The position numbers were made by a program, and so were the translations under genes. The notes under the pieces are model-generated. The model had not been told where the DNA came from and did no database searches. It was given only the letters and a program-made list of their open reading frames with translations. From Candidatus Steffania adelgidicola (GTDB taxonomy: Bacteria; Pseudomonadota; Gammaproteobacteria; Enterobacterales; Enterobacteriaceae): a DNA stretch of 64,000 nucleotides. Below are positions 1-64,000 of the stretch, piece after piece. Numbering within the stretch: position 1 is the first letter of the stretch; every line of letters starts with the position of its first letter. The stretch is from NCBI RefSeq assembly GCF_020541225.1, contig NZ_CP045889.1, positions 372,001-436,000 of the forward strand, written 5' to 3'.

Positions 1-801
1 GCGCGGGCTTCTACCCGTCTATTGTCACTTAGTCAAGACTCTAATACGGGCTATAGATTCTATGATGAACAGGATATCAGTCTCAGCGAATTAGATGTTA
101 TCCTAATGCGAAAAGATCCTCCCTTTAATACTGAATTAATTTATGCTACATATATTTTGGAGCGTGCAGAGGATGCGGGTGTTCTTGTTGTTAACAAACC
201 GCAGAGTCTTCGAGATTGTAACGAAAAATTATTTACCGTCTGGTTTTCTTGCCATACCCCTGATACGTTGGTAAGTAGGTGTGATAAGCATATTCGCGAA
301 TTCTGGAAAGAGCATACTGATATTATTTTGAAACCGCTTGATGGTATGGGGGGAACCTCGGTTTTTCGTGCGAAGGCAGATGATCCTAACTTCACGGTGA
401 TTGTTGAAACTCTAACCGGGTATGGCCATTATTTTTGTATGGCACAAACTTATGTGCCTGCTATTGAGGCCGGGGATAAGCGGGTATTAGTGATAGATGG
501 TAAGCCAGTCCCCTATTGTTTAGCACGCATGCCTAAACTTGGTGAAACTCGTGCTAATCTAGCAGCTGGGGGTCGTGGTGAGCCCCGGTTGCTTAGCGAT
601 AGTGACTGGAGAATCGCCCAAGATGTAGCGCCAGTGCTGAAGCAAAAAGGACTGATTTTTGTAGGACTAGACATTATAGGTGATCGCCTGATTGAAATAA
701 ACGTCACCAGTCCCACTTGCGTCCAAGAAATTGAAGCGGTTTTCCCTATTTCTATTACCGGTATGTTGATGGACGCGATTGAAAAACGTCTTGCTGTTTA
801 A
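1..801 (+). CDS. gshB: Glutathione synthetase, 5' end cut by window edge
   Basis: ATP-grasp ligase joining glycine to gamma-glutamylcysteine, the last step of glutathione synthesis in the cytosol. The reading frame is open from base 1; the first codons (ARASTR) align with about residue 50 of the 316-aa E. coli enzyme, so about 49 N-terminal residues lie outside the window. The TTG at 22 is not the real start. Visible motifs are the glycine-rich loop KPLDGMGG and the Mg-binding EINVTSPT near the C-terminus. The C-terminal part is full length and unbroken. In relatives yqgE and ruvX follow; neither is recognisable here, and the gene is followed by 1.5 kb of decayed DNA. Confidence 0.97.
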   Translation, partial: ARASTRLLSLSQDSNTGYRFYDEQDISLSELDVILMRKDPPFNTELIYATYILERAEDAGVLVVNKPQSLRDCNEKLFTVWFSCHTPDTLVSRCDKHIREFWKEHTDIILKPLDGMGGTSVFRAKADDPNFTVIVETLTGYGHYFCMAQTYVPAIEAGDKRVLVIDGKPVPYCLARMPKLGETRANLAAGGRGEPRLLSDSDWRIAQDVAPVLKQKGLIFVGLDIIGDRLIEINVTSPTCVQEIEAVFPISITGMLMDAIEKRLAV

Positions 802-2311
802 AAAAAATTAATATTCAATAGCTTATTTGCTATATAAAGTTTCATACTGTTGATATAAATAATTCGGATTCGATTGAATAAAAGTGGTGCTGTTTTTTAG
901 AGAGTAATATACATGTTTAATGTAAGTTCAGATTTATTATCTAATAAAGATAACGCTTTTATAGCGTTAGCATCCAAATGCTTATGAAAATTTATGACGC
1001 ATATTTTATATTTATAGGTATAGAAGAAATTTTAATGATGCGATATATATAGTTTGATGGATAATCAATTATAATATCAGTTGTATGTTAGCAAGCTTTA
1101 TAGGTAGGTTAAAAGAGGATCTGTTTACTTTTTATTGTACATTCTCAGTTTTGTATCCACCACACTAGGTGTAAAAAATATATAATGCAGCGCATAACAA
1201 GAAGCGTCGTACGGTAGTTAGGATGTGGATTTTGAAAAATATTAAAAGTTCATCAAATTACAAAATTTGCACAAAAAGTATGGAAAACACTGCAAATCTA
1301 TATAAAGATCATTGGGGGTGATCAATTTCAAATACATGATCTAGAAGCTTTAGGTATATTCTGTGTCGTTTGACGTATAAGTTGTACTCTATATCAACGA
1401 TGTCATACCTAGATTGAATTGAGTATCTATCGGATATTAATGAAGTTGTACAATAACCTACTAAAAATCATTAAAAATAAAGAGGAATGTTTTGTCAAGC
1501 TGTTCTGTACTTGAATGCAATCTTTGAGTGGAGAGGCTCTCGTAGTTTTTTTATGCAATATTTTATTACATTATATTTTTGAGTATATATGTTGCGACAA
1601 CCGATTATAGCACAATATAAAAGTGTATGTTTATATTTTAATATAAATCAGTCACGGTTTTATTTTTTAATAAAACATAGTTAAAATTGATATGCTCTTC
1701 GTTTTTGTAGTAAATCGGATCTATTTTGATGTGATGCTTGTTTTAGCACTAGATTATTAACATTGAAAATACTTATGTTTTATTTTTGATTGTGAGAAGT
1801 TTATTAATAATTGATTCAGCTATTTTCTGATGGTTAGGATGAAAACTAGGATTGTGATTTATATCAGGTACGGGAATAATGGTTTTGTGCCTGGAAGATA
1901 GAAAACGCTCGAAAAGCGATGTTATACTTATGATTTTAAAGGTGTAGTCAACTCAACGTATATCTTTAGATCAAGAAATATATACATTTCTTGATTCATA
2001 TAATCAATTGAACGGTTTATGTGGACATAAGACATGTATCTTTCTTGTCGCGTAATATTATTTGAATGAATATATCGTTTATTAAGCGAACATCTTGTTA
2101 AGTGATCCGCTTCTAAAATAGAAACAATATATAAGAAGATCATGAGAAAATATATAATAACCAATGACTTATCATAACTTTATTTAAATTAAGATTAAAG
2201 TTTGATAAATAATACAAACTAAATAATTAAGAAAAGACTCTGCTTTTTTTAGACAATGATCTTTCGGAGAAGAGTAAAACGCGGGTGCGCGTTCACGCGC
2301 AGCCGTGATAT
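802..2311. other. Gene-poor AT-rich spacer
   Basis: About 1.5 kb between gshB and hspQ with stops in all frames. The loci that usually follow gshB (yqgE, ruvX) are not recognisable. The only longer frame (1928-2164, minus) has an AT-driven composition and no family resemblance. I see no RNA gene here. Confidence 0.7.
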
Positions 2312-2629
2312 TTAGTTTCTTAGACGAGGTGTCTGAAGTTGCAGACGAATAGATGCCGCCAACTCATCTAATGTGGATTGTTTTTGGTGAACGGGAAAGG
2401 ATTCATACCCTAATTGCGCTTCAGCTAGATAAGTATGAAAGGGTTTTCCTTCTTCATTTTCCATGACAACATGATACCAAGGAGCTTGACGGAGGCTATC
2501 TTCAGATGCGATCATATCTAGTGAAGGTTTCTCTAGAGAGTATTCTGGATCTACGTCGATAATTACGCCCAAGTACCCGAGTAGTTTATGCCGGACCTGC
2601 TGTCCTATACTAAATTTGCTGGCAATCAT
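2312..2629 (-). CDS. hspQ: Heat shock protein HspQ
   Basis: Small hemimethylated-DNA-binding-type (YccV-like) protein. In E. coli it is a heat-shock protein that modulates Lon proteolysis and lowers the stability of mutant DnaA. The 105 residues equal the E. coli length, from [14 protein letters not shown] to the conserved ending APRLRN-like QTPRLRN. The core [20 protein letters not shown] is typical. The frame is open for 20 codons further upstream, but I chose the ATG at 2629 because it matches the family start and has an AGGA ribosome site a few bases before it (CAGGAAATCTT then ATG). It stands alone between two long decayed spacers. Confidence 0.95.
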
Positions 2630-4595
2630 AAGATTTCCTGTAAAAAGCATGTATGAGAGTGGATATGGGGGAACTTTAGGGTAACTCAAGGTTACAAGAG
2701 ATCATTTTAAGCATAACAGGAGCATCCTTTACAATATAATCTGTTAATTAAGATCGCTGGATCTTCTAAAATACTTGCAAAGTGTCTAATAATTTTAATA
2801 TGCGTCGATTTTGTTTTTAAAAATGTTTTGGGAGAAATTTCTATCTTTTATGTATATTTTTCATTACCTTATAATGAGATAAGCTGGATAGAATCTTGTA
2901 AAAGTATTATGTATTATTTTTAATAGATCAAAGCAATGTTCTAGTAAATTCTTCACAATAATTAATATGTGTCCTCTTACCGTTAGTTCAATTCTCAATA
3001 GAAGGAAGGAAGGCACAAGATGTGCCAATATTGCTTAAAATATATTGTAAAGTATATAATAACACATTACGCATGACATCTAATAAGATTGGTTTTAAAA
3101 TAAAAATATAAGATAATATCAATCTTTTATCTTGTGTTCTGAAAGATAGAACTTGCATTACAAGACAATCTGAGTGTCGAACTAAATAAAAATTCTCATA
3201 AAGTTTTATTATAGAGGTATTTGACTCATGGAGTTTCGGTTACTTCTTAAGTAGGTGCTGCTGAATTTTCTAATCGAAAAATGTGGAATCTAGAAATTCA
3301 CATATATCCATCAGAAAATCATTAATAGATTAAAGGAACGGCTCTCAGAAAGAGAATCAAGACTTTTTTGTATAGACGGTATCCCTACCCATAAACGATA
3401 GAAAATCATAGGGGTAATCTTTAATAAATTTGTTTTTTGTGATTTATAAAAATGGTGTAGAGATATGATAGTGTATCACTAATGGATACCAAAACGCTCA
3501 TCGATCAATTTTGATCCAGATATGAATGCTGTAATAATATTATCTATACGAAAAATATGTTTTTAATTATGATTGGATTCTCTTCTATAGCATATCGCAT
3601 GCTATACGGACTATGGACATAGTCTGCGTAATAGCAAGAAGAGACCTTTTTTTTCTTTGTATTCCCATGATTATAGAAGTGAACAAGTGTTTTTAAATCT
3701 TTTCAACCTGAGAAAAGAATAGATGTCATGGTGATTCTTAATATAATAAAACAAGTTGAGAACGATTTTGTTAGATCATTACTGTCGCATCTGTTTCTAA
3801 TATTTTTTTAAAATTCGAGAGTTATTCAAATGGTAAGAAGATAGTATGTAAAACTGCGTCTATAGCATAGAGAAATCCAACGGTACTTTACCCCCCGATA
3901 ATATCAAATATTTTTCTCTTTAATCTAATCTTTTCTGATTTGATCAGAAAGGTATAATATTATCATGCAATATATGAGCATTCAGTTATCAATTAATCCA
4001 AGTGATGAAAAAATGCATTTTTAAACACTCTAACCCAGGTGCAAATCGCTGGCTAGCGATTAGTAAGTATTGCAATAACAAATAGTATAAAAATAAAAAA
4101 CTATTGTTTTTGGTGAAAGTGATTTCTATGCAATAGCTTATTAATTTTCGAGTGTTTTCTAAAAAAAACCAATAAAGTATGGGTCTTAGAGTGCAGAAGT
4201 CAATAAAAGCATAAATATGATCAACGTTTCAATAGGTTTGGAAATATTTAGTATAAATGAAATATGAACAACTATATTTTTTATGCAATGTACAATTGTG
4301 ATTCATTATCAAGTGTTATCAAGAACAGGTATCGCTTAGAGCACTTCCTTGGATATTGTGAGAGTTTGATAAGATTAACGGTGAATATGTATAAAAGAAA
4401 TAATAATCGCGGTGTAGATATGATATTCCGGGTCTATATGTTATAATTAATCTTCATATCGTTTAGCTACAATTTTAACCTAGATATTTACATCCATTGT
4501 TCTATATTAAAACAATACGAAATCATTTATTAAAAAAAAATTAGATAAAATGTAATTGTTTAAACTGATAAACGAACCTAAGATCATAATCGTCG
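2630..4595. other. Decayed AT-rich spacer
   Basis: Nearly 2 kb between hspQ and the 3' end of gyrB. No frame resembles a known protein. A 60-codon frame at 4264-4446 (plus) lacks a convincing ribosome site and looks like chance. I see nothing else supportable. Confidence 0.65.
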
Positions 4596-7967
<3,372 letters not shown>

Positions 7968-7969
7968 TC

Positions 7970-9070
7970 TTAGAGACGCATCGGCATAATAACATAAGTT
8001 CGAGATTGGGTTGTGTTGTCTTCGATTTGCACACTGGACACTCCATCTGTAAATAGGAGGCGTGCTTTCTCGCACTTCAAGACATGCAATACATCAAGTA
8101 TATAGTTAACGTTAAAACCAATTTCCATTTCATTACCTTGATAGTTAACGTCGAGGATTTCTTCCGCCTCTTCTTGTTCTTGATTATTAGCGGTAATTCG
8201 TAGTGTGTTGGTACTAAGATACAGCCGAATACCACGAAACTTCTCATTAGAGAGGATCGCGGCCCGGCTAAAAGCCTGTATTAGCATATCACACTCCGCT
8301 TCGAGTATATTCTTGGGATTTTTTGGTAATACCTGCCGATAATTAGGAAAACAGCCCTCAACCAGTTTAGAAGTGAAAATATAATTACCAATATTGGCGC
8401 GGATATGATGAGTTCCAATGGTTAGTTTTACCGGATTTTCGACGTAGTCTAGCATGCGAAGGAGCTCGATCACGCCTTTGCGTGGGACAATGACAGAACA
8501 GGAAGGCAGCAGTTCGTAAATGGGCATAGTGCAGACAGCCAGACGGTGTCCATCAGTGGCCACAGCGCGCAGTTCATTGACTTCCGTTTCAAACAGCATC
8601 CCATTAAGATAATACCGTACATCCTGATATGCCATGGAGAACTGAGTGGATTCAATTAGTCGTTTCAAAGTTGACTGTGATAGAACAAGTTCCACTGAAC
8701 TTTGCCAATCATCTATATTTGGAAAGTCGGAGGCTGGTAGTGTAGACAGTGAATAGCGACTGTGTCCCGATCGAATTAATAGACGTGCGCCTTCTAGGAC
8801 TATAGCGATTTCTGAACCTTCCGGGAGACCACGGCAAATATTGAAAAATTTTCGAGTCGATACTGTGGTAGTACCTGATTTAAGGGTTTTGCTCAGCCTG
8901 ACATGTGTAACTATTTCTATTTCTAAATTAGTACTGGTTAACAGTAACTGATCTTTTGTTGCTTGTAAGAGTAGATTACTCAAAATGGTTAAACTGGGGC
9001 GACTTACCAATAAACTGGTGAGCTGTTGCAGTGGTTTCAAAAGAGACTCACGTTTGACTATAAATTTCAT
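7970..9070 (-). CDS. dnaN: DNA polymerase III beta subunit (sliding clamp)
   Basis: Ring-shaped processivity factor of the replicase, loaded by the clamp loader onto primed DNA. It has 366 aa, identical in length to E. coli, with three repeated clamp domains. Conserved stretches are CRGLPEGSEIAI, DVRYYLNGMLFE, TDGHRLAVC, ILSNEKFRGIRLY and the hydrophobic-pocket C-terminus YVIMPMRL. It starts two bases after dnaA ends, so the two are translationally coupled as in the usual operon. The next gene of that operon, recF, is decayed. Confidence 0.98.
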   Translation of the reverse strand: MKFIVKRESLLKPLQQLTSLLVSRPSLTILSNLLLQATKDQLLLTSTNLEIEIVTHVRLSKTLKSGTTTVSTRKFFNICRGLPEGSEIAIVLEGARLLIRSGHSRYSLSTLPASDFPNIDDWQSSVELVLSQSTLKRLIESTQFSMAYQDVRYYLNGMLFETEVNELRAVATDGHRLAVCTMPIYELLPSCSVIVPRKGVIELLRMLDYVENPVKLTIGTHHIRANIGNYIFTSKLVEGCFPNYRQVLPKNPKNILEAECDMLIQAFSRAAILSNEKFRGIRLYLSTNTLRITANNQEQEEAEEILDVNYQGNEMEIGFNVNYILDVLHVLKCEKARLLFTDGVSSVQIEDNTTQSRTYVIMPMRL

Positions 9071-9072
9071 AG

Positions 9073-10467
9073 CTAGGAAGATAATGTTCTAATTAAATTG
9101 CAGAAATCTTCTTTAATATCGTGACTTTCTTCACGCAATTGCTCTATTTTTCGGCAGGCGTGGAGTACTGTAGTATGATCGCGCCCACCAAACGCATCTC
9201 CAATTTCTGGAAGACTATGATTTGTCAATTCTTTCGATAAGGCCATTGCCATTTGTCGAGGACGTGCTACTGACCGTGAACGCCGTTTTGAAAGTAAATC
9301 CGCAATCTTAATTTTATAATATTCTGCTACGGTTTTCTGGATGTTATCAATGGTAACTAATTTTTCCTGTAGTGCCAGTAGATCTCGTAGCGCTTCGCGT
9401 ACAAAATCAATGGTAATTGCTCGACCAGTGAAATTTGCATTGGCGATGACACGATTTAAAGCTCCTTCTAGTTCACGTACATTGGAACGTAACCGTTTTG
9501 CGATAAAAAACGCTACATCCCCAGATAAATGGATGGCGTTTTCGTCAGCTTTCTTCATCAAGATAGCCACGCGAGTTTCTAGCTCCGGGGGTTCAATTGC
9601 TACTGTTAGACCCCAGCCAAAGCGTGACTTGAGCCTATCTTCTACGCCGTTAATTTCTTTGGGATAGCGATCTGAACTTAAAATAATCTGCTGATTACCT
9701 TCTAGTAGCGCGTTAAAAGTATGAAAAAATTCCTCTTGCGATCGCTCCTTATTTGCAAAAAACTGAATGTCATCAATCAATAATGCATCTGCTGATCGGT
9801 AGTGGCGTTTAAACTCTTCGATTGCATTATTCTGTAAAGCCTTAACCATGTCCTGGACAAAACGCTCGGAATGCATATAGGCTACTTTGACCTTCCCCTT
9901 TGTCGCCATGATGCTATTCCCCACCGCATGCAGAAGATGGGTTTTCCCTAGCCCAGTCCCACCGTAAAGAAAGAGAGGGTTATAGGCCCCGCCTGGATTG
10001 TCAGCAACCTGTCTCGCTGCTGCGCGGGCTAGTTGGTTTGATTTACCTTCAACGAAATTATTAAAGTTATGTTTAGGATTTACATTAGAGCGATAAGATA
10101 AGTTTAGTTGCAATGATGCATTATTCCAGTTTGTCCGCCTTGGTTTCGGATAGGTGAAGGCTGTTTGTCTGGAAGGTCTTCTCGTATGCTGGCTAGTTAG
10201 GTGGCATGCTCTTATTATTGGCGGTTTACTACCAACTTCAAAGCGAAGTAATGGGGCGGAAGTACCGCAGAAATCGTTTAGTAATGTTTTTATATTATTC
10301 AAGTATTTATCTCTTACCCAATTTAGAACAAATCGATTTGGGGCGTAAAGCGCCATAGTGTTGTCACGCAGTTCTGCTTGTAGAGGGCGTATCCACATAC
10401 TAAATTCTGTGGCAGGTAACTCATCCTTTAATCGGGCAAGACATTGCTGCCAAAGTGAAAGTGACAC
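9073..10467 (-). CDS. dnaA: Chromosomal replication initiator DnaA
   Basis: AAA+ initiator that binds DnaA boxes and opens oriC. It has 464 aa. Domain I is the conserved [10 protein letters not shown] start. Domain II is short and variable, rich in Arg/Thr/Ser. Domain III has Walker [11 protein letters not shown] and Walker [10 protein letters not shown]. Domain IV carries the DNA-binding signature [16 protein letters not shown] chose the GTG at 10467 because it gives the family N-terminus VSLSLWQQ and follows GGAG at a suitable distance; the upstream ATG would add six residues. It is divergent from rpmH, with about 600 bases of regulatory DNA between, the standard enterobacterial arrangement. 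Confidence 0.98.
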
Positions 10468-11084
10468 AAAAAACTCCAATCGCACAAGGTCAATAATAAA
10501 AGAAAAACTTACAGTTCATCATCTTTTGGTACACATGACCATAATGAAACCGGACCATTTTAAGCGATGTTTCTTGCATCGGATTCGATTGAGGATGCCA
10601 TTATGGATTTTAGATCATAACGCAAACTGTAGCGGAGATCCTCCTCTTCTAGATAGTTTTTATCCAGAGAGTGCCGGATTTTTAAGATCATATAGGATCA
10701 GAGGAATGCTAGATAAAAATCTAGTCTTATAATCAATATAATACAACATTCTTTAGATGTTTAGCTGAAAAGACGGATAGATAATGAATTATCTAGAACC
10801 CTAATAGATACTGTTTTGTAGTATGAACCCCGTAGGATGCGGAGTTCGACTCTTTAGTGTTCCCTGTTCTCTATCGTTCAATTCTATATAGTAGGAAGAG
10901 ATTCTGATAGGAATATGGATATTCAAGTATTCCATGCATAAACTGAATTGACTCCGGAGGATACAATAATTACAATTCTTTCTCTTTTATCGTTATATGA
11001 TAAAAGAGCATCCGGTCGTTTTTAAACCGTATGGTCAACCTTATTTGCTGATTAGCAATCATTAAGATTTAGGTAGAAAACTTT
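10468..11084. promoter_or_regulatory. dnaA/rpmH divergent regulatory region with GATC cluster
   Basis: This 0.6-kb region between divergent dnaA and rpmH contains four GATC (Dam) sites within 90 bases, at 10613, 10637, 10686 and 10696. Among them, at 10660-10668, is TTATCCAGA, one mismatch from the DnaA box TTATCCACA. In E. coli the dnaA promoters lie about 150-230 bases before the start codon and carry a DnaA box and GATC sites; the spacing here (about 195 bases) agrees. A perfect hairpin (arms 10982-10991 and 10999-11008) lies about 80 bases before rpmH. I could not assign -35/-10 boxes. Confidence 0.5.
10982..11008. repeat. Perfect hairpin upstream of rpmH
   Basis: CTCTTTTATC (10982-10991) and GATAAAAGAG (10999-11008), 7-nt loop, 77 bases before the rpmH start, probably in or near its 5' leader. 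Confidence 0.6.
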
Positions 11085-11228
11085 ATGAAACGCACTTTTC
11101 AACCGTCCTTATTAAAACGCAACCGTACTCACGGTTTCCGTACTCGTATGTCAACGAAGAACGGTCGTCAGGTTTTGGCACGTCGTCGTGCAAAAAGCCG
11201 TACACGTCTGACTGTTTCTTCAAAGTAA
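11085..11228 (+). CDS. rpmH: 50S ribosomal protein L34
   Basis: Very basic 47-residue protein of the large ribosomal subunit. It begins [19 protein letters not shown], continues with [14 protein letters not shown], and ends TRLTVSSK. E. coli has 46 residues; one serine is extra at the C-terminus. A weak ribosome site (AGGT) precedes the ATG. It is the first gene of the rpmH-rnpA-yidD-yidC-mnmE series, with rnpA starting 16 bases after its stop, as in relatives. Confidence 0.98.
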
Positions 11229-11244
11229 ACAAGTGTACCACCAA

Positions 11245-11589
11245 GTGGTTAAGTTTACGTTGCCTCGGAACTCTCGGTTGTTAACTCCTAATCATTTTAC
11301 TTTCGTCTTTCAGAAGCCACAATGGGCTCGTACGCCGCATATGACTATTCTGGGTCGCCTAAATACGTTAGGGTATCCCCGAGTTGGTCTTGCGGTTGCT
11401 AAAAAATATGTAAAGTATGCTCATGAACGTAATCGGATTAAGAGGTTAACACGCGAAAGTTTTCGTTTGCATCAGCATATTTTGCCGAACATGGATTTCG
11501 TTGTTATTGCTAAAAAAGGTGTGGACGGTTTGAATAACCATCTTTTAATAGAAGCTTTAGGAAAATTATGGCGTCGCCATTGTCGCTAG
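11245..11589 (+). CDS. rnpA: Ribonuclease P protein component
   Basis: Protein cofactor that helps the RNase P RNA cut 5' leaders from pre-tRNAs. It has 114 aa (E. coli 119). The RNR signature [15 protein letters not shown] is intact, preceded by [10 protein letters not shown] and followed by [12 protein letters not shown]. The GTG at 11245 (VVKFTLPR) matches the family start, which is also GTG in E. coli; a GTG four codons earlier is less likely. The C-terminal tail after WRRHCR is a few residues shorter than in E. coli. It overlaps the start of yidD. Confidence 0.96.
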
Positions 11590-11825
11590 TATCAATGCTC
11601 CTGATTAGATTAATCCGTGGTTATCAACTAGTGATTAGCCCGTTATTGGGACCGCATTGTCGGTTCCGTCCCACTTGTGCATTGTATGGAATTGAAGCGA
11701 TGCGTCGATTTGGTATCTTTAAAGGTACTGTATTGACGTTGAAGCGCGTATTAAAATGCCACCTTTTGAATCCAGGTGGGGATGATCCTGTTCCGCCAAA
11801 AATTCTTAATAATAGAGAACATTAA
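11568..11825 (+). CDS. yidD: Membrane protein insertion efficiency factor YidD
   Basis: Small membrane-associated protein that assists YidC-dependent insertion of inner-membrane proteins. It has 85 aa, the E. coli length. The conserved core [21 protein letters not shown] and [13 protein letters not shown] is intact. E. coli has PTCSSYG where this protein has PTCALYG. It overlaps the 3' end of rnpA by 22 bases, and yidC starts two bases after its stop, so translation is likely coupled across the three genes. Confidence 0.96.
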
Positions 11826-11827
11826 CA

Positions 11828-13477
11828 ATGGATTCGCACCGAAATCTTCTTATCATCGCTCTACTCTCTCTGTCTTGTCTTATCTGGCAGACTTGGCAAA
11901 CGAGCCATTCTCCTCAGCCTGTCGTGCAGAGCCTAAAACAGAATATGAATATAACTGTGGCAGACTCGGACAGTCAAAGAGTGTTGGAAAGGGGACGAGG
12001 TCAGTTCATCACGGTAAAAAGCGATGTGCTGGCATTAAAAATTAACACGCATGGTGGTGACATTGAGCAGGCTGCCTTATTGACGTATTCTAATAAACTT
12101 GGTTCGAGCGAGCCTTTTCATCTACTCGAAACATCTTCAGACTTTGTCTATCAGGCACAAAGTGGCTTAATTGGTAAAAATAATTTTGATAATCCCAATA
12201 ACGGCGCTCGCCCGATTTATTCTACGAAGCAGGATACGTATATTTTGAAGGAGAACCAGAGCGAATTACGTGTACCTTTAACCTACACCACTCCGGAGGG
12301 AGTGGTGTACACCAAGAGCTTTATTTTGAAACGTGGTGATTTTGCCTTGAAGATTAATTACGATATTAATAATACCAGTGCGAAGCCACTAAACGTGGTA
12401 TTGTTATGTCAATTAAAACAGTCAGTTAAACCTCATGAAGTTCATGATGTTACTGGTGTTAACTTTGCGTTACGTACCTACCGTGGTGCGGCGTATTCTA
12501 CGATCGATGAAAAATATCAGAAATATACCTTTAAAGATATCAAGAGTCAGAATCTAAGAGTGAGTACTGAAAAGAGAGGGTGGGTTGCTATGTTACAGCA
12601 ATATTTTGCTGCAGCATGGATACCTCTTATACAGGGTAAGAATACTATCTACACGACCGAGTTAGACAATGGAAAAGCAGTAGCCATTGGGTTTCAATCC
12701 TCTCCAGTCATGGTCTCGGCTGGTAAGAAAAGTGAATTAAAAGCTATATTATGGCTGGGCCCGGAAATCCAGGATAAGATGGCAGCTATCGCCCCCCACC
12801 TAGATTTGGTAGTTGATTACGGTTGGCTTTGGTTCATTTCTCAACCGCTATTTAAGTTACTAAAACTTATTTATAGTTATATTAGTAATTGGGGTTTCTC
12901 TATTATCATAATTACCTTTATCGTCCGTGGCATCATGTATCCACTTACCAAGGCGCAGTATACCTCTATGGCTAAAATGCGAATCCTGCAGCCAAAACTA
13001 GTGGAAATACGAAAGAGATTAGGTGATGATAAGCATCGACAAAGTCAAGAAATAATGGCGTTATATAAGTCCGAAAAGGTAAATCCGTTGGGCGGATGTC
13101 TCCCGCTAATAATTCAGATGCCAATTTTCCTGGCCCTATACTATATGCTATCTGGTTCTGTTGAATTACGTCATGCACCGTTCGCACTTTGGATCCATGA
13201 CCTGTCGGCTCAAGATCCCTACTATATTCTACCAATATTAATGGGCGTTACCATGTTTGTTATCCAGAAGATCTCGAACACTACTGTTAACGATCCGATG
13301 CAGCAGAAAATCATGACTTTTATGCCATTGATTTTTAGTGTATTTTTTATTTGGTTTCCGTCAGGTCTAGTTTTATACTATATTATTAATAACCTGGTAA
13401 CTGTTATTCAACAGCAATTAATCTATCGTAGTCTAGAAAAGTGTGGACTCTACAGTAGAGATAAAAAAGTTAAATAA
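11828..13477 (+). CDS. yidC: Membrane protein insertase YidC
   Basis: Inner-membrane insertase and chaperone, acting alone or with SecYEG. It has 549 aa (E. coli 548). There is an N-terminal signal-anchor ([16 protein letters not shown]). A large periplasmic domain follows, to about residue 330, then the conserved five-helix core with [19 protein letters not shown] (containing the essential Arg), [15 protein letters not shown] and [11 protein letters not shown]. The tail is short and basic (RDKKVK). It sits in its usual place between yidD and mnmE. Confidence 0.98.
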
Positions 13478-13563
13478 ATCAGTGTCCTAGACTGTATATC
13501 TGCTAATAAAATAGTTGTAATTAACCTGAATGTTTTATTCTTGTAATCGTGATTATGGTAAAA

Positions 13564-14940
13564 ATGAGTACTGCAATAAGCAAGACGGAGACTATTACAG
13601 CTCTGATCACTCCACCTGGACGGGGTGGAGTAGGAGTTCTACGTGTTTCCGGCTTACTTGTTACCCGGGTTGCTGAAGAGCTACTTGGTAAGTTACCTCC
13701 ACCTCGCCAGGCGGAATACCTACCTTTTCACGATGCCGGCGGCGCTATATTAGATCATGGTATTGCCTTATTTTTTCCAGGTCCTCATTCCTTTACTGGC
13801 GAAGATGTTCTTGAGCTACAAGGGCATGGTAGTCCGGTAATCTTAGATCTATTGTTACAGCGGATTCTATCACTGCCCGGCATACGTATGGCTCGTCCTG
13901 GCGAGTTTTCAGAGCGCGCTTTTCTAAATGAAAAGATAGATCTGGCGCAAGCAGAAGCTATTGCTGACCTCATTAATGCCAATTCTGTTCAAGCTGCCAG
14001 GTCTGCAATGCATTCTCTTCAGGGGGAATTTTCTATCCGCGTTCATACATTGGTGGAGGCGCTCACTAACCTGCGTATCGATGTTGAAGCATCTATTGAC
14101 TTTCCAGATGAAGAGATTGACCGTGTATTTGATAATACGATTGAAGCTAGCCTAAATAATCTTATTGATATGCTAGAGCGGGTACGCGCTGAAGCGCGAC
14201 AGGGTAGCCTCTTACGCGAAGGTATAAAAGTAGTGATTGCCGGTAAGCCTAATGCTGGTAAATCCAGCCTATTAAATGCGCTTGCAGGATACGAAGCTGC
14301 AATTGTTACGGCAATTGCAGGTACGACACGTGATGTATTGCGTGAATATATTCATCTAGATGGGATGCCGATGCACGTAATCGATACCGCTGGTCTGTGT
14401 TCCGCTAAAGACGAGGTAGAACGGATCGGGATTGAGCGAGCCTGGTATGAAATCAAACAGGCAGATCATGTACTTCTCATTATCGACGGTACTACCACCC
14501 CCTATAGTGATCCAGATATGCTGTGGCCTGAATTTATCGCCGGTGTACCATGTGGAATTCCAGTTACAGTAGTGCGCAATAAAGCCGATCTAACTGGTGA
14601 ACAAGTCGGTATTAGTAAGGTTAAAGATTATTCACTTATTATTCTTTCAGCTCACTCTGTCGCAGCTGTGGATCTACTTCGAAGCCATCTAAAAAAGAGT
14701 ATGGATTTTATTGGGAACCAGGAGGGAGGATTTTTAGCGCGTCGTCGTCATCTCGAGTCACTGGAAATTGCTGCTACTCATTTGCTTCAGGGAAAAAAGG
14801 AATGGATAAGCACTTCTCAAGGAGAATTTTTGGCGGAAGAGCTGCGGTTAGCTCAGCAAGCGCTTAGTGAAATTACAGGTGAATTTAGCTCAGATGATTT
14901 GCTCAGCAAGATTTTTTCTAGCTTTTGTATTGGGAAATAG
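13564..14940 (+). CDS. mnmE: tRNA modification GTPase MnmE
   Basis: With MnmG it makes the (carboxymethyl)aminomethyl group at U34 of certain tRNAs. It has 458 aa from the ATG at 13564 (E. coli 454). The N-terminal folate-binding domain begins [15 protein letters not shown]. The inserted G domain has P-loop GKPNAGKSS, switch GTTRD, DTAG and NKAD. The helical C-terminus ends in the essential CIGK. Upstream in-frame starts exist (GTG 13549, ATG 13555), and none has a clear ribosome site, so the start is uncertain by up to five codons. Confidence 0.96.
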
Positions 14941-16031
14941 TTTTTTATAAGGCTTGATGAAAACTTTATGATTGTATATCACTTATGGTTTTTAAGTTAT
15001 ATTTGAGTTAACATATGATTATTTTTAGGATACAATCCTCGCATATATTAGAGAGAGTATCTTCTTAAGGTTTATGCGTTCTTATTGAAGAACGCATCTT
15101 TAAAAATATATCTATAGAGTATCATGTTATTTAAATTCTTTCTTCTGCCCATAAGAAAGAATTTATGCTAGAACGAGTTAGCTTAGCACGGTGAGCTAGA
15201 AAGTTGCTTAATCAGATGTGAAATAGTAGCTTCTAAGGCTATGTTCTATCTATCAATTAGATAACCCTTTTACATATATCTTTTCAAATATATATTTTCT
15301 TCTTTTGGCCGCATCATTAGATTAAAAGATGAATTGTAAATTCATTTTTTTAATGATATTTGGTTAGTATCAAAAAAATAATTATAGTGAATGCATAATA
15401 TATTATGTCTTGCAAATATGAATAAAATGTATAATGTTCTGTCTTTTATAGTAAAAAATATAGAACCATGAGGTGTTATATAGCATTATCTATAAGATAA
15501 TTTGATTAATATATCAACATTATAATTCGTTTCGTATGAGATGGTTATGCGGTTTTCTTAAACTCAGTCGTACTATGTTTGATATGAATCTCTTATGTTT
15601 TTACCTGTATAAGTACGAAACTTAGCCTAATTAAAATATTGTAGAGTTCCGAAATTTATATTCGATCATCCAGTAATCGTTAAAAAATATAAAATTATTT
15701 TAGAGAAATACTAAAACAGTTCTTTTAATAGGTATGTTTACCTGTAATAGGTAATAGATGAGATAGCCAGGATCTTCAAAACCACTAAGTTGTTATCATT
15801 AAAAAAGATTACATTAGAGAACGCATAAAATTAGGATAGAGGTTCTAGAATACATTTTAGAAGCAATTATTTTCTGCGTCGGAAGACGTAGCGGTACTGG
15901 AATAGTATAATGGTAAAGAGTTTTGCTTATTATGAATAAGCATGATAAAATATAATGGTGAATTCAATGCACCTTGCATTTATGTGTGTATAAGATTCCA
16001 TACACCCTCGGTGTGCTCTAGTCATGTATAT
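14941..16031. other. Decayed spacer with one hairpin
   Basis: A spacer of 1.1 kb between mnmE and the 3' end of thyA. No readable gene remnant. A perfect hairpin (arms 15074-15083 and 15088-15097, 4-nt loop) lies about 130 bases after mnmE. A few U follow it, so it may be a terminator. Confidence 0.6.
15074..15097 (+). terminator. Hairpin after mnmE
   Basis: ATGCGTTCTT / AAGAACGCAT arms (15074-15083, 15088-15097) with a 4-nt loop, followed by CTTTAAAAAT. Position 134 bases after mnmE fits a terminator of the rpmH-mnmE transcript, though the U run is short. Confidence 0.45.
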
Positions 16032-16826
16032 TCATATTGCAACTGGTGCTTTAATCGTAGCATGTGGGTTATAGCCCACTAGTTCAAAATCTTCGAAGCA
16101 ATAATGAAATAGCGATAGCGGTCGTCGTTTTATGAGTAATGTTGGCAATGGCCGGGGATCTCGAGTTAGTTGAAGATCTGCTTGATCTAAATGGGTATTA
16201 TAGAGATGTATATCGCCCCCAGTCCAGATAAAATCACCGATTTTTAAATTACACTGTTGTGCGAGCATGTGTACTAGCAAAGAATAACTTGCAATATTAA
16301 ACGGTAGACCGAGGAAGATGTCGCATGAACGCTGATAGAGCTGACATGATAAAGTGCTATTGATGACATAGAACTGAAACAGTACATGGCATGGAACCAA
16401 GGCCATTTTGTCTAGTTCGCCGACGTTCCAGGCAGAAACTATAATGCGGCGGGAATTCGGATCATGTTTAAGTTGGTGTATTACTTTATCTAGTTGGTCT
16501 ATTTGGTGTCCATCTCCAGTATTCCAGGCGCGCCACTGTCGACCATAGATTGGGCCTAACTCTTTGTTTTCATCTGCCCATTCATCCCAGATAGAAACAT
16601 TATTCTTATGTAAATAAATAATGTTAGTATCGCCTTTCAGGAACCAGAGTAATTCGTAAACAATTGAACGAAAATGACAATATTTAGTCGTTACTAACGG
16701 AAAACCTTGGCATAAATTAAAGCGCATCTGATAACCGAATAATGATAAGGTACCGGTGCCAGTACGATCCGGTTTCGGGATCCCTTGTGTGCGAACCATG
16801 CGTATTAAATCTAAATATTGTTTCAT
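16032..16826 (-). CDS. thyA: Thymidylate synthase
   Basis: Makes dTMP from dUMP using methylene-tetrahydrofolate. It has 264 aa, exactly the E. coli length. It shows [13 protein letters not shown] at the N-terminus and the nucleophile Cys in [13 protein letters not shown]. The dUMP-binding [17 protein letters not shown], the region around HLYNTH, and the C-terminal APVAI that closes the site are also present. E. coli TTKRCHLRS reads TTKYCHFRS here. A GAGGT ribosome site precedes the ATG. It follows lgt by 18 bases, the usual lgt-thyA pair. Confidence 0.98.
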
Positions 16827-16844
16827 AATACCTCAGGAGATATA

Positions 16845-17705
16845 TTACCGAGAACTGTGGCGATACACTAAACTCACCATAATAATCACGCCAGCCAGAA
16901 TCATCGGTATAGATAAAATCTGCCCCATACTAAGAATGCCAATAAACAGGCCTATTTGTGAATCTGGTTGGCGGAAAAATTCTACAAAAAAACGAAAAGT
17001 GCCGTAACAAATCAGGAATAAACCGGAGACACTAGCGATAGGCCGCGGCTTACGGATAAAGAGATTGAGAATGATAAATAGTATGACACCTTCTAGTATC
17101 ATTTCGTAAATTTGGGATGGATGCCGGGGAAGCACACCATAAAACTCAAACAGTGTTTTCCACTTTGGATTATTCGCTAGTAATGCTAAATCGGCATCCC
17201 GAGAACCAGGAAAAAGCATCGCCCAAGGTATATCAGTAGCTATTCTCCCCCACAACTCTCCATTAATAAAATTACCTAAACGGCCAGCACCTAGCCCGAA
17301 AGGTACCATTGGTGCAATAAAGTCGGCTACCTGAAAAAAATGACGCTGAGTATGATGGGAAAACCATAACATTACCATAATGACGCCTATAAGACCGCCA
17401 TGAAATGACATGCCCCCTGTCCACACCTTAAACAGATACAAGGGGTTCTCAAGAAATAGCGGAAAATTATAAAATAGAACATAACCAATACGCCCGCCAA
17501 GAAATAGTCCTAGAAAAGCAATGTAGAGAAAATTTTCTACCTCTTCTTTTCCCCATCCACTTCCTGGGCGCTTTGCTCGCCGTATCGCTAGCCACATAGT
17601 AAAAATAAAACCCACTAGGTACATTAGACCGTACCAGCGAAGAGAAAATGGTCCCAAAGAAAAGATAACAGGATCAATTTCAGGAAAGGTTAGATAATGA
17701 GTCAT
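16845..17705 (-). CDS. lgt: Prolipoprotein diacylglyceryl transferase
   Basis: Inner-membrane enzyme that attaches diacylglycerol to the lipobox Cys of lipoprotein precursors. It has 286 aa (E. coli 291) with about seven membrane segments. Key motifs are SFHGGLIGV with the conserved His and the signature [16 protein letters not shown]. The ATG at 17705 ([12 protein letters not shown]) matches the family start; the frame remains open 14 codons further but that extension has no counterpart. It is upstream of thyA in an operon. Upstream ptsP/rppH, usual in E. coli, are not visible. Confidence 0.97.
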
Positions 17706-17734
17706 TATTAATTGCCACGATCTCGTTGTTTGTA

Positions 17735-17797
17735 CTATTCGCCCCAATGGATACTACTATCGGGGGTATCGTTATACCAGTCTTTCAGGGGGTTCAT
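17735..17797 (-). CDS. Possible 20-codon leader ORF upstream of lgt
   Basis: A short frame, ATG at 17797, reading [20 protein letters not shown]. It is preceded by AGGGA at a short distance and ends 30 bases before the lgt start. Its composition looks more coding-like than the surrounding spacer. I do not recognise it. It could be a leader peptide of the lgt-thyA transcript, the tail of a lost gene, or chance. Confidence 0.25.
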
Positions 17798-17823
17798 TTT
17801 CCCTGATTGTTGTAAATTGTGCT

Positions 17824-17829
17824 AGTATA
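17824..17829 (-). promoter_or_regulatory. Candidate extended -10 promoter for lgt-thyA
   Basis: On the minus strand the sequence TGCTATACT contains the -10 hexamer TATACT preceded by TGN, the extended -10 form. It lies about 120 bases before the lgt start. No good -35 is visible 16-18 bases upstream, which extended -10 promoters tolerate. Confidence 0.35.
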
Positions 17830-18737
17830 GCATAGCAGTTCTATTCTGTGCGTTAGGGGATGCGAATAACCTTTTATTCCTAGGAAAGTGGTTGGTGTCA
17901 TGTATGAGAAAGTTTGTAGTTTTTTTAAACGACTCAGATATAACTGAATATTTTAATCTAAAAGATTATTAGAGATATCCTTGTTTGTCAGACATGTTTA
18001 TGATAAGAGTATAATTCCGAGGAATTATGGAAGGCATGAAATCGTTATGGACTTCTGCATAGGTAGCTGAGAATATTTTCAATATACCGTATTGTCTTTC
18101 AATCGGTACAAGACAGATAGTTTAGTGAAGAATAACTGGGTGTTCTCTTCTGTCTAGAAGACGTTTTCGCTTCATGAATAAGTCATATTGGTGTCCGGAA
18201 AAAATGCCTGATGTCTTAATGAGTTTTGACAATAATACATAAATTCCTCTACTTCTTGATCAAGTTTTTTTCTCACATTACCTGAGAAAGGGAAAAAAGA
18301 ATATGTATGGAATTAAATCCGAACGGTAAAAAGTGTGCCTTTACGGTTTTAGGTAAAAGAAGTGAGGTTTTCTATACATACGTGTACAGTGATTCCTGAT
18401 GATAATATTAATGCTTATTCCGATAGAGCAGCATTGATGCAGATTGTTCGCCATGATGATTTGTGATACGTGTATTGTCAGTAGACAGAGCTTTAGTGAA
18501 ATACATAATATCTTTTTCTTGTTTTAAATTAAATATCACGTCGCTTTATTAAGCGAGGGGGGTAGGTTGTGATAATGCTTCGTAAAAATTGAGATATACA
18601 TATATCTGCTTTTATTTAGAGACGAAGATAGAGAAGAACATGAGAAACTTAAGACATAGCTAAGTGTTTTAATAATCGTATAAGATATAGTATTGGTATT
18701 TCCATTTTTCGCAAAGAGTATAAAAGATTTCGCATGA

Positions 18738-18762
18738 ATCTGTTTATCTGTAATAAACAGAT
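18738..18762. repeat. Perfect hairpin, 10-bp arms
   Basis: Arms ATCTGTTTAT (18738-18747) and ATAAACAGAT (18753-18762) with a 5-nt loop, in spacer DNA about 80 bases beyond the pot-operon terminator hairpin. Function unknown. Confidence 0.7.
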
Positions 18763-18844
18763 GTTACTAAATTAGTATTTAAATACATGAATATCATCAT
18801 GTGGTTATAAAAATTACTGTTAAAATGTTTGGTAGTGATTTTAA

Positions 18845-18876
18845 AATCATCTCTCTTCTATTAAAGAGAGATGATT
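18845..18876 (-). terminator. Likely terminator of potFGHI
   Basis: Perfect 13-bp arms (18845-18857 and 18864-18876), 6-nt loop, lying 73 bases beyond the potI stop. On the minus strand the stem is followed by TTTTAAAA. The stem is AT/GC mixed rather than GC-rich, so it may also act as a 3' stabiliser. Confidence 0.55.
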
Positions 18877-18948
18877 AGATAGCATTACTTTTAGTGTCGT
18901 TTTTTCTCTGCATACGATACTAGTTTAGTATGGGCAAACCTCTTTATT

Positions 18949-19794
18949 TTAGTTACGGGAAGATCGTTGGCCCTCATGCTTATGTTGCTTTTCCTTCCGG
19001 GTTATTAACCACCAAGCCATGAATCCGATCATGCCTACTGCTATTAAAATAAGCGTTGCTAGGGCATTAATCTCAGGGTTGACTCCCATGCGAACACTGG
19101 AAAAAACAAGCATTGGTAGCGTGGTGGAACCGGGACCAGCAACAAAACTAGCGATAACTAAATCATCAAGCGATATGGTAAAAGCCAGGAACCAGGATGC
19201 AATAATAGCTGTTATAATCATTGGTAAGGTAATAATAAAAAATATTTTCACTGGAGTTGCACCCAAATCCATCGCAGCTTCTTCGATTGATTGATCTACC
19301 TCGCGTAGACGAGAGCTCACTACTACTGCTACATATGCAGTACAAAAGGTAACATGTGCTAACCAGATAGTGAGCATACCGCGTTCTTCAGGCCAGCCTA
19401 TCGAATTCCCCATAGAGATAAAGAGCAGTAGTAGAGAGAGGCCGGTAATCACATCAGGCATTACAAGCGGTGCAGTGAGCATAAATTCAAACCCATTAAA
19501 ACCCCGAAAGTAGCCGAATCGGACAATCACGATCGATGACAAGGTCCCCAGTACTGATGCCATGGTAGCTGTGGAGGCAGCCAGGATCATACTTAATGTC
19601 ATAGCCCTAATCATCACATCATCATGCACTAGAACTTGATACCATTTTATAGACCAGCTAGCCCAGACAGTTACCAGCCGCGAACTGTTAAAGGAATAAA
19701 TTACCAACATTAATATCGGTGTGTAGAGAAACGCATAGCCTACCAGTAAAATTAAAGTACGCCATGGTGAACGCACGATCGGTAAATGGCTCAT
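18949..19794 (-). CDS. potI: Putrescine ABC transporter permease PotI
   Basis: Second membrane permease of the putrescine-specific importer PotFGHI. It has 281 aa (E. coli PotI is also 281), with six membrane segments and the cytoplasmic EAA loop EEAAMDLGATPVKIFFIITLP that contacts the ATPase. MSHLPIVRSPWR matches the family N-terminus, so I take the ATG at 19794. It overlaps the stop of potH by one base (TGATG), showing translational coupling. Sequence is closer to PotI than to the spermidine permease PotC. Last gene of the operon, followed by a hairpin. Confidence 0.96.
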   Translation of the reverse strand: MSHLPIVRSPWRTLILLVGYAFLYTPILMLVIYSFNSSRLVTVWASWSIKWYQVLVHDDVMIRAMTLSMILAASTATMASVLGTLSSIVIVRFGYFRGFNGFEFMLTAPLVMPDVITGLSLLLLFISMGNSIGWPEERGMLTIWLAHVTFCTAYVAVVVSSRLREVDQSIEEAAMDLGATPVKIFFIITLPMIITAIIASWFLAFTISLDDLVIASFVAGPGSTTLPMLVFSSVRMGVNPEINALATLILIAVGMIGFMAWWLITRKEKQHKHEGQRSSRN

Positions 19795-20759
19795 CAGGGT
19801 TTCTCCATGGCTTTTTTCTGATAGTTGTGGAACCACATAATAGGCGCGATCAGCATTACCAGCATTACTACTGCCACTGCCGATCCCTCTGGCCAGTCTC
19901 GGTTATAAAAAAACTCTTCCCACAAAATTCGGCCGATCATAATGTTACCTGATCCGCCAAGCAATTCGGGGATCACATATTCTCCAAAAGCTGGGATGAA
20001 TACAAGCATGGAACCTGCTATAACACTGCTTTTCGTAAGTGGCAAAATGACTTTAAAAAAGGTTTTGAATGGGCGTGCTCCTAGATCTAGCGAAGCTTCT
20101 ACTAGTGAATAATCTAGTTGGGTTAGCGCAGTATAGATTGGTAGGATCATGAAGGGTAAATAAGCGTATACGACACCAATATATATTGCTAGATTGCTAT
20201 GATTGTTATGTAAAATAATCAGAGGATGGTCGATAATCCTTAACCATATTAGTATATTGTTTAGAATACCATTATTTTTTAAAATAGCTATCCAGGCGTA
20301 TACGCGAATTAAAAATGAGGTCCACGAGGGTAGGATTACCAGCAGTAACAAAATATTACGAGTGGATGTTCGACTATGTGCTATTGCCCAAGCCATGGGA
20401 TAACCTAGTAGCAGTGAACAGAAGGTTGATACTGTTGCCACTTGTAGGGATTGTAGGAAAGCTTCGATATACAAAGGGTCATCTAAGAGTCGCATAAAGT
20501 TAGCGAGATTAAGTGATATTGTTAGCGTTCCATCGAGCCAGTTAAGCAAATCTGTATATGGCGGGATTGCGCGTGCTGTTTCAGCTAGACTAATTTTCAA
20601 TATGATGAGTAATGGCAGCATAAAAAATAGCAGTAGCCAAAGATATGGCAGGAAAATGATTAAGTTACGACTATGTAATGTTTTCCAATATTTTAAAAAT
20701 ATTGGAATGAGCGTATCTCGTATCCCGCCGGGTGCTTGGGTGGAGTGAGGATTAAACAT
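19794..20759 (-). CDS. potH: Putrescine ABC transporter permease PotH
   Basis: First membrane permease of the putrescine importer. It has 321 aa (E. coli about 317). A long cytoplasmic N-terminus is followed by six membrane segments. The EAA motif reads EASLDLGARPFKTFFKVILP, and the PotH-typical stretch ISLAETARAIPPYTDLLNW is present. It sits 8 bases after potG and is coupled to potI by a one-base stop-start overlap. No broken motif seen. Confidence 0.96.
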   Translation of the reverse strand: MFNPHSTQAPGGIRDTLIPIFLKYWKTLHSRNLIIFLPYLWLLLFFMLPLLIILKISLAETARAIPPYTDLLNWLDGTLTISLNLANFMRLLDDPLYIEAFLQSLQVATVSTFCSLLLGYPMAWAIAHSRTSTRNILLLLVILPSWTSFLIRVYAWIAILKNNGILNNILIWLRIIDHPLIILHNNHSNLAIYIGVVYAYLPFMILPIYTALTQLDYSLVEASLDLGARPFKTFFKVILPLTKSSVIAGSMLVFIPAFGEYVIPELLGGSGNIMIGRILWEEFFYNRDWPEGSAVAVVMLVMLIAPIMWFHNYQKKAMEKP

Positions 20760-20767
20760 ACCCCTCC

Positions 20768-21898
20768 CTATACGGTAAGAACAATGCAGCTATCCGCATC
20801 CCAACATAGAGTTACCTGATCTCCCCAGGTAGGCATGCCTTTTCGGTAACGGTATGCATTAGTTAGTTGAGTGATAATAATCATCCCGCTTTTAATGCGG
20901 ATGTGATAAATAGATAGATCCCCCAAGTATGCAATATTGATTACTTCGCCGATGGCGAAGTTACAGCTGTCCGCCGGTCTATCGTTGCAAAACATAATTT
21001 TTTCTGGTCGCAGTGCTATGTAAACTGGTATGCCATCTACTACTGATGCATCGGTGTTAATTCGTAGAAGAGAGACTAATTCTGTGCTCTGGAGGACAAG
21101 TGCATTGTCGGAACGTTCTTTCAATAATCCTGTGAATATATTTACTGACCCAATGAATTCGGCGCTAAATCGGCTATTCGGGTGTTCATAAATCTCCTCT
21201 GGTTCACCGATTTGTATAAGTTTTCCACGATTCATTATAGCGATACGACCTGCCATAGTCATCGCTTCTTCCTGATCGTGGGTCACCATGACGCAGGTCG
21301 CACCGACTCGCTCAAGAATGTCTACTATTTCTAACTGCATGCGATCGCGTAGCTTTTTATCTAATGCTCCCAATGGTTCATCAAGTAGAAGAAGTTTAGG
21401 CCGTTTAGCTAAACTTCGTGCGAGAGCAACCCGCTGGCGTTGACCACCGGAAAGCTGATGTGGTTTATGCGTTTTATATTCCTGCATATGTACCATCGCT
21501 AGCATTTGTGTCACCCTTTGTTTAATCTCCTGGCTTGGCAGTTTATCCTGTTTTAGACCAAAGGAGATATTCTGTTCTACCGTCATGTGGGGAAATAGCG
21601 CATAGGATTGAAACATCATATTGATAGGTCGTTGATAGGGGGGTGTATGAGAGAGATCTTGATCGTCAAGAATGATATCGCCGTGGGTTGGTGTTTCAAA
21701 ACCTGCTAGCATACGTAACAGTGTAGATTTTCCACAGCCAGAACCGCCTAATAAAGCAAATATTTCCCCTTTATAGATCGTTAGGCTCACATCATCTACA
21801 ACTATGTGTCCATCATATCTCTTGGTGAGATTTCGGATTTCTAGGAGGGGTATAACCATTTTTTTTGGTTCCATTGGACAGGGGATGGGGTATGGCAT
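20768..21898 (-). CDS. potG: Putrescine ABC transporter ATPase PotG (displaced start)
   Basis: ATPase of the putrescine importer; 376 aa from the ATG at 21898. Walker A GGSGCGKSTLL, Q-loop MMFQSYALFPHM, signature LSGGQRQRVALARSLAKRP, Walker B LLLLDEP and H-loop MVTHDQEEA are intact, followed by the regulatory beta domain with ALRPEKIM. The N-terminus is odd. Seven bases upstream a GTG (21905) with GGAG about 10 bases before it begins MNDAIPHP, matching the E. coli MNDAIPRP start, but it is one frame off from the ABC domain. Removing one A from the A8 run at 21859-21866 would join the two. The ATG used here starts in the ABC frame but sits about 17 bases from the ribosome site. Confidence 0.9.
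   Translation of the reverse strand: MPYPIPCPMEPKKMVIPLLEIRNLTKRYDGHIVVDDVSLTIYKGEIFALLGGSGCGKSTLLRMLAGFETPTHGDIILDDQDLSHTPPYQRPINMMFQSYALFPHMTVEQNISFGLKQDKLPSQEIKQRVTQMLAMVHMQEYKTHKPHQLSGGQRQRVALARSLAKRPKLLLLDEPLGALDKKLRDRMQLEIVDILERVGATCVMVTHDQEEAMTMAGRIAIMNRGKLIQIGEPEEIYEHPNSRFSAEFIGSVNIFTGLLKERSDNALVLQSTELVSLLRINTDASVVDGIPVYIALRPEKIMFCNDRPADSCNFAIGEVINIAYLGDLSIYHIRIKSGMIIITQLTNAYRYRKGMPTWGDQVTLCWDADSCIVLTV
21859..21866 (-). other. A8 homopolymer at the potG frame break
   Basis: Eight consecutive A on the coding strand, between the ancestral-looking GTG start and the ABC domain of potG. A7 would restore one continuous family-like frame. This is either a real one-base insertion, a slippage site, or a sequencing or assembly error. 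Confidence 0.75.
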
Positions 21899-21979
21899 CG
21901 TTCACTAATATTACTCTCCGATATCGGCGAGGAAGCAGACCAGATTAGGCGGTACGGTGCATCACCGTGAACAAAGCAG

Positions 21980-22005
21980 AATAGGCAGGAGGGAATCTGC
22001 CTATT
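21980..22005 (-). terminator. Hairpin between potF and potG
   Basis: Perfect 9-bp arms (AATAGGCAG at 21980-21988, CTGCCTATT at 21997-22005), 8-nt loop, about 32 bases after the potF stop. No strong U run follows. In many binding-protein operons such a hairpin lowers expression of the distal genes or stabilises the binding-protein mRNA; that role is inference. Confidence 0.5.
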
Positions 22006-22036
22006 TCTTAAGCTGTGAATACAATAACATATTAAC

Positions 22037-23140
22037 TCATTTACCACTTTTTACTTTCATCCAAGAGCGAGTGATCACGCGATCAATTTTGGGTGGCTGA
22101 ACTTTTAGCATAAACAATTTAGTGCATACCTCCGGTGGTGGATAAATACCCGGGTTGTTACGGACTTCTGGATTCAGTAGCGCCGTCGCAGTCTTATTTC
22201 CGTTAGCATAAAAAATCTGATTACTAGCGTTAGCAATTACTTGTGGATCGAGTAAATAGTTAATGAACTGATATATTTCATTGAGATTTTTAGCGTCTGC
22301 TGGAATAGCCAACACATCAAAAAACATTAATGCTCCATCTTTTGGAATCGAATACGCAATATGGACATTATTTCTCGCCTCTTTGGCTCGGTTGGCAGCT
22401 AATATTACATCTCCAGCCCAACCGATCGCGACACAAATATCACCGTTAGCAAGGTCATTAATATACTGCGATGATTGGAAATACCGAATGTTAGGTCGTA
22501 GTTTTAACAGTAGGTTAGTAGCTGCTTCGGTATAATCAGTGGATTTTTCGCTATTAGCGTCTTTCCCTAGATAGTTGAGCACTGTTGCATAAATCTCAGA
22601 AGGTGCGTCAAGAAACGAGACTCCACAGCTTTTAAATTTCTTAAGGTTATCCGGGTTAAGTACTAGATCCCAGTGATCTATGGGTGCAGCCGTGCCCAAT
22701 ACTGATTTTACCTTATCGATATTATAACCGATACCAGTCGTAGCCCACATGTATGGAATGGCATATTTATTGCCGAGATCATGGCGACTAATAACTTTAA
22801 GTAGCTGAGGGTCAAGATTTTTATAATTTGGTAGTTTGCTTTTATCGATAGGCTGAAATACCCCAGCTGATAGCTGGCGTTCCAGGAAGCTCACAGAGGG
22901 GACTACAATATCGAATCCGCTACTACCGGCCATCAGTTTGCCTTCGAGTACCTCATTTGAATCAAAAACGTCATAAACCACTTTGATACCGGTTTTTTTT
23001 TCAAAATTAGATACGGTATTCGCTCCAATATAACCTGACCAGTTATATACATGTAGCGTTTTCTGCTTAGCGGATACAGAAGCAGCTATGAGTAACCCGG
23101 TAATCAGACCGGTAAGCAACAATTGACGTTGGGTAAACAT
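22037..23140 (-). CDS. potF: Putrescine-binding periplasmic protein PotF
   Basis: Periplasmic receptor delivering putrescine to PotGHI. It has 367 aa (E. coli 370). It begins with a signal peptide (LLLTGLITGLLIAASVSA, cleavage near SAKQ) and continues with the binding-protein fold. Conserved pocket regions include YMWATTGIGYN, YINDLANGDICVAIGWAGD and FFDVLAIPAD; the ending is KVKSGK. One odd position: the family NWSDYI reads NWSGYI, replacing an Asp of the ligand-pocket segment by Gly. GAA-AAA-AAA-A gives an in-frame A9 run in FEKKTGIKV. A strong AGGAGG-type ribosome site precedes the ATG. First gene of the potFGHI operon. Confidence 0.96.
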   Translation of the reverse strand: MFTQRQLLLTGLITGLLIAASVSAKQKTLHVYNWSGYIGANTVSNFEKKTGIKVVYDVFDSNEVLEGKLMAGSSGFDIVVPSVSFLERQLSAGVFQPIDKSKLPNYKNLDPQLLKVISRHDLGNKYAIPYMWATTGIGYNIDKVKSVLGTAAPIDHWDLVLNPDNLKKFKSCGVSFLDAPSEIYATVLNYLGKDANSEKSTDYTEAATNLLLKLRPNIRYFQSSQYINDLANGDICVAIGWAGDVILAANRAKEARNNVHIAYSIPKDGALMFFDVLAIPADAKNLNEIYQFINYLLDPQVIANASNQIFYANGNKTATALLNPEVRNNPGIYPPPEVCTKLFMLKVQPPKIDRVITRSWMKVKSGK

Positions 23141-24823
23141 TCGTTACTTCCTCCTGCAAACCTTTATCTTAAAGACGGTGTTAATTTTACTGTACTGATT
23201 CAGGTGACTAGGAATCAATTTAATCTACGCTCCGAATATTTAAGGTCAAACAAGCATTAAATTCCCGTGAAAAAAATCCATTCACTCTTTGAGTGACATT
23301 GTCATAGTTTAAAGGAAACACTGTTGCTGTGATGATGGTTCTAAAACCGATGGCCAGCATAACCGTACAGAGGTTTTCGCGCCAGCATTCGGCGTAAAAA
23401 ACGATTTTAAGTGATCAATCCTTCATGCTTCCGCATTGAATGAGAGCAACAAGTAGAAAAAGACACAGGAAATGCGAAATGATCATTATCAAACAATATA
23501 AAATTGTAAATCCTTAACAGTAAGTATGAATGTAAATAGATATCTTTAGCACCCTTAAGAGTATCTCTAAGGAATTGCCGACTGAGAGAATTTAAATAAA
23601 ATGGAAAATAGAACGGCTATTGGTTGTTGAAAGGAAAGATGATTTCCAGTGTCAGTGTTTCCTAGTGTTTTAGAGACTAACAAGTGTTGGATTAGTCATT
23701 GTAAGAATACCTAAGTGTGATGTGAAGTATATGCATGTACTGTAACTGAATATTGCTATATGTCATATAGTATTGCGTGTATGGTATTTTTTTCTATGTG
23801 AATCAGTTGTTGGAATCTTTTCATTCATGCTTTTGTTTTTCAGATGTAACAATAGCCTAAGCAAGCGATTTTATATTAAGCTTTGAACGCAACTATTCGA
23901 ATGTATCTTGCTTTATGTGATGGTGCATCTTAAATCAAGAAGATACTGTGTCCATTCCTTCTTATTATATATCTATAATGAATAAAGCAATATAGATAAA
24001 GATAAAGTATGCTGGATTAAGATTCCATAAGAAGGATTTTATCCTAATCGTGGTTTTTATTGCGTAAAAGATATAAAACTTATAAAGCCTTATGATTTAT
24101 TTAACGAAACGACAAAATCCTGATGTTTTTTATTTTTTTAGATATGTCATACTACATGTAGCTAGCTGTCTCGAGGAGCATGGTGTTTTTTTTATTGTAG
24201 CTAAAGCAACTCTTTGAAGATATCTTAGAAATAGATAGCGATTTAAGTCTGATTAAAATTAAGTAGATGTATGATATTTATCACAAAGTAGTGAAAAACG
24301 ATTGTATTTCTAATATCTAAAAAACTTTCTATAGTTATAGAACTCTTCATGATCAGCATGATTTGTATCGATCGGTATGATGAGTCAATAGATTAATAAC
24401 ATTGTTCTTAATGTCAGTATATATTTAAAATATCACATATATTTAATTCTTACATCTAAGTTGCGACTGATAAAGAAATGATGTACCAATCGCACGAAAA
24501 AAGGCATGGCTAACGTGCTTTTTTTCTATTAAAAAACTCCAAATAGCAGTCTGCTAACATATTTAACTGTATACCTTACCAAGGTGTTTGTTTAATAAGA
24601 TTTTTATTACAAAATGACCAGGTAATGTAATCTACATACTTTATTATTAAGTTCATATAGCCGTGAATCACTATAGCTAATTACAGACGATGCCTAACAT
24701 CAAAACGAAATTCAAGAAAAGTGACAACGCTGTTTCTACTTGAGTTTAATATTATGATATTTCTGCACTGCCTGTATTCTGACATGGAAAACATAGTAAT
24801 GATAAAGAATAAAGATATATTGG

Positions 24824-24853
24824 TTATTCTTATTCTTATTCTTATTCTTATTC
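24824..24853. repeat. TTATTC hexamer repeat, five copies
   Basis: Five exact tandem copies of TTATTC in spacer DNA. Read on the other strand it produces a meaningless Asn-Lys repeat frame. A simple sequence repeat of this kind may vary in copy number by slippage. Confidence 0.9.
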
Positions 24854-25183
24854 AGATAACACTTAAATTTATTTAGAAAGCGATAATGATTTTCCAACAA
24901 AAAACATTTTTTTCTCAATGATTTTTTGGTTGTTTCACATCAATGTACCAAGCTGAATATTGTTTAATCAGATTTGTAAAATACGTTTTACATCGGTACA
25001 GAGCAAATCATTTCTATAAAGCGATGCAGTAATGAAAATTTAAGCCGTTGCTTGTAGTGATATAACCCAGAAGCTGGAATATTTTCCTGAACTTGTGCCT
25101 CATTGAGTGAGGCATCCTATCCTTAAAAGTTTATTATGATATCTTGTATCTATATGAATTATAGAACTTAATAAATCAATATG

Positions 25184-25216
25184 CATCTTAATAACAGTAA
25201 GACTGTTATTAAGATG
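25184..25216. repeat. Perfect hairpin, 15-bp arms, 3-nt loop
   Basis: CATCTTAATAACAGT (25184-25198) and its exact complement (25202-25216) flank AAG. It lies more than 900 bases from any readable gene or remnant. There is no T run, so it is not an obvious terminator. Confidence 0.85.
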
Positions 25217-26152
25217 AAAAGTTTGCTGCTTGGTTACTATTCGTTAAGGTATTATTAAGATCATGGTTAGGTAACATATAGATAGTTTTTTTTAAATTTT
25301 CATATCTATCTGATCAGAGTAATAGATTAAAATGAGCAATTACATGTAGTGATTGATATTTAGTATTGTTTTCACTCGGCTTTACATTTTCAATACAGAA
25401 GATATGAATGCACTGTTATCTTCCTTTATTGAGGAGTGTTGGTTTATTTGGCATGAATATGAATAATTCCATAATAAATAAATGAATTGATTATTAATGG
25501 GTGATAACATGCCACTGCAGTTTATGATGGACTGGCACATGTTGAAACTTAAGTTATTTTAAAACCAATTATATTACTTTCTAGATCATATGTTCATAAA
25601 CACATTAGGTAAGGATAAGGTCAATTGATATTGACTTCTTTTTCCTTCATTTTCTCAATAAAGCCTCAACGATTTTCTGATTAAATTCAATAAAATGTGC
25701 TTTGTTTCTTTTTTTAAAATAGATTGTGTATCGCTTAAAAGTACCGGAAAAGATATTTTTACTAACACTGAGGTAATAAACAGACATGACATATTTACAC
25801 TATTTTATAGCACTTCATTATTTTTATCCGCTTTTAAAACATAGATAAAATATAGTCAAGATTTATAATAAGAAATATTGTGGGTTAATTTATGTTAATT
25901 AACGTTTATCAATAATTGAATAGAGTTTTTTATAAAATTCGTACAGTAATGAAATATTGATTTCAAGTAATAATTACAAATCAAGTCTAAACTGGCTACT
26001 CAGAATGGCCAATACTTTTTTGTTTTCGGTTTATAAAGTTTTTTAAAACACCTTGGTTTATGCATGATGATAAGAGATCAATGAAATGAAGTTGGTAACA
26101 GGGATTGAGAAATATTTGTGACGATGAGGTTTACTATAGAAGGTATTTTTTA

Positions 26153-27365
26153 TAAAAGCAGTTTAAAATTACGCTTGCCTGGAAAATTCTTATTATTTTG
26201 ATATTCAGCATTTTGCTTGGAGTGGTATTTCATAACCAGGGAAAAGTAGGTGATTGGGTAATTTTCAATATTCTTTCCCCTGTTAGGGATGTTTTTATCC
26301 AGATAATCAAAATGATCGTGGTTACTATTGTGGTGCCAACTTTGGTTGTCGGGATTGCCGATATTGGCGATGATAAAAGGTTTAAAAGTATCTGATGTAA
26401 AGTTATCGTATATGTCGAGACAATCACGATTCTTGTAATCCATCTGGAGATGGATTGGATATATCCACGTTGATGGGAGTGGATATATCTAAATACGAAC
26501 AAACTATTGTTGTAAGGCAATCTGGCGTTTATTTTCTGGTGAAAATAATTTCCTCCTCGGATTCCAGAGGAGCTTTTAGCTTTAATAGCCTTGGGAGGAT
26601 ATGTTACTAATTGTTTTCTTTTCTGTCTTATTTAGGATTGATTTAGCTGCATTACTGATAAATACCAGAGAGCCTCTTCTGTATTTGTTCTATTGTAATA
26701 GCCGAAACGATGTTTAAAGTCATGTAAATGGTCATGGGATATTCCCCAGTGGGGTTTTTCAGTAATTTCAGTCACTGTAGCGACCTTTGGTATGACTTCA
26801 CTCTAAACTAGCAAAATTAGTTTTTCTAGTTTAGAGTGCTATTATTTGTTGTGCTAGTTGTCCTGCGAGCTGTAGCTCGGCTTTGTCGCCTTAGGATTTT
26901 GACGTTAATCTAAATTTTAAAAAAGGGGTTATTTCTGGCTTTTTTTGTTGCTAGTTTATAAAGTGTATTATCGAAAAAAATAGAGGAATATAATGTACCG
27001 GCAGCCATTAGGCGCTTCGTGGTGCCGATCGGTTATTCATATCACTTAGATGGTTCGGCGTTATATCAAAGTGTTACCGTTATTTTCATCGCTCAACTTT
27101 ACGGAATTGAGTGATCTCTCGATCCGCAGATAGTGTGAGTGTTGATTTTAATGGTTTTACTTCTAAAGGGATTACGGGCGTACCTGGTGTCTCCTTTGTG
27201 GCAATGTTAGCGAGGTTGGATAGTGTGGCATCTTACTAGAAAGAGTAGCGTTGATCGAATGTTATCCGGAATGTCTTGATATTGCTAGTCATCGAAAAAT
27301 GGGAAATCAGTATGATATCGTGCAGGAGCGAGAATGTGCGAAAGCAATATTGATGACTAGGGATT
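26153..27365 (+). pseudogene. gltP: gltP pseudogene (glutamate/aspartate-proton symporter)
   Basis: A nearly full-length decayed copy of the GltP transporter can be followed across the region. KITLAWKIL and the SPVRDVFIQIIKMIVV stretch open it. A stop at about 26393 replaces a Gly, and the same frame continues CKVIVYVETITILVI. Then come GVDISKYEQTI (about 26475), AALLINTREPL (about 26650), ETMFKVM-MVMGYSPVGFF (about 26705), LLFVVLVVLRAVARLCRL (about 26840), [19 protein letters not shown] (about 27020) and LKGITGVPGVSFVAMLA (about 27160). The codon where ATG is expected reads TAA (26153). Several stops and frameshifts make it non-functional. Confidence 0.92.
26799..26838. repeat. Perfect 13-bp inverted repeat inside dead gltP
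   Basis: CACTCTAAACTAG (26799-26811) and its complement (26826-26838) with a 14-nt spacer. It falls where GltP has the SLWPLAKLVLLVHF segment, so the inverted repeat formed within former coding sequence. Confidence 0.85.
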
Positions 27366-28817
27366 GATTTTGTATTTTATAGAAAAATAAATGAATAATT
27401 TAAAAGTTAGAGTTCTGTTTAAAGAAACAGAAACCCCATAGTGGGTTATTTTTCTTGATTGAGGAAAGTTTCAATCTATAAAAATAGCTCGATTTCTCAA
27501 TGTAAATCTGTTAGAAACACTGTTGATCTAGTAAAAATTATCATGATCTATGATCATCTATCTATTTTAGATATGCATTCAGTAACCTTAATTCGAAATA
27601 GTAAAGTTCGCACTCAGTTACTGTTAGTAAACCTCGTTATATTATTTGAGATCTTTTTTAATTTTAGATTGGTTAATCTATTGCTTAGGTGTAGTTAAAG
27701 ATTGTAGATGTGTTAAGTAAAAACGTATCTGATATGGACCTAGAGTCCATATAAAATGGTTGTAGTATAGATGGATATGCTTTGTATAAACCAGTAATTA
27801 AAAGAAAGTGAAGTACTATGCTTGACTTTAAAATTTTCATGTAAACGACGGAAAATATAATATTTTAGTGTTTTTGCTATTGATTTAGTATTTTTTTATT
27901 TTATTTTTTTGTACATCTCCTATTTCTTGTTTCAGGGATCATAAGAGTCGCTTATTTTTAGAGAACCACAAGATGATTTACTCAATCTATATTACTGGGT
28001 ACTTATAAAACATGAAATCTTAATTATTAATATCACTATATTGCCATGAATCATAAATAGTTAATTCAAATCACGCGGAATTTTATTCCAAAAAAAACAT
28101 GAAGACTTGTGGCTTCTAACTGCTCTTTAAGTTTAAACGGGATCGTTGTCTAGTTATATAGAGATGTATTATTATGATGTGTTGTGCTCAAGTGTATCAC
28201 TTTCTAAGTATCTAGCTTCTTTTAAAATAAGGTGCTAAGCATATTAGATAATGAACCTAAATCGAATTATGAATATTTAAAAATAAGAAAGCATTTCGAG
28301 GTGATTAAAATTTAACAATATTTAACATACTTCTTCGATATATAATATAAGCAAAGAATCTTGTCTTAGAAGGCGTGAGGTGGTCAGGCAAAAATGGAAT
28401 GCAAATATACATCTTTAAATGTATAATAGATATTATTGCCATAATAGACTATAGCAAACTGGATAAAAATCTTGTCAATAACAGTATTGGGTAGCAAAGT
28501 ATTCATTCCAGTCTAATAATCCAGGCTGTTATTAATGAAAAATATAAGAAAGCGCTGCAGCTTGTTTAAGTTGTGTTTCACTTAACAGATGAACGTTGGA
28601 AATTCAGCGTTAAAAACATTAATAAAGTCACGGACTGGCCGTTTAACGTAGTAAAAATATTACCATACAATTTGATATTGTGGAATAATGGCTACACTCT
28701 ATTTTTCATGGAGTGTTTATATCCATTAATATTTATTCACATAATCAGCAGTATCTTGACGCGATATGTTAGATATATTTTAAAGGAACCACTTTAATAC
28801 AACATGGAGAAATTATT
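27366..28817. other. Decayed spacer before sodA
   Basis: About 1.45 kb. Frames at 27459-27698 and 28573-28797 (plus) lack good ribosome sites and family resemblance, so I do not call them genes. The last 100 bases presumably hold the sodA promoter. I could not identify Fur or SoxS sites. Confidence 0.6.
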
Positions 28818-29435
28818 GTGACTTTTATGCTACCAGCTCTGTCTTATGCCTATGATGCTTTAGAACCATATTTCGATAAAGAAACCATGGAAATTCATCA
28901 TGCTAAACACCATCAAACTTATATCAACAATACCAACGATACTTTGAAAAGCTTGCCAGTATTTGCGAATCTTCCAGTTGAAGATCTTATTCAAAAACTA
29001 GACCAGGTTCCTTTAGATAAAAAAAACATAGTGCGTAACAACGCTGGTGGTCATGCGAATCATAGTTTCTTTTGGAAAATTTTAAAACAAGGTACTGTCC
29101 TTCAAGGTGAATTAAAAAATGCTATTGAGCGTGATTTTGGCAGTGTTGACACTTTCAAAGTGGTGTTTGAGAAAGCTGCTGCGACTCATTTCGGTTCCGG
29201 TTGGGTATGGCTTGTAAAAAAAGATGAGATATTAGCTGTAGTATCTACCGTTAACCAGGATAGCCCCTTAATGGGAAAAGCAATATCTGGAACTTCTGGC
29301 TACCCAATTCTAGGGTTAGATATTTGGGAGCATGCTTATTATCTGAAATATCAGAACCGACGCTTAGACTACATTAAATCATTTTGGAATGTAGTAAACT
29401 GGGATGAAGCCGCTTCACGTTTTATCTATACCTAA
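28818..29435 (+). CDS. sodA: Superoxide dismutase (Mn)
   Basis: Dismutates superoxide in the cytosol. It has 205 aa (E. coli 206). Metal ligands are in [22 protein letters not shown] and [16 protein letters not shown]. The NQDSPLMG stretch supplies the Gln typical of manganese enzymes rather than the iron type SodB. The start is GTG at 28818 ([13 protein letters not shown], aligned with MSYTLPSLPYAYD), with GGAG eight bases before it. An in-frame ATG three codons later would truncate the conserved start. A small terminator follows. It stands alone, next to a dead cpxRA locus that is also near sodA in E. coli. Confidence 0.98.
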
Positions 29436-30576
29436 GAGCAGCAGGGCTTATCTCTGCAAGATGCCTGAGTATCGAGATAATCCCTCTATAATTAGAGGGG
29501 GTTGTTTTCTCATTTTAAGAAACGTTAAAAACGGGAGATTCCATTATCTACCAGATAGGCATCGCACTCTTTAATTAAATGAGAAGCTTGAATAGCTTAG
29601 CAATTTCTTATAGATCCTATTGTAGAGTAAAATAAATCGCTCCGGTGTGAACTTATATGCTTGATCAAGATGATGAAAATAGTTTTAAAGCACATATTTT
29701 ATACCTTTCATCTTTAAGTTAACCATGAAAGTTATATATAAAGTGATATCGACTGGAACATTAATCACTCGGCGGAGTGCGTGCTCAGCTCAAAAAGAGC
29801 GTATTGATGTATGGCATTGATAAAGTCTGGGTGAAGGATTAGCAATCCTTTGTAAATTTTGACTGTAGTACTTATGTAACTAAATTACATTTTTATAGAA
29901 AAAAGAGTATTATGAAGTTTTAAATACCATCTCTAAAAGGTACTTTACATTTACCTACAAATGACCCCGCATAGCGTTTTAAAACATTGAAAGTTAATTC
30001 TTTGCCAATGGATGTACTAGATACTAACATGTCTAAAGAGCTAGCAATAGACTTAAGATTATTATCACTATGATGTTTAAAGCTTTTTAGAAATCCTCCG
30101 CCAAGATCCTATAAGATTTAGAGAAATGTAGATATAGATTCATGAGGTATATAAAGCAATAACGCTCTGATTTTTACACGCTTCCTATTCTGGAATAGTA
30201 GGGTGAGCGATGATCATGTTTTTTCTATAGATCTTGTATCTTTTATGGAAAAGATTAAGTGAAAAGAGTTGATATTATAGTGTAATCAAACGTTGAGTAC
30301 ACCATTGGAAAAAGTACACAATTTTAAATATAGATTGAGGCGTAGCAATGTTATAAGAGTCGGCGACTTATTTAGTAAGTAAAAATAAATTCTTTAAATA
30401 GAAGGAGACCCATCTATTTTATAGATATATAAATGTTTTATAGAAAAAAGATTTTTATCACAACTATGAATAGAAAATGTTTTCTCTAGGGTACCTCCTG
30501 TCCTATAATATTAAAAATTGGTAAGGTTCCCTGTCCGTCGAGATAAAATCTCATCCATGACCAGTACTGTTTTGTA
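29436..30576. other. Spacer between sodA and the cpxA remnant
   Basis: About 1.1 kb. In E. coli kdgT and yiiM lie here; neither is readable. Apart from the sodA terminator I see nothing. Confidence 0.6.
29482..29499 (+). terminator. sodA terminator
   Basis: CCCTCTA / TAGAGGG stem with a 4-nt TAAT loop, followed by GGTTGTTTTCTC, 47 bases after the sodA stop. A conventional intrinsic terminator of modest strength. Confidence 0.65.
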
Positions 30577-31932
30577 CTAAAGTAATCGAGGAAATCAGAT
30601 AATCAGCCGTAGTCCCGCCAAGCGGACTATTCTTGGTTCTTATTGATCCTAGGTTGCGGAATTCTTGTACTTTCGATAATCGATAGTCTCAGCCCACTTC
30701 CGCTAAACTTAGGAAGTGTAATGATCGCAATTTTTTGTAGGTCTCTGGATAGAGACCGGAACCATCATCGTCTATAGCGGTGGTAATTCTATTATGATCA
30801 GTACTAAACATTATAATTATCTGATGATTTGAATAAGTTAGGGTATTTTGAGTGGTATTTTCTAGGGCGCTGTTCAGCGCGGTAGCGTTATCTAATAGCG
30901 TTAAGTTGTTTGGTAGCGAGGCAACCTCTAGAATTTTTCTTGTTTGTTCTACTTCAAATTGGAGATTATTAAGTACCTCTAACCCTAAATCGTTAGCTCG
31001 GTAGATTTCTTCCGATAGTATATCTTTATGATGATTTTAAGATAGAACTAGTAAACCCTTAATCATTCTATTAATCCGCTGTAATTCCGTTTCAATACGC
31101 GCAAGTTTACATTCTTCACCATGCCGATGTCTCATATCAGTGCAGTAGCCAACTGCAATTGGGTAAGAGGTGTACGGAGTTCATAAGAAATATCGGAAAG
31201 AAAATGTTGCTGAGTTGTTATCATTTTCACTATTACACTGACCATCTAATTGAAACTGACACCGGTAGATTAAAATTCTTGAGGTCTTGTGTTAATTTTA
31301 GAATGCTGTTGAATATTTCCAGACGCCACTTCATTGCAGTTTATTATAGTTTTCAAGCTGGTTTAGCTAGGCTCGAGATTTCCTATCATGGAAGAAGAAT
31401 ACTAAGAAGTATGACGACGATAAATAATAGTATCGAGCGATTATTGTATGGTAGGTTGATAAAATCCGATTGAATACCCTCAATTGGATGGATTGGGTAA
31501 ACCGGATAATTCTTCACGCTGTCTGGAATTATCAAGGGGCCTACTAGTTTTGAGCGCCATATCGTTTTTTCTGAAGATGGCAAGCAGTATTATTTAATTG
31601 GCCAATAAAAATATAGATGATTTTCATTTTGTTTTATTGGGTGCTGATATCCTACCCTTTCTTGGTGACTAAAATTACATGCTAGACGGGGAAAACGAGT
31701 TTATCAATAGCTACAAATAGCCGCTGCCACCACATTAAATCATCATCTGACAAAGTCATTAACTCTGCTTATGTATGCTGTTGTACAAGCATACCTTGAG
31801 ACTGCTCACCATTAATCAACTTTGTTGTTTTCCACTAGAGTTTAGTGTAGCGACCAGAAGTAGTAACAGGAGCACTGTTACTAGAGTTAACCATAAGGCA
31901 ATAAAAATATATAAAGATAATCTATTAACCAT
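30577..31932 (-). pseudogene. cpxA: cpxA pseudogene (envelope-stress sensor kinase)
   Basis: The decayed copy is almost the E. coli length (1356 against 1374 bases). The N-terminus reads MVNRLSLYIFIALWLTLVTV, then soon hits a stop. The periplasmic part includes LVGPLIIPDSVKNYP and SDFINL (31386-31583). The H-box near 31170 reads LSDISYELRTPLTQLQL, with Tyr in place of the phosphorylated His. MRHRHGEECKLARIETELQR leads into a stop after GLLVLS. The ATP-binding part is traceable through NSALENTTQN to IDDDGSGL. It ends KNSPLGG and GLRLII-stop-F. Multiple stops and the lost His make it inactive. Confidence 0.93.
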
Positions 31933-32517
31933 TAGATGGATACCATGAAATAACTTTGTCCCCACAATATTTTAAACTATGGATGCCCATTTTTGCCTTT
32001 CGGCAACCTATGCCGCATACTCGAAATATACATATCTACAGCCCGATAGAATGGCGTTGATTTTTTCCAAGTAAGACTATCTATGGATTAAATATTCACG
32101 CGATAGAACCTGACCTATATACTGTGCTTGCACATATAGCAAAGCAAACTCAGTAGGAGTAAATTTAAGAGGAGAGTTGTGTCAGCATGACTCATGCTAA
32201 CCTAGTTTTTGGCGTAGGAAATCTGCTTCAAGCACTGGCGTCTTCAACTTACTATGCTGTTGTTGCCCCACCACTATGCACGACGTAACACTGCTCGAAT
32301 ATTTGTTATTAATCACGATCGTTCTAGGGTTGAGGTAAATAATAATCCGTCCCTAACTCGAGGGATAATGAGATATAATAACATTAAAATCAATAAGTTA
32401 TTATAACTGTTTTATGGGTTTTGCTCATTCCCCATCATGTGCGATTTAGATAGAGAACCCTTCTAGATCTAATAATTCCGTTAATAATGACGTTAATCAG
32501 TGAGTAGTATTAAACAT
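31932..32517 (-). pseudogene. cpxR: cpxR pseudogene (response regulator)
   Basis: Lies directly before cpxA, with the TAATG stop-start overlap of the ancestral operon still present. Readable blocks on the minus strand are TSLLTELLDLEGF (about 32480), IAHDGE (about 32430), LELGTDYYLPQP (about 32350), a FTPTEFALLYVQAQYIGQVLSREYL block (about 32150, C-terminal DNA-binding domain) and FMVSI at the end. The receiver-domain part around the phosphorylated Asp is largely gone, and the whole is about 115 bases shorter than the 699-base E. coli gene. Frameshifts and stops are frequent. Confidence 0.9.
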
Positions 32518-34160
32518 AAGGATTATATTCATTTTATGTATTTTGTTTTACCTGAAATAGGGTAACTGTCAATATTATTTTCGATTTTGTTAACGACTGA
32601 AGTCGAAGACTCCTCTGTTTTGGAATTAATTATACTAAGTTTTTTATGTTAATTTCTTATCTGTTGTACCTATTAGATTTAGAAACTATTTCTAAGTTCT
32701 TTTATGGGTCTATATCATCCGATTGAGCAAGAACTACCTTTATCTGGATAAAGCTAACTTATCATCAGATAGTCGATGTAATTCTAACGATTTTTTTATT
32801 GTGCTAATGAATAAATTTATATTTTTTCCTTATCTAAGGTAGAAAAATTTGTTTAAATCACCAAAAAAAATGTATTTCAGCGTGCTTACATGGTGTTTCG
32901 AGATAGGCTGTATTCTTGTGAATCTAAGATTGACTTTAAGTAGGGTTGTTTTTAGCTTGGCAAGGAGCACGCTTAGCCCTCATATTGTAATTAGTATATC
33001 TATGACACGTATATGGAATGCGAATCAGTTTCTAGCAGCGTTTACTGAGTACTTTTGAGTTTAATAAAGTATTAATCCATGATTCATTTTCAATGTCATC
33101 TGTTTTTTCATCTTTACATACCTTATCTTTTTGATGGAAGTTAGACTATGTACAGGAAGTGTGAGATTTAATATAAGTATATTGTACGATGAGAACTACA
33201 TTGATTTTTCATTGTGTAGGAAGATTTGATCTTGTCTACTAAAGGCGATTAGCAGTCTATAAACTAGAGTGGATTAACTTGTTTGAATATTTGCCATGGT
33301 GTTATTTTATTTTCAATAATTTTTTTTTGATAACTAATCAAAGTACAATCTAAGATAGCGACTAATAGGTGAAGTTTAATGGAAGAATAATAGACTCGTA
33401 TTAACAACTAGTTTCTCGAGAGCCAGTATGTGTTTTGTCAAATAATGGCAACATGGAGTAACTTACAGTTTTACGTCGTTTTCTTTTTCGTTTTTTTTGA
33501 TCTACGGATTTTTAGTACTATTCCAATAGTAAAAGTTTTAATAAAATTCGCTATGCGACTATAAAATCGTTGAAATATGGTCTTAATCCTCGCATTAACC
33601 AGAAAATTAAGATGTTAACTGTTAGTTAAGACATTTAATCAACATGTATGATGACATTTATCAGAGTAGGTATAGATTGTATTTCCCTGTTTATTTTATT
33701 AATATCACCTATTAGTCTTCTATAGAAGACTCTCTCCATTAAGGAATAGAAGAGACTGAAAACTATCATGATGATGTATCACTATATGAGAATTATATGC
33801 ACGCTATAAAATCAAAGCGCAACTTTAAGACATCGATGAATCTGTATTCACGTTAGCATTCACATAATACCAGTTGTTTAATCTTATATATATAGTATAT
33901 ATACCGGAAGGTATTTTAGAATAATTTAATGATTTTAATTAATAGGTAGAAAATATTATCTATCTGTATATCTGCTACTATCAGCATATATTTCTTCAAT
34001 GCGTTGTAGCGATGCAAACATTCATCCCACTCTTGCAAAGATAGGTATATAGATAAATTTAAATTTTCGAAAAAATATTATTCTATCTTTTTTTTATAGA
34101 TAACGTACTGTCATTGCGACGTTTGAGCTGTCCTTAAGTTTTAGACCTCAGGAGAGAAAA
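32518..34160. other. Decayed spacer before nadE
   Basis: About 1.6 kb. cpxP, fieF and pfkA, found beyond cpxR in E. coli, could not be read. A 69-codon frame at 32849-33058 (plus) is not recognisable. An 18-bp perfect palindrome lies at 33714-33731. Confidence 0.6.
33714..33731. repeat. 18-bp perfect palindrome
   Basis: AGTCTTCTATAGAAGACT, its own complement, in spacer about 430 bases before nadE. It could be an operator-like site or chance. Confidence 0.6.
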
Positions 34161-34985
34161 ATGACAATACAGCAGGAGATTATAGCGGCGCTTCATGTAA
34201 AACCAACCATTGATCCGGCGGTTGAATTTCGAGTAAGCGTAAATTTTCTTAAATCTTACCTAAAAAAGCATACCTTTATACGATCTCTCGTGCTTGGTAT
34301 TAGCGGCGGTCAGGATTCTACGCTCACAGGCAAGATTTCTCAGCAGGCCATCACGGAGCTCCGGCAGGAAATAGGGGTAAGTAATTATGCATTTATTGCT
34401 GTTCGTCTACCCTATGGTGAACAGAAAGATGAAGTTGATTGTCGGGACGTAATTACGTTTATTAACCCTGACCGTACAGTCAGGGTTAATATTAAAAATG
34501 CTATTGAGGCTAGCGAGGTTACCTTACGACAAACAGGCATTATATTAAGTGATTATATAAAAGGTAATGAAAAAGCGCGTGAACGCATGAAAGTACAATA
34601 CAGCATTGCCGCAATAACCTCGGGACTAGTGGTGGGTACTGACCACGCAGCAGAGGCGGTAACCGGTTTTTTCACTAAATACGGAGATGGTGCTACTGAT
34701 ATTAATCCTATTTTTCGTTTAAATAAACGGCAAGGGCGTGCTATATTGCAATATCTTGGCTGTCCTCAGCATCTTTATCAAAAAACGCCGACAGCTGATC
34801 TAGAAGAAGAACATGCTTTGTTACCAGATGAAACAGTTTTGGGTGTTACTTACGAAATGATTGATGACTATTTAGAGGGTAAAATTATTGAATCTGCCTC
34901 ATCTGATATTATTGAAAAATGGTATGAGAAGACCAAGCATAAACGTTATCTACCAGTGACGGTATTTGATGATTTCTGGAAATAA
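34161..34985 (+). CDS. nadE: NH3-dependent NAD synthetase
   Basis: Amidates deamido-NAD to NAD, the last step of NAD synthesis. It has 274 aa (E. coli 275). The PP-loop SGGQDST is intact near residue 46, with [52 protein letters not shown] and the ending TVFDDFWK. A strong AGGAG ribosome site precedes the ATG. It is monocistronic. The coding sequence contains a perfect 13-bp inverted repeat (34460-34491) in the [11 protein letters not shown] segment. Confidence 0.98.
34460..34491. repeat. Perfect 13-bp inverted repeat within nadE
   Basis: TATTAACCCTGAC (34460-34472) and its exact complement (34479-34491) flank CGTACA. It encodes the stretch where E. coli has QPDRVLTVN; the changed residues lie in the arms. 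Confidence 0.85.
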
Positions 34986-36903
34986 TCTTCATCCCATGAT
35001 AGTCAATAGCGTACTTTTTCTCTGGTATTGTACAAGTAACAGAGCATGTATCATTTTATAGAGTAGTTGCATCGATGATGAAAAACGCTAAAAATCATCA
35101 GTTGCATTTTAAATAAGAGGTATATGGATATCCTGTTTCGGGAGGTGGTGCATGGTTTATTGTAGATAAATTTATATTGAATTTTATATCCATTTTTTCT
35201 AGATAGTCATCGTTTTTTAGTTGCTAAGATTAATTGAGAGAATACCCAATAGTGTAGTCAAATACATTATAATAATCTATTATGTTAGAATGAAAAGAGT
35301 TTTTTAGCATATCTTTAATTCATTTATTAAGTTAGTGGATAATATCCTTGGTTTTCAGATAATGTATCTGTACTCAGACAGTGCTTGATATAAGGTTATA
35401 TATATAATTTAGTTTTCCATAGTAGCATATTTTTACCGCTAAAAGATACAGTTTATAACTTGCTATCTATGGGATTTTTAGTATCCGATAGATAGGCATT
35501 GCGAGATGAGATGGTATAAATCGCTCAATATTTTTTATATTAAAGCTAGTTTTATTGTATGAAGACAGATAAAAAACTACCGAGTTTTATGATATGTTCT
35601 AATGATAAGGTAGTTTTATAAGCTCACATTAGGTATGTATAAAATTGTACTTGATATACTCAAGTATGTCAGTAGGGGAGAAGATGTTTCATTACGTCTA
35701 TATTTTTCTAATTTAGAAAGATATGTCCTGTATGAATTAGGGCGGGAGCAATGAAGGTTAACATGATAACATAGAGATTAAATATTTAAGCAAAAACTTT
35801 ATTTAGTACGTCATATTATTTTTAGTTAGGGATATCACAATCATATATGGACAAATTAATTTTCTTTGTACTTGATAGATTGGATGGTTCCCCTGAAAAG
35901 TTTTTGAGAACATGATGGGTATTTATTCAACAGTTGTAAAATGCAACTAGATTTAGTCTTGAGATAGGTGAAAATAATTTCAACAATTTTATTATTTTTA
36001 GGATAAACATAGGTAGTGTACTTCAATCCTTTCAATATTCTCTTCCAATAATTTTAATTATCTCACCCCTCAGCAATTTTCTATTTATTAGGAGTGCTTA
36101 CCTATTGATTAGAGAGTAATCGTAAAGGCGTCGATATCGCCATGTGTTAGGTGGCGGTGATTTTCTATAATTTCCGTTAGATAAGGCATATAAGATCTTA
36201 AAAATACCAATGTAAATTAATTAATTAGATATAATTAAGTTGATGCGCTTGAGTCATGCTGGGAGCTTTTCGTGTGATCTACCTTATTTTATATAAACCT
36301 ACTATTTACTATCAACTTCATTAACATCCGACAGGATATAGTTATAGGCATTAAACTCTCCACGAGGTTTTATGAAGAAGACAAAGTGTTTTAAACATAT
36401 AATTCTAAGTCTTTTATAAAGATAGAAGTATTTTTATCATTTTAAATAATATGATGTCTTAGAATTAATAGATGATCAGTTTAGATAGGGCATATTGTTA
36501 ATTTAGAGTGAATATGGTCTTATAATTGATCTAATATCTGGTTTTGATTTTAGAGTATTGATTGCCTAGTTATGAAGATAAATTATCATGACATTTTATC
36601 CTTCATTATATTACTAAAGTAGTCATCTGCTTATAAAGTAGATGTCCTTCTGAGAGTGCTTTTAAGTATATTAGATTGTATGGTTAAGTCAGTTCAATAA
36701 AATCATCTTTAAATCTAGAAGATCATACTAAAAACCGTTTTAAATGTAAAAATGTCTTACATTAAGCAAAAACAATACACTTAGCAGATAGAATCCTGTG
36801 CCTTAGATTTACATGATTATTCTTAAATATCTTATTCATACAGGCATCTATTATAAAACGGTAAAAAAGATATAAAAATCGTATTCAATTCTATCGATAT
36901 AAA
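34986..36903. other. Decayed spacer between nadE and ugd
   Basis: A spacer of 1.9 kb, strongly AT-rich, with no readable remnant on either strand and no clear terminator for either flanking gene. The flanking genes converge on it. Confidence 0.6.
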
Positions 36904-38247
36904 TTACGACCGAGAAGTAATTGAAGCACCTCGACCGATACCGTAATAAATAAATCCACGATGAGCGAGATGTTCTGGATCATATAAGTTACGCCCATCA
37001 AAGATAATGGGTTGTTTTAAAAACGCTTTAATAACATCAAAATCTGGTGCGCGGAAGTTCTGCCATTCGGTGCAGATAACCAACGCATCGGCGCCTTTTA
37101 GCGCAGCTTCTTTAGTACCCATCAATTTTAAGTCAGAACGATGTCCGTAAATGCGTTGTGTTTCATGCATGGCTTCAGGATCAAAAGCCTGAATAGTCGT
37201 ACCGGCTTGCCACAGCGCCTCCATTAACAGACGGCTTGATGCTTCGCGCATGTCGTCTGTATTAGGTTTAAATGATAATCCCCATAATGCAAAAGTTTTA
37301 CCGCTTAAATCATTTCCAAAATGGCGCTGAATAAACGTGGGTAATTTATCTTTTTGCTGATAGTTCACGTCTTCCACAGCTTGTAGAAGTTTAGGTTGAT
37401 AACCTATCTGTTCGGCAGTGCGAATAAGAGCTTGGATATCTTTCGGGAAGCAAGAACCACCGTACCCGCACCCAGGGTAAATAAAACTATATCCGATACG
37501 AAAATCAGCGCCTATTCCTTGCCGCACTTTTTCCACATCTGCACCTAGTAGTTCAGCTAGATTTGAAATTTCATTCATAAAGCTGATTTTTGTTGCCAGC
37601 ATACAGTTAGCAGCATATTTTGTCAGTTCGGCACTACGAATATCCATTAGTATTATCTTGTTGTGATTGTGGTTGAAAGGCTTATACAGCTCATGAAGTA
37701 ACTCCAGTACATCTTCATTATCGCTACCTATGACAATGCGCTCAGGACTCATACAGTCATTTACCGCAGTTCCCTCTTTTAAAAACTCAGGGTTGGATAC
37801 AACATCAAAAGTTAATGTGCTATTGCGACTTTTTAGCGTTTTCTTCATGATTTCACGGACTTTGTCCGCGGTGCCTACTGGCACGGTGGATTTATTTAGC
37901 ACAATTTTGTAATCGTTCATATGCTGGGCGATCGTGCTGGCTACCGCAGTAACATATTTTAAATCTGCTGCCCCGTCTTCATCTGGCGGTGTACCAACTG
38001 CAATAAACTGTATGACGCCATGGCTGACGCCGGTTTGGGCATCTGTACTAAAGTTTAAGCGCTTGGCTGTGTAGTTCTGTTGTACCAGTGCCGTTAACCC
38101 TGGTTCAAAAATAGGAATCACTCCTTTTTTCAGATTTTCAACTTTGTACTTATCCACGTCAATGCACAACACATCATGTCCAACTTCGGCTAAAACCGCA
38201 GCCTGTACTAAGCCGACATAGCCAATACCAAAAATGGTCACTTTCAT
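36904..38247 (-). CDS. ugd: UDP-glucose 6-dehydrogenase
   Basis: Oxidises UDP-glucose to UDP-glucuronate with 2 NAD. It has 447 aa, the longer enterobacterial type (as in Serratia and Yersinia). The N-terminal Rossmann fold starts [13 protein letters not shown]. The catalytic Cys is in [13 protein letters not shown]. The C-terminal UDP-binding domain has [19 protein letters not shown] and VICTEW. An AGGA ribosome site precedes the ATG. It follows galU by 52 bases on the same strand, which makes the UDP-glucose it uses, so the two form a short pathway operon feeding surface polysaccharide or lipid A modification. Confidence 0.97.
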
Positions 38248-38299
38248 GTTATAAGATCCTGGTTTCTATGTAAGATATACTCAACAAAACTTCAATACT

Positions 38300-39202
38300 T
38301 TATGGTGTGATGAGTTCTTTTAACCATGTTTTGAATTGTTTGCCAAGATGTTCATGACGCAGGCCATATTCAACAAACGCCTGCATGTAACCTAGTTTGT
38401 TACCACAATCATGACTCACCCCCTTTAGGTGGTACGCCTCCACAGTTTCTTTGTCCATCAGCATGGCAATGGAATCTGTTAGTTGAATTTCATTTCCGGC
38501 ACCCGGCAGGGTTTTTTCTAAAAGCGTCCAAATATCAGAAGAAAGTACATAGCGACCAACGATGGATAAATTAGACGGTGCCTTTTCTGCCACCGGTTTT
38601 TCGATAACTCCAACCATTGCTACGCTTTCACCTGGTTTGAGCTGTTTACCTAGGCAATCCACTACACCGTAGCTCGTGACATCCTCTACAGGTTCAACTA
38701 AAATCTGACTATGACCAGTATTTTCAAAACGTTTTAGCATAGCAGCTAGATTTTCTGTTTTTGGATTGGATTGATATTCATCAATAATCACATCAGGAAG
38801 CACTATCGCCACCGGTTTGTCACCCACTAACGGGTGTGCGCACAATACCGCGTGACCTAATCCTTTGGCTAGCCCTTGCCGGATTTGCATTATAGTGACA
38901 TGGGGAGGACAAATCGCCTGGATTTCTGCTAATAGCTGGCGTTTTACGCGTTTTTCCAGTATCGCTTCTAGTTCAAAACTAGTATCAAAATGATTTTCAA
39001 TAGAGTTCTTGGAAGAATGAGTAACCAGGATAATCTCATTAATTCCTGCATTGATACATTCATTTACCACATACTGAATCAAAGGCTTATCTACCAGAGG
39101 GAGCATTTCCTTTGGGATTGCTTTCGTTGCCGGTAACATGCGTGTACCCAATCCTGCTACTGGGATTACAGCTTTTTTTACTTTTGTTATATTAGAAGAC
39201 AT
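38300..39202 (-). CDS. galU: UTP-glucose-1-phosphate uridylyltransferase
   Basis: Makes UDP-glucose from UTP and glucose-1-phosphate. It has 300 aa (E. coli 302). The nucleotide-binding motif [19 protein letters not shown] is intact near residue 17, followed by [29 protein letters not shown] and [21 protein letters not shown] precedes the ATG. It is upstream of ugd. In E. coli hns lies next to galU; here hns is about 17 kb away, so gene order has been rearranged. Confidence 0.98.
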
Positions 39203-41043
39203 GAACCACCTCTCTTTTATTTAAATAAAACTTAATCGGTCTTGAATGAGAACAGTTGATAATAGTAAGTAGTTGTATACCATCTAAGACTCTTGGCGTG
39301 TATCGTTTCTGATTTTAAAAAAGATACTTGTGTAACTAAGACGTTAGATCTAGATATGTAAACTAGAGTCACCTCGCTGTATGACTAGGGTATATTTTTT
39401 ATATATAGCAACGCGACTTCATTCTTGGAAGATTAAGAATGAATATTGAGAGATGTGCTCTACCTAAGTAAATGTCCCAGTAATGTTAGGGTGATTGATA
39501 CTGATTTTTCTTATGAGCATCTACTTTGTTTACAGCACGATTTTGTCAAACAAGCAGTTCTTACTCTTTATCTATAGGATCCCTGATCATTATATAGATT
39601 TTCCTTTCTCCATGTTTTCATAGTTACTTGGAAAAATGCCTGAGTAATCGATATCTTCTCTATTTTTAGAAGAATAAATAAAATTTGTTGTTTAGATAGC
39701 ATAGTAACGATAAGTAATTAAGAGTAGAGTTGAACTCTATGCACAAGTTATGCGCTGATTTCTAGTTAAGATAAGTGTTATAGAGTTTTTAGATTCATTA
39801 TTTATCAGTGAGAAAAATGAAATTATATTGCAGATCGTGGCTATATTTCTTATATGTTACAAATAACATGATCTCGTATTTAGACAATCTTTTCAGTAGT
39901 TCTGCGAAAGTGTATTATTTTCCTTTTGATAATTTTATGGTGGTAGATCCATGCGTGCATTCTAACGTATCCAGTTCAGGTTTAGATGGCTGATGACATA
40001 GACGTGGAGTCAGGAATATAGATTTAATAAAGTGGAGATCGCAAAAGTTATACCATAGTAGATTTAAAGAGGAGACTCCCGATTAATCGTATCTATCTTG
40101 TAATTTCTGCTATAAATTCATCATCTGATCTCATATAGCTAGTTTCACCTCAGTATATATTTTTATCTGTATAATCTATGCTATTCCTACCGACCGTTAC
40201 CCATGAGGTAAAAGCGAGAATAGTAAAAGTTACGAATATTTTTATAGTCCTGATAAAACATATCGCTACATGAAAATATTGATTTTACTTTTTTCTAGAC
40301 TATTGAATATAATTCACACTAAGAGTTTACCGCAATATTAAAAATGAAGAGTATATATATAATTTGAATAGAGATATCGCGAATTTTTAGAAAAAACAAC
40401 CATTAGTATTTACTTAAATGGATGTCGATGACATGATATGGATATACTTATCTTCTATTGCAACTTAGGAAGAATCGATATAAAATTAAATGATTTAAAA
40501 AACCATACGACTTATTTAATAAGTGATATCTGTTCTGACATTAGTATTTCATACTGGGCACGTGGTTTATTAGTGCTGTACACGCTCTCTTCCAATTAGT
40601 CCGCTAGCTTCTTTTATTCTGGAGCAGACTTGGGGGAATGATAATTGGAGGGATAATTCATATTCTAACTTTATCACTCCCTAAAAATCACATGATGCTG
40701 ATGTGGGTATCTTAAGTTCTATAGGCCTATTATTTTATGCCAAGTTTTAATAAATTGTTTTGCTATATATAGTTTCTAACTTTAAACGTAATGAAAGTGA
40801 GATGAGTCAAGAAAAATACAAAAAAGATGTCTATTTTTATATGGACCGTCTACTTATAGTATATATGTATGATAAAAGATCAATCGGTAATCTATATGGT
40901 ATGAAAACGTAGTCAAGCGCATTAATAGGTAGATCTGTTAATAGCATTTGTGGATTTAACAGTTGTGCTCAGTGACAATATATTAGCATCGCATTAATCA
41001 AACCTTCTGCTTAATTTGAAAAATATATTTTAGAGAAATAATC
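39203..41043. other. Decayed spacer upstream of galU and queD
   Basis: A divergent spacer of 1.8 kb. rssB (beside galU) and cysJ (beside queD) were looked for and not read. A 61-codon frame at 39808-39993 (plus) is unrecognised and probably chance. Confidence 0.6.
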
Positions 41044-41406
41044 GTGATTAGTACGTTATATAAGGATTTTACCTTTGAATCTGCCCATCGATTGCCGCAT
41101 GTTCTTGCGGAGCATAAATGTGGTCGACTGCATGGACATTCATTTTTAGTACGTTTGGAAGTGACAGGTGAAGTCGATCCCAAGACCGGATGGATTATGG
41201 ATTTTGGCGAATTGAAATCCGCTTTTCAACCAATTCTAAAACGGCTTGATCATTATTACTTAAATGATATTCCCGGGCTGGAAAATCCTACTAGTGAAGT
41301 ACTAGCAAAATGGATTTGGCAACATCTGAAACCCACAGTGACGCTATTAAGTAGTGTCACTCTTAAAGAAACCTGTACTGCTGGGTGTATTTACCGCGGG
41401 CAGTAA
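41044..41406 (+). CDS. queD: 6-carboxy-5,6,7,8-tetrahydropterin synthase QueD
   Basis: Converts dihydroneopterin triphosphate to carboxytetrahydropterin, an early step of queuosine (tRNA wobble base) synthesis. It has 120 aa (E. coli 121). Zn-binding histidines are in SAHRLPH and CGRLHGHSF, where the Cys is the catalytic residue. [34 protein letters not shown] and [10 protein letters not shown] are typical. The start is GTG at 41044, with only a weak ribosome site (AGAGA). It stands alone; other queuosine genes are not in the window. Confidence 0.96.
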
Positions 41407-43076
41407 GGTCTTTGCAAAAAGACAGAGAGCTTACTAAAAGATTAAATATAAGTGATATAGTGTATGTGAGTTATTCTGTTTACTGTAATTAAACTGTGAT
41501 CTCATGCAAATAGACTAAGAATTATGTGTACAAAAATAATACAGACTTTTTTATTTACTTGGGGTCTTTATTCCGATTGATTTAATTAAAGGCAGTTAAA
41601 TCCATCCACTTACACGCAGTGAAAGTGAACACATCTAAGTGAATGAAAAATTTTAAATCTTTACTAGCTTTTAGAAAGAAAGCATACTTGCATCGCAAGG
41701 TATTGAAAAATGTCACTTTACCGTTTACGAATTGCATGTATTAAAAATACTGAATAATTATTCACTTGGATGGTCTTAACATTCAACGCTGAGATCTGCA
41801 TGTGTAAATTTAAGTTTTGTCGTTCTATCTATTGTCTATCTTTTTATTGACTAAATAATTTAATATGATCGGGTTATTTATCCTTAATACAGAACGTTGC
41901 TTTAACTCTATAGCAATAAACATTTCCGTATCACATATTTTTCTGAGTCAAAAATATAACCTCGATTCATTTGTTTGGTATGTGTACCCCAGACAGGTAG
42001 CTCTTAGTCGACTATACATAAGCTCATAACTCCTTTATTTCATAATAGATAACGATTTTAGCATTCATCTCTCTATTAGAGATCCGGTTTGGTGTGTTTT
42101 TTAAAATGAAGCCACAATTGATTGCGACATGAAAGATAATCTGCTGTTTATGATGTGAAACATTCATGATGCTAGAGAAAAAATCAGAAAACCATTGGAT
42201 ATTCATGAGATATATATCGGTACACATCTCATACTGTGCTCATGAATACTGAGTTAATGAAAGATATGATTTAACATATATGTATTGAAAATAAGAGCAT
42301 GACTGCATATGCATGAAGCGTCTGCATCCACTTTGGTTATGCATTATTAGTGTTTTGAACTGGCATTTTTTATTGATCATAGAACATGATAGTCCTAAGA
42401 ATTACGATTATGTTTTTCTTGTTAATAGGCGACGCATTATTCTCTGTTTAGGAAGTTTTAATGATTACCCGCTTTTATACCTGAAGGTTTCATTTACCAC
42501 ATATAAAGTTCCAGTTGTAATGTGTCTGTATTAGACACCTAAAGGGTGATTGGGTAGATGGATACTTGAGAATTTAACGGAAATTCACTAGAAATCAGCA
42601 AGGTTAAATAGTAATACTTTTATAACTGGTGCGTTCATATTATCTGAATATAGATGTGAAGTATTTTCCATCAATAGCAAAAAGGATTTTCCCCTAATCT
42701 TTTATCAGAAGAGTACTTATTATTTTATAGAGGTTTTATTTGCCTTCATAAAATGAAGAGTGCGGTTCAGAATGTTTTTTCGATGCTTTTGAAGCAATTG
42801 TAATTAAGATTACTTTAAGAAGTCATCAATCGTATATTAATACATTGTAACCAGAACTTGACAGACCGTTTTTGTGTCTTAGAGAACGAGGCGTCATTGA
42901 GCGAGATCTATATAAAAAATGCTGCTTGACAGAACCATATATAAAACTCTGTCTTGCCTAGTACTCGATCTTTTAGAAAAGGGAGATATTGTAATTTCAC
43001 AGATATATGAAAGTTTCGAAAAACTGAATTATACAATCAATCATATCTTTCTTCTTGAAATTTATAGGTAATGACT
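41407..43076. other. Decayed spacer before tsaD
   Basis: About 1.7 kb. rpsU, which is divergent from tsaD in E. coli, was looked for on the minus strand and is not here. Frames at 42024-42227 (minus) and 42313-42534 (plus) are unrecognised. Confidence 0.6.
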
Positions 43077-44096
43077 ATGCGGGTATTGGGTATTGAAACA
43101 TCATGTGATGAAACTGGTGTAGCGATTTACGATCAAGATCGAGGATTGCTGGCGAATCACTTATATAGCCAGGTGAAATTGCATGCTCATTATGGCGGAG
43201 TAGTGCCGGAATTAGCTTCTCGTGATCATGGTCGTAAAATTATTCCCCTAATTCAGGATACGTTAGTGCAGGCACATCTTCAGTCATCGGATATCCACGG
43301 AGTAGCGTACACGGCTGGCCCCGGCCTGGTAGGCGCGTTAATTGTTGGGGCTAGTGTTGGACGCGCGCTAGCCTATGCCTGGCGGGTTCCGGCTATCGCT
43401 ATCCACCATATGGAAGGACATTTGTTAACACCTATGCTAGAAACCCCTCGCCCAGCGTTTCCCTTCGTGGCTCTATTGGTTTCAGGCGGCCATACCCAAC
43501 TAATCTCAGCGACTGGTATTGGCGAATATCAGCTTCTAGGAGAGTCTGTTGATGATGCTGTTGGTGAGGCATTTGATAAAACAGCCAAGCTTCTGGGACT
43601 AGATTATCCCGGCGGACCAATGTTATCGCGTTTAGCACAGCAGGGGGACCCGGAGCGTTATAGGTTTCCTCGTCCAATGACGAATAGACCTGGTCTGGCA
43701 TTTAGTTTCTCTGGATTAAAAACTTTTGCTGTCAATACGTTTCGTTCTAGCGATCATACCCATCAGACTCGTGCGGATGTAGCAAGGGCATTTGAGGATG
43801 CGGTGGTGGATACGCTAATGATAAAATGCCAACGTGCGCTTAAGTTAACTGGTTTCCAGAGATTAGTTATAGCTGGAGGCGTAAGTGCCAATCAATCCCT
43901 ACGTACACGCCTGGGGAAAATGATATTCCCGCGGGGCGGAGAAGTATTCTTCGCCCGTCCTGAGTTTTGCACGGATAACGGTGCCATGATCGCTTACGCC
44001 GGTATTATGCGGATAAAAACTGGGATGAAGACGGAGCTAGCTGTGTCGGTTCGACCTCGCTGGTCGATGGAGGAACTACCGGCGCTAGGCGTTTAG
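43077..44096 (+). CDS. tsaD: tRNA N6-threonylcarbamoyladenosine synthase subunit TsaD
   Basis: Catalytic subunit that transfers the threonylcarbamoyl group to A37 of ANN-decoding tRNAs, with TsaB, TsaC and TsaE. It has 339 aa (E. coli 337). It shows [15 protein letters not shown] at the N-terminus, the metal-binding [34 protein letters not shown], and the ATPase-fold Asp in [14 protein letters not shown] chose the ATG at 43077, since AGGT lies seven bases before it; the ATG two codons upstream is only one base from that site. It is convergent with the plsY remnant. Confidence 0.98.
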
Positions 44097-44161
44097 TTTT
44101 TACTCTGCTAACGATTCATATTCGAGTTTTTTAACTCAACGTCGTCTTATATAGTATTATT

Positions 44162-44625
44162 TTAACCGCGCCATAGTTTCTGGATGTTCTCGTGGTGACG
44201 TACATGTACGAGTGCTAATCAGCAGAGCATGGCGACTGGGAAAGTAAACTGTGGCGGCGGCTTGAACCACCATATTATAGACAGGTGCAAGTACGCACTG
44301 ATAATTACACCTAATGAAGAATAGCCGGGGAGCAGCACTATTAACAACCAGGTGCCTATCATCAGGGCTGCGCGATCTTGGCTAAGACACGCGGCAATCG
44401 TTATGAAACTCAGCTAGAACGGCGGAAGATTAAGACTATAGCTGGTCTCCAGACCGGATTCAGAACATCAAACATTATCACGCTGCACCTGCCACCGCTC
44501 CGCATCACATTAGTCGCATCGGGGGGGGTGTCGCTGCCGCTAGTATATGGATCCGGTAGTCGAATAAGTCTAGAGTACAGAACTCTGTCAGATAATGCGC
44601 TGCATAGATAGGCGAAGACTATCAT
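44162..44625 (-). pseudogene. plsY: plsY pseudogene (glycerol-3-phosphate acyltransferase)
   Basis: The ATG at 44625 opens IVFAYLCSALSD, then RLPDPYTSGSDTPPDATNV against the family GSGNPGATNV. The frame then breaks. PF, a stop in place of Trp, and [10 protein letters not shown] follow in another frame. About 30 codons are missing, including the conserved GGKGVAT loop. [32 protein letters not shown] and RHHENIQKLW continue to a TAA at 44162. The gene lies tail to tail with tsaD, as plsY often does. An 8-G run (44521-44528) sits in the first glycine motif. Confidence 0.92.
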
Positions 44626-46323
44626 GACAATTAGGATAGTGTTATTCAGAATAACATTCTATTCATAAACACTCGTTTGATTTTATTGTTTTCAGATAAT
44701 ATGCATATTTTTAGGGAAGTGGTATTCGATAGCCATAAAACTGAGTATCTTGTATGAATATTGTATTAATTAAGTAATTAACAGTAATGCAGTGATAGTC
44801 AATCTATGATTGAGAAAAGCAATGCCTTCAGAAAGAAAAGTGGCTGACTGCTTATTTTAAAGTACCTTAAGATACATATCAAATTCACTAAATATAGTGC
44901 AGTGTTGCAGATACTGCATGTTGATGTGTAAATCGAACTTAGGTGTCGAAAAGTCTAAAAAGTATAAGGGAAATTATTGGAAGATATATCTTCTATCCTA
45001 GAAAACCAATATTATTTGTTTTGTAATAATCCATGGTAACTACATGTCAACATTATATATAAGTTGTAACTTATATTATTTGATGGAAATGAATAGTGAT
45101 ATATTAACCGGTGCATTTATTGTGTATTTTTCTTCTTTTAAAGCATGGGTATTGTAATATTTCAGGGAAAAGGGTTTGCATCCTAGTGATGCCATTTTAT
45201 CCGCTATTTTTATTTTTCATCTCTAATTCTTCTATAGATCTTCATCGCGCAACCTTGTTTATGCTCCATATCCATGGAGGAACATTTGATGTGGACGCAA
45301 TGTGCCATTTATTTATCTTTGTAGATAAATAATAGCTCGGATTCTAGATTAGAGTCATGCTTTTAATAAGTGATGAAGCCGTATTCACTGTAACTATGCA
45401 GCATATGATTTATGCATTAATCGCTTCGATGAAAAACATAATGGTATTAATAATAGACATGTTTTCTATAATTCAAAAAAAATAACTCTTGCGTTTATTT
45501 AGAATAGTCTCCTGTTTTTTTTCGATTATATCTTTGAAAAATTGTTAAGTAATTTGGGGTGCATAACCAAATTACCTATCTTTACTTGAGCAGGGCTAGG
45601 TTGGTTTTAAATACGTAAGAAATGAGAATGGAGATTTAAAAGGATGAAGAAGTATTAACGTTCTTATCTTAATACATATAGATAATGCACTTGAATTTTG
45701 TATTTCACTTTATGTATATGTTAAAAAACAGTGTAGTCAAGGAGTGTTCTGGTGAGATAGTTAATAGCATATAAAACCATAATTTCTATTTTACTAATGA
45801 GAAGATATTCTATTAGATAGATATACTTAGTGTTGTATTTAAAGATTTTATAAATCAGCAATATCTAGTAAAGTACTCTTAACACCTATAAAATATCCCA
45901 AAATTAAATGTATTTTTTAAAACATATCACACTTACCTATAGTAAATGATATAATCAAAATATATCTTTCTTTTTGCTAAAAGAAGATTTTTATTAAAAA
46001 TAAGAAACAGTACATAAGAAAAATATTAGATGAAATGTAAGGATTGACTATCATGAATAAATCTACGTGATCAGCTCATAGATGATTTATGAAAATGATT
46101 AACCTGATTAATTTACATCAAAGTGGCCACCTTACATTAGTGAGATTAAGTATAACGAGAGAAAAAATTCCTTTAAAACATGAGAATTTACTGGTTGTCA
46201 AAGAATATTTTCTTTTGCATCGTTGAGATGCATATATAGCTTTGTATGCAAAGTTAGGGCAATAACGAGAAAGTCTACTTTCTCTGGCATTCTTGTTTTT
46301 TATTTAAAAAATCAGGAGATGGC
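44626..46323. other. Decayed spacer before pepA
   Basis: About 1.7 kb. folB (usual neighbour of plsY) and lptF (divergent from pepA in E. coli) could not be read. Hairpins occur at 45309-45332 (10-bp arms) and 46267-46284 (8-bp arms, just before pepA). The 73-codon frame at 45111-45332 (plus) is not recognised. Confidence 0.6.
45309..45332. repeat. Perfect hairpin, 10-bp arms
   Basis: TTATTTATCT (45309-45318) and AGATAAATAA (45323-45332) with TTGT between; isolated in spacer DNA. Confidence 0.7.
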
Positions 46324-47829
46324 ATGGAGTTTAGTGTAAAAAGCGGTAGTTTGGAGAAACAACGCAGTGCGTGTATTGTCGTCGGAGTATTTGAGCCCAG
46401 TCGCTTGTCCTCTATTGCCGAACAGCTTGATAAAATTAGCGAAGGCTATATCAGCGCGCTATTGCGGCGAGGTGAACTGGAAGGCAAGGTTGGCCAGACA
46501 CTTTTACTGCATCATGTTTTGAATGTTCTGTCTGAGCGGATATTACTTATCGGTTGTGGTCAAGAGCGTGAATTGGATGAGCGCCAGTATAAGCAAGTGA
46601 TTCATAAGATGATCAATACGCTGAATGACACTGGATCTATGGAGGTCGTGTGCTTTTTGACTGAATTGAACGTCAAGGGGCGAAATACTTACTGGAAAGT
46701 ACGCCAAGCTGTAGAAACGGTTAAAGAGACGCTATATATCTTCGATCATCTAAAAAGTATTAAAACCGAGTTTCGTCGTCCGCTACAAAAGATAGTGTTC
46801 AATGTTCTAACGAGTCAAGAGTTAATTAGCGGTGAGCGTGCTATTTCACATGGTTTAGCAATCGCTTCTGGTGTGAAGGCAGCTAAAGATTTGGGAAATC
46901 TTCCTCCTAACATTTGCAATCCAGCTTATCTGGCTTCGCAGGTTTGCCAGTTAGCTGCTGGCTATGCCAACACTAGCAAGACTCAGATTGTAGATGAAGA
47001 GCAGATGAAAGAAATTGGGATGAATGCCTATTTAGCGGTTAGTCGGGGCTCTGCTAATAAATCGATGATGTCGATTATCGAATATAAAGGAATCCTAGAT
47101 ACGCGTCCGATTGTGCTAGTGGGTAAAGGTTTGACTTTTGACGCTGGCGGAATTTCTATCAAGCCAGCCGATAATATGGGAGAAATGAAATATGACATGT
47201 GTGGTAGTGCTACTGTATACGGGGTGATGCAGATGGCAATGGAGCTGAGTTTACCACTGCATATCGTTGGTGTGCTGGCGGGGTCTGAGAACATGGTAGA
47301 CGGCCGAGCATTTCGGCCTGGCGATGTTTTGACTACTCTTTCCGGTCAAACAGTGGAAGTGGTGAACACTGACGCTGAAGGCCGACTTGTGTTATGTGAT
47401 GTTCTAACCTATGTTGAGCGCTTTGATCCCGATGTTGTAATCGATATAGCCACGTTAACCGGTGCGTGCGTTATTGCACTAGGGCATCATTTCACTGGAA
47501 TGATGGCGAATAATAAGCCTTTGGCTCAGGAACTGATCGCCGCCGGAGAACAGGCCGGGGATCGCGTCTGGCGTTTGCCACTGGGGGATGAGTTTCAAGA
47601 GCAGCTAGAGTCCAATTGTGCTGATATGGCAAATGTCGGTGGACGATCAGGTGGTGCAATTACCGCAGCTTGTTTCTTATCGCGTTTTGCACGTAAATAT
47701 AATTGGGCACATCTAGATATCGCTGGTACGGCTTGTTGTTTCGGTAAAGTCAAGGGTGTTACTGGACGGCCTGTGGCGATGCTATCCCAATTCTTGCTTA
47801 ATCGCGCTGAATTCAACGTTGACGAGTGA
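46324..47829 (+). CDS. pepA: Cytosol aminopeptidase PepA
   Basis: Hexameric M17 leucyl aminopeptidase. In E. coli it also binds DNA as a cofactor in Xer recombination of ColE1 plasmids and as a regulator of carAB. It has 501 aa (E. coli 503). Metal and catalytic motifs are [17 protein letters not shown] and the family signature [10 protein letters not shown], with DIATLTGAC between domains. AGGAG lies seven bases before the ATG. It was followed by holC and valS in the ancestor; holC is not readable here. Confidence 0.98.
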
Positions 47830-48362
47830 CTATAAAAAACATTAACTGATTGTTTTTTTGTGATTTTAAGTGCCAGATTACGATATAACAGTTTATGCTA
47901 GGATTTTTTGACACTTTATCATGATATGGTTCATCATTAGAACTTTTGCTACATGTACATCTCAATCACTTGATTGATTGTAATATGTATATATATCTAT
48001 ATACGATAATGAAAGGCAGTACATGTAATAATGAAAGAAAAACATTATACTGGCTCTATATTTATATCTCATTGAATTTATTAAACAAAACCATAATTAT
48101 CAATTTCAAGTGCAAAATATATTCAACAATATCCAGATTCTTTTCTAAAACAACAGACAGAGCGCTTTGACTGTTATTGGATTCAAGCTGTTTAGATTGG
48201 ATCCATATCCACAGAATTCGACCTTAAAAGGTCCTTTGTATTTTACATCGATGCTTTACAGAGATTAAGGGAGCGAAAGCATTATCTATATTTTATGCTT
48301 GAGATGCATTGAGTTATATCTTAGCTTTGATTAAATACTATATTAGTATAATAAACTATGCC

Positions 48363-48384
48363 ATTTCTCTTTCAAAAGAGAAAT
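48363..48384. repeat. Perfect hairpin, 10-bp arms, 2-nt loop
   Basis: ATTTCTCTTT (48363-48372) and AAAGAGAAAT (48375-48384) around CA. No U run follows. Confidence 0.7.
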
Positions 48385-48530
48385 AAAATTTGATAAGTGA
48401 TATTGAAAATAGAGTACTCACTAGAGTAAAGAACTGTATGCTCATTAAAAATTAATGAGCCTGAGCAAAAAAACATAAAAAGACATGGTTGTTAAAATAT
48501 GATTACTCTGTTTTTCTCTAATTTTTATGT

Positions 48531-48557
48531 TTTAGACAGAGATAATCTCTGTCTAAA
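48531..48557. repeat. Perfect 13-bp inverted repeat, 1-nt centre
   Basis: TTTAGACAGAGAT (48531-48543), a single A, then the exact complement (48545-48557). Cruciform-type palindrome. Confidence 0.85.
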
Positions 48558-48579
48558 TAGAGAGAGTTGCAAACAGAAC

Positions 48580-48609
48580 ATCCACTATCTTTGGAAAAAG
48601 ATAGTGGAT
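48580..48609. repeat. Perfect 13-bp hairpin before valS
   Basis: ATCCACTATCTTT (48580-48592) and its complement (48597-48609) around GGAA, 22 bases after the previous palindrome and about 55 bases upstream of valS. It may terminate upstream transcription or structure the valS leader. Confidence 0.85.
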
Positions 48610-48664
48610 ACAGATTGCGAATGGACTACGGCGCTGCCGATAACGTATAGATTAACAAGATAAA

Positions 48665-51523
48665 ATGGAAAAAAAATATAATCCCAAAGATATCGAACAG
48701 CCACTATATGAGCGCTGGGAGCAGCAAGGGTATTTTAAACCCAATGGTGATACCAGACAAGATAGTTACTGTCTTATAATCCCTCCCCCTAACGTTACCG
48801 GAAGTCTGCATATGGGGCATGCCTTCCAACAGACCCTTATGGATATTCTAATCCGTTATCAGCGTATGCAGGGTAAAAATACCTTGTGGCAGGTAGGTAC
48901 TGATCACGCTGGTATTGCGACACAAATGCTAGTGGAGCGCAAGATTGCTGATGAAGATGGAAAAAATCGCCAGGATTATAGTCGAGACGATTTTATTGAG
49001 AAAATTTGGCAGTGGAAAGCTACATCTAGCGCAGCTATTACTCATCAGATGCGCCGCCTGGGAAATTCGGTAGATTGGGAGCGAGAGCGCTTCACTATGG
49101 ATGAGGGATTATCTAACGCGGTAAAAGAAGTGTTTATTCGTCTTCATCAGGAAAATTTAATTTACCGCGGTAAGCGCCTAGTGAACTGGGATCCAAAATT
49201 ATGCACTGCGATTTCAGATTTAGAAGTGGAAAAACGGGTATTGAAAGGTGTTATGTGGTACTTTCGCTACCCGCTGGCGGCCGGTGTTCGTACTGCCGCT
49301 GGTTTAGATTATCTAGTCCTTGCAACCACGCGACCGGAAACGATGCTCGGCGATACCGGTATTGCTGTAAACCCAGACGATCTGCGCTATCGGGATTTGA
49401 TAGGACAGTTTGTCATGTTACCACTTGTTGGTCGTTGTATTCCAATTGTGGGTGACAAATATGCAGATATTCATAAAGGAACTGGCTGCGTCAAAATTAC
49501 GCCTGCACATGACTTCAACGACTATGAGGTCGGTAAGCGTCACCGCTTGCCGATGATCAATATTTTAACCTGTGAGGGCGCAATTAGACAGGAAGCTGAG
49601 ATCTTTAACACTGATGGTGAGGTTAGTACAGAGTTATCAGGCGAAATTCCAATGCTTTTCCGTGGCCTGGAACGTTTTGCTGCCAGAAAGGCGATTGTGG
49701 CGGAACTTAATCGACTCGGTCTCCTAGTTGCAATACAAGATCATGATATTATAGTCCCTTATAGTGATCGGGGAGGGGTTATTATCGAGCCGATGTTAAC
49801 CAATCAATGGTATGTGCGTACTGCCCCCCTGGTACAAGCAGCGGTAGAGGCAGTGAAACTGGGTAAGATCCAGTTTGTTCCGAAGCAGTATGAAAATATG
49901 TATTTTAGTTGGATGTCTGATATTCAGGATTGGTGTATTTCCCGTCAGCTGTGGTGGGGGCACCGTATTCCGGCATGGTACGATAGCAATGGCCAAGTCT
50001 ATGTGGGGCAGAGTGAAATCATAGTGCGTGAGCAGTATCAGTTGGGGAAAGATATTACACTTTATCAAGATGACGATGTGCTGGATACATGGTTTTCTTC
50101 AGGATTATGGACCTTTTCCTCTCTTGGCTGGCCAGAAGATACAGAAGCGCTTCATACATTTCATCCCACCAGCGTGATGGTAAGTGGTTTTGACATTATT
50201 TTTTTTTGGATAGCACGCATGATTATGCTAACTATGCATTTTATCAAGGATAAGAATGGTCAGGCACAGGTACCGTTTAAAATAGTGTATATAACCGGGT
50301 TGATCCGAGATGAAGAAGGGCAAAAAATGTCCAAATCAAAAGGTAATGTTATAGATCCTCTGGATATAGTGGATGGTATAAATCTAACTGATTTACTGGA
50401 AAAACGTACTGGGAATATGATTCAGCCGCAGCTTGCGGAGAAGATTCGAAGACGGACTAAAAAACAGTTTCCTAACGGGATTAAGTCATACGGTACCGAC
50501 GCCTTACGCTGTACTTTGGCAGCTCTAGCGTCTACCGGTCGTGATATTAAATGGGATATCAAGCGTCTCGAGGGATATCGTAATTTTTGCAATAAATTAT
50601 GGAATGCTAGCCGTTTTGTACTAATGCATACCGAAGATCAAGATTGTGGTTTTAACGGTGGAAAGAAAGTGTTCTCTCTAGCAGATCGCTGGATTCTGGC
50701 GAAATTTAATCAGACGGTGAAGATGTTCCGTGAGGCGCTGGATAGTTATCGCTTTGATTTAGCTGTAAGTATTTTATACGAATTTACATGGCATCAGTTT
50801 TGTGACTGGTATCTTGAGCTCACTAAACCAGTAATAAACAACGGTAGCGATATCGAGCTGAGAGGTACTCGCCATGTATTGGTTAGTGTGCTTGAGGCGC
50901 TTCTGCGTTTAGCACACCCAATCATTCCCTTTATTACCGAAAGCATCTGGCAGCGAGTAAAAATCCTCAGCGGCAATCAGAATAAAACTATTATGTTGGA
51001 ACCTTTTCCTGCTTATAGTGCAGGATTAGTCGACGGCGAGGTTATTGCTAATTTAGAATGGATTAAGCAAGTTATCGTTTCTGTACGAACTATCCGTGCT
51101 GAAATGAATGTTATGCCCAGTCGATCACTAACAATGATTTTGCGACATGCTACTCCCGCTGTGGTTCGTAGAGTAAATGAAAATCTGAAATTAATTCTTT
51201 TCTTAGCCCGCCTGGAAAGTATTACATTTTTGCCGCCAGAGGAGATAGGACCAGTTGCTGTCAGCCAGATTATCGACGGTGCGGAACTAGTAATTCCGAT
51301 GGTAGGTCTTATCGATAAAACTGCTGAGTTAGAACGTTTAATCAAAGCAGTGGTGCGCATTGAAAGCGAAATCAATCGTATTACAGCTAGGCTAAGCAAT
51401 AAGGTTTTTATCGACCGCGCGCGAGAATCAGTGGTAGTAAAAGAGCGAGAAAAATTAGAAAACCATCAGAAATCCCGGGCGAAATTATTAAAGCGGCAAG
51501 CGATGATCTTTTCTTCTTCATAG
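48665..51523 (+). CDS. valS: Valyl-tRNA synthetase
   Basis: Class Ia synthetase charging tRNA-Val. It has 952 aa (E. coli 951). The HIGH-type motif is [15 protein letters not shown] near residue 40. The CP1 editing domain has [11 protein letters not shown]. The zinc/CP2 region includes [29 protein letters not shown] is near residue 555, followed by the anticodon-binding helices and a C-terminal coiled-coil rich in Arg/Glu. An in-frame T9 run encodes part of FDIIFFW. The ribosome site is weak. In relatives it is translated from the pepA-holC-valS transcript; here it probably has its own promoter in the hairpin-rich spacer. Confidence 0.98.
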
Positions 51524-52126
51524 TAGTACTGTTACTTGCCTTTGTGTTGATCTTATGAGTAGTTTATATATTATATATAAACTACTCATTAATTTATTTA
51601 GATGTTAAGATTAAATATATATTGAATTATGTAAGAGCAATAAAAGAGAGGAGGGACTGTCGATATAGGAGGTTTTCTACACGACAGCAGGCCAGACTTT
51701 CAATTACCTCCTGAAAACTTTTAGTCTAGCTTTGTAGCCTCAGAAAAAAAAGGAGACAAGAACGTACAAAACGTCATTTAGGGTTTTATTTTCACCATAT
51801 CATTTAGATATGCATTAAAATTATATCACTATGATAGTAGTGTTCATTAGTATATACCTTTAATATTACTTAATAATAAACCATTATATGTATTAATAAA
51901 GGTACCACATGAGAGGTGGTGGTCTGCCAGACTATATATGTCTCTGTGTAATTAAAAAATATACTGTCATTAATTCTTGTGCATAACGTATAACATTCAT
52001 TACGAATGCATATTTCAATAAGCTCAGGTTATTGGTATATGTATTTGTCATTGTCTCATCCACCCATTAGGATGGAGAGGAATCCAGTGGAGTAGGCTGG
52101 ATTAGCTTAATTATAAGGAGAGAAAA
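51524..52126. other. Spacer before slyA
   Basis: 0.6 kb. slyB, divergent from slyA in E. coli, is not readable. The last 40 bases hold the slyA ribosome site. No confident promoter boxes. Confidence 0.6.
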
Positions 52127-52561
52127 TTGGAATCGCCATTAGGATCAGATTTAGCACGACTTGTTCGAGTATGGCGCGCTTTAATTGACCACCGGTTAAA
52201 GCCTTTAGAACTCACACAGACGCATTGGATCACTTTACATACTATTTGCCAATTGCCACCTGAGCAGTCTCAGATTCAACTAGCAAAAGCCATCGGTATT
52301 GAACAGCCATCGTTAGTAAGAACACTAGATCAGCTTGAAGAAAAAGGATTAATCACTCGGCATACGTGCGCAAATGATCGTCGAGCCAAGCGAATTAAAC
52401 TGACGGATTCTGCTGAGCCTATTATTAAAGAAGTGAATAATGTCATAGACAGTACTAGAGACGAAATTCTCCATGACATTAGTCAAGAGGAGATTCATTT
52501 ACTGAGTAAAATGATGGCTAAATTAGAAAAAAATATTCTTGAACTGTATAATAAATCTTAA
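52127..52561 (+). CDS. slyA: MarR-family transcription regulator SlyA
   Basis: Dimeric winged-helix regulator that in enterobacteria relieves H-NS silencing. It has 144 aa, the family length. The helix-turn-helix is in [28 protein letters not shown], and the wing is in [12 protein letters not shown]. The start is TTG at 52127 ([14 protein letters not shown]), as reported for Salmonella, with AAGGAG six bases before it. The E. coli-style start two codons earlier reads AGA here and cannot be used. Intact, next to an equally intact hns 3.4 kb away. Confidence 0.97.
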
Positions 52562-52595
52562 TGTGTTATGTTAATGACAATTATATACGCAAAAA

Positions 52596-52611
52596 CCGGC
52601 TTTAGGGCCGG
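52596..52611 (+). terminator. Weak terminator after slyA
   Basis: CCGGC / GCCGG stem (52596-52600 and 52607-52611) with a 6-nt loop, followed by ATTGTTATTAT, 34 bases after slyA. Short but GC-rich stem in an AT-rich region. Confidence 0.5.
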
Positions 52612-52718
52612 ATTGTTATTATGGAAGAAGTTGTTGGAATTACACTTCCTATAATGCTTTAGTTTTCCACGTATATTGTCATGTGTTTTGTTAAAGGTAT
52701 TATTTTTACATTGTGTAA

Positions 52719-54311
52719 TTAATGTTCTCGCGTTTTATGAAATAAAATATCCGGATAGCGTTCTCGTATTATATTTAGGTTTATTTTGCTTGGTGCGATA
52801 TAAGCAAGATGATTTCCTCTGTCAAGTGCTAGATTTAGTTTGTTTTTAGACTTAAACACTTCTAGTATTTTTTTGTCGGAACATTCTACCCAGCGTAACG
52901 TAGAAACGTTTACCAACTCATATAATGCTTCTACATTATATTCACTTTTCAGTCTTGCTATAACCATATCAAACTGCAGCATGCCGAGTGCGCCGACGAT
53001 GAGCTCATTATTAGTGAGTGGGCGAAAGATTTGCACTGCTCCTTCTTCTGATAATTGCACTAATCCTTTGAGTAATTGCTTTTGCTTCAGTGGATCACGA
53101 AGAAGGATACGGCGGAATAATTCCGGAGCAAAGTGAGGAATACCAGTAAATTTCAGTGCTTCACCCTGAGTGAAAGTATCGCCAATCTGGATAGTGCCAT
53201 GATTGTATAGACCAATAATATCACCGGCATATGCTTCCTCGATATGAAAACGGTCACCTGCCATAAAAGTTAATGCATTAGTGATAATCACATCGTTACC
53301 AGTACGAACCTGGCGAAGTTTCATGCTTTTTTTGTATCGACCGGATACGACGCGTAAAAATGCCACTCGATCGCGATGTCGCGGATCCATGTTTGCTTGG
53401 ATCTTGAATACAAAGCTAGTGAACTTTTCTTCTTCTGCATGTACCACCCGAATATCAGTTGGACGAGGCATTGGTGATGGTGACCAAGCCACTAAGGCAT
53501 CCAGTATATGATCGATGCCAAAGTTACCAAGTGCGGTACCAAAAAACACTGGTGTCAGTTTTCCTCTGAGGAAAGCTTGTTTATCGAACGGGTAGAAAGC
53601 ACTCTTTACCAGTTCTAGCTCTTCGCGTAACTGAGAAGCCATGTCTGCACCTATTGCCTGATCTAGAGCGGGGTTGTTTATCCCTTTTACTTTTTGCACT
53701 GTCTGGATCATATATCCTTGACCGCTTTGGTAGAAGTAAGTTTCATCTTTCGACAGGTGGTAGATGCCCTTAAATAACTTACCATAGCCAATAGGCCAAG
53801 TAAGAGGCGCGCAAACGATACGCAGTTCACTTTCCACTTCATCAAGTAGTTCTATTGGATCGCGTATATTACAATCCACCTTATTCATAAACGTAAGAAG
53901 TGGTGTAGCACGAAGACGGATTACTTCCATTAGTTTTCGGGTTCGATCCTCAACCCCCTTCGCAGCGTCAATTACCATCAGACACCCATCGGCTGCGGTG
54001 AGGGTGCGGTAGGTATCTTCAGAGAAGTCTTCATGCCCTGGTGTATCTAGCAGATTAATCAGTGCTTGTCGGTAAGGAAATTGCATAACCGACGTGGTAA
54101 TGGAGATACCACGTTGCTTTTCCATTTCCATCCAGTCTGATTTAGCATATTGGTGAGAAGAACCACGACCCTTAACAGTACCGGCAGTTTGAATAGCCTG
54201 CCCTAACAGTAGTAATTTTTCAGTGATGGTTGTTTTACCCGCATCAGGATGCGAAATGATCGCGAAGGTGCGCCGTGCCGCAATCGCGTCGATGTAGAGG
54301 TTATTCTTCAT
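52719..54311 (-). CDS. prfC: Peptide chain release factor 3
   Basis: GTPase that recycles RF1 and RF2 from the ribosome after termination. It has 530 aa (E. coli 529). The G domain has [37 protein letters not shown] and FMNKVD (E. coli NKLD). Domains II and III include [13 protein letters not shown] and [14 protein letters not shown], and it ends HKTREH. The N-terminus before RRTFAI differs from E. coli, as is common. It follows rimI by 90 bases; yjjG, which separates them in E. coli, has been deleted. Confidence 0.98.
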
Positions 54312-54401
54312 AGTTATTTTCTCGATGAATGCGCAATGGTCACGGTAACCGTATATGGTGTCTAAAGAAAATGTTCTAGCAGATATTAAACAGTATCGTA
54401 A

Positions 54402-54860
54402 TTAGAAAAAGCGTCTACTTAGAGGACGCGCCATAATGATAGCATTTTCACGTCCGTTCACTGAAGGATAGTAATGGTGCCGGACTGAGACCTCATTAAA
54501 ACCCAGAGTGCGATATAGCGCAATAGTCGGTGTATTAGATTGACGCACTTCTAACCATAGCATGACTAGCCGTCGTGCCTCTAGATCAGTAATGAGATGC
54601 TTTAGCAGCGCCCGTGCATGCCCTTTCCGTTGAAATTTAGGATGTACTGCAATGTTAAATAGAGAAGCTTCATCGAGCATCATCTTTGTGATGGCGAATG
54701 CTACAATTTGACCCTCTATACACAGCTTAAAATTTAAATAGCGCCTACCATGATGAGTGGTAAAGGTTTTAAGGTTCCAGGAAAAAGTGTAGCACGCCTG
54801 TTCAATAAGGTAAGCTTCAGATAAATCTGCTCTTAGTAGGGGTAATATGGTACTAAACAT
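54402..54860 (-). CDS. rimI: Ribosomal protein S18 alanine N-acetyltransferase
   Basis: GNAT enzyme acetylating the N-terminal Ala of ribosomal protein S18. It has 152 aa (E. coli 148). The acetyl-CoA loop is in VHPKFQRKGHARALLKHLI, with the catalytic-region LWLEVRQSNTPTIALYRTLGF and the ending ENAIIMARPL. The N-terminus up to LIEQ is divergent. In E. coli holD overlaps its start; upstream sequence here shows no HolD frame, and no clear Shine-Dalgarno precedes the ATG. Confidence 0.95.
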   Translation of the reverse strand: MFSTILPLLRADLSEAYLIEQACYTFSWNLKTFTTHHGRRYLNFKLCIEGQIVAFAITKMMLDEASLFNIAVHPKFQRKGHARALLKHLITDLEARRLVMLWLEVRQSNTPTIALYRTLGFNEVSVRHHYYPSVNGRENAIIMARPLSRRFF

Positions 54861-55988
54861 GGTTTGTTCAACGCTATAGTTCCTAATATATACTAGGATT
54901 CTCTGAAAATATTGTCAGGATCTGTACATAAAACATTTTATCAAAATCTTACGTAACTTCCAAGTTTGAACTTATCACAAATAGTAATGATTAACATCTG
55001 GTGCTGTGATCACGTGTTTAGTTTTCGATTTTATCAAGCATCCCTGGTATGAAAGGTATATGGCATACGATGTTTAGTACTAGTCATTCAGTGACGAATA
55101 ATATCAGATTAGTTAAGAGAAATAACTTGATATAATCTGGTAAATTAATCACTATTCTCCCTAATGTAAATGGAACCGTTTAATTCTAGGTTTCTATTTG
55201 GCAGTTTCTAGTTCTTGTCACCCCAGGTTATACCTAATGCTATCCCTTATCGCTTGAATTTAAATTATCATATCTATAATTTAAATAGAGTTATCTAGAG
55301 AGAATCGGATATAATTTTTCTCTGCTTTTTACTAAAAGTAAAATACGGTTTTATATGTTTGAAACTGTATTATGCAATCTATATACGATAATTTAAATGC
55401 AGTCGTTAAACTGTACTATCTCTAACTTCTAAACTGCATTTTAAGTTAATTACAACTCGCATTTCGCGTTAGCGTAGTGTTTTAAATGCTCTAAACTAAC
55501 TATTTTAATATAGCAAAGAAACTATAATGTTGATGAGGATCATCGTTAGATTTCCCCATCATATTTATTTATGAGAACCGTGCTTTCATTCATTAATTCT
55601 ATGACGAAGAAAGATTATAATCTGTAGTATAAAGCGTTATAAATCAATGGAGGATATTTATCCCTTGGGTGTCTTAATTGCAATCCACCATATTCTTGTG
55701 CCATCTCGATATAAGACGATAGAAATCTTGACTGTATTTTTACAGAGTCTAATATAAGATATTGTTTTTATCGTATCTTATCTCTTTCATCCACATACTG
55801 AATATATAGCCGAGTGATTTAATGATCCTCTTGTATTTGGCTGAAGAGTTTTAGGTTTTGAGGTTCTACGATTAAAGATGACTTGAATCAAGCATGAAAG
55901 CGTTAAGGACCCTTGCAGTCTATGAGAGATTGGTACATCATTAAATTTAAATTGTTTTAAAGTCGTAACTTTCCGCTCTATTGGGCAA
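54861..55988. other. Former holD side, decayed spacer
   Basis: 1.1 kb between rimI and the 3' end of hns. The holD coding sequence expected against the rimI start could not be read. No other remnant recognised. Confidence 0.6.
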
Positions 55989-56396
55989 TTAGAGCAAAAA
56001 ATCTTTCAAAGATTTATGTTCTTCATCCATTGCCTTTTTGATTATAGCTGGGGTACGCCCCTGGCCAGTCCACGTTTTAACATTCCCGTTTTCGTCGATA
56101 TAATGGTATTTCGGTGGACGAGTAGCACGTTTAGTTTTTACACCGGATTTAGAAGCGCTCATAGCGTATAGCAATTCATTCGGATCGATGCCATCGGCAA
56201 TCAACATTTCTCGATATTGTTGTAATTTACGAGTACGCTCTTCAGTTTCAGATTGCGCTTGACTCTCTTCTTCACGGCGTTCATTAACAACGACCTCGAG
56301 TTTGTCTAGCATTTCTTCAAGAGTTTCTAGACTGAATTCCCTAGACTGCGCGCGGAGAGTACGGATGTTATGAAGAATCTTTAGTGTTTCGCTCAT
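55989..56396 (-). CDS. hns: Nucleoid-associated silencer H-NS
   Basis: Abundant DNA-bridging protein that silences AT-rich genes. It has 135 aa (E. coli 137). The N-terminal dimerisation helices ([15 protein letters not shown]) and central coiled coil ([16 protein letters not shown], then [20 protein letters not shown]) lead through a basic linker. The C-terminal DNA-binding domain has the TGQGRTPA minor-groove motif intact. It ends KDFLL, two residues shorter than E. coli. No neighbour from the usual galU-hns-tdk order remains. Confidence 0.97.
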
Positions 56397-58177
56397 GGAC
56401 TTAATCTCGAATATTATAAAAGGTACGTCTTTCTGATAATAGAGTGCTACTTTCTGTTCTGCAACACCTGGATTGTAATTAATTTAAATATTCTTTATAA
56501 ATGTACATGTTCTTAAAATTGTGGAATATATTTATTTGTTTCGTAAGCTACGATTGAAGCTTCATTTAGATTCTTGTTAAGAAGAAACGGAGGTCATATA
56601 GTATTCAATAATTTTATCCTGCATTGTTGCTGCTATTAATAGCAGATCGTTTCATAAGAGATAATTTTTGATATAAGTCTTTAAATTTAAGTTATATATC
56701 TATATATATCTAAACATATTTTTTCTTTATTGTCTGATCTGTCAAGTTTAATAGAGATTTATAAACATGCTACGTATTAGCCCTCTAGAGTGGCATGATA
56801 TGTTGAATATATTGTGTCAATTATATCTAAAATTTCTGTAGAGTACTTATTCCAAAACATATTTATCAACGTTTCTTTATTTATACCATGATAAGTAAAA
56901 AACCTTTATCGAGCATTACTTGTAATGGAAATAAAGCTATCTTGTTTGTTTTAAAACGGAAAAATACTTTATTGAGGGCTTTACTATCAACTAAAAATAA
57001 TATTTTAGATAAGTCATGATATTATTTTATTTGATACTTAAATTCTCTGAATCATCTCTAGATCTGGGATTGTTTTTATATCAATGATGATTTGTTTGAT
57101 TTCTGGTAGAATCGATGAGCATGGAAGTAAATGAAAACTCTTTTGAATATTGTAGATAGATGTTTTATCAAAAATCCGATGCCTAGCGATTTTTTAATTG
57201 AACTTATTAGTTGATATTATAAAGACAGAAGGTGATATTGATTTGTATCATAAGAATGTTGATACACGTCAATTATATCTGATTTCTTTCTCTTAGAAAA
57301 GATCATATTAAATAATTTAAATATCACTGTGTGTTATTTCGTGAAAACCTAATACGAATCAATATAAATTCATACCACACCTAATGGTATGAGTAAGCAT
57401 CGTGTTGTGTGATGTTGATTTTTATATGAATAGAAAAATTTAAGTTGATTTATTATTTTTTTATGAAACTTGTTAGACAAGTACAATGTCAGTATACATT
57501 AGTTGCGATTTAGGTTTTTTAGAGACAGATGGGGGGGAATTATTAAGATCATGTAATCCACGTCGTATATTTAGTTTTGTATTATTGTGTAGAGATGTAT
57601 AGCTTGAGCTTTTTTGTAGCGAGATAATTTAGCCCAGATGGCTAACTGCGAATAACATAATAAGTTACATTTGTAATCGGGATGTAACTATTGCCTCTAA
57701 AGTAAATCTGTCGTTTATATCATTAATTCGCTTATAGTGATGCTGGGTTAGTGTAATGAATTCACGATTCTAAGTTTTTATTAAAAGTCAAGGTATGCTA
57801 TTGAGCATCGCTGCATTCTCAGACGACATTGTTGCTTATATTGGAATTTTTAAAATCTACCGAAAACGGGACTTCACCTTAAATGAGATAGAGCTGTGTT
57901 TTGGTATTTGTGCACTATAGTTAGTGCAGTCATACAAGGAAAAAACCAATATCTAGAAGAGAAATAACTCTAATTTGCAAATAGAAAATAAGATCTTGTA
58001 TAAAAACTGGACATATCTCTCTGAATTCTTTATCTATTTGATAAATAATTATTATCAAAATTCTTCACTCTTAACTATGTTCTTTAGTGGGGTTTTGCTA
58101 TAAAAGATATAAGAAATAAGAATTGATGTAAGGACATGAAATTAAAAAACATAGGTTATGCTGCTTTATGAAGAAGT
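56397..58177. other. Decayed spacer upstream of hns
   Basis: 1.8 kb, very AT-rich. ribD, which follows nrdR in E. coli, was looked for on the minus strand below 58177 and not found. The hns promoter must lie in the first few hundred bases but is not assignable. Confidence 0.6.
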
Positions 58178-58627
58178 TTAGTCCTGTATTTTTGCGATTT
58201 CTTCGCCAAACTCACGAATATCTTCAAAACTTCGGTAAACCGAGGCAAATCGAATATAAGCGACTTTATCTAGTTGTTTTAGCGAATCCATAACGAGATT
58301 ACCAATCCTTTTACTAGGTACCTCGCGCTCGCCAGTGGCGCGAATCTGGGATTTAATCTGATTGATAGCTATTTCAATATCATCAGATTTCACTGGCCGT
58401 TTTTCTAGTGCTTTTAAAAAGCCGTGTCGTAATTTTTCTTCACTAAACGGTTCCCGTATATTATCGCTTTTGATGACACGAGGAAGAAGAAGTTCTACGA
58501 TTTCAAATGTTGTGAAGCGTTCATTACAAATAACGCACTGCCTGCGTCTACGAACCTGAGTTCCATCCCCCACAAGACGCGAATCGCTTACTTTTGTATC
58601 GACTGCAGAACAAAACGGGCAATGCAT
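58178..58627 (-). CDS. nrdR: Transcriptional repressor NrdR
   Basis: Represses ribonucleotide reductase genes according to ATP/dATP levels. It has 149 aa, the E. coli length. The N-terminal zinc ribbon has MHCPFC and [14 protein letters not shown]. The ATP-cone runs from [18 protein letters not shown] to about residue 135, and it ends [16 protein letters not shown]. In E. coli it heads nrdR-ribD-ribE-nusB; those partners are absent downstream. No ribonucleotide reductase gene is in the window. Confidence 0.98.
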
Positions 58628-59188
58628 AATATTTTTAGCCAGCTCATGAAGGATAGGATAGTGTAGCGTTAACTGGGTTAACTGGGAAGTGACTGTACGT
58701 AATACGTTAAGTATCGTTCTTGATGTATGATGTATAGAGATTTATAGAGGGATTTAACTATTAGATATCTGATAGAATCATTTTAAAAATTCTTTCTTTT
58801 GCATGATATTTTCATTCTCTGGCATCTTGTGATAGGGTGTGACTATCTTAACATAAATAGTCATAAGGCGTGATTGTACAGCTGAAGATATAAGAAGAAT
58901 ATGAACGCAATGTCTTCATTAGGAATGAGTCCTTCTATTGTATAGGTAAGACCTACGTTATTTCTTTGTAAAAATATTTGAAATTTTCCAAGTGGTATTT
59001 ACCATGGATATGGTATCTCTGCATTTGGCGTCGAAAAATGCATTTAGGTTTGTTAATTTTCGCAATGATTTTTATCATCATTGCGGTTGATAAAGACACT
59101 CCTGTCTCTCCTAGGAGAGTTCGATAGTAGTGATTGGTATAGTCTGTATTCTCCTTTAACGACTTACCCATAGATGCTGTCTTTGGTG
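58628..59188. other. Spacer between nrdR and argH
   Basis: 0.56 kb. A 72-codon frame (58953-59171, minus), 17 bases after argH, does not resemble oxyR or any family I know. A 9-bp stem (59061-59085) lies inside it. Probably non-coding. Confidence 0.55.
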
Positions 59189-60571
59189 CTAGATGCTTAA
59201 CTCTAAACGCTGTTTAGCCTCGGCGATAGCTTGCATGATTTGTTCTGGGGCTACCCCACCTTTAGCCTGACGTTTTTCAAGACAAGACTCAAGTGTCAGC
59301 GCTTGATAAATATCATCGTTGATTACTTGACTGAAAGCCTTCAGTTGCATGAGTGGCATTTCCTCTAATGCGATACCTTGACGAATGGCTTCTATTACTA
59401 TTTGGCCGGCGATATGATGCGCTTCGCGAAAAGGGATATTCCTTGCCACTAGATAATCGGCTAGTTCGGTTGCATTCGAATAACCCTTTTGAGCTGCTAT
59501 TCGGCAGTTTGGTGATTTTAGCTTGATTCCATCAAGCACTAGTGCTGCCATTTCAAGGCAGTCAAGCCATGTATCCAGTGAGTCAAAGAGCCCTTCTTTA
59601 TCTTCCTGCATGTCTTTATTGTAAGCTAATGGTAGGCCTTTGAGTGTTATTATCATGCTCGTTAATGCACCGTGAACTCGACCGCATTTACCTCGAATCA
59701 GCTCCAATGCGTCGGGGTTTTTCTTTTGTGGCATCAGGGAGGAGCCGGAAGTGACACGATCTGATAATTCAAGAAAGTCCGCTTCGCCGGTATTAAAAAA
59801 AATAAGGTCTTCAGCAAAGCGAGAAAGATGTACCATACCAATTACTGCATCCGATAATAGTTCGAGAACATAATCGCGATCAGAAACACTATCTAGGCTG
59901 TTGTGAGTTGCAGTAGTAAAACCAAGCCAAGCAGCGAGTTGATTACGATCAATAGCGTAAGCAGTTCCAGCCAATGCACCCGTTCCTAACGGGCTGACAT
60001 CTAAACGCATTAAAGTGTCTCGTAGGCGGCTTTCATCTCTGGACAGCATTTCGCTGTAGGCTAGACACCAATGAGCAAAGGTAATTGGTTGTGCGCGTTG
60101 TAAATGGGTGTAGCCTGGCATCACTACGTCTTGTGTAGACTCAGCCGTGAGTAGCAGCGCCTGCTGAAGTTTCCGTATTCCAGTGCGTAGTACTGTTACC
60201 TCCATTTTGCACCACAACTTCAGATCAGTAGCTACCTGGTCGTTACGGCTACGTCCAGTATGTAGTTTTTTACCTAAATCTCCTACTCTATCAATCAGAC
60301 GTTGTTCCACCCAGCTATGAATATCTTCGGCATTGCTTGTAAGGATAGTCTCTGGTGCGGCATTTGCTTCTTGGAGTGTTAGATTTAGGGCATTTTCCAA
60401 TTTCTGCTGTTCCGTTTCACTTAATACGCCGATGGAGACCAAGGCGCGAGACCAAGCTAAGGAGCCTAGAATATCTTGTTCAACCAGGCGATAGTCAAAC
60501 CTTAGCGAGTCATTAAAAGATTTAAAACGTTGATCCACTGCTTGAGTGAATCTCCCTCCCCAAAGTCCCAT
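59189..60571 (-). CDS. argH: Argininosuccinate lyase
   Basis: Splits argininosuccinate into arginine and fumarate, the last step of arginine synthesis. It has 460 aa (E. coli 457). LWGGRFTQ opens it, followed by [13 protein letters not shown], the catalytic-region [17 protein letters not shown], and the superfamily signature [13 protein letters not shown] with the mobile catalytic Ser loop. AGGAG lies before the ATG. The gene before it on the same strand, argB, survives only as a scrap, so the de novo arginine route is broken, unless argB exists elsewhere. Confidence 0.97.
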
Positions 60572-60639
60572 AACTTACTCTCCTGAAAACTGTGCTCAAC
60601 TATGTATGTCGTAGCGCGTGGAAATTTACACACATAGCC

Positions 60640-60860
60640 TTATATCGCCTGTAGGCGGGTGATGGAGGAGACACCACCTTACATAGCAACCCAGGCTAGT
60701 AATGTGGCTGGTAACAGCAACGTTGCTTGAACAGTACTACTACAATTTTTACGATGATTTCATGATCATAACGATGCGGTGATCTCAGTTGTTGGATAAA
60801 AGATATCATTTTCTGCTCTGTTATGGCGTCTATTCGCTAGCTTTTATTATCTAGTCTTTT
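60640..60860 (-). pseudogene. argB: argB 3' remnant (acetylglutamate kinase)
   Basis: Directly upstream of argH, as in argCBH. One minus-strand frame from 60854 reads LDNKS, a stop, then RIDAITEQKMISFIQQ, and after a short insertion HEIIVKIVVVLF. This matches [22 protein letters not shown] and DGMIVKVNAALD near the C-terminus of ArgB, with a Gln codon turned into the stop. Further upstream only short, unordered resemblances remain. The rest of the 774-base gene and argC are not readable. Confidence 0.65.
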
Positions 60861-60983
60861 CTTTTTCTATTCGGCATCGTAATCAACGCGACGCCTATTT
60901 TATATCGGTTTGAAAAGAATCTGGGTTAGGTTATTAATATTCATAAGATTGCTATTGTCAACAATATTCTAATGTATCTAACA

Positions 60984-61017
60984 AGATAGGATATCCCCCT
61001 GGGGGGATATCCTATCT
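60984..61017. repeat. Perfect 16-bp hairpin with GC core
   Basis: AGATAGGATATCCCCC (60984-60999), TG, then the exact complement (61002-61017). No U run on either side. It lies just upstream of the argB remnant. Confidence 0.9.
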
Positions 61018-62614
61018 CAGATGTCAGATTTATTAACAAATAAAGCATATTATTGCTCTCATCTTGAGAGAGGCCTACTAACTATGTTCCCCGCGTGGAT
61101 CATAAAATGTTTTTTGAGTTACTGCTAACGCAGCAAAGTGTTTTGTTGTTATCCGGTCGTAGGAACATGATTTTTTGATGATGAGTAAAACGTTCCTTTC
61201 TATGTATAACTACAATGCATATTGATGTATATAAATTAGGCTTGGGGCTGGATAAATAACCTTAGGATGTTACGGATATCATCTCGCTAGGATGCTAATC
61301 AAGTAAGATTACTAGTTAGGCGATTTTTACTCATTCTTTTTTCTGTTGTAACCTGGATTTTACTAATCATGGCTGATTATTATACATGGTTAATCATTAT
61401 TGACCAAGGATAATTTATCTCCTTTGTGGGAGGCTACTACCTAGCGTAGTAATGTTTGATACGTATAATTTTTCATATAAAATTGCGGGTTGAGGCAATA
61501 CAAGAACGGAGTGTTTATCTACTAGATAGATACTTCCTAACCAGGAATGATAGCCATCATATTTATGATGGTGGATTGACAGATAAACTGATTAAGGCAC
61601 TTAACAAATTTATTATGTTATCTATCGACTAATGCTAAAACATCAATAATATTTTAATTTTAATGTGATTTCAAATAACTATTTTAGGGTTCTAAATGAG
61701 ATATAACTAAAATTCAGCGCCTATATGGCAGCTGAATGTTTATTATTGGTATAATATGCATAAAAATATTATTTTTAGCATAGAAATCAATGTAGTGCAA
61801 TCAGTATGATAATGCTGGTGTGTTTTATATTGGATATGAAACATAGTGTTTCTTTATGTTGTGAATTAGGTTTGGTATTTTGCATCGGATGACTATAATG
61901 ATTTTTTTATGGTTCATCCTGCTTTATAGAAAGATGCTTACTGTTAAATATGGGTGAGAGTAAAAATCGTAATAATTTGTCTCCGTGATTAGGTAACGTC
62001 TAATCGCGAAATGCGATTCAATTAAGGATAATAGTAGAGTTTCTCTCTTGATAGAGCCAATTACATCTCAGAAAGTGTTGGGATTCATTAAATAACTTGG
62101 ATTTGATAGTGCATCAATCTCAAAATATTATAAAATATTTTATTTCTTATAATTAATTAATGAGTGTTGAATTCTAAAATCGAATATATCCATACCATGG
62201 ATATGGTATTTAATAAAATGTCTGTTGTTCTATAGTGCTATAAAGCGCGAGAACGTCATGTGTTTTCATATTCAACAGTAAACTAAGAGACTGCTCTTAA
62301 TTCGGTTAAGCTGCATGGCTATTTCATAGCGACATGTTTGAGTAGACATAACAGATACTATCTAAACCCTAGACCCATACTAAAAACACTAGAAACCAAG
62401 TCAAGATGGTGACAGAATTTAGAAAAAGATTTTTCGTATATATTTTTTATTCAGGAAATTCAGTGAATTGATATCATAACCCATTTTCAGACCCCCTATC
62501 AATCACTGTAGATAGTAGGACACTGCCTAGTGTAGGCATTTTTACCTTGAAGAATAGATAATTTATTCTAGGGATATTACTTATGGGAAATTATTGATGG
62601 TGATGTTATCGTTA

Positions 62615-62651
62615 ATAGTCGTTCATTAACCTGAGGTTAATGAACGACTAT
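62615..62651. repeat. Perfect 17-bp hairpin, 3-nt loop
   Basis: ATAGTCGTTCATTAACC (62615-62631), TGA, then the exact complement (62635-62651). Longest perfect inverted repeat found, about 2 kb from any gene. Confidence 0.9.
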
Positions 62652-64000
62652 GTTATAAGGGATAGATAACCGGTCTAGCTGTTTTATGCTTATAATTAAA
62701 TAATTTTTTCTATACTGGTATATAGCATTCATACTATGGAGTATTTCCAATACTGTTAATTAACATTTCAATATAATTTACTGATAAAGGCAGAGAGGAT
62801 TTATGACATCCTTTTAAACTCAGTTAGTGAGAAAGAAAATATGGTCATTAATATTTAGATATTTGATTGGAATATGCTCTGTTACTATTCATTCTTAATT
62901 AAAAAAATCTAAGTCATAACCTATCATCAGCATAGCGTAAAGCCTCAATGTTCAAAGAAAGTATATTGGTTTGAATTTTAAAATGTTAACGGTTATTGAA
63001 CCGTATTCTTTTACGACAACTTTACTGATTGGTTTATAAACAATAATTTATCTAAATAAATAACTGATAATACTAGGTAGTAGATTATTTTTATCTTCTA
63101 GCTTCATAAGCTTTTAATTAATGATAACTGGCGCCAAAAATCAGTTGATATTCAACTGTAGTGCCTTTTCAGAACTTTTAGGGAAGCTGATATATTAGAT
63201 TTTATCTCGTATATCTGTTTTATATTTTGATGAAAAACCGAATGTATAAAATCCACTATTCTCCAGACGATAGAATGAATCCGGGGCGTTAATACTATCT
63301 CATTAATTTGTCTCTTTCTGGAGAGACATATTTATTCGATGTATTTCTAACGCTTCTAGTTAGTGATAATCATACATGTAAATAGATCTTTTAATTTTAT
63401 CAAAAGCGATTTTTAATATTAGTATTGAGCGCAGATATTTCTGCAAATCATTTCACGATTTTATTATCAAACTTCAGTAAACTACCTCTTGGCTCGTGGT
63501 ACTAGAGGAAGAAGATGAGAAGTCTCTCTAGAAGATACAATAAAGCGGAAAGACGAGTCTTTTTTTAGAAGACAACGGTAAAGACTGGGAGCGGTGTTAT
63601 GTGCTGTTTTTTTATATCCAGAGGATATGCTAAGAATCTCCCCTTCCTCGTTTGGGGGGGGTAATAGTCATTTGTTCTATTGAACGCTATAAAAAATTAT
63701 CCGTTAGCGTATTAATTATGGAATGATTTCGTCGTCTTAATCGAGAGTCATACTATATCGTGATCTTAAAATTATCGGTATCAGAACTAGAAATTTTAGT
63801 ATTTGAATATTGCACTCAGCGTTCTTAATACGCGCTCCCGGCTGTTTCTGCGGTATGATTATGTCACTTGTAAGCATCTAGTCTACCTAGACGATGTTTA
63901 GTAATTAATTTGCATATGCTCTTATAACTCTTTCATTGTAAAAAGTTTTTATAACATACATCAGAAGAAGTATGGTAGAGCTAATGATCTTATAACAGTT

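Follow-up and report, generated by a model that had tools for sequence, protein, structure and literature searches.

The window, the 64,000-nucleotide stretch of DNA analysed here, carries on its minus strand the operon potF-potG-potH-potI, with the four genes in that order and all above their equivalog cut-offs. potF (22037..23140; NF007962, 675.5 bits against a cut-off of 636, residues 1-367), potH (19794..20759; NF007963, 527.6 bits against 489) and potI (18949..19836; NF007889, 501.8 bits against 476) are intact. potG (20768..21898), which encodes the ATP-binding subunit of the putrescine ABC transporter, carries a frame break at its 5' end and is otherwise intact. It passes the curated cut-off of the equivalog model NF008621 with 732 bits against 613, residues 10-376 matching positions 11-377 of the 377 in the profile. 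The enterobacterial putrescine importer potFGHI has the gene order, the start signals and the equivalog models in common with the operon in the window and differs from it in the start frame of potG only.

Divergence was estimated (NG86) against G004, which together with G026 is the nearest relative (84% identity over residues 4-376). The dN values are 0.084 for potF, 0.100 for potG, 0.138 for potH and 0.120 for potI, against dS values of 3.6, 3.0, saturation and 2.2, respectively. As judged from sequence divergence, purifying selection has maintained the pot operon on this branch. The leader that can be aligned to the relative comprises 15 codons, which is below the size for a selection test. 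The genome measures 1.37 Mb; of the 150 that matched PotG at E ≤ 1e-150, none is smaller, and the next in size has 2.1 Mb. Twenty genomes lacking such a match were listed, 14 of them 0.4-2.0 Mb in size, and 125 more also lack one. For a genome of this size, having kept putrescine import may be unusual. The gap between potF and potG contains a 9-bp stem-loop (21980-22005, minus strand). The same stem can form in the matching stretch of four other loci (L002, L003, L209 and L210), with paired changes on both sides as judged by eye, which suggests a conserved RNA element.

Base-level reading of the minus strand at the 5' end of potG reveals a Shine-Dalgarno sequence, GGAG (21916..21919), followed after a ten-base gap by the ancestral GTG start codon (21903..21905). 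Located 3' of the GTG are an ATG (21896..21898) and a run of eight A's (A8, 21859..21866) that has one base more than the family frame. The GTG now starts an out-of-frame ORF of 30 codons (21813..21905), which ends at TGA 21815-21813. This frame encodes (V/M)NDAIPHPLSNGTKK and departs from the family sequence at the A8 run; the leader read from the GTG carries NDAIPHPLSNGTK. The frame of the ABC domain is open from ATG 21898 to 20768 (376 residues), and the reading from this ATG carries MPYPIPCPMEPK. The same frame contains two further ATG codons, at 21872..21874 and at 21857..21859, the latter formed by the final A of the A8 run and the TG that follows. With a single indel in a poly(A) run and the rest of the gene in frame, potG is thus a homopolymer-frameshifted gene. 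An earlier note on this DNA had described the GTG at 21905, with GGAG about 10 bases upstream and in a frame differing from that of the ABC protein, and this description is correct to the base. Its figure of 360 residues for the ABC protein is approximate, since the product has 376 residues from ATG 21898 and 363 from ATG 21859, and the ATGs at 21874 and 21859 were absent from it.

The leader and the ABC domain lie in one frame in all 42 orthologous loci of the same gene order, and likewise in 29 of 29 other loci from a family search, in which 150 of 295 genomes, our own included, matched PotG at E ≤ 1e-150 and the best 30 loci were read. No frame break in the potG leader was found in either set; the two sets overlap by five genomes and may share more species. 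The 42-locus set leaves out the locus itself (L001) and the more distant L020-L025 and L054-L059, which have other leaders and of which L023 and L024 yielded no anchor; L026-L030, L060-L062 and L064-L110 also lie outside this comparison. The spacing from the GTG to the LLEIRN motif is 58 bases in the window against 57 in G004 and G026, hence one extra base in the window, and the spacing between GGAG and GTG is equal in these relatives. Every orthologue compared supports the earlier proposal that one base at the A8 run splits the ancestral GTG start from the ABC domain. Among the 42 leaders, A runs reach five bases at most. A8 is a common motif in the genome (249 forward and 264 reverse matches, overlapping matches counted), and a chance A8 unconnected to the frame break was ruled out by the one-base difference in spacing relative to the nearest relatives. 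The break in the leader is likely to be an ordinary one-base poly(A) indel, adding one more example to a known class. The comparison covered one genome each for the source genus and for those of G026 and G004, and neither this set nor the low dN is informative on the age of the indel. Within potF, a longer coding run, A9 at 22993-23001, is in frame.

We compared the four candidate starts by the predicted Shine-Dalgarno duplex with the canonical 16S tail, which is present in the genome, and by local folding over 70 bases. GTG 21905 has by far the best Shine-Dalgarno of the four (GGAG at 10 bases, duplex -7.0 kcal/mol), in the wrong frame for the ABC domain. ATG 21898 lies 17 bases from the GGAG, with a duplex of +0.5 kcal/mol and thus without a usable Shine-Dalgarno, and ATG 21874 likewise lacks one (+1.6 kcal/mol). 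ATG 21859 is preceded by GGA at 10 bases (-3.3 kcal/mol) and lies in the weakest predicted structure, -5.1 kcal/mol compared with -7.3, -9.3 and -10.5 kcal/mol at the other three starts. In the predicted fold, the GTG is unpaired, whereas AUG 21859 has its U and G base-paired within a small hairpin that has the A run as its loop. Given this difference and the superior Shine-Dalgarno, most ribosomes would be expected to load at GTG 21905 still.

We favour ATG 21859 as the start in the ABC frame. This is not a new codon: seven close relatives (L207-L212 and L216) have an internal Met codon at the same position (K-M-V). The 363-residue protein starting there begins MVIPLLEIRN, just before the ABC fold. 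In a sample of 153 long ORFs, the leftmost start of 77 shows fewer than four matched Shine-Dalgarno bases, and for 46 the first 60 codons offer no better start, while 107 have at least four matched bases at some early start, compared with 9 of 153 random positions. A weak start site is therefore not disqualifying, although a strong one is the rule. The earlier note had proposed, as one of two alternatives, that PotG is made from a downstream ATG. We retain this kind of route, but the codon it named, ATG 21898, was set lower as a main start for want of a Shine-Dalgarno, and ATG 21859 is better placed.

Initiation at ATG 21859 would dispense with the leader. Among the relatives, the leader varies in length and sequence, being two codons shorter in L231 and unlike in L221 and L235, and it lies outside the ABC fold; its loss is therefore probably tolerated. 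In entry 8y5g, the deposited PotA chains 8y5g_D and 8y5g_A start either at the counterpart of P17 in PLLEIRN or one position ahead of it. Since the PotA sequences of 8zx1 and 8y5f are full-length, this trimming may only show what was modelled in 8y5g. Among close relatives the leader is well conserved, and this conservation hints at some role.

To place the break in its genomic context, we sampled 464 kb, comprising 20 stretches (L184-L203) and the window, or 34% of the 1,369,541 bases. The sample has 37.1% G+C, and 49% of its bases lie in chosen ORFs of at least 100 residues. It contains 144 A or T runs of at least eight bases, 45 of them inside such ORFs and 99 outside. A first, stricter scan for split ORFs returned 30 pairs in the sample, none with a run of at least six in the overlap. 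A loosened scan returned 1, 3, 7 and 10 pairs with such a run at thresholds of 0.12, 0.08, 0.05 and 0.02. At 0.05, the scan recovered 65 of 69 insertions and 64 of 69 deletions; it requires about 30 codons on each side and is blind to leader breaks such as that of potG. We examined the seven pairs at 0.05. Two of the seven are the natural potH/potI overlap. In family searches of the other five loci, sapF, thiL and metG gave consecutive profile matches in two frames, and tusD and a transketolase gave none. A Pfam run neither confirmed nor contradicted the joins. A general wave of homopolymer errors was not seen in the 464-kb sample.

The three split genes differ in their state. sapF, which NCBIfam describes as a putrescine exporter's ABC ATPase, breaks into two frames at an A8 run (L184:4974-4981, G000:C1:19974-19981), so that two polyamine ABC ATPase genes in one genome, sapF and potG, have A8 frame breaks. 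In metG, the split separates the catalytic part from the C-terminal domain (L185:8153-8226), perhaps at an A run, as an A6 lies between the matched parts. thiL is split at an A7 and has two further stops downstream (L193:15269-15617, minus strand); it looks like a young pseudogene that is plainly decaying. Thus, A-run indels occur in this genome and at least one has led to decay. The sample also contains, in its 464 kb at 37% G+C, 22 runs of G or C that are 7 to 11 bases long.

The closest known systems are the poly(A) frameshifts of Buchnera and Blochmannia, which are described, as for potG, as one-base poly(A) indels in otherwise intact genes of reduced, AT-biased genomes (PMC3017870; PMC4389277; PMC3164680). 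Tamas 2008 and Wernegreen 2010 are the works cited for such frameshifts with rescue by slippage. The Blochmannia papers treat poly(A)-frameshifted genes as intact on slippage grounds (PMC3017870; PMC4389277). potG differs from these cases in that the break falls in a 19-codon leader before the folded domain, with in-frame ATGs remaining, and in that a deletion would be needed. Its run is also short, at A8, whereas the Blochmannia passage calls runs of at least nine long. A second comparison is Sodalis glossinidius, which like the source genome is a degrading enterobacterial symbiont genome (PMC7067036). In seven split genes of that symbiont, one of the ORFs left by the split still yielded peptides, and a 5'-end insertion with an alternative start is discussed for a slyA-like gene (PMC7067036). 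The RNA-level frame corrections it describes are insertions in C8 and C9 runs, unlike the poly(A) of potG (PMC7067036).

Two routes would restore the full-length ancestral protein from the GTG. In transcriptional slippage at the A8, some mRNAs would be one A shorter. The GTG has retained a good ribosome-binding site, and rescue at long poly(A) runs is reported for 12-50% of transcripts in aphid and ant endosymbiont genes (PMC5009743; PMC3017870). Deletion slippage is also documented: lacZ work cited in PMC6260861 found it on runs of 7-11 A's, where it reached at most half the insertion rate, and homopolymer deletions in Buchnera are described as increasing exponentially with run length (PMC5574713). 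Set against this, the poly(A) runs examined in PMC6260861 gave zero deletion rescue with E. coli RNA polymerase, and in the same E. coli reporter the host polymerase showed no insertion activity below eight A's. In the transcriptome-wide data of PMC5574713, both E. coli and Buchnera show mainly insertions at A/T runs, and zero frame-restoring errors were detected. The slippage data on both sides all come from other bacteria. Because a deletion is needed and because of the type of run, slippage, which is weakly supported, is disfavoured as the main route and is not the most economical one. The earlier note's proposal that slippage makes PotG is thereby weakened by the absence of deletion rescue with E. 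coli RNA polymerase and keeps some footing in the cited lacZ deletions; we regard it as unlikely. The second route, in which ribosomes would shift by +1 on AAA AAA A, would join the GTG leader to the ABC frame and give the same product as the shortened mRNA. By reading of the sequence, the P-site lysine tRNA could re-pair one base on, which would bring the ATG into the A site. Inspection by eye around the A8 found neither a stop codon in the A site nor an RF2-like stimulator at the characteristic distance, and we hold such a frameshift to be very improbable.

Two other explanations concern whether the break is real and whether PotG is still produced. The extra A could be an assembly error, or the symbiont population could be mixed, with the family frame on many chromosomes. 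Homopolymers are common sites of error, and a single genome was examined. Nonetheless, the 464 kb contain 69 A or T runs of at least seven bases well inside coding-like open stretches of at least 180 codons, yet family-confirmed splits at such runs number two, sapF and the further damaged thiL. Widespread homopolymer error is therefore unlikely; one isolated error at the potG A8 could still have arisen, and we give the assembly or mixed-population explanation a minor but appreciable chance. Alternatively, potG could be just starting to become a pseudogene, with PotG no longer made in a useful amount. The chosen ORFs of at least 100 residues leave about half of the sampled DNA uncovered, and thiL illustrates an A-run split followed by further stops. 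Against this stand the intact potF, potG body, potH and potI and the internal in-frame starts that remain in potG, and we consider such early decay quite improbable. The last reading gives the run length a function as a setting: with the family frame, the leader and full output would be obtained, and with one A more, a 30-codon upstream ORF and a leaderless PotG from the AUG at the end of the run. To us this is a long shot. If it were true, changes in run length would tune polyamine import.

We arrive, at somewhat better than even likelihood, at an explanation from sequence in which potG took an ordinary poly(A) indel, its leader is dispensable and initiation at an internal AUG bypasses the break, with no recoding required. 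In a genome in the course of losing genes, an indel of one base would have shifted the short N-terminal leader of potG out of the ABC frame. PotG would then be produced by ordinary initiation, most likely at AUG 21859 as a leaderless protein of 363 residues, perhaps also at 21898, and ribosomes loaded at the old GTG would make a useless 30-residue peptide. Since the strong Shine-Dalgarno still serves the GTG, the output of PotG is probably lower. No exotic rescue has to be assumed, because an internal in-frame start could give the working part of PotG. Should slippage be proven at this site, a short poly(A) run would have been rescued by deletion, an outcome that the E. coli reporter does not predict. 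In potG, an internal Met codon that was already present could yield an intact ABC protein, and poly(A) frameshifts in decaying genomes should be checked for internal starts before they are counted as rescued by slippage.
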